A stretch of 64,000 bases of DNA, from contig JAAOMT010000690.1 of the NCBI GenBank assembly GCA_016748015.1, forward strand, positions 204,220 through 268,219, given 5' to 3'. The stretch's first letter is position 1. Every line of letters begins with the position of its first letter. The stretch is from Geosiphon pyriformis. Lineage: Eukaryota > Glomeromycota > Glomeromycetes > Archaeosporales > Geosiphonaceae. A model generated the notes under the pieces. It was not told the origin of the DNA and did not search any database. It saw only the letters and a program-made list of their open reading frames with translations. A program made the position numbers and the translations under genes. Positions 1 through 64,000 of this stretch are shown here, in pieces.

Positions 1-223
1 CAACACGAGGGTTTCTTTTCCTATATATTCCAGCTGATTCTAAATGATAAGAAAGAGAATTGTGATAATAAAAGAAGACTAAAGGTTTTTGGATTATAGC
101 AGTTTTTAACTTTAGAAATTTCAAGTTATATTTCTTTAATATTACAATTAATAAATAAATTAATAAATCTTGTTTAATTTCAAATAACTTGATATTATCA
201 CAATAAACCATTTCCTTTAATTG

Positions 224-314
<91 letters not shown>
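224..314. repeat. 91-nt poly(A) homopolymer
   Basis: An uninterrupted run of A residues. It could be the 3' tail of a retroposed sequence, a homopolymer expansion, or partly an assembly effect. No retrotransposon coding sequence can be seen beside it. Confidence 0.95.
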
Positions 315-318
<4 letters not shown>

Positions 319-1787
319 ATTATTTTACTAAGTAAAATACTCAAAGGAATTATAAATTCATTTATGTGGTATGACGCGCGATATAATTTCTCGTAAAATA
401 CCCACACTATTTGGATACCTGACAAAAAAAAAAGTATCGTAACCATTTATAAAAATTTTATATTTGACTTCATTTAAGAGTTTATTTCATGACTGAAAAA
501 AAAAACCCTCATTAAAGATATTCAGACAAAATTTTTGATAAAAAAGTTAATCATGATGAAGTCATTCAAAAAAGGGGATGAATTCTCAATAGGTAAAAAT
601 TAATTTTTAGGAAAATAGAACTGTTTAAATCCCCCCATCTAAATTTAATTTCGTTTTGGAATACTATTCTGTCTGTTACCACAGAAATTAAAAATACAAT
701 TAAATTTGAAAATTTTTATTTTGGATCACAAGTCTTTAATTTTTTAATTTTTTTTTCTCTCAAAGTTTCAGAAGTTGTTTAGCTGTTTACACAACTTTTT
801 TTTTCTCACAAAATTTTTGCTTTAAATTTACTCGACCTGGTTTGAAATCGTGTCACCTCTGATATTTTTTCATCACGTTACCAAATTCTTGTTGAATTGT
901 GAACTTTTTTTTTTTTTTTTTTTACCAACAAACCTATTAACTATACTATATTTATTATAAAAGTGTAAATCGTTCTCACATCGCGATTAAGTTTTCTCCG
1001 AGATTTGTGAATTTGTGGCATATCCAATTTTTTTTACAGGTGAAAATTTTTAAACCAGTAAATCATGTTACCTACCAAGGCGGTTTGAATACTAGAATAC
1101 ACACTGTTATTATACTAAAAATGGATTTGAAATAAATAACAGTAGTTTTAGATATGACAAACTTTTTTAGGGATCTCATGATTGGACATATTCTAAATTC
1201 TTTTTATCTCTCAAACATGAAGTTTGGAAAGGTCCAATTTTCTGGCTCTACCCTTACAACACTGTCAAACTTTTCTCTTTTACATTATTTACACAAAAAA
1301 ATCCTGCAAATAAATTATGTTGCATCATTGATTTTATTCATAATCAACGTCAAACATCATCATCATCATCATTATCATCATCATCATCATAATATAAATA
1401 GTTTATAATAAATTATACTATGCCAATTTAAAATCAAAAGAAAAAAATATCGATCCCATCAATATTTTTCATATTAGAATCCTGCTGGTTAAATTCCATC
1501 TTAGTCTTATAGTCCTACTTTAAGAACATCCTTTTTTTTCTTTTTTTTTTAAACAAATCAAGAGTCTTTATTTTTTTTTTATAAAAATGTAAAAGAAATA
1601 CCCCTCTTTTACTCACTACCTCTTTAACAAAAAAACTTTTTTTTGACATTTATTGCTAATATAACTACTGCAATTAAATTTAAAACGTCGCGTTTCTCAA
1701 TTATTTTTCTTTTAAACTTTTTTTATATTACATTTTCTTTAATTCTTTGTTAAAGTTTAGTAGTATTCAATAATATATTTATATTTA

Positions 1788-1836
<49 letters not shown>

Positions 1837-2199
1837 TATAATATTTCATCAACTCAGCACTTACTTTATCATACTTTTTGAAACTTCCAATCACAGTGTT
1901 TATAGTAAAAAATATATTCCAAAAGAATTTCCCCGTGAATATAGTAGGTCAAAAATTTTTCTTTGCAACTTTCTTACCTACACTGCTTATTGTTCCCTAC
2001 ACACACACGTACACACACACACACACACACTCTATCAACTATATAAATATATAAAAAAAATTATCTATATACATACATACATACATACATATATATATAT
2101 CCTATCATTGAAAAGGAGTAACGCAATAAAAAGACCGAGCATTAAGAACTTTCTTCAACCAATACAACAATACAGATATTCAAACTATTCGGTTTTCCA
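315..2199. other. Intergenic DNA rich in simple repeats
   Basis: I see no gene here. It holds many short A and T runs, a (CAT)n tract near 1355-1390, an (ATT)n tract near 1787-1837, a CA repeat near 1998-2030, and ATAC and AT repeats near 2070-2100. The open frames it contains are short and encode only homopolymeric amino-acid runs, so they are not supported as genes. Confidence 0.7.
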
Positions 2200-2765
2200 C
2201 CACTTTATTTATTTTTTCGCCGAATAAATCTAAAAGGATTCAAACTTGAAAAGTTATAACTCTTTCTTCTCTAATATATATATATATATAAAGACCGCGT
2301 GTCGACAATGGCCTTCTAAACTTTGCGAAAGAGGCGCTTGATTGCTGGTTTGCTTCGCCTGTATAATAACGACAACTTAAAAAAAACAACTCGAATACAT
2401 ACAAACCACTTTTAAATAATATATTAGGTTTCGTGATTCTTCTTTTTCCGGTTTTTTTTAAATAACTTTAATAAAAAAATCTTTACAAATTTTTGATATC
2501 ACTTTTTTTTTCCTTTTTGACGATTTTTTCTATAAGTACCCCATCACTTCTAACGCAACTTTTCGTCAGACACAAAAAACATTTTCTTGTTCTTGTGCTG
2601 ACACCGTTGTGTCTAGTTTACGGTCAAAGAAACGAAATTTCCAAATCATTCTGATAAAATTTTTCTTAAAATTCAATCGTTTTATAACGTTCAATATCTT
2701 ACTTCTTCACTCGATAACGTTCACCTCTTGATTCCCTTACTTGGTTATATATATATATATATACA

Positions 2766-2805
<40 letters not shown>

Positions 2806-3203
2806 TATCTCTCTCTCTTTCCCCCTCTCCTTCAACTTTTTGTTTTGTGTCTAGTCAAAAATCCCCAAGGCATAAACTTTTTGCTAACTCTTTACGAATC
2901 TTTACGTTTAATATCTCTCTTCAATAAAACATTCAAAAAACTGGCTTGCACACTATCATTCATAAAGTTGCTCGGGCAACCAATTCTCAAATCTAATAAT
3001 CCGTAGTGTGTTCAAATTTCGATCAAATAGTGATTACTTCTTAAAGTACACACAGACACAAGTCGAGAACTCTTAACGAATTATTATTTTCTAAAAGACA
3101 ATCAGAACCATCAAGAATTTTTTCTCTCGTTAGTCAACTAGTAAAAACTTTTTCAATTGAATTCTTTTTTTTACAAACAACCAAAAATTCATAATCACCG
3201 ATA
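2200..3203 (+). promoter_or_regulatory. Upstream region and probable long leader of the cyclin gene
   Basis: This kilobase lies directly upstream of the cyclin start and is less AT-rich than the DNA to its left. It has a TATATATATAAAG stretch near 2278-2292 that could act as a TATA element. A (CT)n tract at about 2767-2820 is typical of pyrimidine-rich fungal promoters or leaders. Long leaders are common for G1-type cyclins, but transcript limits cannot be read from sequence alone. The open frame through the CT tract is a low-complexity artefact. Confidence 0.4.
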
Positions 3204-3819
3204 ATGTCTTGTTCAGCCATGCATAACGGGAAATCAACTCTAGGTGGTAAAGAAGCGCTCATGTGTATGTATTAAACAAACATATTTTGTTTACCAAGTA
3301 AATTAGCTGTTTGATTATTTAATTTGCTTACCTAATTTCTATTTTTATATTGCGAATAAAGCTTTTACTGCGGGATCATGTGATTCGGTTCTTCAATGCA
3401 CTCAACGATCATTCAAAAATGCATCATTGCCAAACCTTCTTCACTTTATAAAAGATATCACCATAAAATCCAAAGTGTCTAAAATGACAATGGTCGTCGG
3501 TTTAATCTACGTCCACCGTCTCAAGAAAACCTTGCCATCTACAGCTCGAGGAGATTTTGATACACCGTACAGGATCTTTTTATCCGCTATCCTAGTCGCC
3601 AGTAAATATCTGAGCGATCACTCACTTCAAAATCGAAACATGGCCCATATTACGGGTGGTCTTTATACCGTGAAAGATGTAAACACGATGGAAAGAAGTT
3701 TTCTGGGTTTATTGAAATACAATCTTTGGGTCGACGTTGAAGAAGTTAAAATGTTTTTAGAAAAACACCGAGTTGAACTTGACATTGATGTTGAATGGAG
3801 CCATGATCAAGATGCGTAA
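3204..3819 (+). CDS. Pho85-type (PCL-like) cyclin, two exons
   Basis: Predicted cyclin of 172 aa, expected to bind and activate a Pho85/CDK5-like kinase. Exon 1 is 3204-3264 and exon 2 is 3362-3819. The intron (3265-3361) starts GTATGT and ends AG, and the splice restores one frame through a split Ser codon. The cyclin box runs from about residue 55 to 160. It contains KMTMVVGLIYVHRLKK (from residue 61), an STARG segment, and RIFLSAILVASKYLSD with Arg91 and Lys102 at the usual cyclin-box positions. A second helix block follows around MERSFLGLLKYNLWVDVEEV. Organisation and length fit fungal Pcl1/Pcl2 or Pho80 cyclins rather than mitotic cyclins; which subtype is uncertain. The ATG at 3204 is the first in frame before the intron, and a second in-frame ATG lies five codons later. 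The protein is short and lacks N- or C-terminal extensions. Confidence 0.87.
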
Positions 3820-5130
3820 TTAATAACGCTCGATTTATTTAATTGAATGGTAATGCCAGCCTAATTCATCACACCTCTCCTTTACATGGGATTCTTTCAT
3901 ATTATCACTACAACCATAATCGAGAGAGATTTAAATTTTTTCTTTTAGTAATAAATCCCAAACATTTTTGAACACTTGATATTAAATATTATTTTTATTT
4001 CTCTTTTGTCATTTACCTTTTTTTTTTCACAATTATCATAACCCTTAATATCAAATCGCCAAAGAGTATACAATTACTTACTTATTCACTCACCCATTCA
4101 CAAAAAAAAACGCCTAGTTTTTAATCGAGAAAGACTCCTTGGTAAAGAGTCCTATTTTCAATCGCCGTACTCTCGAAATTATTCACAATATTCTTTCAAA
4201 TCGATCTGTTACCTATCTTTGTACAATTGTTTGTTTCTTCCATTTTCAATTATTGTTTTTTTTATTTTATTTTTAAGAATTGCAGAACAATTCTATGAAC
4301 ATGACCACACCACAAAATCGGTCAATTAATCAGAAATGAAAACTTACCCTTTTTGATGCATCAAAACCCTTTTCAAAATTTTTATCATTCTTAAACTCGG
4401 CATCCCCTACACTATTCTCCCTTTACAAATCACATACTTGAATTTTTTTATCATCATGCATCCATACATATAGATTCTTTTTTCTTATAGATCTTTGCCA
4501 TCTGTTGTGGATTTCGTTCGTTTTCTCTTGTTTTAACCAAGAGAAAAGTCGAAACACTGGCAATTATAGACTCATATATAGATTTGAGTGGGATAAATAT
4601 AAACGAGATGTTAAACTCTCAAAAACTCTTTTTACCGATTTTCGTTAATTTCATCCTTTCTATCAGGTTTCTTTTTTTAAATATTTGAAATTGACTTAAA
4701 AGCCCTCCCCCCCTGCCCTCTCAAATAATTTCTTGTGATTTGGTGCGCGAATTCTTTATCAAGATAGAAGAAACTACTCTATGAGGGGTGTCTGGAATAC
4801 ACATACGAATGACCACTTAATTTTATACACACGTTTCGCATCTATCGGTACCACGGCGTGTTTTTTGATAACCCTCGTAGGTCACTTTCTTTGATGTCGA
4901 CAACGATTCGCGCAACGCTATACTCTGGCTTATACACATTAAGTGATTTTCCAAAAAAAAATCTTATTCCTTTACAAATCACAAAGCATAAAGGAACACG
5001 CACATACGAAATTACGTTCTATCCTCAACCAACCAACCAACCAACCAACAACCAACCAACAATCATCATCATCATCATCATCATCATCATTTTATGCCCA
5101 CTCTAAGATTGAGAATTCAGAATAAATACA
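3820..5130. other. 3' flank of the cyclin gene
   Basis: No gene is supported. The DNA has AATAAA-like sequences near 3950 that could serve the cyclin transcript. A stretch of near-normal base composition (about 4480-5030) might be UTR or an unrecognised transcript. It ends with (CCAA)n at about 5028-5060 and (ATC)n at about 5060-5090. The open frames of 60-82 codons here run into these repeats and show no domain. Confidence 0.5.
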
Positions 5131-7938
5131 AAGACTGGCTTCTTTGAATTTTTTTGTATTTTCTTTCTCTTGTAAATAAATAGATAAAATATTATAGAAA
5201 ATTTCTTTTTAAATGTACGTACATTTTCCATTCCTTAAATTTCCCTTTCCTTTTTTTCTTTATCTCTCTAATTCAAACAACAACTTGTTAATTCAAAAAT
5301 TTCGGTCATTTTTTTCTTTTTCGAAAAAAATACAGACCATTATAAGTCATTATTATCATTTTTCCAAAGAACTTTTAGACTAGAGATATGTAGATTCATT
5401 ACCTAAAAATTAATTAGACTCAAAATTTCCCAAAATTGTCACTAAGATTTTTCCTATTCACCTGTTAAATATTTTATTTTTAGTTAGCATTGTACAAACA
5501 AGATTTTTACCTCAATATATCTATATATATGTTGGAGTCTATTTGATTATATTGAATCACGCGAAAGTCATGGGTTTAAAAGCTATTTTTAATATTAAAA
5601 AGCATAGGTTAAAATTGCTCTTTGAAATGTTCTTTGCTTCAGGTTACTACCATAACAGCTGTTATAAGTATTTTTGGTGCAAAAAAATTATTTGTTTCAT
5701 GAAACATGATCTTCCCTAAGATTAACAAAGAAGTCGTAAAAACAGTTTCTCTACTTTTTGAAACTTTGTTTATAGGCATAAACACGCACAAAAAATTTTA
5801 ATATAGTTAGTAATAATTTTCATAGTAAAATATTTAAAAACGGGAATTTTATGAAGAAATAAAAAAAGTGAACCGAAAAACGCGAATTAACAAACAGATA
5901 AAATTTGTGAGAGGTATTACATGTAATATGGGAAAGAGAGATGTTGCTCAAATTAATTATTTTATTTATTTATTTATTTATTATTGTACTACGGACCTGT
6001 CAAATTTTCAAAGTTTTTTTTTTAACGGGTTAAAAACGTGGTTTTTTTTTTTTTTTTTTTTAAAGCTATGAAAAAAGATTAGTTATCTATTGGAAATTTC
6101 AGTAAAAAGTGAATGAAATTCAAAAATATCATTTTCGATTTACTTAAAGATAAATATAAACCTCTTCTTTTTATTGTTTCATTATCAATTATTTTACATA
6201 ACACGTTAAAGTTACCGCCATTTTTTTTTCAAACCAGCCAAATCTATTGAATTTATTTTTATTTACCTCTCATCATCATCATCATCATCATCATCATAAT
6301 CATAGACATTCAGGGATACTAAATATTTATTTATTAAAATTACTTTTTTGTTTTTCGAATATCGGGAATATTTATCTGCAACTCATTTAAAATGGTTAGC
6401 TTGGAAAACTTTAAAATTACAAGTAAATTATCATTAAAAAAAGGTTAAAAATTAAAAACTCTCAAGAAGCAAGTCTAATAAGCTATACTCGTTCAATATC
6501 ACGTTATCAATACATATTGTCACATTTTTGTTTGTTTTTCTCGGTCAATAAAATTAATAGGTTTAAATGATTTTTAAACTGAAAAGGTTTTAATAGCTAC
6601 CCTTTAAAATGCAAACAATCTTTTATAACCGTCATTTATGCGTGTGGTTACTACCCTTTTTTCTTTTAGTGAAACTTGAAAGTTTTGTTTTTAATAGAAA
6701 AAAAAACGATTTTACATTCATGTAATTCTTGCATAATATGCCAAACTTTCTTTAGTCTTTTTACACATTTTTGAATTCTATTTGTGAAACTTGCTTTATT
6801 CTTTGTAATAGCAGCTTTTATCCTGTGTTTCGTTTTCTTTTTGAAAAAAAATAAAATAAAAAAGTTTTTTTTTATATATAATACTATTTGTAATTATATA
6901 AAAAAAACGAAAATATTTAGCAATTTTCCGTTCCTTATGTATGCACCAAGAATAGTAGGGTATCCGAAAAGCTTGAATTTTTCCTAGAATCACATCAATT
7001 TTGTCAATACATGAATATAATACTGTTTGAAAGATCAACAAAACTTGTTTGGCCCATGCACATTTTTTTAATTTCACCTACTTTTTTCTTGTTGTACAGA
7101 GTATAATACATGTTAATTAATCAAGGAATTGAGTAATTCGAAAAAAAAAACTTCATATTTGAATAAGGACAAATAAAGGTTTTTCTTTTAAAATATTCCT
7201 TTTATATCATGATTATTCTAAATGCAGTGTAGATTCTAAATTCTAGATTCTAGGTTCTAGATCCGGGTAACAACAACTGACAAACCGCAAGAACAAAACT
7301 TGAAACTATAAGCAAATGTTGAATCTTTAAGTGGGATGTTGACATGTGTCGCCCGATTATACACAAGTCAAAAATGTACAATAATTCAAATATTGAATAT
7401 TGATTTATTGTTGTCAACGAGAAAACAAATTTATAGACTTTAATTGTAGACAATTAAAATGTACGCACACATACACATATACACACATAAACACATACAC
7501 ACACACACACACACACGCACACAGACAGACAGACAGACAGAAAATTCAAAATAAATCTTTCTTTCAATTAAGCTTTGGGCACAAGTATACAGAAAAATTT
7601 TATTTAAAAAATAATTTAACGCGTTTAGTAAGTTTTGAGTTTGAGATTAGTGATTAAAGTTTTTGTGTTACAAACAAATAAACAGATAAATGAATTCCGT
7701 TTATTAAAGATGTGCATTTTTATAAATTCAAAGATCAAAAGAGTTTTAGAACAAAATCTAATTCTTGTTTTTTAAAATTTCTCATTTAAAATGTAAACTT
7801 TTTTATCAATAAGAAAATTATAGTCGATATGAAAGTTTAAATTTCTTTTTTGAAAAATTTTTAAAAATTTTCAATGAAAATAATAAATTATCCTAATGTA
7901 CATACATACATACATACCTACTTACTAGGGTACATATA

Positions 7939-7969
<31 letters not shown>

Positions 7970-9048
7970 ATGTTAAATAATTTGTATGCGAAACAGAATG
8001 CATGACAATTTTTTAATAATATCTATTAAAATTTTGGTAACAAATATTTAGAGAAAAAGCACCCAAAAACTTTTAAAAACCGAGTTCTTGGTTCTCTTTC
8101 TTTTTACCGCTGAAAAGAGTTGAACTCTTGACTAATATGGTTATTATTCACGTGAATCATGATAGGTTGTAAAGAAAATGAATATTTTTTATGCGTAAAA
8201 TGATTTTCACCTATTTCAAATTAGCGGAAAAAGTTTTTCTTTTTTAAAATTTCAGATCATGGAAATTTTATTGTTTCCGAATTAGGGATTGAATGTTGAA
8301 ATGAATTTTTCTCATACGTATTCTAGGATTATTCATTTATTTATTAATTCATTCATTCATTCAAACAAAAAGATTTTGATATTGGAGTTATTCGTATTAA
8401 AAAAGTATTTCAAGTGTCAAGGTAACAGATTAAAGCTTAGTTGATTTTTTTTTTCCAGAATCAACAAGATGCAGTCTGAAAATCAACAAAGAATTTTTTT
8501 GAAAACTGGTGGTGTTTCATCGGACATTGATTATTAATCGAGACGATTCACAATTTTTCAGACTTGACAAACATATTTTTATTTTTTGAATGTAATACGG
8601 TCATTTCTTTGAAATTAGATCTGAACTAAGTAAATTTAAAAAAAGAACTTGATCAGTTGATAATAAAATTATAACCAAAAAAAATTTGGATAAAGTTACT
8701 TACTCACTTACTTATTTACTTACTTACTTACTTACTTATTTACTTACTTGCTTGCTCGCTAACACAAGGAAAAATATCGATTTGTTTAAATTGGATTTTA
8801 TTTTGTCCACCTGGTCAAAAAACACCATTTTACAAATCGATCGATAATTTTATAATTATCGACTCGATTTCAAGCATAGGTCACATCCATAATATTCATT
8901 TATCGATTTAATAAAATGCTATTTTTTCAAATTTATTAAAAATCCCAATTGTAGTGCAACAGAAAATCTTATTTTTTATTCAAGAAATTAAATCTGCGCA
9001 TATTTAACTTGAGTAAGTTAGTTATAGAAAACATATTTAGAAATATTA

Positions 9049-9084
<36 letters not shown>

Positions 9085-9959
9085 CTTTATTAAATTTGCA
9101 TTTTTCAATAGAAACAAAGATTCCCATTATTTGATCATGGGAATTAATTAATGACAATGTTTATCGGACAACGAATTCCCAACTATTCCTCGTTCTTTGA
9201 TTTACATTTTTAGGAAACGAAAAAAAAAACGAAATTCTGTTGTGATTAATACATATTTTTTGGGGGCACACCAATTATATTTCATTTCTCTTGATAAAGT
9301 AAGCGAAAACTCTTTTTGAAATTAGTTTATTATTAGTTTGAATATATCAGAGAACAAAGGAAAATGTGATTATCTTTAAACCAGATATAATTTTTTTTTC
9401 TTTTCCCATGTGAACATTTGTTACGATTTTCAAAAATCTCATGATTGAAAATGGCAAGTTTTAGAATTTGATATGCGGGATGAATACAATTGTCAAGAAT
9501 CCAAGAATTCACTAGAAACTAGTTCTCGAATTGTGTAATTGAAAAGAAGCCAATAATTACCTTTTTAAATTTAAACTCACATTTTTAGTTTGGTGAGATT
9601 TTCAAAATGGCGAAAAAAATAAAAAAATAAAGAAATAAAAGTAAATTAACTAAATATACATTTATTTATTTTTTTCAAAGCGAATGAAAAAAACACGTGT
9701 ATTATCACAATCTATATTTTTTTGTTTGTAAGAGCCGCAGTAAGCAGATTTTGAACAATGTGTGTATGTGTGTGTGTGTGTGTGTGTGTTGTGTGTGTGT
9801 GTGTGTTGTGTGTGTTGTGTGTGTTGTGTGTCTGTGTGTGTTTGGTCGATACTTGAAAGTGGGGGAAATGTAGATCTTGTTTCAACCTGCGGAGAGAAAA
9901 TCTGTTCACTCTTTTTCATTATGTTGACGCGATACATACATCATATTAGCTTATCAGTA

Positions 9960-10002
<43 letters not shown>

Positions 10003-10350
10003 GATCTGCAACAATTTAATTAAAAAAATAATTTACCAGACTTGAAAACTTCTTAAAACTCAGTTTACCAATTGAAGATTTAATATGGTTTACCAAGTTT
10101 CTAATCATAAATTTAATATTTTTTAGTAATTTTATCTGAAGGTCTTTACAAATTGAACAGCACAGAACAAAACTTTACTTTAAAAAAGAAATTTCCACTA
10201 AGAAAAATTTCGTTCTACTTGGAACTGTTGATCAGAATCAGTATAACGATACTTTAATTTTTTTTTAATTTTCAGGTTTGTTAGAAGAATTATAATTCTT
10301 TAAATTTTTTAATATTCATTTTGTGTTTTGAAACTTATCTTTGTTTAAAA
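5131..10350. other. Gene-free stretch dense in microsatellites
   Basis: No coding region is supported on either strand. Tracts include CAT near 6272-6296, CA then CAGA at 7465-7542, ACAT plus AT at 7898-7970, TTAC at 8697-8755, AAT at 9052-9082, TG with variants at 9761-9842 and ATT at 9961-10002. Between them is AT-rich sequence with many T and A runs. Confidence 0.75.
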
Positions 10351-10360
10351 GAAAAAAAAA

Positions 10361-10478
10361 ACTCTGTTTAGATAGATTTGTTTGCTAACCAAGAATTTTA
10401 TTAATCAAAAAAAAAAAAAACTCTGTTTAGATAGATTTGTTTGCTAACCAAGAATTTTATTAATCAAAAAAAAAAAAA
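10361..10478. repeat. Perfect 59-bp tandem duplication
   Basis: Two head-to-tail copies (10361-10419 and 10420-10478). The unit begins ACTCTGTTTAGATAGATTTG and ends in a poly(A) run. I see no substitutions between the copies apart from the end of the A tract, so the duplication is recent. Confidence 0.93.
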
Positions 10479-11650
10479 GAAAAAAAAAGTAAATTTGAAT
10501 CTAATAAAGAGAAATCTATAATAAAAAGATCTGAATGATTTCAAAAAACTTTTCAATAATAATAATATAATTTGTAAAAAATGCACGTGAAAACTAAACT
10601 CGCTGAATGAATAATAAAGCTGATCTTTAATAAATAAAAAATTTAATATATTTTACTAATTAGTTTAAAAACTCCACCTAGTGAAAATCTAACAAATAGC
10701 ATTTTTAAATTGAAAAACGAAAAAAGCGGAAAATAAAAAAAAGATATCAATCAAGAATTTTTAATTATCTTTTATTAAAAAAAAAAAAAAAAAGATTTTA
10801 TTTCAAAAAACATTAAAATACATGTATTTAAATTTTGACAGTTTACCAAAAAAATAGTAACTGTAGCAAGACAGGCATGCGGTATACAATTTTTTTTTGG
10901 TTGATTGATGTAAAACTATCAGGTATTTTAATAGAAATAAATAAATAAATAAATAAATATATTTATTATTTTGACATTTGTTAAACCTCAACAATATAAA
11001 ATATTTCTCTTTGGGTATCTTGTTTAATTAACATTTCTTTAAAATGTTTATAAAAATAATAGTATATATGATTTTTTTGTCCATATTATACTTTTTTTTC
11101 TTTCCAGTTACTTCTCTTTACATATTGTTAATCAACATATTTAAAGGGAGAGCAATCAATTAATGCATCCTTTTTCTCTATTAATCACATGTGATCTCAT
11201 ATAATAAGGGATTGAAATGGGTCATAAAAGCTTTACACGACAGTGAAAAAAAAGCTAATTTTATTTGCATAAAATTGCGAAATTTTGTTCAATATTATGT
11301 GTGGACATGGTTCTAGACGTTTGACAGTGGTCTCTTAATTGTTAGTCAAGTCAATCGGGAAAATTATAAATTAAAGGGTTAAAGGGTCTACCATAACAGT
11401 TAATACAATTAGACTTTTTTTCTGGTATCCAAAAAAATTTGAAGAGTAGAAAACATTTTCTGAAAATCGAAGGATCGAGATACCCTCGGTGATGTCCTTT
11501 GACTAATTTCGATTATAAGAAATGGCGTAAAACACTTTTTTGATGCATTTCTGTTTTCAATTGTTCCGCAAAAAAATTATCGCGCTGGTACGAGAACAGT
11601 TCGAGAATATAATCGGCGTTTAGAATATTTTTTTGGTATATTTCATTTTA
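10479..11650. other. AT-rich intergenic DNA
   Basis: No gene or domain recognised. It contains an AAAT repeat near 10938-10960 and several T runs. A short stretch at 11460-11640 is less AT-rich and leads into the telomere-like tract, but no frame through it encodes a recognisable product. Confidence 0.6.
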
Positions 11651-11652
11651 CC

Positions 11653-11708
11653 GCCTAACCCTAACCCTAACCCTAACCCTAACCAAAACCAAAACCAAAA
11701 CCAAAACC
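11653..11708. repeat. Interstitial telomere-like (CCCTAA)n followed by (CCAAAA)n
   Basis: About five CCCTAA units (11654-11684) run directly into four CCAAAA units (up to about 11708). CCCTAA/TTAGGG is the common fungal telomere repeat. Unique DNA continues for kilobases on both sides, so this is an internal tract and not a chromosome end. A healed break, a fused subtelomere, or the end of a mobile element are all possible. Confidence 0.9.
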
Positions 11709-12578
11709 TTAAAAATAAAATCTGTCAAATTGTCTAAAAAAACTTTTAAATTTATTCTTTTTGATAATGGTTTATTTTTTTTTGGGAAATTGGCAATATT
11801 CTTCAACATTCTAATGAAAAAAATTCATAAATTGTTAAACTCAAATTATGATTTTAAAACCTGTCTAAAATCCGTAACTTAATTTCTTACGATATTCTAT
11901 TTTAAATTCCTGTTTTTCGCAATGTTTCAGAATCGCTACTTTTTTGTTTAATAATTGCGCAATTTTTATTTAATGGTCAAATTGAATGAATTTGTGATCA
12001 TTGTAAAGATTAGGTATCCGCGCAATTATACATTATTTATTCAAGAAATTCTTGATTTTGAAATGAATAATATAAATCTAATAATTCCGCATTCTATCAT
12101 TTTATGTTTTTTACCCTTTGAGAAAACATTCCCTGCGTGAAATCATATAAAATTGACTGCAATAGTAATACAATTTTCACAAAAATCATGTCATCGCAAA
12201 CTCATTCAAATTCTTTGAAAGCTATATTCAGCCCATACGCCAACTAGCATTACTTGCATGAATAGGGATCAATTTTTTATAGAAAAAGTTTAAATTTTTC
12301 ATGCAGTGAAATAAAAGAAAATTTTTTTTATCATCCGCCGCCGCAAAACCTTTACATTATTGTTAAAAAATGAGAAATAGGAGTTCAGGCATATAGGGAA
12401 TTTTTCAATTTCTATCACATGTATCAGTAAGAAATGATCAATTGTAATAATTAAGAATTTTAATGAGATTCAGAATTTTAACATGCGACATTTGAAGTTT
12501 AAGATTTTTTTGTACATGTATTTTTTACTTTTGAATAAATACCATTCTGACGTTATTGTTCGATTCAGCCAACACGGA

Positions 12579-12609
<31 letters not shown>

Positions 12610-15138
12610 GGCAAATAAACTCTAGCATTTTTTATATTGATCATTTTGAGATAGATAGATAGATAGATAGATATAAATGTAGTTTGCACAAACTCTTTAA
12701 AAACATGGTCTTTTTCCCGATGGAATCTAGACTTACATATTTGAACTGTAATTTTATCATTCATCTATTTTAAACTTTAAAAAGAAAAGAATACATCAAG
12801 GTAAAACAAAAATTAGTTTAAATTTTAGTTTGCGAGTGTGTGTGTGTGTGTGTGTTTGTGAGTGAGTGAGTGAGTGAGTGAGTGAGTGAGTGTGTGTGTG
12901 AGTGTGTGTGTGTTTCATTCAAACGACATAAAAATTTGAAAAAATTATATAAACTAAAGTTTATTTTAATCCCGAGGGGTAGCGAATATGCACGATCTAG
13001 TTGATCGTATAAAGGAATTTTTTAAACTCCTCGATTGAATAATGTTAAAAAAATTTGGGAAATTTACACACACATATTGTGGCGTACATTTTTGAGTAAC
13101 AAAAGTTTAGACAGCTGACAGGCACCAAAAGTAATACTTGCAGAATCAGCATAATCTTTCTGGGATTTTACAAGTGGAACTTGAATTTGAAAAAAAAAAA
13201 ATCAGCCAAATTTACAAAAATAGTTTGGTTTTTAATTATTAATTGATTTTATAAATATTTATTTTTGCTATAAATTTTTTTTGGAAAATTCCGTATTGAA
13301 ACGTATCTAATAATATAATCAATTTAATTTGAAGTATATATTAATTAGCTTTAAATTAAAAATATTATTATAATTTGAAACCGTTTATACTTTAAAAGAC
13401 AAAATTAGTGATACTGGTGGTGATGGTGGTGGTAGGGCAAAATCCCAATCTATTCGAAAAGTGTAAACCGCAACAAGGGGGGGGGGGGTGAGAGGGAGAG
13501 GGAGAGGGAGAGGGAGAGGGATAGGGGAAGGTTCAATCTCACAAATTTTAAGTAGTTTACCTTTTACACATGATTTTGTTCAGATCTTTTTAGATAATGC
13601 ATGTATTTTTTTGAGGAACCCCCTAACCATAATTTTAGAAAATTTTAGCACATGCTTAGTTTCCTCTGGAATATTTTTAAATTGAAAAGTGATATATTTT
13701 AGAATCCCAAAAAAAAATTTTGAATCACATCAAGCTGACGAAATCGAAAATTCGTCAAAATTTTGGGATTCAAATCGAGCCAAAAATATGACACGATTCT
13801 ACAAGGATTTTAACGCTATAATACTTTTAATCAAGATAAAAATTCTATAAAGATTTTCATCAATTTTTTGAATTTATTATATTTAATATATTCGATACAA
13901 TCGCATAATATATTATGTTTTTAAATTTTTTTTCAAACGATAATAGCATTTAAAATCGTATAATATTTGATGCTTTTAACTTTTTTAGAAGGACAAAATA
14001 AATAAATTTCTTTAAACATTGTAAAAATTTTTAAGTTGAGCTTTTTTCAAAAAAAAAAAAAATTCTTGAAATTTTATTTTAGAAATTTTGAAGATTAGCA
14101 CAGAAGTGAAATTAAAAAACTTTTTTTAATGTTAACAAATTAGATCAAAATCAAGTCTCAATTTAATTGAAATTTATATACATATTTGTATATAATTAAG
14201 TTTTAAGATTAAGATAATTCTATAAGCTGATTCATCATGAAATTCGAAAAAAAATTAAAATAATAAATTTAAATTTTTTTTATTAAATTATTAAAATTTT
14301 ATTTAATTACATGTTTTTTACTACTGAAAGTTAAAATTTATCTATTTTTATAATCAAATAATTGTATTATCAAACTTTATTTTTCTAGCCAGAATAAAGA
14401 AATAAATTTTTTTTGTAGTTTGATGAAAGCAATAAATTGAAATTAAAGATGATAATAATTGAAATTAAAGATGATAATAATAAAACCGTTTCTTACTTCT
14501 AATCTTGATCTTATTTTCCTGGTAAATGTTAGTCTCATTTAATTTTTAAGACTTAAAAAAAAAATAAAAAAATAAACGATGAAATGCTAACGATAAAATC
14601 TTTCTATTAATTAATCAGTTTTCAAATTTCACATTATTAGTTAAAATCACTTTATTTATGCAAGATTCAAAAGTCCCAAAGAATTGATCCCCCTGAAATT
14701 GATAACTATTAAATGATAAAAAAGTCAATATTTTGGTTTAAAGTTTTTATTTTCTTTATATCATTAAATGCATTTCAAAAGAATTACATTCATTTAAAAA
14801 ATATTGTTGAAATTTTAAAATATTAATATTAATCTTGTTTATGAAATTACAATTTTATTGAAAATTTCTGTTCTCTTGATTTTAATCAATTTTTCACATT
14901 TGACTCTTTTATTTCAAAGTAAATAAATGAAACTATTCAAGTTTATCTAATTCCTTATGCGTTTATATTTCGCTACTAGCTAATCATTATTATATTTTTT
15001 ATTTAATTGTCTCGCAATCAAAATTAAAAAATTAATCAAATAATTTATTTTAAATAACTAATTGAAATTTAAATTGACAATTACATGATCAAAGAAAATA
15101 TTATTTTAAAGTAACATAATCATTAAATTGGTTTTAAA
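11709..15138. other. Gene-free microsatellite-rich stretch
   Basis: No gene supported. It holds ATT (12582-12608), GATA (12650-12673), GT and GTGA (12834-12914), a G10 run followed by GAGGGA repeats (13478-13520), and a 22-bp tandem pair near 14437-14480 (unit starts TTGAAATTAAAGATG). The remainder is AT-rich. Confidence 0.7.
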
Positions 15139-16223
15139 TTATGAAAAAGACAAGATAAAAACAACAAAGGCAAAAAAAAGACTGCCACCTGAACACGTAG
15201 CCGTTGAACCAATATTAGAAGAGGGAGTTTTAGTAGTATTATTAGAAGAGGGAGTTATAGTAGTATTAGTGGAGGTTGAAATAGTAGTTTTACTCAAACA
15301 ATTATAAGACGTAATATTAGCTTTCAAATCATTGATTTCATTAACCTCTTCCAAAAATGGGCTATCAAGAGGATTTGTTTGAACATAGTCAAAATAAATG
15401 TTGGAAGTTTTCTGAAAATCTTCACCACAGACAATATCCCACGGCATATTTTCCACAGAATAAAGGCGGTCGTTTGACACATAATAATACTCAATATAGG
15501 TTGATGGTGGAAAGCGGGAATTTCTAAAATAAGTCTTTGATTTATGTCCTCCAAAATAGGTTTTAATGAGATTATCAATTTCAAACCAGCTATAATAATC
15601 TGCAATTAAATTCCAAATTGATAGGTATTAGATTTATAAAAAATTCATCGTGTTATAAATACAATATTTAATAAAAATACCCACTTGATCTCGAACTTTT
15701 TGTGCACAAATTTTCATAATCTGGCTTTGCAAAATAGTAAACTGTGAATAAATTTTTGACTAGACGAGCTATATAATTTGTTCCTTGTATTTCCTTTTCA
15801 CAAGCAAGTTGTATTTGTTTATATCCGCCTACTGAAACCGAGGATTGACATGGATTCAACTTAGAACAAAAATTTTCAATTTCAAGATTAAACAAAGTAT
15901 CATTATCGTAAACAAATAATCTCGTTTTGGTCATGGGTGTCAATTCTATACATCTTAAGAAATCTTCCATGAGGATTACATGTGTAATCATAATACTCGA
16001 GGATGTGGAGTGGGTAAAGAGTTTTAAGACAAGGTGTGCATGTTGTTACGTTATAGAATTTAGAACAGGGATCACTTGGCGTTGTATAATTAGAAGATGT
16101 TGTATTCTGAGAGGGCGTTGTATAATAAGAGGACGTTGTATGATAAGAGTTTGTTGAGGTTTGTGCAGAAACATAAATAATGAAAAAAATTATTGATATT
16201 GGAATCAGTTTAGTTGAAGACAT
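15139..16223 (-). CDS. Secreted, probably GPI-anchored protein; frame interrupted
   Basis: The predicted product starts with a hydrophobic signal peptide (MSSTKLIPISIIFFIIYVSA). A Ser/Thr/Asn-rich linker with repeated TTS/TTP motifs follows, then a Cys-containing ectodomain. The C-terminus is a second Ser/Thr-rich stretch ending in a small-residue site plus hydrophobic tail (SGGSLFFAFVVFILSFS), the pattern of a GPI-anchor signal. The function is not recognised. A clear intron spans 15684-15600 (donor GTGGGT, acceptor TTGCAG). The N-terminal frame closes at 15903, while the frame one base away carries the conserved-looking middle part. Either a 43-nt GT-AG intron (15996-15954) joins them, giving 318 aa over exons 16223-15997, 15953-15685 and 15599-15139, or there is a one-base frameshift near 15955. 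The other introns in this window that I could map are at least 81 nt, and the short-intron model deletes a Cys-containing segment. A frameshift or sequencing error is therefore a serious alternative. Confidence 0.65.
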
Positions 16224-16294
16224 GATTTGGTTTTCTGAATCTCAAGGAAAAGTCCAATTTTAATTGAAGTTTTGTATCTTTTACAAACAAGGTG

Positions 16295-16302
16295 TATTTA
16301 TA
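16295..16302 (-). promoter_or_regulatory. TATA box of the GPI-anchored protein gene
   Basis: TATAAATA on the minus strand, about 72-79 nt upstream of the ATG at 16223. It is placed as expected for a TATA element with a short leader. Confidence 0.45.
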
Positions 16303-19300
16303 ATGTCGAATTCGTGATATATAACTAATGGAAAGTTTTAGTAATGAGAGAGTTTGGATACAAAAATAAAATTGTTATTTTTTATCCAAAACTCTAATCA
16401 GCCTAAAAGCGGTGGAAGCTTACACTCAATTTTTTAATTTTCCCAATTTTTTAATCACACTACCATAATAAAGAAAGTTTCTTGAATTGAAACAAGATAT
16501 TTACAGTTATATTTGGGTAACGGAAGTTACCGAGAGAACACAAAATCTTAAAATGGTAGAATAAAGAGTCAAGTTTACCAAAAATTAGTTTTTAAAGTCT
16601 CAAAAAGGGAGAATACAGAGTTAAAGTTTGAAAAACTTTGTCGAATTCAAAAACCCGTTGAAACTTGCCTCTTTTTTGAAGCCACAAAAAGCTATTTTCG
16701 CACAAATGTTCAATAGTATTTATTCCACAAAAATTATCTTTGAAAATACTCGATAAAGTAAAATATAATCTTGATTTGAGATGGTTGCTCCGAAGTAAAG
16801 TATCGAGTTTATTGATATATTTTATGTGTAATTTAGATGATAAGAATTATCATCTAAATTGAATTTCTCACATCTCTTTAATTTTTGTCTCTTGGAAATA
16901 TTTCAAACTTGAAAACTTGAAAACTTGAATTGCTTGAACGAGCATTTTATTAGGTTTATTTCGAGTAGAAATCAAAATAAACCTACAACCAACCAACCAA
17001 CCAACCAACCAACAAACAAACAAACAAACAAACAAACTCTTAAATGTATTGACTAATTTGAATTAAAAAAAATTTCGTTTTTTACAGTATAACCAAATTT
17101 AGAAATTCTGCACTTCACAATAACCAGAAACCTCAATTTTTTTTTTAGCTGGATATACAAATTCGGGATCATTTAACACATGTATAATCTTATTTTGAGA
17201 TGTGGATCTTTTCAATGAGGAAGAATCCGGAAAATTAACCAAAAAAAATAATTGAGCATATTATTAACTGGATGGCTTGTCATGTGTCAACGTGATTTAA
17301 ATGGTATTATGTTACAAGGAAAAGGCTTAAGATAAAATATATTTTTATGACAGAATATCAAAATAATAAGAATAATTTTATAATTCCACTGTAATATTGG
17401 AAAATTTTGATGCCACTTCAATTTTGCCTATTGAAAAGCTCTCGTAAATATTACAAAGTTAGAATTAAATGTCAGAGATTACTGACATTTAATTCTAACT
17501 TTGTAATATTTAAACGTTTCTTTTAAGCAAAAAAAATATTTTTCCAATTTAACCTTGACAAAATTTAAAAGAAAAACTGAGTATTCAATTTTTAAATCAA
17601 AATTTGAAAATTTAAAAAAATTACATTTTGAACATTACTTGGCAGTCTGTCGTTTATCCACACAACCTAAAAAGTAGGTTTAGTTTTCTGGGTCGGTGCC
17701 AAACTATCGTCACTGACTACTTGGAAAAATATTATCTTAGAACATCCCATTTAATCAAGGATCATAGTTCAATTTACACGGGTTCCTAAATCTTCTATGA
17801 TTTTAATTAAAATACTCGTTCAATTATTATTAATATGAGATGTGATGTTTTGCATCTATCTAAATATATCTAAACTAAAGTTCATGAAAGTATTGATCTA
17901 AGTTAATATCTTAAACATTTAATCTGAGTGGAAGTAATTAGGTTCATTTTTGAAGGATAACAACATGTTTCTTCTAAAAGAAATTTAACAGGGTATCAGT
18001 TTGATCTTTCACAGTTTCATATAATCTATTATGGTAGTAAGCAACATTCAATTTAAATTCTCGATATTTGAAATAGATGACGTGCTGATGCTTAATAATA
18101 ATCAAAGAATGGAATTTCAAATATTCAAAAAGACAGTGTTATTAGTTGCGCATAATTTTTCCGGCAGTGCATCACCGGGATCAGCAATCAACAATAAGTT
18201 AGCTGAGTTATTGATTAGGAAATTGGTATCCTTGACTTAAAACAAATTGCGATATGATATATTGTGATACATGTATATATCCTCAATTATAAATCGAAAA
18301 AAAAAAGATGGGGAAATAACCTTAGCTAAATGTTCATCTCGAGAATAGTAGATTTTTCTTATCCCAAACTTTAAAAAGTTGGGTTTCTTGATTCTTCGAT
18401 AAGCGGTATGCAGAAAATCAGATTTGAGTGGAATGCTAAAATTTTAAATGCAGATTTCAGGCAACACATGATACTTGAAATGATTTTCAAGACATGAACA
18501 ATTTTTGGTGAAATGAAAAATCGATGTGGAATTCGAGAATTCTATGATTGGCAAATATAGAAAATAAAGCGTACTTTATAAATTATGCAATTTCATTATA
18601 CTTGCTTGCTTGCTTTCATTTTTAAGAGTTTGGGTCATCAAGGGGTTATTCTCGAAATGCATACATGGTATGAGAAAAACTTTACCTTTTAAAACGCTGT
18701 ACAGACACAATCTTTTAAAAGATTGAGGGTTTAAGAAATTATAGAGTAAATTACTTTATATTCAAAAAAAAAACTAGGGTGACTCTAAAAAGGACTTGTG
18801 GATTTTTCTCCAAACAACCATCTTTTCTTGTGTCTTTATTTCAAAAAAGTGATTGGTATATTTTTGGTAATTAATTAGCTTTTACCCTTGTGGGTCGTTT
18901 AGATATTTGAGCAACCCTGTTATTCGATTCATGGAAAGTTAATGTATAAATTTTTGGGAAAACTGGATCGATCATCCCGAGGAATTATTTGTTAAAATTT
19001 TAAAAACCCTTTTTCAAGATTGATCAAGAATTTATTTTTTTATATACCAAAAATTTCTTTGTTTTAAGCTTTGATCCTTAAAATTGAATAAAAAAATTAA
19101 ATATTTAGGCAAATTGCGGTGATTAATAATTTTTTGATACGATTCTTTTCAAAATTAGATATGTAATAATTCTTATAGCTTTGTAAATTTTGAATGTAAT
19201 TAAGGTTATATCATGGTTTTTTCAAGATTTGATTTTACATGGTATAGAAATTTTGATTGTTCAATTTTTATTTAAAAAAAGAAAACTCAATAAATGGATA

Positions 19301-20677
19301 TCTTATTTTTAAAAACACTCAAATAATTTATTGAAGTTCTTTAAAAATATGTTTCACAAAAGATTCTCGCACCATCCCAGCCTCTTTTATATAACCACGA
19401 TAATCTTTTTAGCAGTGAGATTAAATTTTTACCTTGTCAAATAATAATGACCAATTTTTTTAAAAAAAACAAAAACATCTTAGTAATCCTAATATTTATA
19501 GAAATATAGAGATATAATATGTTTTAAGATGGCTAATCCTTGATCAATGACAAATTAAATATTTCAAGAATGGATAGTACGATCAATAACGGAAAAACCT
19601 GGCGCCAACACGTTTAACCGTTTTAAAATATTTTAACAATTTTTCGAGTAAGCCTATTATTCACTTTTGAGTTTACAAAAAGTTGCAATCGAATCGAAAC
19701 TATCAAGTTAATATCTTTGTCTAGTTCTATTTTTCTTGTTAAGCTTTCACTTTTTATGCTTTAATTTTTTCAGTACGTCACAAGCCTTTGATGCATATTT
19801 AATCGTTACTTTTCTACACCAAAGCGGTGTCTATCTCAACAAGAATTGTAACGATATTTTATTGAATTCAAAATAATTGGATCATCATCATTACTTGACA
19901 ATAGAATAAAGTAATAGCTGAGAATTCTTGAGGGTGAATTGATAATCTTTATGCTCGAAAATTTGTCCCAGCTTTTTTCTTAAAGAAATTATTCGACTTA
20001 ATACTGATCTTTTTAGACTAAATAAAAGGGCTCATTAGAAATTTCAAAAGTAAAAATTTAGTTTCAAAGAATTTAATTTTGTATTTCAATGATTCTATAA
20101 TGACATAATCCATAAATTTCATAATTTCCTGATATTTTTTAAAACGAAATAACTTTCCATATTATCGTGGAAACTTTCTCAAATCAAAACATTGAATCGT
20201 ATTTATTTAATAGCTCATAAAAACTTTACGAAAATATCAATAAAAATTCGAGAAAATTCCGAATTCAATACCAAACTGATTCATCTACTCTACTATCTTT
20301 TTGTATAAATTAAAATTTATAATTCCTTATGTATTTTTTTCTATGCTTTCACATTGATAAAGTCACAAAAACAGCAATCAACTTGAGATTGAAAAACGAA
20401 GTAAAATTTTTTCTGATATTTGGAATATATATTACTATTCTGTTAAAGTAGATTTATTGAATCACTGATAACTATAATATTATTGATTATGGCGAATTTC
20501 AGATCTGAATTTCTCGTTTTTAAAGTAAAAAAAACAAAATGTGAGATTGCCATATTTTTTTAATGTAATTTTCTAGAACATTTGAATTTTAGCTATTTCA
20601 GAAATTCACTTGAGATTTACTCCTTTGTGAATTAACATAATTATACCCACACTTAAACGATTCTCGTGTTTTAAAAA
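16303..20677. other. Intergenic stretch
   Basis: No gene supported. It contains a 14-bp perfect inverted repeat with a 3-nt loop (16830-16860), CAAC and AAAC repeats (16987-17036), and a long perfect hairpin at 17445-17512 (listed separately). The open frame at 18031-18240 has no recognisable domain and no plausible exon partners. Confidence 0.6.
17445..17512. repeat. Perfect 31-bp inverted repeat with 6-nt loop
   Basis: The left arm (17445-17475) and right arm (17482-17512) are exact reverse complements around the loop AGATTA. Transcribed RNA would form an uninterrupted 31-bp stem. It could be a miniature foldback element, a transcription or replication by-product, or a small-RNA precursor. 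No element boundaries or target-site duplication are obvious. Confidence 0.95.
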
Positions 20678-21930
20678 CTACTCTTCATTAGTCAAAGCCT
20701 TGGCAAAATAAAATGAAAGACCTAATTGAGGCTTCGTCGTTAAATGTACTCCATCCCAATATAAATAATCTTCAGGATTATTACATGCAGGAACCTTTGG
20801 CCTTGCAGCACGATTTAAACAAGCGCTTTCAAATTCCGTGATCCCACCGTACTTTTCGGCGGCAGTGGTATTAGTGACAAATTTGTTATAATCGGCTGTA
20901 TATACTTTAACGTCAGGATTGGTACTTTTGAAATCAGTAATGGCATTTTCTAAAAATTCATTCTGTTTCAAATAGATTTGGAAAAATGTGTCAGCGAGTT
21001 CTGGCCTCCCAAGTTTAAACGCGGGAGTTGCTGATAGGTTAGGAACGGAAGGGACTAAGAAGTTTCGAACACCAATCTTGTAAAGAGTCGACCAAGTTTT
21101 GGCGATGCGTTGAACAACTTGTTCAGGTTCGGCAGTAAAATTGGTATAAAGGTAATCAGTTAAAATTGGCCCCCATGACTAATTGATATAGGTGTTAGTG
21201 CCAAATTATAAATTTGATGTCATGGGAATAGATAAAAACAAAAGCAAGTTACTCACCACAACCAATGTCTTATTTAAATCATCCCCAGGTTTAACAGTTT
21301 CTTTATAACTATCAACTTGCTGAGCAATACCAGGAATGTTAACTCGCGTCGAGTTTGTCTCGTCCGGAATATAACCTGTTTTCAACATTTAAAATTAATT
21401 AGCATTAAGCATTACACCGGAAAAAAGTGATTTAATAACTTATTCGATACCTTGAATAACGTCGCTACTATTCTCGTTCAAATTAAAATTAAAATTAAAA
21501 TGAAAGTAAGATTTTATTTCGCCGAAATAAATACTAGAATTTCCAACTTACTCTGTTGTTGCACCAATATAGGCGAAAATGTCAATCTCAGCACCTAAAA
21601 ATCCTCCAAGGTATTCTGCCCATATAGGACCATTCGATGGTCGCCCTTGATAGTCGGACTCAGTTAGGAAACCTGTTGGCGCAATTTTCGCTGCGTTTCC
21701 TGCGTCTATTAAAGTAAAGAAAAGAATTTAAAAGGATCAATTTTCTCACAGAAGTAATGAAATGAAAATAGGGTAAACAAAAACTTCTTTGAGAAAGATT
21801 TACCTGAAAAAGAGTCGCCAAAAACTACCAACTTATTGTACTTTTTCTTTAGTCCCGGATACGATTCGATCAACGAAACGAAGGCGAGTAACGAAAAGAT
21901 CAAGAAAATCAGATTAATTAGTTTCGACAT
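20678..21930 (-). CDS. Secreted GDSL/SGNH-family hydrolase, five exons, catalytic residues present
   Basis: Predicted extracellular lipase/esterase of the GDSL (SGNH) superfamily, 305 aa. Exons are 21930-21804, 21705-21552, 21467-21451 (17 nt), 21375-21257 and 21178-20678; all junctions are GT-AG and the frame is continuous. A signal peptide covers about residues 1-23. Block I is VFGDSFSDAGN with nucleophile Ser40. Block V is DGVH with Asp281 and His284 near the C-terminus. The segment matching block III (SWGPILTDY) lacks the usual Gly-x-Asn-Asp, so the oxyanion-hole Asn is not evident. Four Cys lie in the C-terminal third. Substrate is unknown; plant, fungal lipid or acetyl-polysaccharide esters are typical for the family. 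It is the likely active relative of the two GDSL genes at 40 and 54 kb. The ATG was chosen because it begins the signal peptide. Confidence 0.88.
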
Positions 21931-24900
21931 TTTGAGAAAAAAACTAATCTTTTACAAAAAGTTGGATTAAAGCTTTCAAAATTTCTTTTTCTTGAAAGGT
22001 TTAAATAATGTTAGAGATTTGCAAATCGATTCCCAGACCCTAGAAACAGGAAAACTTTGAAGGAGACAAATAACAAAAATCATAGCAAACATTATGAAAA
22101 CATTCGAAAATTTTTGGATTACGAAGCATCATCAATTGTCAACAACCGATATTGTTTGGTGCTCCGGGGATTTCAAGGATCACTTTCGACAAAATCGCTC
22201 TTAACTTTGGACAACAAAAACAAAATTAATAATAAATTTTGATTTTTAATCAAGATATACGAAAAAAACCCAATGATCGATCGTTCATTTAGAAGCAATA
22301 ACCTGATTGAATTGTTCTCTTGGCAAAGGACTCTGCTTTAATATATTTCCGCGTATCAAGAATCATTCTTCATAGGATAATATAGAATGTTAAAATAAAA
22401 GAGGTCCGAGATTCTTGCAATGATAGTAAGGCGTTATCACCTTAAATGATTTGTTCGATTGAATATTCTAAAAGAATCTTTAGCTATATTTTATAAAATG
22501 CTCACTTTGTTTTTTTTTGTGTAAAAGTAATTAAGAATATAGTATGAACAAATTTTGGTCTTTGATTAAAATAAAATTAACTCTCTTTAAATCATATTTG
22601 CTGGTTAATTGAGAAATTATTTAGCCATTAAATAACTCATTCTGATTTACAAAAAAGAAAAAATACTTTTTTTATTAAATTTAGATATAACAAAAATTAA
22701 AAATTTTACTATATTTAAGCGTATTCAAGTACACTTTTAATTTTGATTCATTAGATATCTCAATTTATCATGTTATTTTATCAAATATTTTAAATCATTG
22801 GAATTGAAAATCTAATTTATTATTTTTACAGATTTTTAAAAAATTCAATTTTCAATAAACGAATTAACAATAAAATTATATATATATACAATTTATTTAT
22901 GTTTTTATATTATGTCAATTCATTGAATAATTGTAGAATTAATATATTAGTAATAAGATTTTACATTTTAATCATAAAAATGGTATTTTTTTCACTTTTT
23001 TAATTGATCTAATTTTTATCTTTAAAGTTTTCATAAAATAAAAATTATTTCTTAATAAATAAAGTATAATTATTTTTTCAACTTAATATCATTGTAAGAT
23101 TTAGACAATTAGTTGTAAATTTTCAAAGTATTTTATTAATGATAAATGTAATAATTTCTTAATAATTACTTTTAAAACCATTTTTTTTGGTAAAAAAAAC
23201 ATTGTTGTACATTTTTTTTTATGAATTATTATATTAAAAAATTAATATAACCATATTAATTTGGTATGTATATATAACCATATTAATTTAGTATGTATAT
23301 ATAAATTAATAATATATTTTTTTTCTAACACACATATGAAGTTTTTATCAAATTTTTAACAATTAATCATTAAATGATATTTTTACCTTTTAATAAATAA
23401 ATTTATTAACTAATATAAAAAATAAAATTATTGAATCAAGAATTTACTTTTGTAAACAATTATTTAAATTTTACAAAAATAATCAGACCAAATATTCTTA
23501 CATTATAATAATTAATAAAAACAAGAATTTTGAAATTTTTTACTCCCAAAATATCAAGTCAAAATGTGACAGAAGAAAAGCAAAGATATTTTTAATTATC
23601 CTTAAAAAATATACTTTATAACTAAAATAAAACTTTGCTCTTTTGAATTGAACATAAAAAAATTATGACATCAGTTATGTATTCAAATAATAATTTAAAT
23701 AAAAAACTTTCTTTTGTTTATTTCAAAACATATCGAAAACAAAGTATTAATAAATTACACGTCACTATCATCTCTTTAGCTATAATAACTTTGTTTCTAA
23801 TTAGAATCAAAAATTTATTTATTTATAAATAAAACCAAAACCAAAATTTCAATTTAAAGTTTTTGACTGATATGAAAATTTTTTTAAATAATGATAATTT
23901 CAAAGCTTTTCTATCACGTTGCTGCCTCAAAAATTTGTAAACGTACATGATTTTGGCAATTTGAAACTAGATCATCTCTCAAACACTGATTCTTAAAAAG
24001 TATGCTTACTTTAATATTAAGATTTAAAATTAAATATTTTATGTTTGCAACACAAATATCAAAGAAAACTCAACTTCTCAAGTAAAATTGGATTTAAAGA
24101 TAATTAAAATATCCACAGCAATCTCAGACGATAAAGAATTTTCCTTTTTTATCCTAATTTGGTTATATTGGGTAAATCATAATTAAAGATTAGTCTTTTA
24201 GAAGAAATTCCAATTTTCACCTTCATCTTAGATTCAGGTTTAAAGTATATCGAATAATTATAACTATCAAAATTTATCAATATTAATGGTTTTTGATGTT
24301 TATCTCTATTTGAAAAAGGTGAATAAAATTTTTTAGACGAGTCATAAAAAATTTTCCATTTATTATCATTGCCAATGTCAGATTTTTAAGCACAAAAATT
24401 TATGATAAGAAAGCTTAAGGTGGAACGCAACTGCAAAAGAAATTTTTTAAACACCTGATGATTCAAATTTCTATAGTTAAATAAACGACCAGTTTGTTTC
24501 GTTAAGAATTTAAAAAACTTTAATATCTTTCTAGTTGAGATAAGAAATGAAAAATAACTAGGCTGTTGTTATTCTCGAATTATTATGCTTAGAAATTATT
24601 ATTCCTTTAAGCAAACAACTAGAATTTTTTCCGGTATCAAATTATTAAGGAGTTTTGGTAGCAAAGCCTCAAATTTTTAAGGAAATGGATTGTAAAGATT
24701 ATTTTTTGTAATATTTTCACTTAAACTACAACTTAAATTAAAATTTAGGACAATGTGGCTTCCAATTAGAAAATTTGTGCTCATATTAAAAATATCTAAT
24801 AGCCATAGAAATATGAAATTTTTGATTGAAGGGCATAAAAATGTAAAAAAGGCAAAAAACTTATGAAATAAAAAAGCATAAAATTATTAATGACTCAAGG

Positions 24901-25908
24901 AAAAAGGTAAACATGAAAATTTAATAGACAAAGATTAAATAGGAAGACTAAAAAATGATTTAATTTGAAAATAATCTTAATGCCTTTTTTGCTAGTAATA
25001 GTAAAAAAGTGAATCTCATGGCAATCCATATACAAAATAAAAGATGTAAAAAGTAAGCGAAAGGAAAAATAGAATTATTTGGGAAGATACGGAATTTAGG
25101 ATAGATGTTGCATCATAATTAAGTGCAAAGCCATAGGGAAAATTTAAAAGGCTGAATATAAAACTTTGGGAAAATAAATCATTTGAAGATTTTGGATAGA
25201 AAGAGCGGGGTAAGTCTCGAGAACAGAATCTGAACAGAAAATATAGGAGACTTGAAGAAATCAACAGGAAGGAAAACTTGCTAGGATTTTAGACAATGAA
25301 TATAGTTGAGAAAAAATATTAAAATATTAGGAAATTACTGTTTCGAAACGTGATGAGAAATTAAATTAAAAGAAAAACCGATATCAATATGCCAAGTATT
25401 TAATAAGGAAAAGTCTGGTGGTTGATTAGTCCAAAGCTGTACGGTGATGGAGTGGTTATAAAATTCATATTTGGACATCTAATTGTTAATCTTTTTGGCC
25501 TCCTGAGCTTTTCCTCGTAAAATATGTATTTACAATCGCAGCACCAAATTGGAAAGACAGCTATTATTAGATTAAAGCAAATTGGGAAGAGACTTTTAAA
25601 ATATATTAAAAAGTAATATCTCTATTTTGAATGAGATTCTTATTCCATGCTTTTCTTGCATATTATTGCATGCCTTACATATTAAACCTTTTGGCAATTT
25701 CCATAAAAGTCTTAGTCTTGTACAAATCCCATCTCTACGAAAATTGATTTGCAAAAAATAAACAATACAAATGAATTTTGAATATTTACCTTCTATTAAA
25801 AAGGGTTGACAGCTGCTGGAACACAAACATTGGATGCATGCGAGCCCAAATAGGATTGAATGAATGATGTATGATTATTAGAATGTGATACTATATATTA
25901 TGTAGCTA
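21931..25908. other. AT-rich intergenic DNA between the GDSL and transcription factor genes
   Basis: No gene supported. A somewhat less AT-rich stretch at about 22020-22450 has no readable domain. At 23246-23300 a 27-bp unit is repeated in tandem. The DNA at 24850-25900 is downstream of the transcription factor stop and may include its 3' UTR. Two minus-strand frames there (25016-25264 and 25596-25826) have no recognisable domain. Confidence 0.55.
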
Positions 25909-28900
25909 TTAAGACTCAAAATTATTGCCCCAACCCCAATGCTGCGGATGATTTTGAGAGGTTGGAGAATGATTGGAATGTGGTTGTGAAGAATGCTGTT
26001 CTTGATGTTGATTTTGATGATGCTGATTTTGATGATGCTGATGCTGATGCTGTTCATGATGCCTTTCTATAATGTCCTCGTCACTACTATGATCAATCAT
26101 TAAAGATCCTTCAGTAGGCGATGTAACAGGTGAAATAGGAGATATCATACCAGGTGCGTGGCTGTCGCTATTTAAAGTATTAATCCCTGGCATGTCCGTC
26201 ACGATACCCGTCATTCGCGTCATGTTATTCCTTAAATCTGAACCCGAGTTCACCATTTCTCCACTGTTTAAATATGTCCCATGTCCAAAATTCATTCCAA
26301 TATTCAATGATAAATTCGTGACTGATTTCGGTGGTGTTTTAGGTAGATAAAATTGCTTTTGTGCTTGAATTGTCGAGTAGGGTTGTTGAGGTTGTTGTAA
26401 TGGTGGATATTGTGGATAGGGCAAAACCATTGTGCCTGCTGAAGGATGGAACGAGAAATTTGAAGACGTTGGTGAAATTAATCGTGGCAATGATGTTTGC
26501 GTGGAAATTGGAGCTTGGGCAGCCCGAGTATTAATATCAGATGATGAATTAGAGGTAGAACTCAAAAATGGCATCATCATTGTATCATTTCCATGAGGAG
26601 GGTTCGTCAATTGGTTTGATGAATGATGATTCGTCTGTGATGGTTGAGCTGGTGGCCATGAAAAATGATAGCCAGGTGGCCAAGGGGTATGAAAAGAAAC
26701 TCCAGATCCAGAAGTTGGATTGTTTGATGTGGATGATGCATCAAACGACATGTCATTTTGCCGATGATTTTGTTGGGAAGAATGCTGTTGGGTTTGATAT
26801 TGCTGTTGATCACGATTAGATTGTTCTTGATACATTGGCATTTGATAGGCTGGAGCAGAAGAATTGTTACTTATATCTGTCGTATCTGAATTACTATCGT
26901 GGAAATTATGTTGCATTGGAACTGGGCGATTGATCGGCAAGAGCAAAGTTGGAGATGAAGTGAAAATTGGGTCTGCTTGCTCTTTATGATGTGGATTTGA
27001 TTGTAGCCAAGATTCAGAAATGCCCGTGTTACCTGGGACATTAATCTCAGGTGAATTCTGTTGCGCCGCAGCCTGTGCCAATAAATCTATTCCAGGTGGT
27101 GACGTTTGATCAGATGACATCCTCCCTTTTCTGCTATTGCCAATATCTAGTTGAGAATTTTTACCACGGTATGAGTCGCCACTCTGCAATTCAGTAAAAC
27201 GTGAGACATTTCGTGTCCCCGTGGTGGCTCTGCCAGTGGTGTCAGGATCAATCACACTACTTGACCCTATATCTATTACGTCTTTGTTTGTGGACGATGG
27301 ATTTATCATCCTATGAGATACCAATGCCAGAGCAGCATTGACAATATTAATTGTATGTTCATCATTATCATCCAAATGTGAACGTAATTGAGAAGCAAAA
27401 ATGGCAATCCAGTTCCTAATATCTGAACTTATAAAATGCAAGGATGGGACTGCCTCGAGAAGTTGAAACCATCGCATGGTTTGTAGCGTCTTTTCTTTGG
27501 CATTTCTATAGAGTTCCGATTCTTTAGCTTCCTCTCGAAGATTTTGGATATGAACATAACCAGCATATAATGCACAGTGTGCAATAAATTGATTACTACT
27601 GATAATAGAGACAAGATGTTCGTTGAGAAATTCAGCGATTCGATTAGCTGCTTCATTGCAAATGGATTTGCTTCTTTCAAAATGGATGTTTGGATGATGA
27701 ATTCTAATTGTCGTGTAATGATATAAAATGCACTGGTAAATTCGTAAATGTTCAATTGTCGTTTCTTGAGAAGCAATTTCGAAAGTACGAATGTTGTCCA
27801 ATTGAAGGAATGAAGGTAAATCATTTTTCCACTTATTCAATCGGTCTTCCAATCTCTTCATCGCAATATCCGAGCCATTTTCCGTGCCAAGGGTGAATTC
27901 CAGTATGTCGTACATTATTTTGGTAATTTTGAAATAGCTCAAGAAATATGCGGTGATCTTCATTTCATTATCATCAGCGTCTAACGCTGAATCCGATTTA
28001 GTTGTTAGTTCGATTGTACTATGCTTGTCTTCAAATACACTAAGCTGATTCAGAGATACGCATTGTAAATGATTCACGATATTTATCGCCCACCATAGCT
28101 ATCAATAGAAGGCAAATTTTGTTAATCATTTGAACTTTGAAAGTTTCGTGAATTACCCACAATGTTTTGAAAACCCACCTTGTTCCTTGCTTCCTTTTCC
28201 ATCTCCGAAAATCCTTCTGAAGCACTTTTATCATGCAATCGCATAGTTACGGCTAATGTTGTTGCCATTCCAACATACATTCGACTTTTGAGACTTCTTA
28301 ATGCGTCAAAAACTCCCAAAAGAAAGCATCCAGTTGCGGTGCTTAATCTGGGGATGTCAAAATTTTTTGTAATAAGGCCTGAAAATTTTGGCCTTTGGTT
28401 TTAATTTTCAAAAGAAAATAGAGTCATACGAAGAAAATTCCTTGATGCCATAGAAAAAATTCGAAATACCTTGAGCCTGTTCATAGAATCTTTGGCCAAC
28501 TGTGGTTGGGTCATTCGGGTTTTTTCGAACAACCGGGTCATCCGAGAATTTTGAGCCAATTGCACACACTGCACTCAGGAGCAAATCGTTCATTGGTTTA
28601 GTGGGATCCCCCAATCGTTGCAAAAAATAAGCTCTATGTAAAACCGGGAAGATTATGTGAAAATTTCGAAAGTATAGGCTAACTAAACTTTGGGTCAGCT
28701 GAGAGGATTGTGTTTCCACAGATCCGGACGGGGGCTGACGGGTCTCTTCTTTGGGTGGAATAATATATGGACTCAGTTCTTGTAAAATTATGCCTTCCTG
28801 CTGATTTGTCATTGAAGTCAAAAGTCCAACCGCGTAATCAAATTCACCCTTTTTAGAATCCACATTTGGCAGAATCTTGGGAACACGCCTTTTTAAGGGA

Positions 28901-29684
28901 GGAGTTTCTTGAGAATTTAATGTCGAAATTCCAAGAGTTGAAGTTGATACACTGGGAATCTTTAATTTTGGAGATGATTGTCGTTTGATGATGGATGAAC
29001 TTCCTTTTCTTCCAGACTGTGACGCCGTAGAAATTGAAGACTTTTTTCCTGCGGTGCCACTTGATCTTAAGAGACTCTGAGTATCAATATTGCTGTGACT
29101 ACGGGAGTGGGCTGAACTAGAACTTGAAGGTTGATTCCTTGAATTCACGTTTCTATTGCTATTCCTTGTATTTTGATTATAGGTGCATTCTAGTTGTACT
29201 GAAGTACAATAGGCGCAAGGAGTTTGTGCATAACCGTCTCCTTCACATCTTACCTTGATAAATGATATGGAAAGTAGTGAGTTAATAAAAAAAATATAAC
29301 TTGAAATTCTATCTTTGGATAATTTTGGACAAGATCCAAAAAATTTCTGTATTCATTGACTTTAAAATAATGTTTTTTCTACAGGAGACCACACAAAACA
29401 GAAAATAAAGTTTTCTAAAAATTTTACTGGTGGTCAAAGAACGAATTTTTTTTTTGATAATGCCAAGCAGTTTTAAATGAGCTATAACAGACAATTAAGT
29501 TTGCTTCTATCAAGATATTTTTCACTTGAACTTTTCATGGTTCAATGAATTTTTTTATATTATTAGTAAAAAATACCTTTCTTCTCCGGCAACGATCACA
29601 AGCGATTGTTTTGAGCTTTTTATCTTTGGGAGCAAGCTCATTAGATCCAGAGGGGGAATTTCTTTTTCCAGCTGGAGTAGTCAT
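25909..29684 (-). CDS. Zn2Cys6 transcription factor with fungal-specific regulatory domain
   Basis: Nuclear DNA-binding regulator of 1096 aa. Exons are 29684-29577, 29253-28430, 28347-28179 and 28098-25909; each junction is GT-AG and keeps the frame. The binuclear zinc cluster is C29-x2-C32-x6-C39-x9-C49-x2-C52-x6-C59 and includes CDRCRRRKVRCEGD. The 323-nt first intron splits it between Lys36 and Val37. A Ser-rich basic linker follows. The fungal-specific transcription factor domain (Fungal_trans type) runs from about residue 222 to 480, with hallmarks YFRNFHIIFPVLHRAYFLQR, a GMATTLAVTMRLH segment and NKLWWAINIVN. The last 500 or so residues are low complexity (Ser, Asn, Gln, Pro), with a His/Gln tract just before the C-terminal HWGWGNNFES. 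Such tails usually act as activation or interaction regions. Family members control metabolism, stress and drug responses; targets cannot be inferred here. No divergent partner gene sits upstream. Confidence 0.92.
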
Positions 29685-30550
29685 AATTAGTTTTTAAGTA
29701 TATAATATTTTGGAGTGTAAAAAAATTAATTTGATTATGTTTTGAATAAGATTTAAAAAGTTTTTTTATGAAAGGTTTGGTTGAAGAAGAGAGTAAAAAC
29801 TAAATATTGTGGTTCGCGCTTGATAACTGGTTGAAGTCTTTTTTTCTTTCTAACGAAGCTATTTAGATGACGTGGTGGCTTATTGTGATTTTTTTAAAAT
29901 GCTCAATCGTTTGATTTTTTATGGATAAAATCAAATGTTTTTGGGCATGATAATAGGGTTGGTTAAGAAATGGTTAAATGTTTTCGTAGCCACACAAATA
30001 AGAGAAGTGAGAATTTTCAAATAAAATTTAGTTCCGTCAAGATGATAAGAAAAAAGAGTATCATATATTCATGGTCTTGATTTATTGGAGAAGAGTAATG
30101 CTAACTTTTCTTAGGAAAATCATAAAAATGGTTAAAAATGGGTTAACTTGAAGCAAAAAGATTAGAAAAATTTTTGGGATAATATATGGATTACTTTGGG
30201 AGTTTGTTTTTATTTTGTAAAAAGACCCCTGAAACTTGGTGAATGCTATTACGATTATTCACAGTATCGTTTTTGGGTATGTGATTTTGTCCTAATTGTG
30301 ATATTTGTTACTTTAGAGTTTTCAAGAACTAAAAACGTGGCTAACCAAAAACTTGTCGAAACGGGTCTGGGCAAACAGTTCTACTCGCAAGCAAAATAAA
30401 AAAAGCTTATATAAAGAAATGAAATGCCACCTGATTGGTTTAGATTTTTTTTTTTATAAGTTCTTTTGATAAATTAAATTTCAAGTATAAAAGCCACGGG
30501 TCTACTTATCAAATTCTCGTTCTCATAATTCAAAAATGATATCTACGTTA

Positions 30551-30593
<43 letters not shown>

Positions 30594-33500
30594 ATATTTA
30601 TATATAGTTATAGATATATGCTCTTTAAAACAATTGTTTGGGTTTTATAACTCGATTGACCTGAACAATGTCTTTTTTTCTCTAACAGTAATTTTATAAC
30701 TGAAAAACCGTTTGTGATCATAGTAAATATATGATTAGATAGTTAAAAAATAATGCCGAGATTCACGAATAAAATAATTTTAAAACGGGGTTTCAATATT
30801 TTAAATTTCCCTCGTTTCAGTTTCAAATTGAGATTAAAATCGAAAGTAGAATAGTAGGCTAAAACATTTTCATAAAAAAATTATATATATATATATATCC
30901 GAAGTTTCATTTGAACTTTTTTTTTATTTTTATTTTTTAAAGAATGAATTTATTTGAAATGAATGCATGGATTTATCTATGATAAATTATTAGATGATGA
31001 CACAATATCATAAATGATCTATAATATATATGTATGTATAAATAAAATATGTACGGTATTCCCGCCAAAAAATTTGAATGTTTGTAAACAAACTAGTTTT
31101 AGGTTAAAGGAACAAGTAATCAAAGCGATAAGAAAAGTAAGATCACCGAAAAAAGTTTTTGTACTCAAAGATTGTCACGATACATTTATCTATTATTAGC
31201 CTTTGTTATTAGTATAAATTTTTTTAAAAACTTTCCTTTTGCTACAAAACTTAAATGAGGTCAAAGTATTCAATACACTTTTTTTTTATGAAAGATAGTT
31301 TCTTATTAGAAAGGGATTTTTTGTTCCACTAGATCCTGTGATAAATTTGTGGCGTCAATCATATTAAAAGCCATTAGCATAACACAACGTACACCGAAAT
31401 AAATTTGTATTATTGCAGCGCATGCCATTTTAACCATTCAAGGATTTTATTTGGGTTAGGGTAAACCTATTAAAACGCAGAAAAATAGTCTATTTTAAAA
31501 AAAGCTGGCGAATGTTTTTGCGCGGATTTTTGTTCAAATATTTCATGATGTGCACTGATATGCATCAATAAGTTTTTTTTTTGAAATTTTGACCGGTATT
31601 GTACTTGGGAAAACCCAAGTTGTCTTTAATACGAATTAAAAAAAAATTTCCATCATGCGCAGGGTCCTGTGTCTCAGGGGGTAGTTAATTCAAAAATCCA
31701 AAAATTTCTCATGTAATATAAACCTTCACATTTGAATCGATTATCAATATTGCTCCAACCATATTCCTGCAGAGTGTAAAAAGGATTACATCCTTTTAAC
31801 ATTGAAATGCACACTTTTAAACGGATATCATAGTTCGTCATTGAAATTTTTACTGCATGCTTATTCAGAGATCGACTTTGCTTTTAATGACATAAAAATT
31901 CCGCGAAACCCTCCAAATGCATCACGATTTAAATCCAAATTTTTACCATATTGAAGTTTTTATTTGATGGACAAAAAAGACGTTTACCCGATTTGTCCTC
32001 CTTTTTATTTGATATGTATTTTATATTATGACAATTCGTTCATCATTTTAATTCAAAGAGAAATGGTTGTTAATTCATTCAATTATTAAATGGATGAGAT
32101 AAAAAAGATTTCAAACGCTACAATTTAATGAAAAATTTGTACAATTTGATTAATTTAATGATATGATGCAGTTTTTTTAAATAGAATACTTTTCATTTAG
32201 AGTTCCTAAAGAAATTATCGATGATTCAATCTTTTTTGGGTTAAACCGAACATTGATATCAGAGACCTATCAAAAAAATCACGCAAATTTTTTCGAGACT
32301 TGATTATTTCGATCAATTTTTGATAAAGATAATATTAATTTTGATTACTTCTAATTTCCAACCATGTGTTTCCCTTAGGAAAGGCAAATATTTAATATTT
32401 GTACCGAGAAAAAAATTTACCAAGACTCGACCAAAAAATATATATATTTAATTTGTTCTTTGCTCCATCAGAATTATACGATGCATAATGTTATCATAAA
32501 ATAAACAAGTTTTAATTTTTGAATGCTTTAAAGTTGAACCTCTCTCTTTGGTCGATCCTTAATGCAAAAGCAGAACACCAATAAAAATAAATGGTATAAA
32601 AAATCAAATCAAATACATTATATTTTTTCCGGTCGAATTAAGGTTTTTTTTAAAAAAATTTTGAACACAGTTTGCTCACTATTCAAAGCACTTCTTTTTA
32701 ACTAAGATTTCAATAGAGGAAAATGGTCTGAATTTATTTTAAAAAGTCAAACGTAAAGAACATTTTAATTTTCAATTAGACGCTTTTGTTTTTGTTTTAT
32801 TTGACGTAATTTAATGGATATAAATTAATATTTTAATTAATTTGTTTGCAATTCAAAAAAAAAAATAGAATTTCTAGTTAATTTTTAAATGAATTAAAAT
32901 TTTAAAATGTTAACTTTAAATTTAAATATCTTAAAAGTTAGAAGAAATAGAGTTCTAGAACTGACCAGAAAAATCGAAATTAAGAAGTTAAATTTGGAAT
33001 ATATTAAATTAAAAATCTTTTTTTCATCCCCATTCAGATTATAAAATATTATTAGTATCAAAGGCTTTTCAATGGGTATTTGGTCTCACTCTTTTTTCAA
33101 AAATTAAATAAGTTAAAAACTAGTTCCGTCTTTTATTTTTGATGTCCTAATATAATAAATTGATTGGGTTCTTCTAAATGAATTGCATTAACTTTTTGGG
33201 ATGGAATTTTTTTTTTGCATTTCATTCAGATTCTCAATGACTGTATCAAAACCATATGATGATTGGTCCCTCTAAAAAACTTTAGTTGGTGATCATGAGA
33301 TTGAAAAACTTTTGGCTGAATCTCCATGATATGTTGTGAAACTAAATAATAGTTATTATGAACAACATTACATCATTTTAATATTCACCTCCACATGAGA
33401 CCTCTGCAGTAAATAATGAGTGTAACTATGAAAAATACCTAAATCGGGTTCCCAGGATTTGAAAAACCCAGTGATGCATAACGTGCGACCAATACTACAA

Positions 33501-36443
33501 ACATTCGGGAAAATTTTAAATATCTCGAAAAACGCTCGAGAATCTTGTGACGAGACTTTGATGTATCATAATTTTTTATTATCATTATTACTATAATTGG
33601 TCGCGTGATTTTTATAAAGTTCAATGAAAAAGCGGATTAAAATGCCTACTTCTAAAAGTTAATCCATCTAATAGTTGTGAAGTTGTTATTCAGGAAATTC
33701 CAATTGAGGAAAAAAGTATTTTTTTATTCAATCTCCGATCATTGGAAAAATTTTTTGTTTGTAAATGAACCATTGTATCAGGAGATCAAGATTTCATGCA
33801 AATGATGAGATGTATGGAATTTTAGCTGATTTTCATCTTATTTGGGCCCATAAATTTGTAAAACATTTTATGAAATATTTTTCCTAATACCACATACATG
33901 TACATATCTTACATCATTTAATTATAGTTCACAATGATAGCATAAAATAAGACCAAAAATTTTGAACAAAATGTTTATCTTATCAATATCATAAAACATG
34001 AGGGGTGTTTAAAAAATACAAGAACTTTTTTCATTCAATAATAATCATAATAATACTATTACTATTATTGTTATTATTATCATTATTATTTGCTGAAATT
34101 TAAAATTTAAAATTTAAAAAATTACTTTAAAAACATATGTCACATGTTTCTACGTGTGTTTGTTTTTTTAAATAGATAAACTTTGTGTTCAGTTTCAGTT
34201 TCAAATACATTTGCCTAGAAGAAATTCTATAAACTTTTTTAAACTAACAATCAATTTTTTCACATTGTTCTAGAGTTATTTTCATTTCATTGATGTATGC
34301 AATAAAATATAAAAGGTAACAGAATAAATACCACTAAAGATTTTTATTATTAAGCCTGCATAAAAATAAATGTATAAAATATTCTTGACGTAATATCTCC
34401 TCATGAATCATTAAATTAAAAATTCAAGCTTTTTGTAAAATTCTATAGGTTATTCATAAGTAAATTTTAATACAAAATGTGACTGTCAATTAGACCTTAT
34501 TTTTTTGTTAATAATAAAATATCTCACCAATATCCAAATTCATACCTATAAAAGTTCAGATGCAAAGTTTGTCTCCCAGAATATCCTTATTTGGTCTCAT
34601 TAATTCTAGAGCTCGATTGTGCACCTTAAAAAGTCCACAAAGCTTGACAAAAAAGGAATTTGAAAGCAATTTTATAAATGAAAACCATTCAATGCTCGCT
34701 TGCTGCAATATAAGTTTGTCCAATCATATGAAGCAAGAAAATTCATTGGAAATCATGTAAAATAGCATAAATAAAAAACAAACTCGCAAGATTCATCCAC
34801 TTTTTAGTAATCTTTGTTACAAGTTTCTTCATTGGTCTTTCTAAATTCATTTATGTCGTGTCAATATTAAAGTGTATCACTGTATAACTTTTTCAAATTT
34901 GCAGCTTATTTTAATTAGTCATTCTCAAGAATCTCAAATATATTATCGAAGCGTCTATTATGCGAATGATATTAAGATTTTGGATTTTTCAATAATAATT
35001 ATCAGGTTTTAGCTTGAAATCGAAAAGGCTGCCAGATTTTTACAGTTAAATTTTTTCAATTTACATATTAATTTTGTAAAATTTTGGCATAAAATTCGAT
35101 TATAAAGAAAAATGTTTGATAATTTCTCATTTTTGAACCAATAACTCACGAAAAGGAATGCTTTAATTTAAACTTTTGAATTTTGAATTTTTTCCAACGA
35201 CCTGAATGAAATTTAAAAATCTTAGATGAATACTTTCATGATGTTAAAATGATTTGGCGAGAATTTTTAATGGTTATATTTGAAATATTGCCAACGTTTC
35301 TTTACAATGCTAAAAGAAAATCTCATTATGCGCAAAGATAATTTTTTCCTTATTCAATTGCCGATATCCAAAAATTGGGTGCATGAATCATGTTTTTTGT
35401 GCAAACAGGATCAGCTTTGCATTCTTTTCTCATCAAGAGTAACTTACAGTTTGATGTGGTAATAATATACAAACTGCTCTTTTAGGTACATACAAACATA
35501 TGCATGCTCAATTGCAAAAAAATGTTTAGTACTAAGCTTTTCCATTAGCATTAAGGTTATGAATATTTTTTCCATGACGTAGAGATCTTTTACTCACAAA
35601 TGTTGTTTCTATCATAATTCTTCTGATTGCTCTTTGGAAAAATCGTTGAAATTACGTAAACATTAATATGATCCTTAAAAGATTTTGAGTTACTAAAAAA
35701 ACCTATGAGGAACCCTTTTTTTCGTTTATCAGTAAAACAAATTGATAATATCAATGGTAATAAACAAATTCTAGTTTTTGGTTTTGATGATTTGAAAATA
35801 CGTATTTGCTTGAATATTTTTACGTTTTATAAAAATTCTAAGAATGATTTCTCTTTATGGTAATTATATTGTAATTAATAATAATTGCATTTTTTTTCAA
35901 AAGTTATATCTAAATAACATAATGACATATGCCAAAAAAATTAAGTGTTTCAAGTTGAATATCATAAAAATAATAATTTAATTAATACAAAATACAATCA
36001 TTTGCAGCCTGTCTCTAACAAATGAAACCAAATTTTTATTCTAAAAAAAGCTTGGTTCATAAGTAAATAAACTTTTGGGTGTTTTAAATTTTGAACATGG
36101 TTATTATAATATTAAATTTAAATCTAACAGAATCTTTATTTCAAGCATATATTTTAAATTAAGTAACCATTAGCTAAAAAAAATGTTCTCATTGCTCTTG
36201 AAGTTTTTTAATAAATTATAACAGTTAATATCCCAATATTATAGTTGGCTATAATAAAATAAATAAACTCTATTTTTTTTGACAATTATTCTGAAGCTAA
36301 AAATTTCATTGTTTGATCCAACATTTTTTGATAGTTTTTAAAATATGTCAAATTTTTATTCATGAATTTATAATTTTTTGACAAATTTTAATAACTTATA
36401 TTTATTTCGAAAAGAATTTGAGAATTGTGATTTGTAGAAAAAA
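29685..36443. other. Long gene-free stretch upstream of the transcription factor
   Basis: No gene supported on either strand. The first few hundred bases presumably hold the transcription factor promoter. A (TA)n tract lies at 30551-30586, another AT run at 30881-30897, and a TAT-type repeat near 34040-34090. Frames at 30196-30399, 31014-31199, 33439-33624 and 34560-34760 are under 70 codons and show no domain. Confidence 0.6.
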
Positions 36444-36713
36444 ATGAGTTTTCAAAATAAACATGTTTTAGATGTGGGAAAAAAATTTTACACCGCTGAA
36501 AAAGGTAATCAAAAGACTCAATTTAATTTGGATTTAATGTATGACAAATGCCAAGGAATGGAAGAATCGTTTGAAGTGGTGATAAACTGGTTTCGGGCGG
36601 CTGTTGAACAAAGTTATGCAAAAGCTCAATCCAATTTGGGTTCCATTTATGCTCAAGATCAAATAGTGAGAGAATATTTTGAAGTTGTTTCAGGCTGCTT
36701 GAAAAAGAATTGA
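36444..36713 (+). pseudogene. Sel1-repeat protein fragment
   Basis: An 89-codon frame whose middle matches the Sel1-like (SLR/TPR-related) repeat pattern. It has AEKGNQKTQFNLDLMYDKCQ, NWFRAAVEQSYAKAQSNLGS and a third partial unit around YAQDQIVREYFEVV. Sel1 repeats form helical scaffolds for protein-protein contact. Family proteins normally have many repeats, often after a kinase domain; here only about two and a half are present. Consensus Gly/Ala positions are altered (for example Gly to Cys in the loop after DLMYDK). A stop falls where the next repeat should begin, and repeat-like codons (QGEKGQG) continue in frame just beyond it. I read it as a truncated copy; a short functional protein cannot be excluded. 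Confidence 0.6.
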
Positions 36714-39700
36714 CAGGGCGAAAAGGGCCAGGGATAAATCAACTGTTTGTTGCTTATTAAGAAAGTATACACTGCCTCTGGTGGACAATTTCATCCGAAA
36801 TTGGAGAGAAAGCATGGGGAGTCCCTCTATATGCATGAAGGGTAATTCAAATACTTTATATTTCATTATTGTTTATTAAGATATAATAACAAATATATGT
36901 ATAAATTAAAATTGTTTTATTAGTTTTCTGATTTATTAATGGTATTTCTCAATTGAAAGGACATTATTTATGTTTATTGTAATCATGAAATTTGAAACAA
37001 ATTTTTATAATACAAAGTTTTGTTAATAAAATTGAAAAGCCCAAGAAAATATAAATAAGTAAAATTTTGGCCATTTTTACATCCTTTTTAAAATTTTATT
37101 ATTGAATTTCTTTTAATTGATATTAGGGCTGTTTTCAATAATTTTAATAAAATAGCTTTGCTGCATGTTCATTTATGATTCTTTGATTTAATCTAATATT
37201 TGAATTTTTTCCTTGATTTAAAAAAATTCAAAATCTAGTTTTTACCAAATTGGTGTTTTATTTGATGAGTTTAACATATTGAAGAATTCTAAATTCTTAA
37301 AATATAAGAGGTTTGGGCCATTTAAATAAAAAGACATTCTTTTCAATAGTAATCATTTTCGTGAAGCTTATAATACAGGCTGTCTTGCACAAGAGTTATC
37401 ATAGATATTAAACAGGTTAAACAAAAGCTTCGACATTTTTATAAACTCTACCATAAATATTTAATTGTGGCATACCAATTTTTTGAAAAGAAATAGACAT
37501 ATTATCAAACTTGCAAAATATCATTTAACGCCCCATATTTTCAATATTAATTAAAACAAGTACAATTCAATGAATTATTTATGTTGGAATTCTCTATCTG
37601 TTTTAGTTTAAGATGCACATATTTCAAGTAAAGAGTTTCTTGACAACAATTATATTTAATCACAATTAAAAACTCAATTAGAATGCCCTGAAAGCCACGT
37701 TTGTGACAATAATAGTCTTTTTCATCGCTCAGAAGATTCATAAAAGTATCAACTTGATAAGTGTCCCAACCGGATCTTTTCAGAATGCCTCTATAGATAG
37801 TTGGATTTGGTTGCGAATTTTGAATGCTATTAAAAGGGTTTTAAAACCTTAGATTTTGAAATGAATAACTTTTCCAGCTGCTTGGAATCACAAACTTTAA
37901 ATTTACTTTTTATTCTTGCAATGAGGATGAGCATTTACAACTATAGCTTTTGGCTATATTTTTTAAGAGACAATGAATTCAGCGGTAATGTAATTTATTA
38001 AAGTGCAAAACAGAGACAGATTTTTTAAGAAGTATGAAAGAGCTGGCACTGAATTCTTTTTTAAATTATTTTTTAAAAAAGAAATATTTTATGCCCTGCA
38101 CACTGACAGCTTCAATTAGGATCAGAAAACAAAAAACAAATATATGAAAACTGATATTCTTCATTTTATTTTGCAGGGTTTTAAAACATCAAACTTTAAA
38201 GAAATTATTGATTCAAGATATCTCTTTTTATATTGATGTTAACCATTGATATGAAAATATGTCTTAATCTGTTATGAAGGAAGAAAAAACACCTTTAAGT
38301 CTCAGACAAAATATTATTATCGGCTTTCTATATCTATGATCCTAATTAAATTAAGTAATTTTATCCATAAGAAATAATTTCTCTTAATGGTCAATTACTC
38401 ACGTTTGCTTAAAAAATTTTAAGCCAGGATTAAATTCATTTTTCATTCATTTTTTCTACTATCTATCGCTTTCCAATGTTGCTTGACAGGTATCTTGTCT
38501 TTAAATAAAGATTATTGTTATTTCAAAAATTTTGAATTTCATCAAATTAATCGATTTTGAATGTTTCTAATATATAATTTTATTTGTTGTTTTATTAGGC
38601 AGATTAGTAATACATGAATCTATTTAGCAAAGCATTATTAAATTAAAACTTTTTGATGACCATTCATCGAAGTTTTATGACATGAAGCGTTTTAGAACAA
38701 TTATTTTGCATAAATGAAAGAAGCTGAAAATTTGTAAGGAAATTAAGATTGTATATGTTTCACCAAAAATCTACTTTAATAAAATATTATAGTCAAGACT
38801 TTCGTTCCAAATAAAAAAATTAAAATATTTGTTAAAAATACAAGTTATAAAATAAAATACTTTTATATAAAACAATTTAAACTTTAAAATTGATCATTAA
38901 AAGTAAAATTATCATCAAGAAATAAACTTAACAAAAACAAATGGTCTTAGAATTTACATTTTTGGTGTAAGTCAATTCAAACAAAAGCGGTTTTTGAAAA
39001 GATTTTACTCTTAAACTATGCCTTTGAAAAAAACGGTACAATAAATATTCACTTTGAAAAATTCTTTTAATGAAAACATGAACAATAATTTTGATTGTAT
39101 AGAGATTTAATTTTTAAAACACAGAATTAAAAATTCAACTTATCTAACATCTATTTGTCTATTTATTGTGAATTAAATATATTACATTAATTTTAAATTT
39201 TTTTATTATATGTTTGAAAATATAATAATAGCTTTGAAATTGAAGGCACTATATATAACTATAAGCTCAAAAACATAAAACATAAAAAATTGAAAATTGA
39301 AAATTCGCTTTTTTATAAAAGAAACCTATTCTAATACCATATACTTAAAATAAAATGTATTTTTTATATTTTCGAAAAAAATTTTAATAAGAAATTATTG
39401 AGTATGTGAAATTTCAACACCTTTGTAAAAATTTTTAGCTTGGAATAAAGTATTGGCTATATTCTCTATTGAATTTTTTGGTTGCGCAATTGAATATTTT
39501 GAAATTTCTCTACTTTCTACCAATGAGCTTTTTAGAAATTTTTTACTTAGATCAAATTAGTAATGATATACCCATAAATTTAAAATAAATAAGATAATTA
39601 TTAGATTTATGAAAAAATGAAAAATTATGTAAAAAATGCATTCAAGGATTTGATTTATTAATCATTTATAGGAATCTTATGAAATATTTAAAAATCAGAT

Positions 39701-40274
39701 GATTATTTATATGATAAACACTTTATTTTATGAAAATTTATGTACATGTCTTTTAAGTAAAATTTTAACCAAAACTTTTTATTTTTAATTAAGTTTATAA
39801 TTATCATGTGGAATATTCAGTAATTTTTTGAAATATTTGTATCAATTACAAATATTTTAATGTTGTATTGATTCCTAATATTTGAGCAACTAAATTCAAA
39901 AAAAATTTAAGTTGAATTATGTTATACAAGCACATTTACACAAAAAGATTTATTATCATCATTTCTATTGTTTTTGAGAGCCCTGCTTTGTAGCAAAAAA
40001 TACTAAAGAGTTTAAAAAATTGATAATAAAGGCACGACCTTTTCTTATAGAATTGAGCAATTTTATTTATTTTCAAAAATTAATAATTTCCGGTCTGCAA
40101 GATTTTAATTTTAATGTGCTGACATTCTCTAATGAAATCAAGTTACATTATAAAAATTTTTCGCCATCAGATGAATAAATTTGGTTAGGTAACCTTATTA
40201 AAAAATTATAAGAAAATGCTAATGAATAGGTACTCATATAAAATTAGCAGGGCAAAAATAGTAAATAGATAATC
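36714..40274. other. AT-rich intergenic DNA
   Basis: No gene supported. The segment 36716-36845 is less AT-rich and directly follows the Sel1 fragment, so it may be part of the same decayed gene, but it is not readable. From about 40020 to 40270 the sequence is homologous to 53290-53556, as the shared 3' flank of the duplicated GDSL genes. Confidence 0.55.
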
Positions 40275-41493
40275 CTATTGAGCTAAAGCTTTGAGAAAAA
40301 CAAAGGCGAGACCAAGGTGAACTTTTGTAGTTAAATTTAAGGGATCCCAAAAGAAGTATTCTTCAGGATTAGAGCAAGGTTTCGCCGATTTGTCTATAAG
40401 ATTATTCAAACAGGCATCTTTTGTATTTGTGATACCAGCATACTGCTCTAAGGCCGTTGTATTCCTCTGGTATTTATTAAAATCGGCTGTGTAGATCGTG
40501 GCATCAGGATATTTTGTCGTAAAACTGGCGATGGAATTTTTCAGGGCTTCATTATGTTTAAGGTAAATTTCGAACAATATTGGTTTTAAATCCTCAAAAT
40601 ACAATTCAACGGCAGGAAAGAGAGAGAAATCCGGAAGACTTGGTACAAGGATATTTCGGACTCCGATTTCGTATAAGCTAACCCAGATTTTAGAAAGTCT
40701 TTCTACAACTTCCTCAGGCACTGCCATAAAGTTAGAGAATCTATAATCTGCTCCACCAAGCCATGTCTATAAGAAAGGAAAACCCTTAGATTTAATGATA
40801 ACTTTCTCTGATATTGCTTAATATTCATCTGTTAAAAAAGAAAATAACTCACAACTACTAAGGTTTTATTTGAATCAATCCCAGATTTTGACGTATCTTT
40901 GTATAATTCGAATTGTTGCCTGAGCCCTGGTACCTCAAATTTCGTTCCGTTCACTTCGAGAAAACCTATCCAAATAGATGCATACAAATTGTTATTGGTT
41001 ATAAAAACTCTTAAATTCAAATAGAAAATTTAGAATTTTAAATTTATTTAATTACCTTGAATCACTTCATTGCTTTGGTTTAATAAAAGCCAAGTTTAAC
41101 GAATTTGTTTAAAAATTTTATCAATAAAGATCGATCTCTTTCTTATTACATACTCTGAAGGTGCCGCAGCATAAGCAAAATCTTTAATCTCCGCGCCTAA
41201 AAAACTAGCAAGATATTCTGGCCACACTAGACCATTTGAAAAACGGCCTTGGTAGTAATCATCGGTAAGAAGGTCAGGTCCTGCCAGCTTGTAAGAATTT
41301 CCATTATCTAAAACAATAGATTATTTCCTCAATTTGTTTACTAGGATGAGACTTTTTCATTTCCACACTCACCTGAAACTACATCACCGAATACTACCAG
41401 CTTATTAAATTTTTTTTTTAACGCAGGAAAGCCATCTGTCAATGAGGCACAAGCGAAAAGGGATATGAATAATGCAAAAAAGTATTGATTCAT
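40275..41493 (-). CDS. GDSL-family secreted protein lacking catalytic Ser and His, five exons (copy A)
   Basis: Predicted secreted protein of 298 aa with an SGNH-hydrolase fold. Exons are 41493-41373, 41307-41154, 41072-41056 (17 nt), 40965-40853 and 40766-40275, all GT-AG with an unbroken frame. Signal peptide at about residues 1-21. Block I reads VFGDVVSGDNGN, with Val38 where the nucleophilic Ser belongs. Block V reads WDPLNLTT: Asp276 is kept but Asn279 replaces His. The block III region is WLGGADY and lacks the usual Asn before Asp. A nearby His285 is Gln in the intact relative at 20.7 kb, so it is an unlikely substitute. Cys positions in the C-terminal third are conserved. On present evidence it is catalytically dead, perhaps with a binding or decoy role, though a changed mechanism is possible. 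It is a close paralogue of the gene at 53.6 kb. The ATG begins the signal peptide. Confidence 0.86.
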
Positions 41494-41553
41494 GATGATA
41501 ATTCGAAATAAACTTTGAATTTTGATATAGTTTCTCTCTTTAAGCACCGAGAG

Positions 41554-41563
41554 ATTTTATATA
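41554..41563 (-). promoter_or_regulatory. TATA box of GDSL copy A
   Basis: TATATAAAAT on the minus strand, roughly 60-70 nt upstream of the ATG. A matching TATATAAAT lies at the same relative place before copy B at 54831-54839, so this core promoter element survived the duplication. Confidence 0.5.
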
Positions 41564-42441
41564 ATTCTGGTAAAATTTCTTATGGTCATAATAAGTGTTA
41601 TCAGGTCAAAATATATGTGTTTTATCAAAATCTTTCATTTGTTTTAATGAAGAAAATATTGTTGTCCTATATCGTACTAGCTTGTCGAAAGACTCGTAAT
41701 TTCAACAAACAACATTCAATGATAGATCGAAATGTTTTAATGATATTAAAAGTTAATCTGATAAAACAAAATGTTGGATTTGAAATCAAAATCACCTTCA
41801 ATAATAATAATTGGAACGACTTATCAATAATTTATTTGCCCACGAGTTAGATGTTATCTCTTAAATATTGAAGCCTTTTATGGTGTATTTTTTACAACAA
41901 ATCAAAAAATTAATTGAATCTGAAGCTAAGATTTATCTGTCTTTGTTGCCAAATAATTCTCTGTCAAATTAACCTATTGATTTAAAGTATAAGACTTTTC
42001 TTTGTCAATTAATAAGCGATTTCTCTGCTGAAATAACTTAAATCTCGATCAAAATTTGATTTTCTAATACGTAGAGTTTCAATTTGATATGAAACAAATA
42101 TTGAGCGACAAGATTAAGCTAATATTTATACGAACAAAAACCAATTAGACGGAATTTTTTCGATATAAAAACATTCCAACTTGAAGATCGGGTGACCAAA
42201 AAATATCAAGTATAAATCTTCCGGATTGCAGCTATTGATCAAATTATCTTTATATGGCAGTATGAAATAGAAATGTGTATTTGTAATTGCATGTCTCTCA
42301 TTAAATGCCTTCCAAATGAAGGATTCCAGTTAATAAAGCTAAAATATTAAATCAATAAATTATATATTGAGTTAACTTTCGTTAAACCGAAGATAAATAA
42401 TTCGAAGATTATTTTAATAATTAGCCACTATAATTGATCAT

Positions 42442-42473
42442 TTAATCCGAAGATCAGTAAAACTTCGGATTAA
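42442..42473. repeat. 11-bp inverted repeat beside the transposase relic
   Basis: TTAATCCGAAG and its reverse complement CTTCGGATTAA are separated by 10 nt. More CGAAG motifs lie at 42390-42412. They could be terminal or subterminal repeats of a DNA transposon that includes the adjacent Tigger-like relic. Confidence 0.6.
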
Positions 42474-42534
42474 AGTGCCAAAATAAAAGCTTTTTGCCCT
42501 CAACAGAGTCAATACTTATGATAAACAAAACATC

Positions 42535-42960
42535 TATAGCTCCTCTCGACATTATGGATTTAATTACTATATTGTGCAATCTTGGAATTCTGTCAACTCT
42601 GGTTCAATTTGTAAAAAACAGAAATTTTACATTTAGTGAATATTCTCTTATTTGATGATAATACTATAGATAAATCATCAGATATAAAAAAATGATGCAA
42701 CATATAATTAATCAACTTACAATTGATAATCTTTATTTGGTAAAGAATATTTTGAATTTGATTCTACTTTACGAATCAAAGTCATGAAAAAATCATTAAA
42801 TTTGTTGATGGTGTAAAAGATCCTGAAAATTTAAAAGAAATTAAAGAAGTTAAAAATGTTGTAAATTTAACACAAAATGAGGCAATTATTGGTTTTGCAT
42901 TGTACTTACAGATATTAAAAAAGAAAATTGTGATGAAACAGTAAAACACTTTCTAGTTTC
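42535..42960 (+). pseudogene. Possible Tigger/pogo (CENP-B-like) transposase relic
   Basis: Short segments in different frames resemble the C-terminal part of CENP-B-type DDE transposases: LDIMDLI, then IVQSWNSVNSGSICKKQ, then an acidic/Asn-rich tail. The Trp-Asn-Ser block with the following basic residues is the best match to the family's AWxxVxxxTIxxCW region. Frameshifts and stops break the sequence, and no catalytic core is visible. The assignment is tentative. Confidence 0.35.
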
Positions 42961-45900
42961 AAAGTCAATAACTTGAAAAACAGATAAATGAATTAATTTC
43001 TTAATTGTAATAATTTTATATTTTGAATTGGTTAAATTTGTTAAATTTGATTAGTATTAATATATATTTTTAACTATTCTCTTTTTCTTATGTATACTTT
43101 TTTGGTAAATAAAACTTAGGGTAAAATTTTCTTATTAGCAATTTGCTAAACTTTATTTTTTACACATTAATAATTTTGATTTTAAACAATAAAAAATTGT
43201 TTTCACAATAATTATATACAAAATATTATAAGATGTAGATTACAAAAATATCCAAATTATTATAAACTTTCAATAGCTAAATTTTATTGGTTATAATTAT
43301 TGCAAAAAATATGTTTAGCTTATTTTTTTGTAAGAATTTAAACATTTGAATGTTAAGTTTTTATTTTTTCTAATAATTAATTAGATTTATCAATAAAATT
43401 TTCAGGTCTTGAATTCAATTTATTAATTTCAATAAAGTCATCGATTTTAAAGTTATTAGATTTCACCCAAAGAAAATAATTTTCAAAATAATTTTTGTTT
43501 TTCTTAATTATAATTCACGCCAAAAAATTTGTTTGGTTCAAATAATAATCGTTTAAAATTTGTTTTAAATCTAGAACTGAATCTTGTTTTTCAGCTTAGT
43601 TCTTATCAAAATTGACATTGCCTGTTGTTATTTTTATGTTATCTAATTTTATGACTTTGTTTGACAAAATTGTTTTTTTTATTATACGACAATTTTTCAT
43701 TAGATCTGAAATTTTTCACATGTTTAATTCTATTTTATTGATTCTGTTTTCTTGACAATTGAGTTTTTATATTTCTATTTTGTTTAGTATTAAAATCAAT
43801 TTGTTTTTATGTTTTATATTTTCTGAATTTAGAGCTGTTGAATTTTATGAAAGCTATTATTATTTTTGCCAATGAATATAACCAAGTTCATTTTGACTTA
43901 AGCATTTAAGTTTTATTCAAAGCATTAAAACATAAAATAATACTACTAGCTGTTGGAATAATTTTATAAGTTTTTGTTTATATTTTAAAATCTAGCTTGT
44001 AAACAAATCAAATATATTTAAATCTAAAAATAATGCCTAATAGATTACAACCAATGTGATACTCAAATACAACTCCGAACCATATAGCTAGAACTGATAT
44101 AATAATTATTTTTATGTTACCAATTCCTTTTTTATTTAAAACTAACAAATTGAAATTGAACCAAAAATTAGTATAAATTTTATTTTTGATTCATTTTATT
44201 ATTTATAACCCCATTTGCAATGATTAGATCATGTATCATTTTAAGCTTTTAAGCAATTTAAAATTTACTAAAATTTGAATAGTTTTGAAAATGACTTTTT
44301 TAACAAAACTTTAATAAAACAGTTAAAATATATGAAATTAAAAATTTAACTAAAAATTCCTGAAAAATGAATTGCTTTCTTAAAGTATTTAACATTTAAA
44401 TTGCAAATAGGTTTAAATATTTAGTATTAGCACTATATTAAATTTGCTAAAACAATTAATAGAAAAAGTTTTATTATATAATTTTCAAAAATTATTGTCA
44501 CAGATTAAACGATAAGTTAAATAATAACCGAAATTAAAAACAACATTTTTATGGGTCAAAGTAACACAATAATAGATAGCAAAAGAGAACAAATATTGTA
44601 TGATAAGAAAACAAACAAAAAGAAAATTTATTTTTATAATTAAATTGAATTTGTAGGAATTTAATATGCAAAATTAGTCACAATTACTATCTTTTTCAAA
44701 AGAAACAAGAGAATCTGAAGGTAAAAAGATAGTCAGTACTTTTAATAAAAGATAATACAGCTGCTATAATTTTATATTTTATGTTAATGCTTTTAGAATT
44801 AAAATAACAGATATTATTTGTATTTTTTAGTAATATATTTCATAAAAGTTAAAAATATACAAATTAAAAGGAAAAAAGAGAAAAAATAATAATTAAAATT
44901 ATATTGAAATTGTTGCATTAATTTTTTAACTAATTAAATGATTCAAATAAGAACTTTTTTCTACAGTTTTACTTATATATTTTTTAAAAAAGACTAATAA
45001 TTAGATTGGTAATTATATTAACAATTAATTTTTAAATAAAGTAACTAATGTATGTAAATAAATATAATTAAATATTTAATAAAACTAAAAATTCAATTTT
45101 AACATAATTTTTTCCAAAAAGATCAAAGCTTTGGGAAAAAATTTACTAAGAAAAATTTTAGGTTATTTATTTTAAAACTAATTTACTGAAGCTTTTGCTA
45201 ACAAAATATATAATAACTGTGGTAATATAAGTTTTAAATTCATAAAACCAAATTTTTATATAGGCATTTTGACTTTTTTTGTAATAATTAAGACTTTTGA
45301 GACATTTAATTATATAATATTTAAGATTTTCATCTGAATTTTTAAAGTTATTTTCTTTAAAAGATTTATATCATTAATGATTTTACCAAGTCATTCATAT
45401 TATTAAAGTTGTTTTTCATATAGCAAGTTTTTATTAATAAGTAAAACTTTTTAATTATTCTTCTAATTGTGGTAAAAAGAAAAAATATTTTAGCAGTCAT
45501 GTATTTAAGCTGTTTAATTGAGTTTTCGTTTTTATTAATAGATATTGCAAATTTTAATATGTTCTGTTATGTTTTTTTAAGATTGTTCAATAGTATTATG
45601 CTAATGTTTTATTAAAAAGTCAGTGTATATATTGTATATTACAATTTTTTCCGAATTAAAATATTTTTAATATGATTTGTTTTAACAAATTAAAATAGAA
45701 ATTTGATTATTTCACAAATTTTCTCTTTGCTGCTAGTTATATTTTATTAAATATGGTCTTTTACTCAAAAATTTGATACAGTACTAAATAGTTTTTCAAG
45801 TTAATTATTATGTATAGTTAAAAGTAAATAAATTGGTTAATTGGTTAAAGTTTTTTAATTACTGAATAGCTAATTAAAATAGAGAATTTGCATTTCAATT

Positions 45901-47479
45901 GCTCATTTTTTTAATATTTAAGTTTATAATCATATTTATCTAGTTGGAAAATTTAGCAGCCAATTTATTAATATTCAAGCCTTTTTTTGTTGCATAATTA
46001 GACCAGAGCTTGATAACTTATTATCACTGTAAAATAAACACCTAAAAAATATTGGTTTTAATAATTTGTAAACTAAACTACAGAAAAGCACTCTTGTTTA
46101 ATGACTTTATATAATTTATCAACTATGAACATATTTTTGCTTACTAATTTAAAACAGTAATAACAGTATCATATTTTTTATAAACACAAACTTGTGTTTT
46201 CTGGCAAAGTAAAAAACAAAACTTATTAAAAATTTTGATTATTACTGTTAATAAAAATAAAGCTTTTTGGAATTTTTTGCTAAATTTTTGCTATTGTTAA
46301 AATTTTTTTAGAAAAACAAACTTTTCTGGTTTGATATTGTAAATATTAAAGTTTTTTAATCTTTTTCATTATTTTAATTATGTATTAACTATAATTTTAC
46401 ATATTCAGTCATTTATTTTTAAATTAGTTGCTAGTATAATTGATAATTTGATTGTTTACTTAATTAATCAAACTTTTTTACCTTTTTTATTTTTTATTTT
46501 CTTGAATTGTATTTAGTAGAATTAATTTTGAATTTGTTATTTTATTTATTAAATAAATAACTATTAAACATAATTAGTATTCTGTTGTTGAATTTTAAAA
46601 ATACCAACTAAAATGTAAAATATCGTAACTGTATTATTTTTTATTTATTAAAATTTACAATGTACAATTAATTTTATTAAAACAATTAAACAGATATTTA
46701 CATATAAGCAAATATTTTATATGAAAATTTAAAAAATTAAAATTATGAATTATTATAATTTAAAAAATATTATTATATATTGTTCATAATAATTAATTAG
46801 TAATATTACCAATTAACTAATTTAAAGACTCAATATTATATTATTTACAAAGAAATATAAAATAAATAAAATAATAATATAATCAAATAAATCAAGATTT
46901 TTAATTTTTGAATTAAATAATTGTGTACAAAAATCAATAAAGTTTATAATAATAAAAATTTGAGAGAGAGAGAGAGAGAGAGAGTTTAAAATAAAATTTT
47001 GTAATTTTGAAAAAACTTTTTAGCAATACATTGGTTTTTTATAATAAAGTAAAATTATAAATTCAAAAAATTATGTCAATATTGTTCTAATTTGCTTTAT
47101 ATTTTGATTTTTCAAATTAAAATATTATATATTTTAACATGATGCTTTATACAATTTGGTGAAGAGTACCGAATAGTATTATAATATTGAGTTAGTTAGT
47201 TCAATGTCCTAATTTGAAATAGGAAAAAAGAATTGTTTTAATGAAAACAAAATTTATCAAGAATAGCCTAAAAAAATACATTAAAAGCATATATTATAAA
47301 TTTTTGAGCTTATCTAAAGAGTTAATGTCATTATTAAAATATAAACATATTAATTATTTAATTTGAGTAAATAAAACCAATATAATAATTTATTTTAATA
47401 AAAATTAGTCGTGATATTTAAAAATATAATAATATTAATATTTTGGTAATTTACTGTAAAGGCGTGCATAGCCTGCAAT

Positions 47480-49440
47480 ATGTTTTAATGGATCTGAATT
47501 CCTTTCCCAGCTTTTTTATACCATTTAACTGCTTTTGAAAGATCTTTAGTCACACCCATTTTCATAGCAGATTGCAAGATCATATTGTGTCTTTGAATGT
47601 CCTTTTTCCGTTGCCTTAATATACCATTCAACCGCTTTGGTGAGATTCTTCGTCACTCCATCTCCATCTTCATTATATTGTGGGTCGGAATTGCCTTTCT
47701 CCACTGCTTTAGTATACCATTCAACTGCTTTCTCGAGATTTTTGGTTGCTCCCTCTCCATTTATATAGCAAACTCTAAGATTAAACTCTGCATCAGAATT
47801 TTCTTTCTCTGCTGCTTTGGTATACTATTCAACTGGTTTGATGAGGTATTTGATCACTCCATGACCATTTTTATAGCAAACTCCAAACTAAATTGTGCAT
47901 CTCAATGTCCTTTTTCTGCTGCTTTAGTATACTATTCGACTACTTTTGCAGGATACTTAGCAACTCCGTTTCCATTATTATAGTAATAAGCAAGACAACA
48001 TTCCCCTGCTTTAATATACCATTCAATGGTCTTTTTATCATTTTTTTTAGTACCGATACCATCTATATAACATTGCCCGAGAAAAAGTTGGCCCAAAAAG
48101 TTTTTTGATCAGGGGTTTCTTGATATTTTATAAAGCCCTGCCTAACGTTGATACATAAATTCCAATTCCAAATTGGTAAAAAAAGCCATGCAAAAAAGCT
48201 GAATTAGATGAGGTTTGGTTAAAATTAATAGAATTGAAAAGATCTGCCCAATGTTTATAGATTTTCTTCTAACTGAGGAATCATTTTTGATATATCCCGA
48301 GGTTTATAATCGTTAAATGTTTTCTAAAAGAGCCTTGATGGTTGGATCAGTAAAATCCATATATTTTCCTAGAGTGTTTTCATTCGTTAACTATAGTGTT
48401 AATCCAGCATGATCTTTTTGAAAATTAGAAGCAGGCTTCAAATTCCATTGAATTTCCTTTAGTTGTCGTTTATGGCCGTTTCTCAGGTAACTGATCCCAA
48501 CGCTCTTTATACAACATTATATATTCAATTGGTGTATTTTCGATAGGAATTTCTCTTTTACCAGCAATAATTTGTGCTAAAAATTTGAAGTATAATTTGT
48601 AAATAAAATTCTCATAAAATTGTGCTTAGATTCAATTTTCTTCACTGACTAAACCCAGGATTTCGCTGAGATTTCTTGGAAGGCCAAGATTGGATATTTT
48701 TATTGTTCTGTTGTGGGATAAACATTTTAGGAATTCTAAAAATAAATTTTTTAGTAATAGATCAAATGTTAAAATACTTTTTGAAACTTTAAAGCATCGA
48801 ACCTACAAGATCTCAATGAATGATTTGGTTTTCATGCAGACATTGAATTCCCCTTGCCAATTCCTGTGCCATCCGTAGCTTTTCTATTCTATTCATATTC
48901 TGAAACTCTAATTATAGATAATTACGCAAAGAACTTCCATTGGCGTATTCAAAAATTATAATATATTTTATAGTATTATCTATTACAAGTTTATATAGAA
49001 AAGTTAGCGTTTTCTAATATAAATTTTCATAAACTTTGAGAATAAATACCTCTATGGTTTTGCTAAGACAATAAAATCTCAAAATATTTGGAAAAAATGT
49101 ATATCTCGCAGGAATTGCATCTAATAGTTTTCGGCAATGTTTTAGCATAAATAATATAGCAATTTAAATTCAAATCTTTTTTATAAGCTCTTCTATTTCG
49201 GTTTTATCGTCTTGTGTGACTCGTTTGAAATTTTTCAATGCAAATATAATATCCATACCACCTTTAGTATACTCCGCCTTCTCTACCACTCTGGAAGCTC
49301 CATCACCAAGCTGTTTTTTGCTATGAAATTATTGTATCCAAAATATTTGATCTGTTTGTCACGAACAGAGGTTTCAAACCATTCGGCGACTGATATTGGT
49401 AACGTTGGCATTTTTAGTAAAGGTAACTTGGCATCGTTTT
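47480..49440 (-). pseudogene. Protein kinase with C-terminal Sel1 repeats, degraded
   Basis: Minus-strand fragments in order form a kinase-Sel1 gene of a type expanded in Glomeromycotina. The N-lobe is near 49310-49200, with glycine loop LGDGASRVVEKAE and ALKNF holding the ATP-binding Lys. The catalytic loop is near 48835 (CLHENQIIH-stop-DL), where HRD is broken by a TGA at the Arg codon. The activation segment near 48715 has SNLG in place of DFG. The C-lobe end is near 48560-48480 (AGKREIPIENTPIEYIMLYK and RWDQLPEKRP). At least five Sel1 units follow between 48070 and 47480 (for example KTIEWYIKAGE, YTKAAEKGH), with TAG replacing Trp in one. Several frameshifts separate the parts. It cannot encode an active kinase; the remaining similarity suggests the inactivation is fairly recent. 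Confidence 0.75.
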
Positions 49441-51390
49441 TTAATGAAATGCTTGTGAATGTCTAAGACATCTGACAATTTTAAATATTTGAAAGTCTCA
49501 TTTTTGTATAGTAAGATGCAGCAATCACAGGAAAACTTGTTAATATAAAATATAAAATAAATTATTATTTTTGAGTTTATTTTAAGCAAATTTGATATTT
49601 TATTAAAGAAAATCATACCTAATTTTATAGTTGCTTTTGACAACAACATATTTTTAGTCTTTTGAAACATTGAGGTTGTTTTGGTTAACAAAATGATATC
49701 ACTTTTATTATTTGGGAAATATTCTTAAAATTTAAAAAACGATTACTGCAAACCAATATAATAGCAATTACAAATATTAAATTTTCAATTGTTAAAATAC
49801 TTTCAAATTTTTTCAGCCACATGGTTTTTCAAAAAAAAATAGCAAACAAAGCTGTTGGAAGAATTAACTTGTTGGTTTTCTACCATTTCAAATAAAAATA
49901 ATAAATTTCTTACCATTTAATTTAAAAAAGTTTAAAAGTTTAATTTTAATATTCAAATAAAAAATAAAACTAAAACAATGCATCTAAAATTCTGGTAAAA
50001 TTATAACCAAATATTCCAAAAACAAAAAATTTAAAATCAACTTTTTTCACTTTTTTGTTTTAAAAGATAGTTTTATTCTGAATAGAACTAAAGATAATTA
50101 ATAAATACATTCAAAACCCATAATTTTACTTTTGGTTTCTACCTTAGTTTTCACTATTTATTTTTAAGTGGCCGCTATATTTTTTGTTGCTTAAACTCAA
50201 AATCTAAATAAACAATTAAATATAATATTAGTCCAAGCTGTTTATGAAAACCAAAAATCTTGAAAACTCAATATATGTTTTAATATAATCATCAATATTA
50301 ACATCTTTTTGATTTTAAACCACAAAATTGTAATAATATTTTTATTTTCACCTTATCCTAAATTTTTTGGATATAAAACTGTTAACTACAACCTTCTGGT
50401 CATAAACCTTTTTATTTATTCTATAAAAAATGGCGACCTTACCAATAAAAATAAAGATTAAAACAATATTTTCAAAAAATATTCTGCACAAAGACTTCAT
50501 ACTATTTTTGATTATTTAAAAATGTCTAGATATTTGCTTTTAAAATCTTAATATTAGTGATTTAATACTTAAATAGCATTTTGATAAAAATAATATTTAT
50601 GAAAACAAATTTTTTAGTCATTGAAAAAACTATTTATAATTTACAAAGTTTTAAACAACAGTTTATATATTTTTGAAAATTAATATAAAATATTTTTTGA
50701 TAATTATTTTGTTAATAGAACATTTTATTTTGCAATTAAGATATTTATTTTACTATTTTAATCATGTTTTAACCATCAACTTTGTATATTTAGCCTTTCA
50801 TATTTAGAATTAATTATTGACTTGATTATTGACTTGATTATTAATCTAATCTTTAAATCTAATTAATAACTTCCATTGTTGATCTGATTGTTAACCAAAT
50901 TGTTGACTTATTTATTAACTTGGTTATTCATTTTTTTTATTAAACATATAAACAAAATTTTTTAAAGCTATAGAAATGTATTTGGCAATAATCAAATAGT
51001 TTTTTATCTTTGAATCTGAATATTTCTTTAATCAAATTTATATTGTTCTTAAATACTTTTTTCTGCCATTCATTAACATGTTACTTGATAAAATTATAAT
51101 ATAGTATAAAAATATATCAAGATATTACAATCTATAATGTAAATCAAAATTATTAATGATTAATTAATTGAAAAAAATAATAATGTGATTAAAAAATGAT
51201 ATTAATATACTTAGAAAAATAATTTTAAAAGACTCAATTCATGAAGGCCAAGTATTCCGGGGCAGTTAGCTATTCCAAACAGCTGGATTGTCAAAAACTA
51301 AATAAAAAACCATGAAACTTTTGACCTAAAAAGCCATTGGAATCTGTTGGAGGTTTTCTGTACCCAAAGATTCGTCCAAAGGGAAAATTT
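49441..51390. other. AT-rich DNA without a supported gene
   Basis: A minus-strand frame at 49374-49691 overlaps the start of the kinase relic but shows no domain itself. Imperfect short tandem units of the kind TTATTGACTTGA occur at 50815-50930. A less AT-rich block at 51236-51400 looks like decayed coding DNA adjoining the GDSL relic, but it cannot be read in one frame. Confidence 0.5.
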
Positions 51391-51412
51391 CCGGATGCCT
51401 TTATAAAAAGTT

Positions 51413-51492
51413 TAAGCGAAATCTTCAACCTCTGCATCTAAGAGACCTCAAAAGTATAAGCCAGATGCAAAATAGGCAAAATTGTTAGTATC
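51413..51492 (-). pseudogene. Relic of GDSL exon 2
   Basis: The minus strand reads DTNNFAYFA, then SGLYF-stop-GLLDAEVEDFA. This parallels exon 2 of the GDSL genes (DTGNAYKLA ... PEYLGTFLGAEIKDFA). The nucleotide alignment with copies A and B over about 50 bases is clear, with many transitions. A stretch of about 20 codons between the two parts is missing and one codon is a stop. Neighbouring exons were not identified. It indicates that a further GDSL copy once lay beside copy B. Confidence 0.55.
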
Positions 51493-51690
51493 GCTAGCCT
51501 ATAAAAACATTTTCATTTAAAGATTTCTTTATACGATAAACCATTTCTTTCATACTACCAGAATTCGATTATATCATCCTCTCAAATATATTTTTAGCAA
51601 TCTCGATATTCTTGAGAAATAACATTTTTTCAATCAATAAAATATCAAAGCACGTTTACTTCAAGCCGTGATGAATAAAATCTATGAATA

Positions 51691-51950
51691 CAGTGTGTTG
51701 CAAAAAAATTGGAGAAAAATGCACATCACAAAACTTGATACAGTTTATCCAATTTTAGTTCTTGCACAATGTTACCTTCCAAGCAAGAAACACAGCGCCA
51801 AACCGTATAATATTTTTGGAATGAAGGGATACGAGACGCAACTGAAATAAAACAGCGAACAAATATACCACACTCTACTATCTATAATATCCTTAAAAAA
51901 CTCGAAAAAATAGGTAGAGCGTTGGTATAAAGGCCAGAGACAAACTCGTG
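51691..51950 (+). mobile_element. Truncated Tc1/mariner copy (5' end)
   Basis: Begins at a TA dinucleotide with CAGTGTGTTGCAAAAAAATT and carries the start of the same transposase as the main element, in the opposite orientation. Over about 150 bases the two copies differ only at scattered transitions. Compared with the main copy it lacks about 100 nt just inside the terminal repeat. Similarity fades near 51945, where the main element's left end begins. The fragment and main copy form a long inverted pair. Confidence 0.75.
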
Positions 51951-51953
51951 CTA

Positions 51954-53205
51954 CAGTGTGTTGCAAAAAAAATTGGACAGAAAAAAATAATCACTGTGCT
52001 TTATCCAATGCACCAAAAGGTATAAATTATATAACATTAGAAAGCTAAAAAGCACATGATTTTATTAAAAAAAAATTAGTATGATATTCTTTCCCCTTAT
52101 TCCCAATTATCATCTCATAACGGTGTTTCATTGATCCCACTAACCCAATTAGGGTAGATCGGGGAATATTTCGCCACTCTTCCTTCATAAACTGCTCTAA
52201 TTCATCCCGATTTTTGGGCATACGCTTCTCCCATTCCTTTTCACAATAGCCCATAAGTTTTCAATGGGATTCAAGTCAGAACTATTAGATCGCCAAGCTA
52301 TAACTTCAGGCATATTCTCTTGAAGAAAGGCTTTGGCTAAATGGCTTGTGTGTTTTGGGTCATTGTCCTGTTGAAACTGCCACTCATTTCCTAACATTCC
52401 TCTTATCTCAGGTAAATGTTCACGAATAATCTCTACATAGAACTTAGCATCCATTATTTGGGTAAAACAAAATAAAATTACCTTTTCTTTCTAATAAAAA
52501 CCACCCCATGCCATAATTTTTGTTCGATCTTTTGGTATAGCACGAGTTGGTCGCTGGCTTTTATACAAACGTTCTACTGTATTTCGGAATAGACAAAAAG
52601 CTGTTTCATCCGAAAAAACAGTTTTTTCCAATTATTATTGAGATGTTCTTGAGCCCACTTTACACGATCTTCCTTGTGGAGATTGGTGAGCATTGGAGTT
52701 GCCAAAGACAAGTCTTTTTTATATCCATGATTAATTAATTGCCTTTGGATAGTACTAGGAGAAACGTCTACATTCTTTTTTGCTAATTTTATTTTCAAAG
52801 TCCTCAAAGATATTGAAGAATCTCGACAGAGGTATTGTCCTAATGTTCGTGATGTATCTTTAATTTTTCGCGGCCGACCATTTCCACCCGCATGCTCCAC
52901 CATTCCTGTTTTTTCGAGTTTTTTAAGGATATTATAGATAGTAGAGCGTGGTATATTTGTTCGCTATTTTATTTCAGTTGCGTCCCGTATCCCTTCATTC
53001 CAAAAATATTATACGATTTGGCGCTGTGTTTCTTGCTTGGAAGGTAGCATTGTGCAAGAAAATTTCTAAAAAAATTATTAGTAAAACGCGCGAAAAAATT
53101 TATCATATTTAGCCACTTATCTTAACATTCACTTCTTAATTCAACCGCCACAAGCTAACTAAAATTGGATAAACTGTATCAAGTTTTGTGATGTGCATTT
53201 TTCTC
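51954..53205 (-). mobile_element. Tc1/mariner-type transposon, inactive
   Basis: The left end follows a TA and reads CAGTGTGTTGCAAAAAAA. The right end carries the inverted motif up to ATGTGCATTTTTCTC, but the outermost 20 or so bases are missing or diverged. The size (about 1.25 kb) and a single transposase frame on the minus strand are typical. The right-end repeat TGTATCAAGTTTTGTGATG pairs with the left end of the truncated copy at 51.7 kb. Confidence 0.8.
52045..53050 (-). pseudogene. Tc1-like DD34E transposase pseudogene
   Basis: About 335 codons in all, the usual Tc1 length. In order: an N-terminal helix-turn-helix region (IPRSTIYNILKKLEK), a GNGRPRK basic hook, and a second HTH block (VSPSTIQRQLINHGYK). 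The first catalytic Asp lies in SDETAF. The second Asp is in FQQDNDPKHTS and the Glu in SSDLNPIENLW, with 34 residues between them (DD34E). Two in-frame stops sit near the N-terminus (one TAG is CAG in the truncated copy at 51.8 kb). A frameshift precedes SDETAF, and more breaks follow MAWGGFY. It is not translatable as one protein, so any movement would have needed transposase from elsewhere. Confidence 0.85.
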
Positions 53206-53556
53206 AAAATAAAAACGTACCATTTAAATTAAACCTAAAATATTTTGTGAAACCTACTTTTTAAAATTGGCTTTACAATTTTGCAACAAAGGAGACTAAA
53301 GAGTTTAGAAATGATGAAAAAAATGCGTGATCCTTTTTATATAAATGTAGCTATCTTATTTTCTTTTCAACGATTAAATGGTTTTCGGTCCGCAAGATTT
53401 TCCTTTTAATATGCTGAGATTCTATAATGAAATCAAGTTGCATTATACAAAATTTTAGCTATCAGACGAATAGATTTAGTTATATAATCTTATTAAAAAA
53501 TCAAAAGAAATGTAATACATATAAAATTAGCAGGTAAACATAGTAATTAGATATTT

Positions 53557-54779
53557 CTATTGATCTAAAGCTTCGAGAAAAACAAAGGCAAGACCGAGGT
53601 GGGCTTTTGTAGTTAAACTGATTGGATCCCAAAAAAAGTAGTCTTCAGGATTAGAGCAAGGTTTCGCCGATTTGTCTATAAAATTATTAAAACAGGCATC
53701 TTTTGTATTTGTGATACCAGCGTACTTCTCCAAGCTAGCTGTATTGCTCTGGTATTTATTGAAATCGGCCGTGTAGATTGTGGCGTCTGGATATTTCGTC
53801 GTAAAACTGGCGATTGAATTTTTCAGAGCTTCATTATGTCTGAGATAATATTCAACCCATGATTGTTTTACGTCTTTATAAAATAATTCGACGAAAGGAA
53901 AAAGGGAGAAATCCGGAAGACTTGATACAAGGATATTTCGAACTCCGATTTCGTATAAGCTAACCCAGATTTTATAAAGTCTCTCTATAACATCCTCAGG
54001 CACTACCGTAAAGTTAGAGTATAAAAAATCTGCTCCATTGGGCCATGTCTATAAGAAAGGAAAAACCATATATTTGATGACAACTTTGTCCGACATTTTT
54101 AATATTCATCTCTTAAATAACAAAGGAAAACGACTCACAGCTACTAAGGTTTTATTTGAAGCAATCACAGATTTCAGTGTATCTTTGTATAATTCGACTT
54201 GTTGCTTGAGGCCTGGTACGAAAATTTTCGTTCCGTTCACTTCGAGAAAACCTATCCAAATAGATGCATACAAATTCTTATTGGTTATAAAAACTCTTAA
54301 ATTTAAATAGAAAATTTAGAATTTAGAATTTATTTAATTACCTTGAATCACTTCATTGCTTTGGTTTAATAAAAGCCAAGTTTAACTAATTGGTTAAAAA
54401 AATTTTTCAATAAAGATCGATCTCTTTCTTATTACATACTCTGTGGGTGCTTCAGAATACGCAAAGTCCTTAATCTCCGCGCCTAAAAAAGTACCAAGAT
54501 ATTCTGGCCACATTAGACCATTTGAATAATGGCCTTGGTAGTAATCGTCAGTAAGAAGATCAGGTCCTGCCAACTTGTAGGCATTTCCAGTATCTAGAAC
54601 AATAAGCATTTACTCATTTTATCTACTAGGATACGACTTTTCTGATTTTCACACTTACCTGAAAATATATCACCAAATACGACCAGCTTATTAAATTTTT
54701 TTTTTAACCCAGGAAAGCCATCTATCAACGAGGCAAAAAACAAAAGGGATATGAAAAATGCTAAAAAGTATTGATTCAT
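53557..54779 (-). CDS. GDSL-family secreted protein lacking catalytic Ser and His, five exons (copy B)
   Basis: Predicted secreted 298-aa paralogue of the gene at 40.3 kb with an identical exon plan: 54779-54659, 54593-54440, 54358-54342 (17 nt), 54251-54139 and 54048-53557. Exon lengths equal those of copy A in every exon. Signal peptide at about residues 1-21. Block I is VFGDIFSGDTGN, with Ile38 at the Ser position. Block V is WDPISLTT, with Asp276 kept and Ser279 in place of His. The block III region is WPNGADF. The full frame and splice sites are intact, so the protein is probably made although the classical triad is gone. The two copies share the loss but carry different residues at both sites. 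Copy B lies between a dead Tc1 element and Tc1 relics. Confidence 0.86.
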
Positions 54780-54830
54780 GATGAAATTTTGGAATTTTTT
54801 TATAAGGTTCTATTTATGAGTAACGAGACA

Positions 54831-54839
54831 ATTTATATA
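54831..54839 (-). promoter_or_regulatory. TATA box of GDSL copy B
   Basis: TATATAAAT on the minus strand about 52-60 nt upstream of the ATG, the counterpart of the element before copy A. Confidence 0.5.
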
Positions 54840-55490
54840 ATTTCGGCAAAATTTTTGATCAAACTTTTTGATTTGTTTCGACAAAGAAAATATTGTTGTA
54901 ATATATCGTTACTAGCTTTTCTAAAGAAGACCTCGCAATATCGACAGAAAACATTCGAAATGTTCTGAGGATATCAAGAGTAGTTTGATAAACAAAATAT
55001 TGCTTCCAATAATTTCGATGCATGAAAAAGTTGGCTCTCTGTTGTGATTTGAAATCAAAATTAGCTTCAATAGCTTGAACGACCAATTAATAATTTATTT
55101 TGCCATGAGTTAGATATTATCTCTTTTTTGTTTATCTTTTACAATTAACCTAAGATTTATCTGTCATTGTTTCTAATTAAGCGTCCTATTGATTGAAAGG
55201 ATATGACTTTTCTTGGTCAATTAAGATTAGGCTAAAATCTATACGAGCAAAAGACAATTAAGCGGATTATAAAAAACATTCCAAGTTGAAGATCGGGTAA
55301 CCAAAAAATTATTAAGTTTAAACCTTCAAGCTATCTTTTATATTACGGAATGAAATAGATATGTGGATTTGATAAGTATATAAATTACTTTTCCTAGTTA
55401 AAATATTGAATCCATAAATCATATGAATACTCATATGAATTATGTCAGTATAAAGTATGGTAATGATTTACAGTTTGCTAGCAGAATAAT
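54840..55490. other. Duplicated upstream flank of GDSL copy B
   Basis: No gene supported. Sequence up to about 55330 is recognisably homologous to 41565-42230 upstream of copy A, for example ACATTCCAAGTTGAAGATCG beside the copy A version ACATTCCAACTTGAAGATCG. It therefore belongs to the same segmental duplication. Confidence 0.65.
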
Positions 55491-55499
55491 TAAGAATTT

Positions 55500-55827
55500 A
55501 GACAAGCGCCAAAAAATATTCGTAAAAAAGTCATGAGACACTTTTGAGTTTTTGTAAATAATCCCATAAATGCTCTATTGGATTCAAATCGGGTGATTGT
55601 GCTGGCCATTTAGAAAGTAAATTGAGATGTTTTTGAGCCATCATTGAACTTAAATATTGTTAATTATATCTTTGTTTTGATTAATAATTGTTATTTTAAT
55701 ACATTCCCTACTATTTATAGATAGCTAATATAGTTATAAATAAATTTTTATAGATATTTTTATCATTCATGGAACACAAAATAATAAAAATGTAAAATGT
55801 CCCATGACTTTTTTCCGCCGAGTGTAC
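55500..55827 (-). mobile_element. Tc1-like transposon remnant
   Basis: The minus strand at about 55640-55540 encodes LSKWPAQSPDLNPIEHLWDY, the diagnostic C-terminal block of Tc1 transposases with the catalytic Glu. Possible ends are the related motifs AAAAAAGTCATGAGAC near 55526 and GTCCCATGACTTTTTTCCGC near 55797, which read as inverted copies. The catalytic Asp regions are missing, so most of the element has been deleted. It is a different family from the element at 52 kb. Confidence 0.7.
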
Positions 55828-55914
55828 ATTACCTCAAAAATCCTGATACTTTTCCGATTTACTTAATTTCTACAATTTATGCACCAAATAAAAAATTACA
55901 TCTAATTATTATTT

Positions 55915-56270
55915 TATCGGCCCTCCATTTAACAGTAACACTGATTCAGTCTTCTTTGGTATTGAGACAATAACTTCCTCGAGAAAAGAGGCATTAAAAT
56001 TTTCCCATTCCTCCTTTAGCGTAATTTCAGGTTCGACCACAGACTTCGGAAAGACTTCATGTTCTTAAATACTGAAGTGGAAACAAGTTGGCTTTTAAAT
56101 TTTCAACCAAAGTATTTGTATTTATCATAAAATAATAATGATCCTCCTGCGAAACAACCCCGAACCATAGTATATTTTGTCCATTTTTGAAAGTAGGGAC
56201 TGTCATTATTAATAAATTGACCACTATTTACCTTGCGTGATAATAATATGTAAGCTTAAAGTGAAAAAAC
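55915..56270 (-). pseudogene. Second Tc1-like transposase relic (C-terminal part)
   Basis: The minus strand at 56040-55915 reads EITLKEEWENFNASFLEEVI, then VSIPKKTESVLLLNGGPIK. This resembles the Tc1 C-terminus (W...I...L..SMP.R....I...GG.TKY). Upstream, a frame with GCFAGGSLLFYDKYKY may be the segment normally reading VWGCF. Stops and shifts interrupt it. It is less certain than the neighbouring remnant. Confidence 0.45.
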
Positions 56271-58049
56271 TCTGAGTGACAAGATTGTCTTTCTTGTACA
56301 TAAGAATTCCAGATGCCAACAAAGCATCAATATCTTCTAATGAACCATTATTTGCAATTCCTTCACACACTTAATAAACCAATGTTTAGTGCACATTACA
56401 AAAGAATAAAGATTGACAATTATTGAATCTTTTGACTAAGCAATTGATCCCATTTAAATTTAATAATGATTAATACAAACTGGATTGCCAAAATGTAAAC
56501 AACAGTTATTATAAAACCAAATATCAATTGGCAACTTTTTTAAATAAAGGTGGTTTTTTGGAGAGTTTTAAGATCTTTGAAACTTCAGGAATAGATATCC
56601 ATAAATATTAATATTATGTTTTTTTATTCGATTTTCAAGTTTTTTATTTAACTAATCCTTATTAACAAAATATCTCAATTTATTGTAAGCTAGTAAAAAG
56701 CATATCTAATTTTGAGAAAAACTCATAATTTATAAAAATTTAATAATTAAATTTCATTTACTAATAGTTTTCATTATATAAAGCATTTATCGTAAACATT
56801 CGGATCGAGTTGACAATTTATGGGACTGGCTATTCTTTAATCCGATCCGAATATATTTGTGCAGAATCGGATCTCGTTCAATCCAACATTTAACTATATA
56901 CACAAAACCTCTTAAAACTGTAAAATATCATTAAAGAATGATCAAATTGCACTCTTAATAATTTCTTACTTTTAGATTAAAGTCACCAATATTTTTTTTC
57001 TTGAATTTTAAAAACTGTGTTATTTTCTATTGGCAATCACTATTTTTTATTTTTTTATTTTTTTAAAAAAGATTGAAAACTGTGATTTTAAGATTGATGA
57101 TATCAATAAAATTTTTGGCACATTCAATTCCTTTCTATTAAGAATTCTTTGATTAAATTTTAGCTACTTTTTTTTGTTATTTATTAGCTTGTTACTCTAA
57201 TATATAACAATGTAATAGTCAATAATAAAATTCTGCTGTGTATCAAATTTTCAATTTGTGAAAATAACTTGAGAATAAATCTAAAGTTAACTTGTTAATA
57301 TAAAAGTAAAAATAGTAATTCAAATTAGCTTTTGGTATAAATAAATAGTTCAATATTAGCTTTGGTTAAATAAATATTAACTGAATTGTTGACAATTAAA
57401 CAAGTTTTTGTTTTTTTTCTGAATAAAATAATATTTAATTCTGTTTTTTAAAACAATTGAAAATGTATTTTTATTAAATTCTAATTTTTTTATTTTTTTA
57501 TTAGGCTTTTAAAAAATTAATTGCTGATTTGTTTTAAATATTTTTGTAAAGTGAAATTTATAAATCTTTATAACATTTAAAAAATTTACATTATTTTTTG
57601 CAATTAATTTAAAATTGTTTGTAATACTTAAGAATTTTTGTTTTTATTATTGGTTAATAGTTATTATTTTGGTCTATTTTATTTTAATCTCTATTATATA
57701 AGTAATTAATTATTTTACCATTCATACCAGAAAAAATAAAATTATATTGAATCAATTTTTTTTGTTTAATTTGTTTTAAGTGTTAAAAAAATAATAATTA
57801 ACAATTCCAAAATTTTTGGAACTGGTTTAAAGAAATATATTAGTAAAAACGTATTAGCCTTATATTAAAAATATCAATAAAAAAATAGTCCCATTAATTA
57901 ATTAATCTATTTATTTATCTTTAGTCAAATATCGACAAATTTTAACTACTTAAATTTACATTTAAATAGTTGCTAACTGCTTAATTAAATTTTTTTAAAA
58001 AACCGAAAATAATAAATATACATTTATGCTGTGTTTTTATTATAACAAA
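56271..58049. other. AT-rich DNA, no gene
   Basis: No frame of note. A GC-richer palindromic spot at 56798-56852 has ATTCGGATCG and CGATCCGAAT as 10-bp inverted repeats 35 nt apart, perhaps a mobile-element end. The rest is nearly all A and T. Confidence 0.55.
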
Positions 58050-58256
58050 ATAAAACCAAAATCAGATAAAACAAACAAAACAATTAAATACGACAAAAAT
58101 ATTTTATTTTTATTTTCATAACTAGTATTAATCTGCTCAAAAGACTAGAAACAAATCCAATTGGGGTTTTTTTTTATATTTGATACTTTATAAAATAACT
58201 AAAATATTCCAGAATGTTTTATAATATTTTGTATGTTTATAACATTATTTTTTCTT
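58050..58256. repeat. Diverged repeat, copy 1 (AT-shifted)
   Basis: About 200 bases align with 62670-62890 along their length, for example ATAAAACAAACAAAACAATT here and ATAAAACAAACAAAACAACT there. The differences are mostly C-to-T or G-to-A with this copy carrying T or A. The repeat family is unknown. Confidence 0.75.
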
Positions 58257-61200
58257 AAGTAATGTTTTTTAAACAAGATAAATTTGCTAAAATACTGAAT
58301 ATAAAACTTTTAAATCAGTCTTAGTAAATTTACAACCTTTTAATAGCCTTAAAAATCAAGCATCTTTTTTAAAAAACCAAATATTTGATTAGCTTAAAAT
58401 ACAGAATTTAATTAATTTTAAATTTAATACTGTTTTTAAATTAAATAAATGGGAATAAATTTTTTGTATAACTAAAAATAAAAAATTTGTAATAAAATTC
58501 TGAATAATAAAACTTAAAAAATTATGAATTTTATAGTATATAAGAAGTTTTAATTTATAGATTACAGAATTAATTCAAGTTTTTTGTAATCTAATTTTTT
58601 AAAAACTTTATTTTTTGATTTTTTATTGTAAAAGCTAAACTTTTATCTATTTTTAAACATTAGTGCTTGATTCTATTGCTTATTTATTTATTTTGCATTA
58701 TTTAATATTGTTTTTGAATTTAAAATTAGATTTCTTAAATTTATTTAAGTTGAATAAAATGTTTTTAAGCAGAAAATTTGATTAATTTTTCAGCCATAAA
58801 AAAATCGATTTAAAAATTCTATTTTAATTGGTAATAATTATATTTGTTTTAAAATTAATTAACATATTTAATTTGTTTATTGGTTTAAAAAATTGGTTAT
58901 AAACCAAAAGTCAAATTGTAATTTTCAATTAAAAATTTTATTTGAAAAATTATAAAGCCTAATAATATTGTAAAAATTATGATTTTTAAGCAAAAAATAA
59001 AATAATTATTTTAATTAAATAGTTATTCACAATAAAAACCAGGTTTTTTCTTTAACTAAAAACAAATTTGTTATAAAATTCATTAAAATAGATTTTTAAA
59101 AATATTTTGAAATAAACAAAAATTATATTAAATTAAAAAACTAATAATGTAACATTTTGAATTAAAAGCAGATATTATAAAATTTAATATAGTCTTTAAC
59201 AAACTTTTATTGTCATAATTATTAATAATTTTTAGCAACAAACTTAAAAGTTTTATTAATTTCAAAATAATTAGAAAATAAGTTATGATGGCTTTTTTTA
59301 AAACTTCAAAATATTTTGAATCTTCTAAAACATAAATTAAATTATTATAAAACAAAAGACTGTATATATACTTGAATTTTGAAGTTAATAAACCAAATAT
59401 AGAAAGATTATTTAAGCATAAGCATTAAAGATTATCAATTGATTAGTAATTTTAAGTTAATATATAAAGAAAAAATAGCAATAATCTTAAAGTATTTAGA
59501 CTTAAGCAGTATAATTTATTGTTAATTGTAATTTTTTATTTTTTTTGATTTGAATTTTAAATATTATAAAAAACTGTTAATTTTGTTTTACAGTAAACTT
59601 AATAGTAAAAAATTGAAAAATTGAAGTCAGTTATAAAGATTAACTATTAAACTTAGTGTTATTTAAAAATTTTAATTATTATAAGGTATTAAACATTTTT
59701 GTAAATACTAAAAACAGTAAATTAATGCTAAATACCAATAAAATAATTCTGTTATTATTCAAAATTAACAATATATTAAAAGCTTTTTGTTATAAACTTC
59801 ATAGTTCATTTCTAAACAGAAAACTAACATAAATAAAAAGCAACAAAATATAAATTCATATTATAATAAAACTTTTTAAAAAACAAAATCTAAAATATTA
59901 GTTTTAATAATATATGATTTTGCTAAATTAGTATAAATTAGAACAAAAGAAGTGTAAAAAATTGATTGAAATTTTTTGGTTTATTAAAATATCTTTTAAA
60001 AAAATAATATAACGAAAAATTCTATAAATGTTAAAAACAAACCATATATGTTTATTATGGTTTTTTAATTATTAAAATACCAAATAATAAATTAATCTGA
60101 AAAATAATATTTATTAAAAGGTTAAAAAATAGTAAATATATTTATAGCATATTTGAAAACTGTTTTTTATGCATACATGCCAAGTTTTTAACATTTTAAA
60201 AATCAGTTTGGATAAATATCTAAGCAAATACAGCCAATTCAAAAGATTTAAGATTAAGAGCAGTAAATGAAAATTCTTAAATATAATCTGAATAAGACTT
60301 CGATAATTAATATAAAGCTTAGAAAAATTATCTTTTCTCTTAATAAAATTATCAGTTGAAATTTGAATTAAAATTCAACATAAAAATATTTCTATAATTT
60401 TTATTATTAATTACCATTTTATTATTGTTTTATATTTTATTATAAATTGTTCTCTTATTATATAGTTAAATTATTAATAATTTTTACTAATTAATAATTA
60501 AATTAATATACTGCACACATATAATATTCTAAACTATATAATATTAAAAAGTTTACTAAAATATTAAGATATTTGCTAAAATAGTTAAAAGTTTACTAAA
60601 ATATTTTATATTTTGCTAAAATATACAATTACTTCTTAAATATTAAGAATTCGATATAGTATTATAAAAAATACATAAAAAAAAAGCTTTGCTTTTTTTA
60701 AAAATGTAATTTACAATAAACATTTAACAAGTAGAATTAGTTAAAACACAAAATAAAAAAATTAATTCTTACTTAAAAAACCAAATTACAAAAATTAATT
60801 ATTTCCTATTTTTTAAACTAAGAGCTCTATAAACAATTTTAGTGGATTAATGAGTTTACTAGTTTTAAGTCTAAGTAGTTTTATCAAAATTAATAATTTA
60901 TATTTCTAAACAATTTTTTTTAAAACTTATTTTATTTTCTTTCTTATTTTCTTTTATTTATTATTTATTATATATTATTATAAATAGTTTAAACTAATTG
61001 TGTCTTTGGAAAATAACTATGACACATAATATCAAAGTTTAATAGCTAGTAAACACATTAATCTACAGTTAAAATTTCCTGTAAAAAATTTGACTTTTAT
61101 TGCAAAGTAACTATGTATTTGATATAAAAAATTGGTTTTTTTATAATCTTAAAGCATCAATATTTTAAAAGATTAAAACTAAAAAAATTAATTTTGATAA

Positions 61201-62669
61201 GTTTATTAGAGATATAACAACTTTCAAAAACATTAAAATTAAGAACAAAATACTTGTAATATTATTAAAAACAAAATCGTTTTTTATCAAACATATTAAC
61301 ATGCTTCTAATATTTGTTTGACAATTTAAAAATATTAAAAAGTTCTGGTTTGTTAACTTTTGCTAATAAAATATAAAATACAAATGTTAAATTGGTATAA
61401 GTTAGCTAAAACATTGGCAAAAAAGATTTTAGTAAACTTTTTATGTTAACAAATACTGACTACTTGAAAATTATTAGCATATTTGATTTTGCGAAATTTT
61501 CAATCAATTATAATAAACAACTAATATTTTCAAAGACAATAAATTAACTCTTAATAGTTTTTAAATACATAAGATGCTGTTTTTTAATAAATGGAATATT
61601 ATATATATTTTCAAAGTTTTTGTTAAGAAAGCAAAAAATAACAGTAAAATTAATTTAAAATTTGAATTTTAATAATATAACTGAAGTTTAAGACAGAACT
61701 AAATGTTAAACAAAAACTTGGCAAAGACTTAAATTTAAAACTGAAACTTAAGTTAAATTAGAAACTTAATTTAAAATATTAACAGAACTTTAAGTACTTA
61801 GAATATGTAATTCTTACTGTGTTTGAACTTAATTATTTTTAATGAAACTTTTACAACTTTATTAATCAACTTAATAAAACACTAAAAGAAAATATAGCCA
61901 GATTTTTACAATATAAGCAAAATTTATTAATATAATAGTGAAATTTTTTAGCTTCTGTAAATGATTTGAAACAAGTTATATTAATTACTATTGAAATATA
62001 GTTGACTAGTTAATCAATTGTATAAAAGTAAAAAAGAGAATTAATAAAATATTTTTAAAAACATTATTTCTTATAATATTTAAAAAGTTAATTGTTGTAA
62101 TAAACTGTTTTATTTAATGGTTTTGCTGAGTGTCGTAGTATTTGATAACATTAATAACAAATCTTAAAAAAATCAAAATGAAACTAATTAATTAGAGCTT
62201 TTTTTTAGCTAATATTGTATACAAGTTGGCAAAATTTAGCAGTATAAATTATGGCAAAGTGGTTTTTTTTAAAAAAAAATAGTATAGTAGTGGCAGAAAT
62301 TTAGGTCTTATCTGTATTATCAAAAGTTGCTTCAAATTCTTTAAAAAATCTTGTAAAATCTTAGAGTAATGAGAAAAATATTTCAATTAAAGATGCAAAT
62401 TATACAAACAATATACATAAAAAGTATGCCAATGCGTACAATTTGGTTAACATTATTTGAATTCAGATGCAAAAGTTTAAAATAAAATAATTTGAACATA
62501 TTAGAGCTATACAAAAGACTTTTTTAAAAAAGTGTTCTCTTATTAAACATGTTAAAAGACTTGGAAGAATTAAGCAAGATTAATCTGTTTCAAAGATATA
62601 ATAGAATATAAATAAAATAATGGAACCAAATTAAATTGTTATGATAAGATGAGGCTGAAATAGAACCGG
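58257..62669. other. Extremely AT-rich DNA, no gene
   Basis: All six frames are broken. The only longer frame (59128-59355, minus) is Ile/Leu/Asn/Lys-rich and has no domain. Imperfect repeats built on TTTACTAAAATATT and TTTGCTAAAATA occur at 60545-60625. Probably decayed repeat sequence. Confidence 0.55.
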
Positions 62670-62890
62670 AACCAGAACCAAATAAAACAAACAAAACAAC
62701 TAAACAACACAGAATTAATGTAAAGTTTTATTTTCATAATTGGTGTTGATTTGCTTAGGGACTGGAAACAGACCCAACTGGTTTCTTTTTTTCTATCTGG
62801 CATTCACAAAATAGTTTACTAAATTGCGTCTATAAGAAACTAGAATGTTCCAGAATGTTCAATGATATTTTGTATGCCCGTAACAGTTTT
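62670..62890. repeat. Diverged repeat, copy 2 (less AT-shifted)
   Basis: Counterpart of 58050-58256 in the same orientation. It has higher C and G content, with segments such as TGTATGCCCGTAAC where copy 1 has TGTATGTTTATAAC. No coding sequence is visible, so it may be an LTR or UTR fragment of a retroelement or a non-autonomous element. Confidence 0.75.
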
Positions 62891-62987
62891 ATATTATAAT
62901 TATAATTATTAATAAATAAAAATATTCAGTAATTTGCAATTAATTCTAACATCTTTTTATCATAAATATAATGTTAAAAAAATAATA

Positions 62988-62988
62988 G

Positions 62989-63076
<88 letters not shown>

Positions 63077-63085
63077 TAATAATAT
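62988..63085. repeat. (AAT)n microsatellite
   Basis: Roughly 32 units of AAT with a single C interruption near 63074. It is the longest trinucleotide tract in the window. Confidence 0.95.
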
Positions 63086-64000
63086 ATTTTCTTTTTAATA
63101 TTGTATCTAAATATTTAAAAGAAATATAAGCAATAGTAAGAATGTAAATTCAATTTATATAAACAATCAACAAATTATTATATATTATTTTTTAAATATT
63201 ATTTGAATAACATAAAAAATTTAAAATTGTTTATTTGATTAAGCAGAATAAAAGATTATTGAGATTTTTAATAAAAGATATATGACAAAAAAATCAATAA
63301 TTATAATTGGTAATTATACAGAAATATGCATAAAAAATTAACTCTTTTTATTGGTAATATCGAAAAAAGTATAGGGATAAAAATATTGTAACAAATGGAA
63401 AGAAAGCATTTTATATTTAATAAAAACCATTAAATTTAAGATGCGGTATTTTGAACATGATCACGTTTAAGACTATTTTATTAAAGTTAATTTATTTTGA
63501 GATTATTTAAAAAAAAATATGAATTTTTAGTGATATGCAATTATTAATTAAATAATTTTTTTTAATATTGTCTCTTCCAAGTTCGTTTCATTTTTATTAT
63601 TGTTTTATCCTTAATATATTTGCAATTAACATGACATCTAAATTCTATATTTATAGATATTTATTTTTAAATGAGCCAGATAAAAACTTATGAAAAGTTA
63701 GAATTTTTAATTTTTTTAAAGAAAACCGGGTACTATTTCTTATCAAACCATTGAAAAATAGTTATTTATTCTCATGATGAGAAAAATGGTTTTTTTTTTG
63801 ATTTACCTGATTTAATTAAGCCTTATCAATTAATTTTCAAATTCAACTGTATCTCTATTAGATTAAATTGATTGGAGCTGATTAAGCTTGATAGAAATAT
63901 CATCAAACAATTTTGAGATCGTATCAAATCATAATATTTGAGTTTTAAAAGATGTTTATTTGTTTTAAAAATTTAAATCTCGATTTCTCAACTTTATTCA
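63086..64000. other. AT-rich DNA to the end of the window
   Basis: No gene or repeat family recognised. The final 500 bases are slightly less AT-rich but have no open frame of note. Confidence 0.6.

Follow-up and report, generated by a model that had tools for sequence, protein, structure and literature searches.

In a 64,000-nt window of the Geosiphon pyriformis genome (GCA_016748015.1, contig JAAOMT010000690.1, positions 204,220 to 268,219, forward), we analyzed two sister genes, A and B, and a diverged relative, C, all on the minus strand; coordinates for these three genes are positions within the window. Gene A (40275..41493; exons 41493-41373, 41307-41154, 41072-41056, 40965-40853, and 40766-40275) and gene B (53557..54779; exons 54779-54659, 54593-54440, 54358-54342, 54251-54139, and 54048-53557) each encode 298 amino acids. 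Exon lengths are 121/154/17/113/492 nt in both genes, and all introns are GT-AG. These spliced models agree exactly with the outer coordinates and intact five-exon, 298-codon frames proposed in an earlier, sequence-only reading of this DNA. Gene C (20678..21930; exons 21930-21804, 21705-21552, 21467-21451, 21375-21257, and 21178-20678) encodes 305 amino acids. Repeat comparison placed A and B in the left (40061..41509) and right (53356..54795) copies of a duplicated block, offset by ∼13.28 kb and composed of four repeat pieces with 79 to 91% identity. Between A and B, exons 1, 2, 4, and 5 are 86 to 89% identical, exon 3 is 100% identical, and introns are 78 to 96% identical.

All three proteins belong to the SGNH/GDSL family, with PF00657 profile scores of 45.3 (A), 34.2 (B), and 50.9 (C) bits against a gathering cutoff of 23.6. 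A phmmer comparison with solved sequences returned E values of 1.5e-16 to PlaA and 3.1e-16 to the Vibrio phospholipase chain 6jl1. The nearest solved sequences to A and B (PlaA, Vibrio thermolabile hemolysin/PlpA, and ChoE) share a common family and motif order with them; in contrast to these relatives, A and B have all four SGNH residues replaced. The block I Ser position is Val38 in A and Ile38 in B, and the block V His position is Asn279 in A and Ser279 in B, as the earlier reading had placed them; in the alignment to 6jl1, Val38 of A falls on the Ser of the GDS motif and Asn279 on the His of DxxH. That reading, which described the proteins as lacking catalytic Ser and His, was right on both residues but understated the extent of the loss: the block II Gly position is Ala88 in A and Glu88 in B, and the block III Asn position is Ala141 in both. 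Asp276 of the DxxH motif is still present. Gene C retains Ser40 and His284, as previously noted, along with Gly90; it nevertheless has Thr146 in place of the block III Asn. In a Vibrio parahaemolyticus homologue, Ser153 and His393 are described as the catalytic pair that was mutated (PMC7434443), and Ala substitution at Ser10, Asn82, or His216 is reported to inactivate a Streptomyces SGNH lipase (PMC10779480).

Outside the tetrad, the proteins retain family features. A hydrophobic N terminus in A and B is the sole basis for a putative signal peptide. Conservation of Cys, also part of the earlier description, was borne out for two residues (254 and 266 in A numbering) that occur without exception in the 16 family models. 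Exon 5 of A was folded with B and C included as alignment rows, giving a mean pLDDT of 56, with the last third below 50. In a Foldseek search with this low-confidence model, the first 38 rows were all SGNH proteins, though none reached an E value of 1e-3; they included PlaA with palmitate and Vibrio thermolabile hemolysin with lauric, oleic, arachidonic, and docosahexaenoic acids. Given the low confidence and the restriction to exon 5, we make no claim about pocket geometry.

A and B are not simply a pair, as first described, but two of a trio: a third intact copy, gene D, lies outside the window (contig C399, 279.5 kb) and also lacks Ser and His. Ser and His are missing from all three sister genes; their own sister pair, E and F, still bears both residues. 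In a separate three-gene group, His was lost independently of A/B/D; a single origin of His loss was rejected by the AU test, giving at least two losses in the genome. The full SGNH set is present in 4 of 16 family models, one of them at 289.5 kb of C399, and a fifth model has the three positions that are visible. On the same contig as D, a relative at 374.5 kb carries stops and a disrupted frame, indicating that copies without selection do break.

We compared evolutionary rates in a codon model of five genes (A, B, D, E, and F). The A/B/D branches had an omega of 0.466, and omega = 1 was rejected (LR 20.4, p = 6e-6); omega for E/F was 0.443, no different from A/B/D (p = 0.86). Pairwise A-B dN/dS was 0.42 (0.28 to 0.64), although gene conversion between the copies is probable and could bias omega. 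Measured against introns rather than dS, constraint looks weak (A-B dN of 0.110 versus intron K of 0.135). When C was added, omega for A/B/D (0.45) exceeded that for the remaining branches pooled (0.23; lnL −3528.16 to −3523.20), but E/F was equally high (0.44) and C is saturated (NG86 dS 2.6 to 3.0 or undefined). On the branch between A/B/D and E/F, omega was 1.12, indistinguishable from 1 (p = 0.79); when C served as outgroup, and subject to its saturation, the A/B/D stem omega was at its bound and likewise indistinguishable from 1 (p = 0.47). Positive selection was unsupported (M2a versus M1a, p = 0.29). Variable sites were not significantly enriched near the tetrad (8/23 versus 63/247, p = 0.33), so release of the pocket is unsupported.

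Frames are intact in all three A/B/D copies. In neutral simulations at a divergence of 0.065 (half that of the A-B introns), ∼3 stops were expected per lineage, with a probability of none of 0.040 to 0.048; across rates of 0.05 to 0.13, the probability of zero stops was 0.002 to 0.09. Approximately 6 indels were expected in the coding sequence (probability of none, 0.002). Under neutral decay, these frames would very probably be broken by now. A and B thus show neither the disabled frame nor the neutral evolution of a pseudogene; catalytic residues are absent and the frame is intact and constrained, as in a maintained pseudoenzyme. Purifying selection on intact frames after the loss of Ser and His argues for a retained function independent of the SGNH mechanism, lending partial support to the non-enzymatic role proposed earlier, for which lipid or glycan binding, decoy action, and a place at the host interface had been put forward as possibilities.

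Taken together with family membership, these data lead us to propose, at roughly even confidence, that A and B (and D outside the window) are maintained SGNH/GDSL pseudoenzymes, putatively secreted and inactive, that most likely bind a partner without hydrolysis. The starting point would have been a tandem family whose SGNH sequence resembled thermolabile hemolysin and PlaA. In the order we infer, the block III oxyanion Asn would have gone first, in the common line of all six genes A to F; Ser and His would have followed in the A/B/D line, with A and B losing the block II Gly as well. The remainder (leader, conserved Cys pair, and core motifs) would have been held by selection. A binding role, whether for a protein partner, as a decoy, or for lipid, would best explain A/B/D. 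Our first choice would be a protein-protein role, as decoy for, or partner or regulator of, active secreted SGNH paralogues or their inhibitor. We prefer this role because former pocket residues differ among A, B, and D: B carries Glu88, and Asn279 of A falls within an N-glycosylation sequon.

The same variation counts against non-hydrolytic lipid binding, in which the pocket would take an acyl chain uncleaved and the proteins would transport or trap lipid of the host or the fungus outside the cell; we regard this as possible but clearly less probable. It is favored by the fatty acids in the solved relatives PlaA and Vibrio thermolabile hemolysin, and by the fatty acid synthase (FAS) domain PF08354, which has no match in the genome and does match the C. 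glutamicum control. Lack of FAS is described as expected in fatty acid auxotrophs, arbuscular mycorrhizal fungi among them (PMC11426481, PMC4771724), but the absence here rests on that one domain, since PF17951 matched nowhere and is uninformative. We consider it improbable that A, B, and D are relaxed relics, recent duplicates still unbroken on the way to becoming pseudogenes. Similar exon and intron divergence between A and B and the internal branch omega of 1.12 would fit such decay; the omega below 1 and the three intact frames, however, disfavor neutral relics.

Equally improbable is continued catalysis, either shifted to other residues or in a different reaction using only the conserved Asp. 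All six proteins A to F share Asp276 and other motif residues without variation, a review raises the possibility that catalytic residues of pseudoenzymes have migrated (PMC10211241), and, against the pseudoenzyme reading of A and B, the remaining Ser40 and His285 may form such a migrated active site. Nevertheless, A and B lack nucleophile, base, and both oxyanion residues, and position 279 is N, S, or G among A, B, and D. Least likely of all is a surface or wall protein perceived by the plant as a pattern, for which catalysis is irrelevant. Two Botrytis SGNH proteins are reported to induce plant resistance despite a mutated catalytic Ser, but their cell-death activity required Ser (PMC10919021), and a host response gives the fungus no reason to keep the gene.

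Precedents exist in plants, where GDSL pseudoenzymes have been described before. Like A and B, Arabidopsis ERMO3/MVP1/GOLD36 (At1g54030) is described as an intact secretory-pathway GDSL protein without the nucleophile (Ser to Gly), and is linked to protein complexes (the PYK10 complex), although an earlier study cited in those papers found TGG2 instead (PMC4757993, PMC3498303). In contrast to A and B, with all four residues replaced, it is a plant protein that reaches the vacuole, with one essential mutation named; the portions of these papers available to us mention no tandem clade of such genes. The paralogous decoy PsXLP1 and the inactive chitinase MpChi are likewise presented as inactive proteins, secreted by plant-associated microbes and related to active enzymes (PMC8960721); in contrast to A and B, they belong to glycoside hydrolase families, with roles drawn from binding experiments. 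Among the matches listed from the open-access literature, none described an SGNH pseudoenzyme from a mycorrhizal fungus, which is no proof of absence.

A plant-associated lifestyle is indirectly indicated. The AML1/AML2 primer sites had no exact match in the genome. Read by eye, the 18S gene has both sites, each with one mismatch. A fuller scenario, which we hold as doubtful, is that tandem SGNH lipases were disarmed stepwise (Asn, then Ser/His, then Gly), and more than once, into a set of proteins that act at the symbiotic interface without hydrolysis, by binding plant lipid or by blocking a plant inhibitor, in a fungus without its own fatty acid synthase. Should this host-interface reading hold, disarmed lipases would add a new class to the symbiosis proteins of a group dependent on plant lipid. 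That reading aside, the cluster offers a graded series within one genome, from all four SGNH residues, through loss of Asn, to loss of all four, which is useful for asking in what order an enzyme family can lose its chemistry and what preserves the part that is left.

Genes A (positions 40275 to 41493), B (53557 to 54779), and C (20678 to 21930), all on the minus strand, belong to the GDSL/SGNH family by Pfam and PDB sequence searches, with PlaA, the Vibrio thermolabile hemolysins/PlpA, and ChoE as nearest PDB sequences. Spliced models agreed with the full five-exon, 298-codon frames that the sequence-only reading had claimed for A and B: both have GT-AG introns and identical exon lengths (121, 154, 17, 113, and 492 nt). 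C follows this layout (127, 154, 17, 119, and 501 nt; 305 codons), and the 17-nt microexon recurs in 13 of 16 family models in our tree. At the SGNH tetrad (block I Ser, block II Gly, block III Asn, and block V His, with the Gly column taken from the family alignment), A carries V-A-A-N and B carries I-E-A-S, confirming the proposed replacement of Ser and His; C, with S-G-T-H, does hold both, as had been stated. E and F, the sister pair of A, B, and D (a copy at 279.5 kb of the same contig), each carry S-G-S-H. Aligned to chain 6jl1, V38 of gene A falls on Ser of GDS, A141 on Asn of GLND, and D276 and N279 on Asp and His of DVTH. By its structure title this chain is the VvPlpA mutant G389D; the Asp aligned with D276 is thus missing from native VvPlpA. 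In the Vibrio parahaemolyticus homologue, Ser153 and His393 are treated as catalytic (PMC7434443). For a Streptomyces SGNH lipase, Ala in place of Ser, Asn, or His is reported to inactivate the enzyme, and Ala in place of Gly to leave it active (PMC10779480). Given that reported effect at Asn, C, E, and F, with Thr or Ser there, may be impaired as enzymes too. By having Asn instead of the block V His at codon 279 (40335 to 40337), gene A gains an N-L-T glycosylation sequon where the active site used to be.

Four protein searches of the whole genome (124.7 Mb, 406 contigs) and the Pfam model detected at least 19 family loci, at least 11 of them on the window's contig; the search ran exon by exon, and these counts are lower bounds. 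A weak match with stops at 372.6 kb of that contig (E 0.03) was left uncounted, and three broken or fragmentary loci (374.5 and 385 kb of the same contig, and one on C280) were excluded from the tree, leaving 16 modeled loci; models other than A to F are less certain, several having no settled first exon. The locus at 374.5 kb is a decayed copy with stops and a disrupted frame adjoining an intact relative at 369.7 kb, and that at 385 kb is another GDSL fragment, so this contig does hold true pseudogenes of the family. In the C280 locus (68.6 kb), block I seems to continue directly into the start of exon 5, with block II absent. The full tetrad was present in 4 of the 16 models (289.5, 369.7, and 527.7 kb of the window's contig, and C366), and C370 has the three residues that are visible. 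Block III Asn is missing in nine (A to F, C399:284k on the window's contig, and both C393 genes) and sits one column off in C264. His is missing in six (A, B, D, C264, C393:582k, and C393:590k), five of which also lack Ser; C393:582k retains it.

In the protein tree, A, B, and D grouped together (98/95 with all columns; 89/88 with scripted tetrad columns removed, the block II column of that set lying one residue off the Gly), adjoined by E and F, and the C393/C264 genes formed a separate group (84/88 and 89/90, respectively). Forcing all six His-less genes into one group was rejected (p-AU 3.6e-52), and Ser, His, and Asn each require two changes on the tree. The best reading is therefore that Ser and His were lost once in the A/B/D group and again elsewhere; deeper forks are not settled by the tree.

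A, B, and D are free of premature stops and frameshifts; the coding sequences of A and B align without indels, and D differs from them by in-frame indels only. Neutral change amounting to half the intron divergence between A and B (0.065) would be expected to leave about 3 stops per lineage (probability of none, 0.040 to 0.048; 2.4 to 5.8 stops and 0.002 to 0.09 over rates of 0.05 to 0.13) and about 6 indels (probability of none, 0.002). The dN/dS check that had been proposed for A and B gave 0.42 (0.28 to 0.64) by NG86, alongside 0.41 for A-D, 0.46 for B-D, and 0.38 for E-F. In a five-gene codon likelihood analysis, omega was 0.466 on A/B/D branches and 0.443 on E/F (difference, p = 0.86), and fixing A/B/D at 1 was rejected (LR 20.4, p = 6e-6). 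Omega reached 1.12 on the branch that connects A/B/D with E/F (p = 0.04 versus the rest; not different from 1). With C included, which is saturated, a two-ratio model (lnL gain 4.96) put A/B/D at 0.45 and the remaining branches together at 0.23; with three ratios the values were 0.46 for A/B/D, 0.44 for E/F, and 0.16 for the rest. M2a detected no positive selection (p = 0.29). Constraint looks weaker when gauged by intron divergence (dN/intron K of 0.110/0.135 for A-B, 0.095/0.175 for A-D, 0.114/0.199 for B-D, and 0.074/0.118 for E-F). Uneven A-B intron identity (94 to 96% in introns 2 and 3, 78% in intron 1, 85% in intron 4) suggests gene conversion, which could disturb these selection estimates.

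Directly downstream of B lies a Tc1/mariner-type transposase fragment (PF01498) between 156-nt inverted repeats that are 96% complementary (51759 to 53060); any link between this element and the duplication that gave A and B is conjecture. A 98-nt unit occurs four times in tandem (47581 to 47986; spacing 93 to 108 nt, 71 to 74% to the reference copy), and these copies may be Sel1-like repeats on the minus strand. The window also holds a piece of a Zn2Cys6/Fungal_trans transcription factor (28408 to 29352) and a cyclin domain (3307 to 3819).

The FAS domain PF08354 had zero matches in the genome (the C. glutamicum control was positive), and the Crinkler domain had four. The 18S rRNA gene (L080/L081, on C320) is full length by Rfam and, by eye, differs by one base at each of the AML1 and AML2 primer sites. 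The sole pattern match there has a change in a 3' 18S motif that is near-universal. Together, the PF08354, Crinkler, and 18S results, the last through the specificity of the AML primers, are consistent with an arbuscular mycorrhizal fungus or a near relative of one, without proving it.

GDSL proteins without catalytic motifs are already known as a kind: of the 820 GDSL sequences annotated by Pfam in the proteomes of 12 plants, 171 are reported to miss an essential motif (PMC4757993). Among the literature matches listed, we found no fungal tandem clade lacking all four tetrad residues; in Gigaspora rosea, one GDSL lipase-like protein is reported in an up-regulated secreted set (PMC5293756). That the nucleophile, the base, and the two oxyanion residues are all gone from a protein under constraint elsewhere and apparently secreted points to a role in binding for A and B. 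The ligand could be a lipid held in the former SGNH pocket, and the surroundings of the tetrad show no significant excess of variable sites, which keeps our preference against this mild. Residues 88 (Ala/Glu/Gly) and 279 (Asn/Ser/Gly) vary among A, B, and D, and the sequon of A lies at 279; on these grounds we mildly favor a protein partner or decoy role. ERMO3/MVP1, a GDSL pseudoenzyme already described, has been connected with protein complexes (PMC3498303), and the inactive secreted enzymes PsXLP1 and MpChi are described as able to serve as decoys or sequesterers (PMC8960721).
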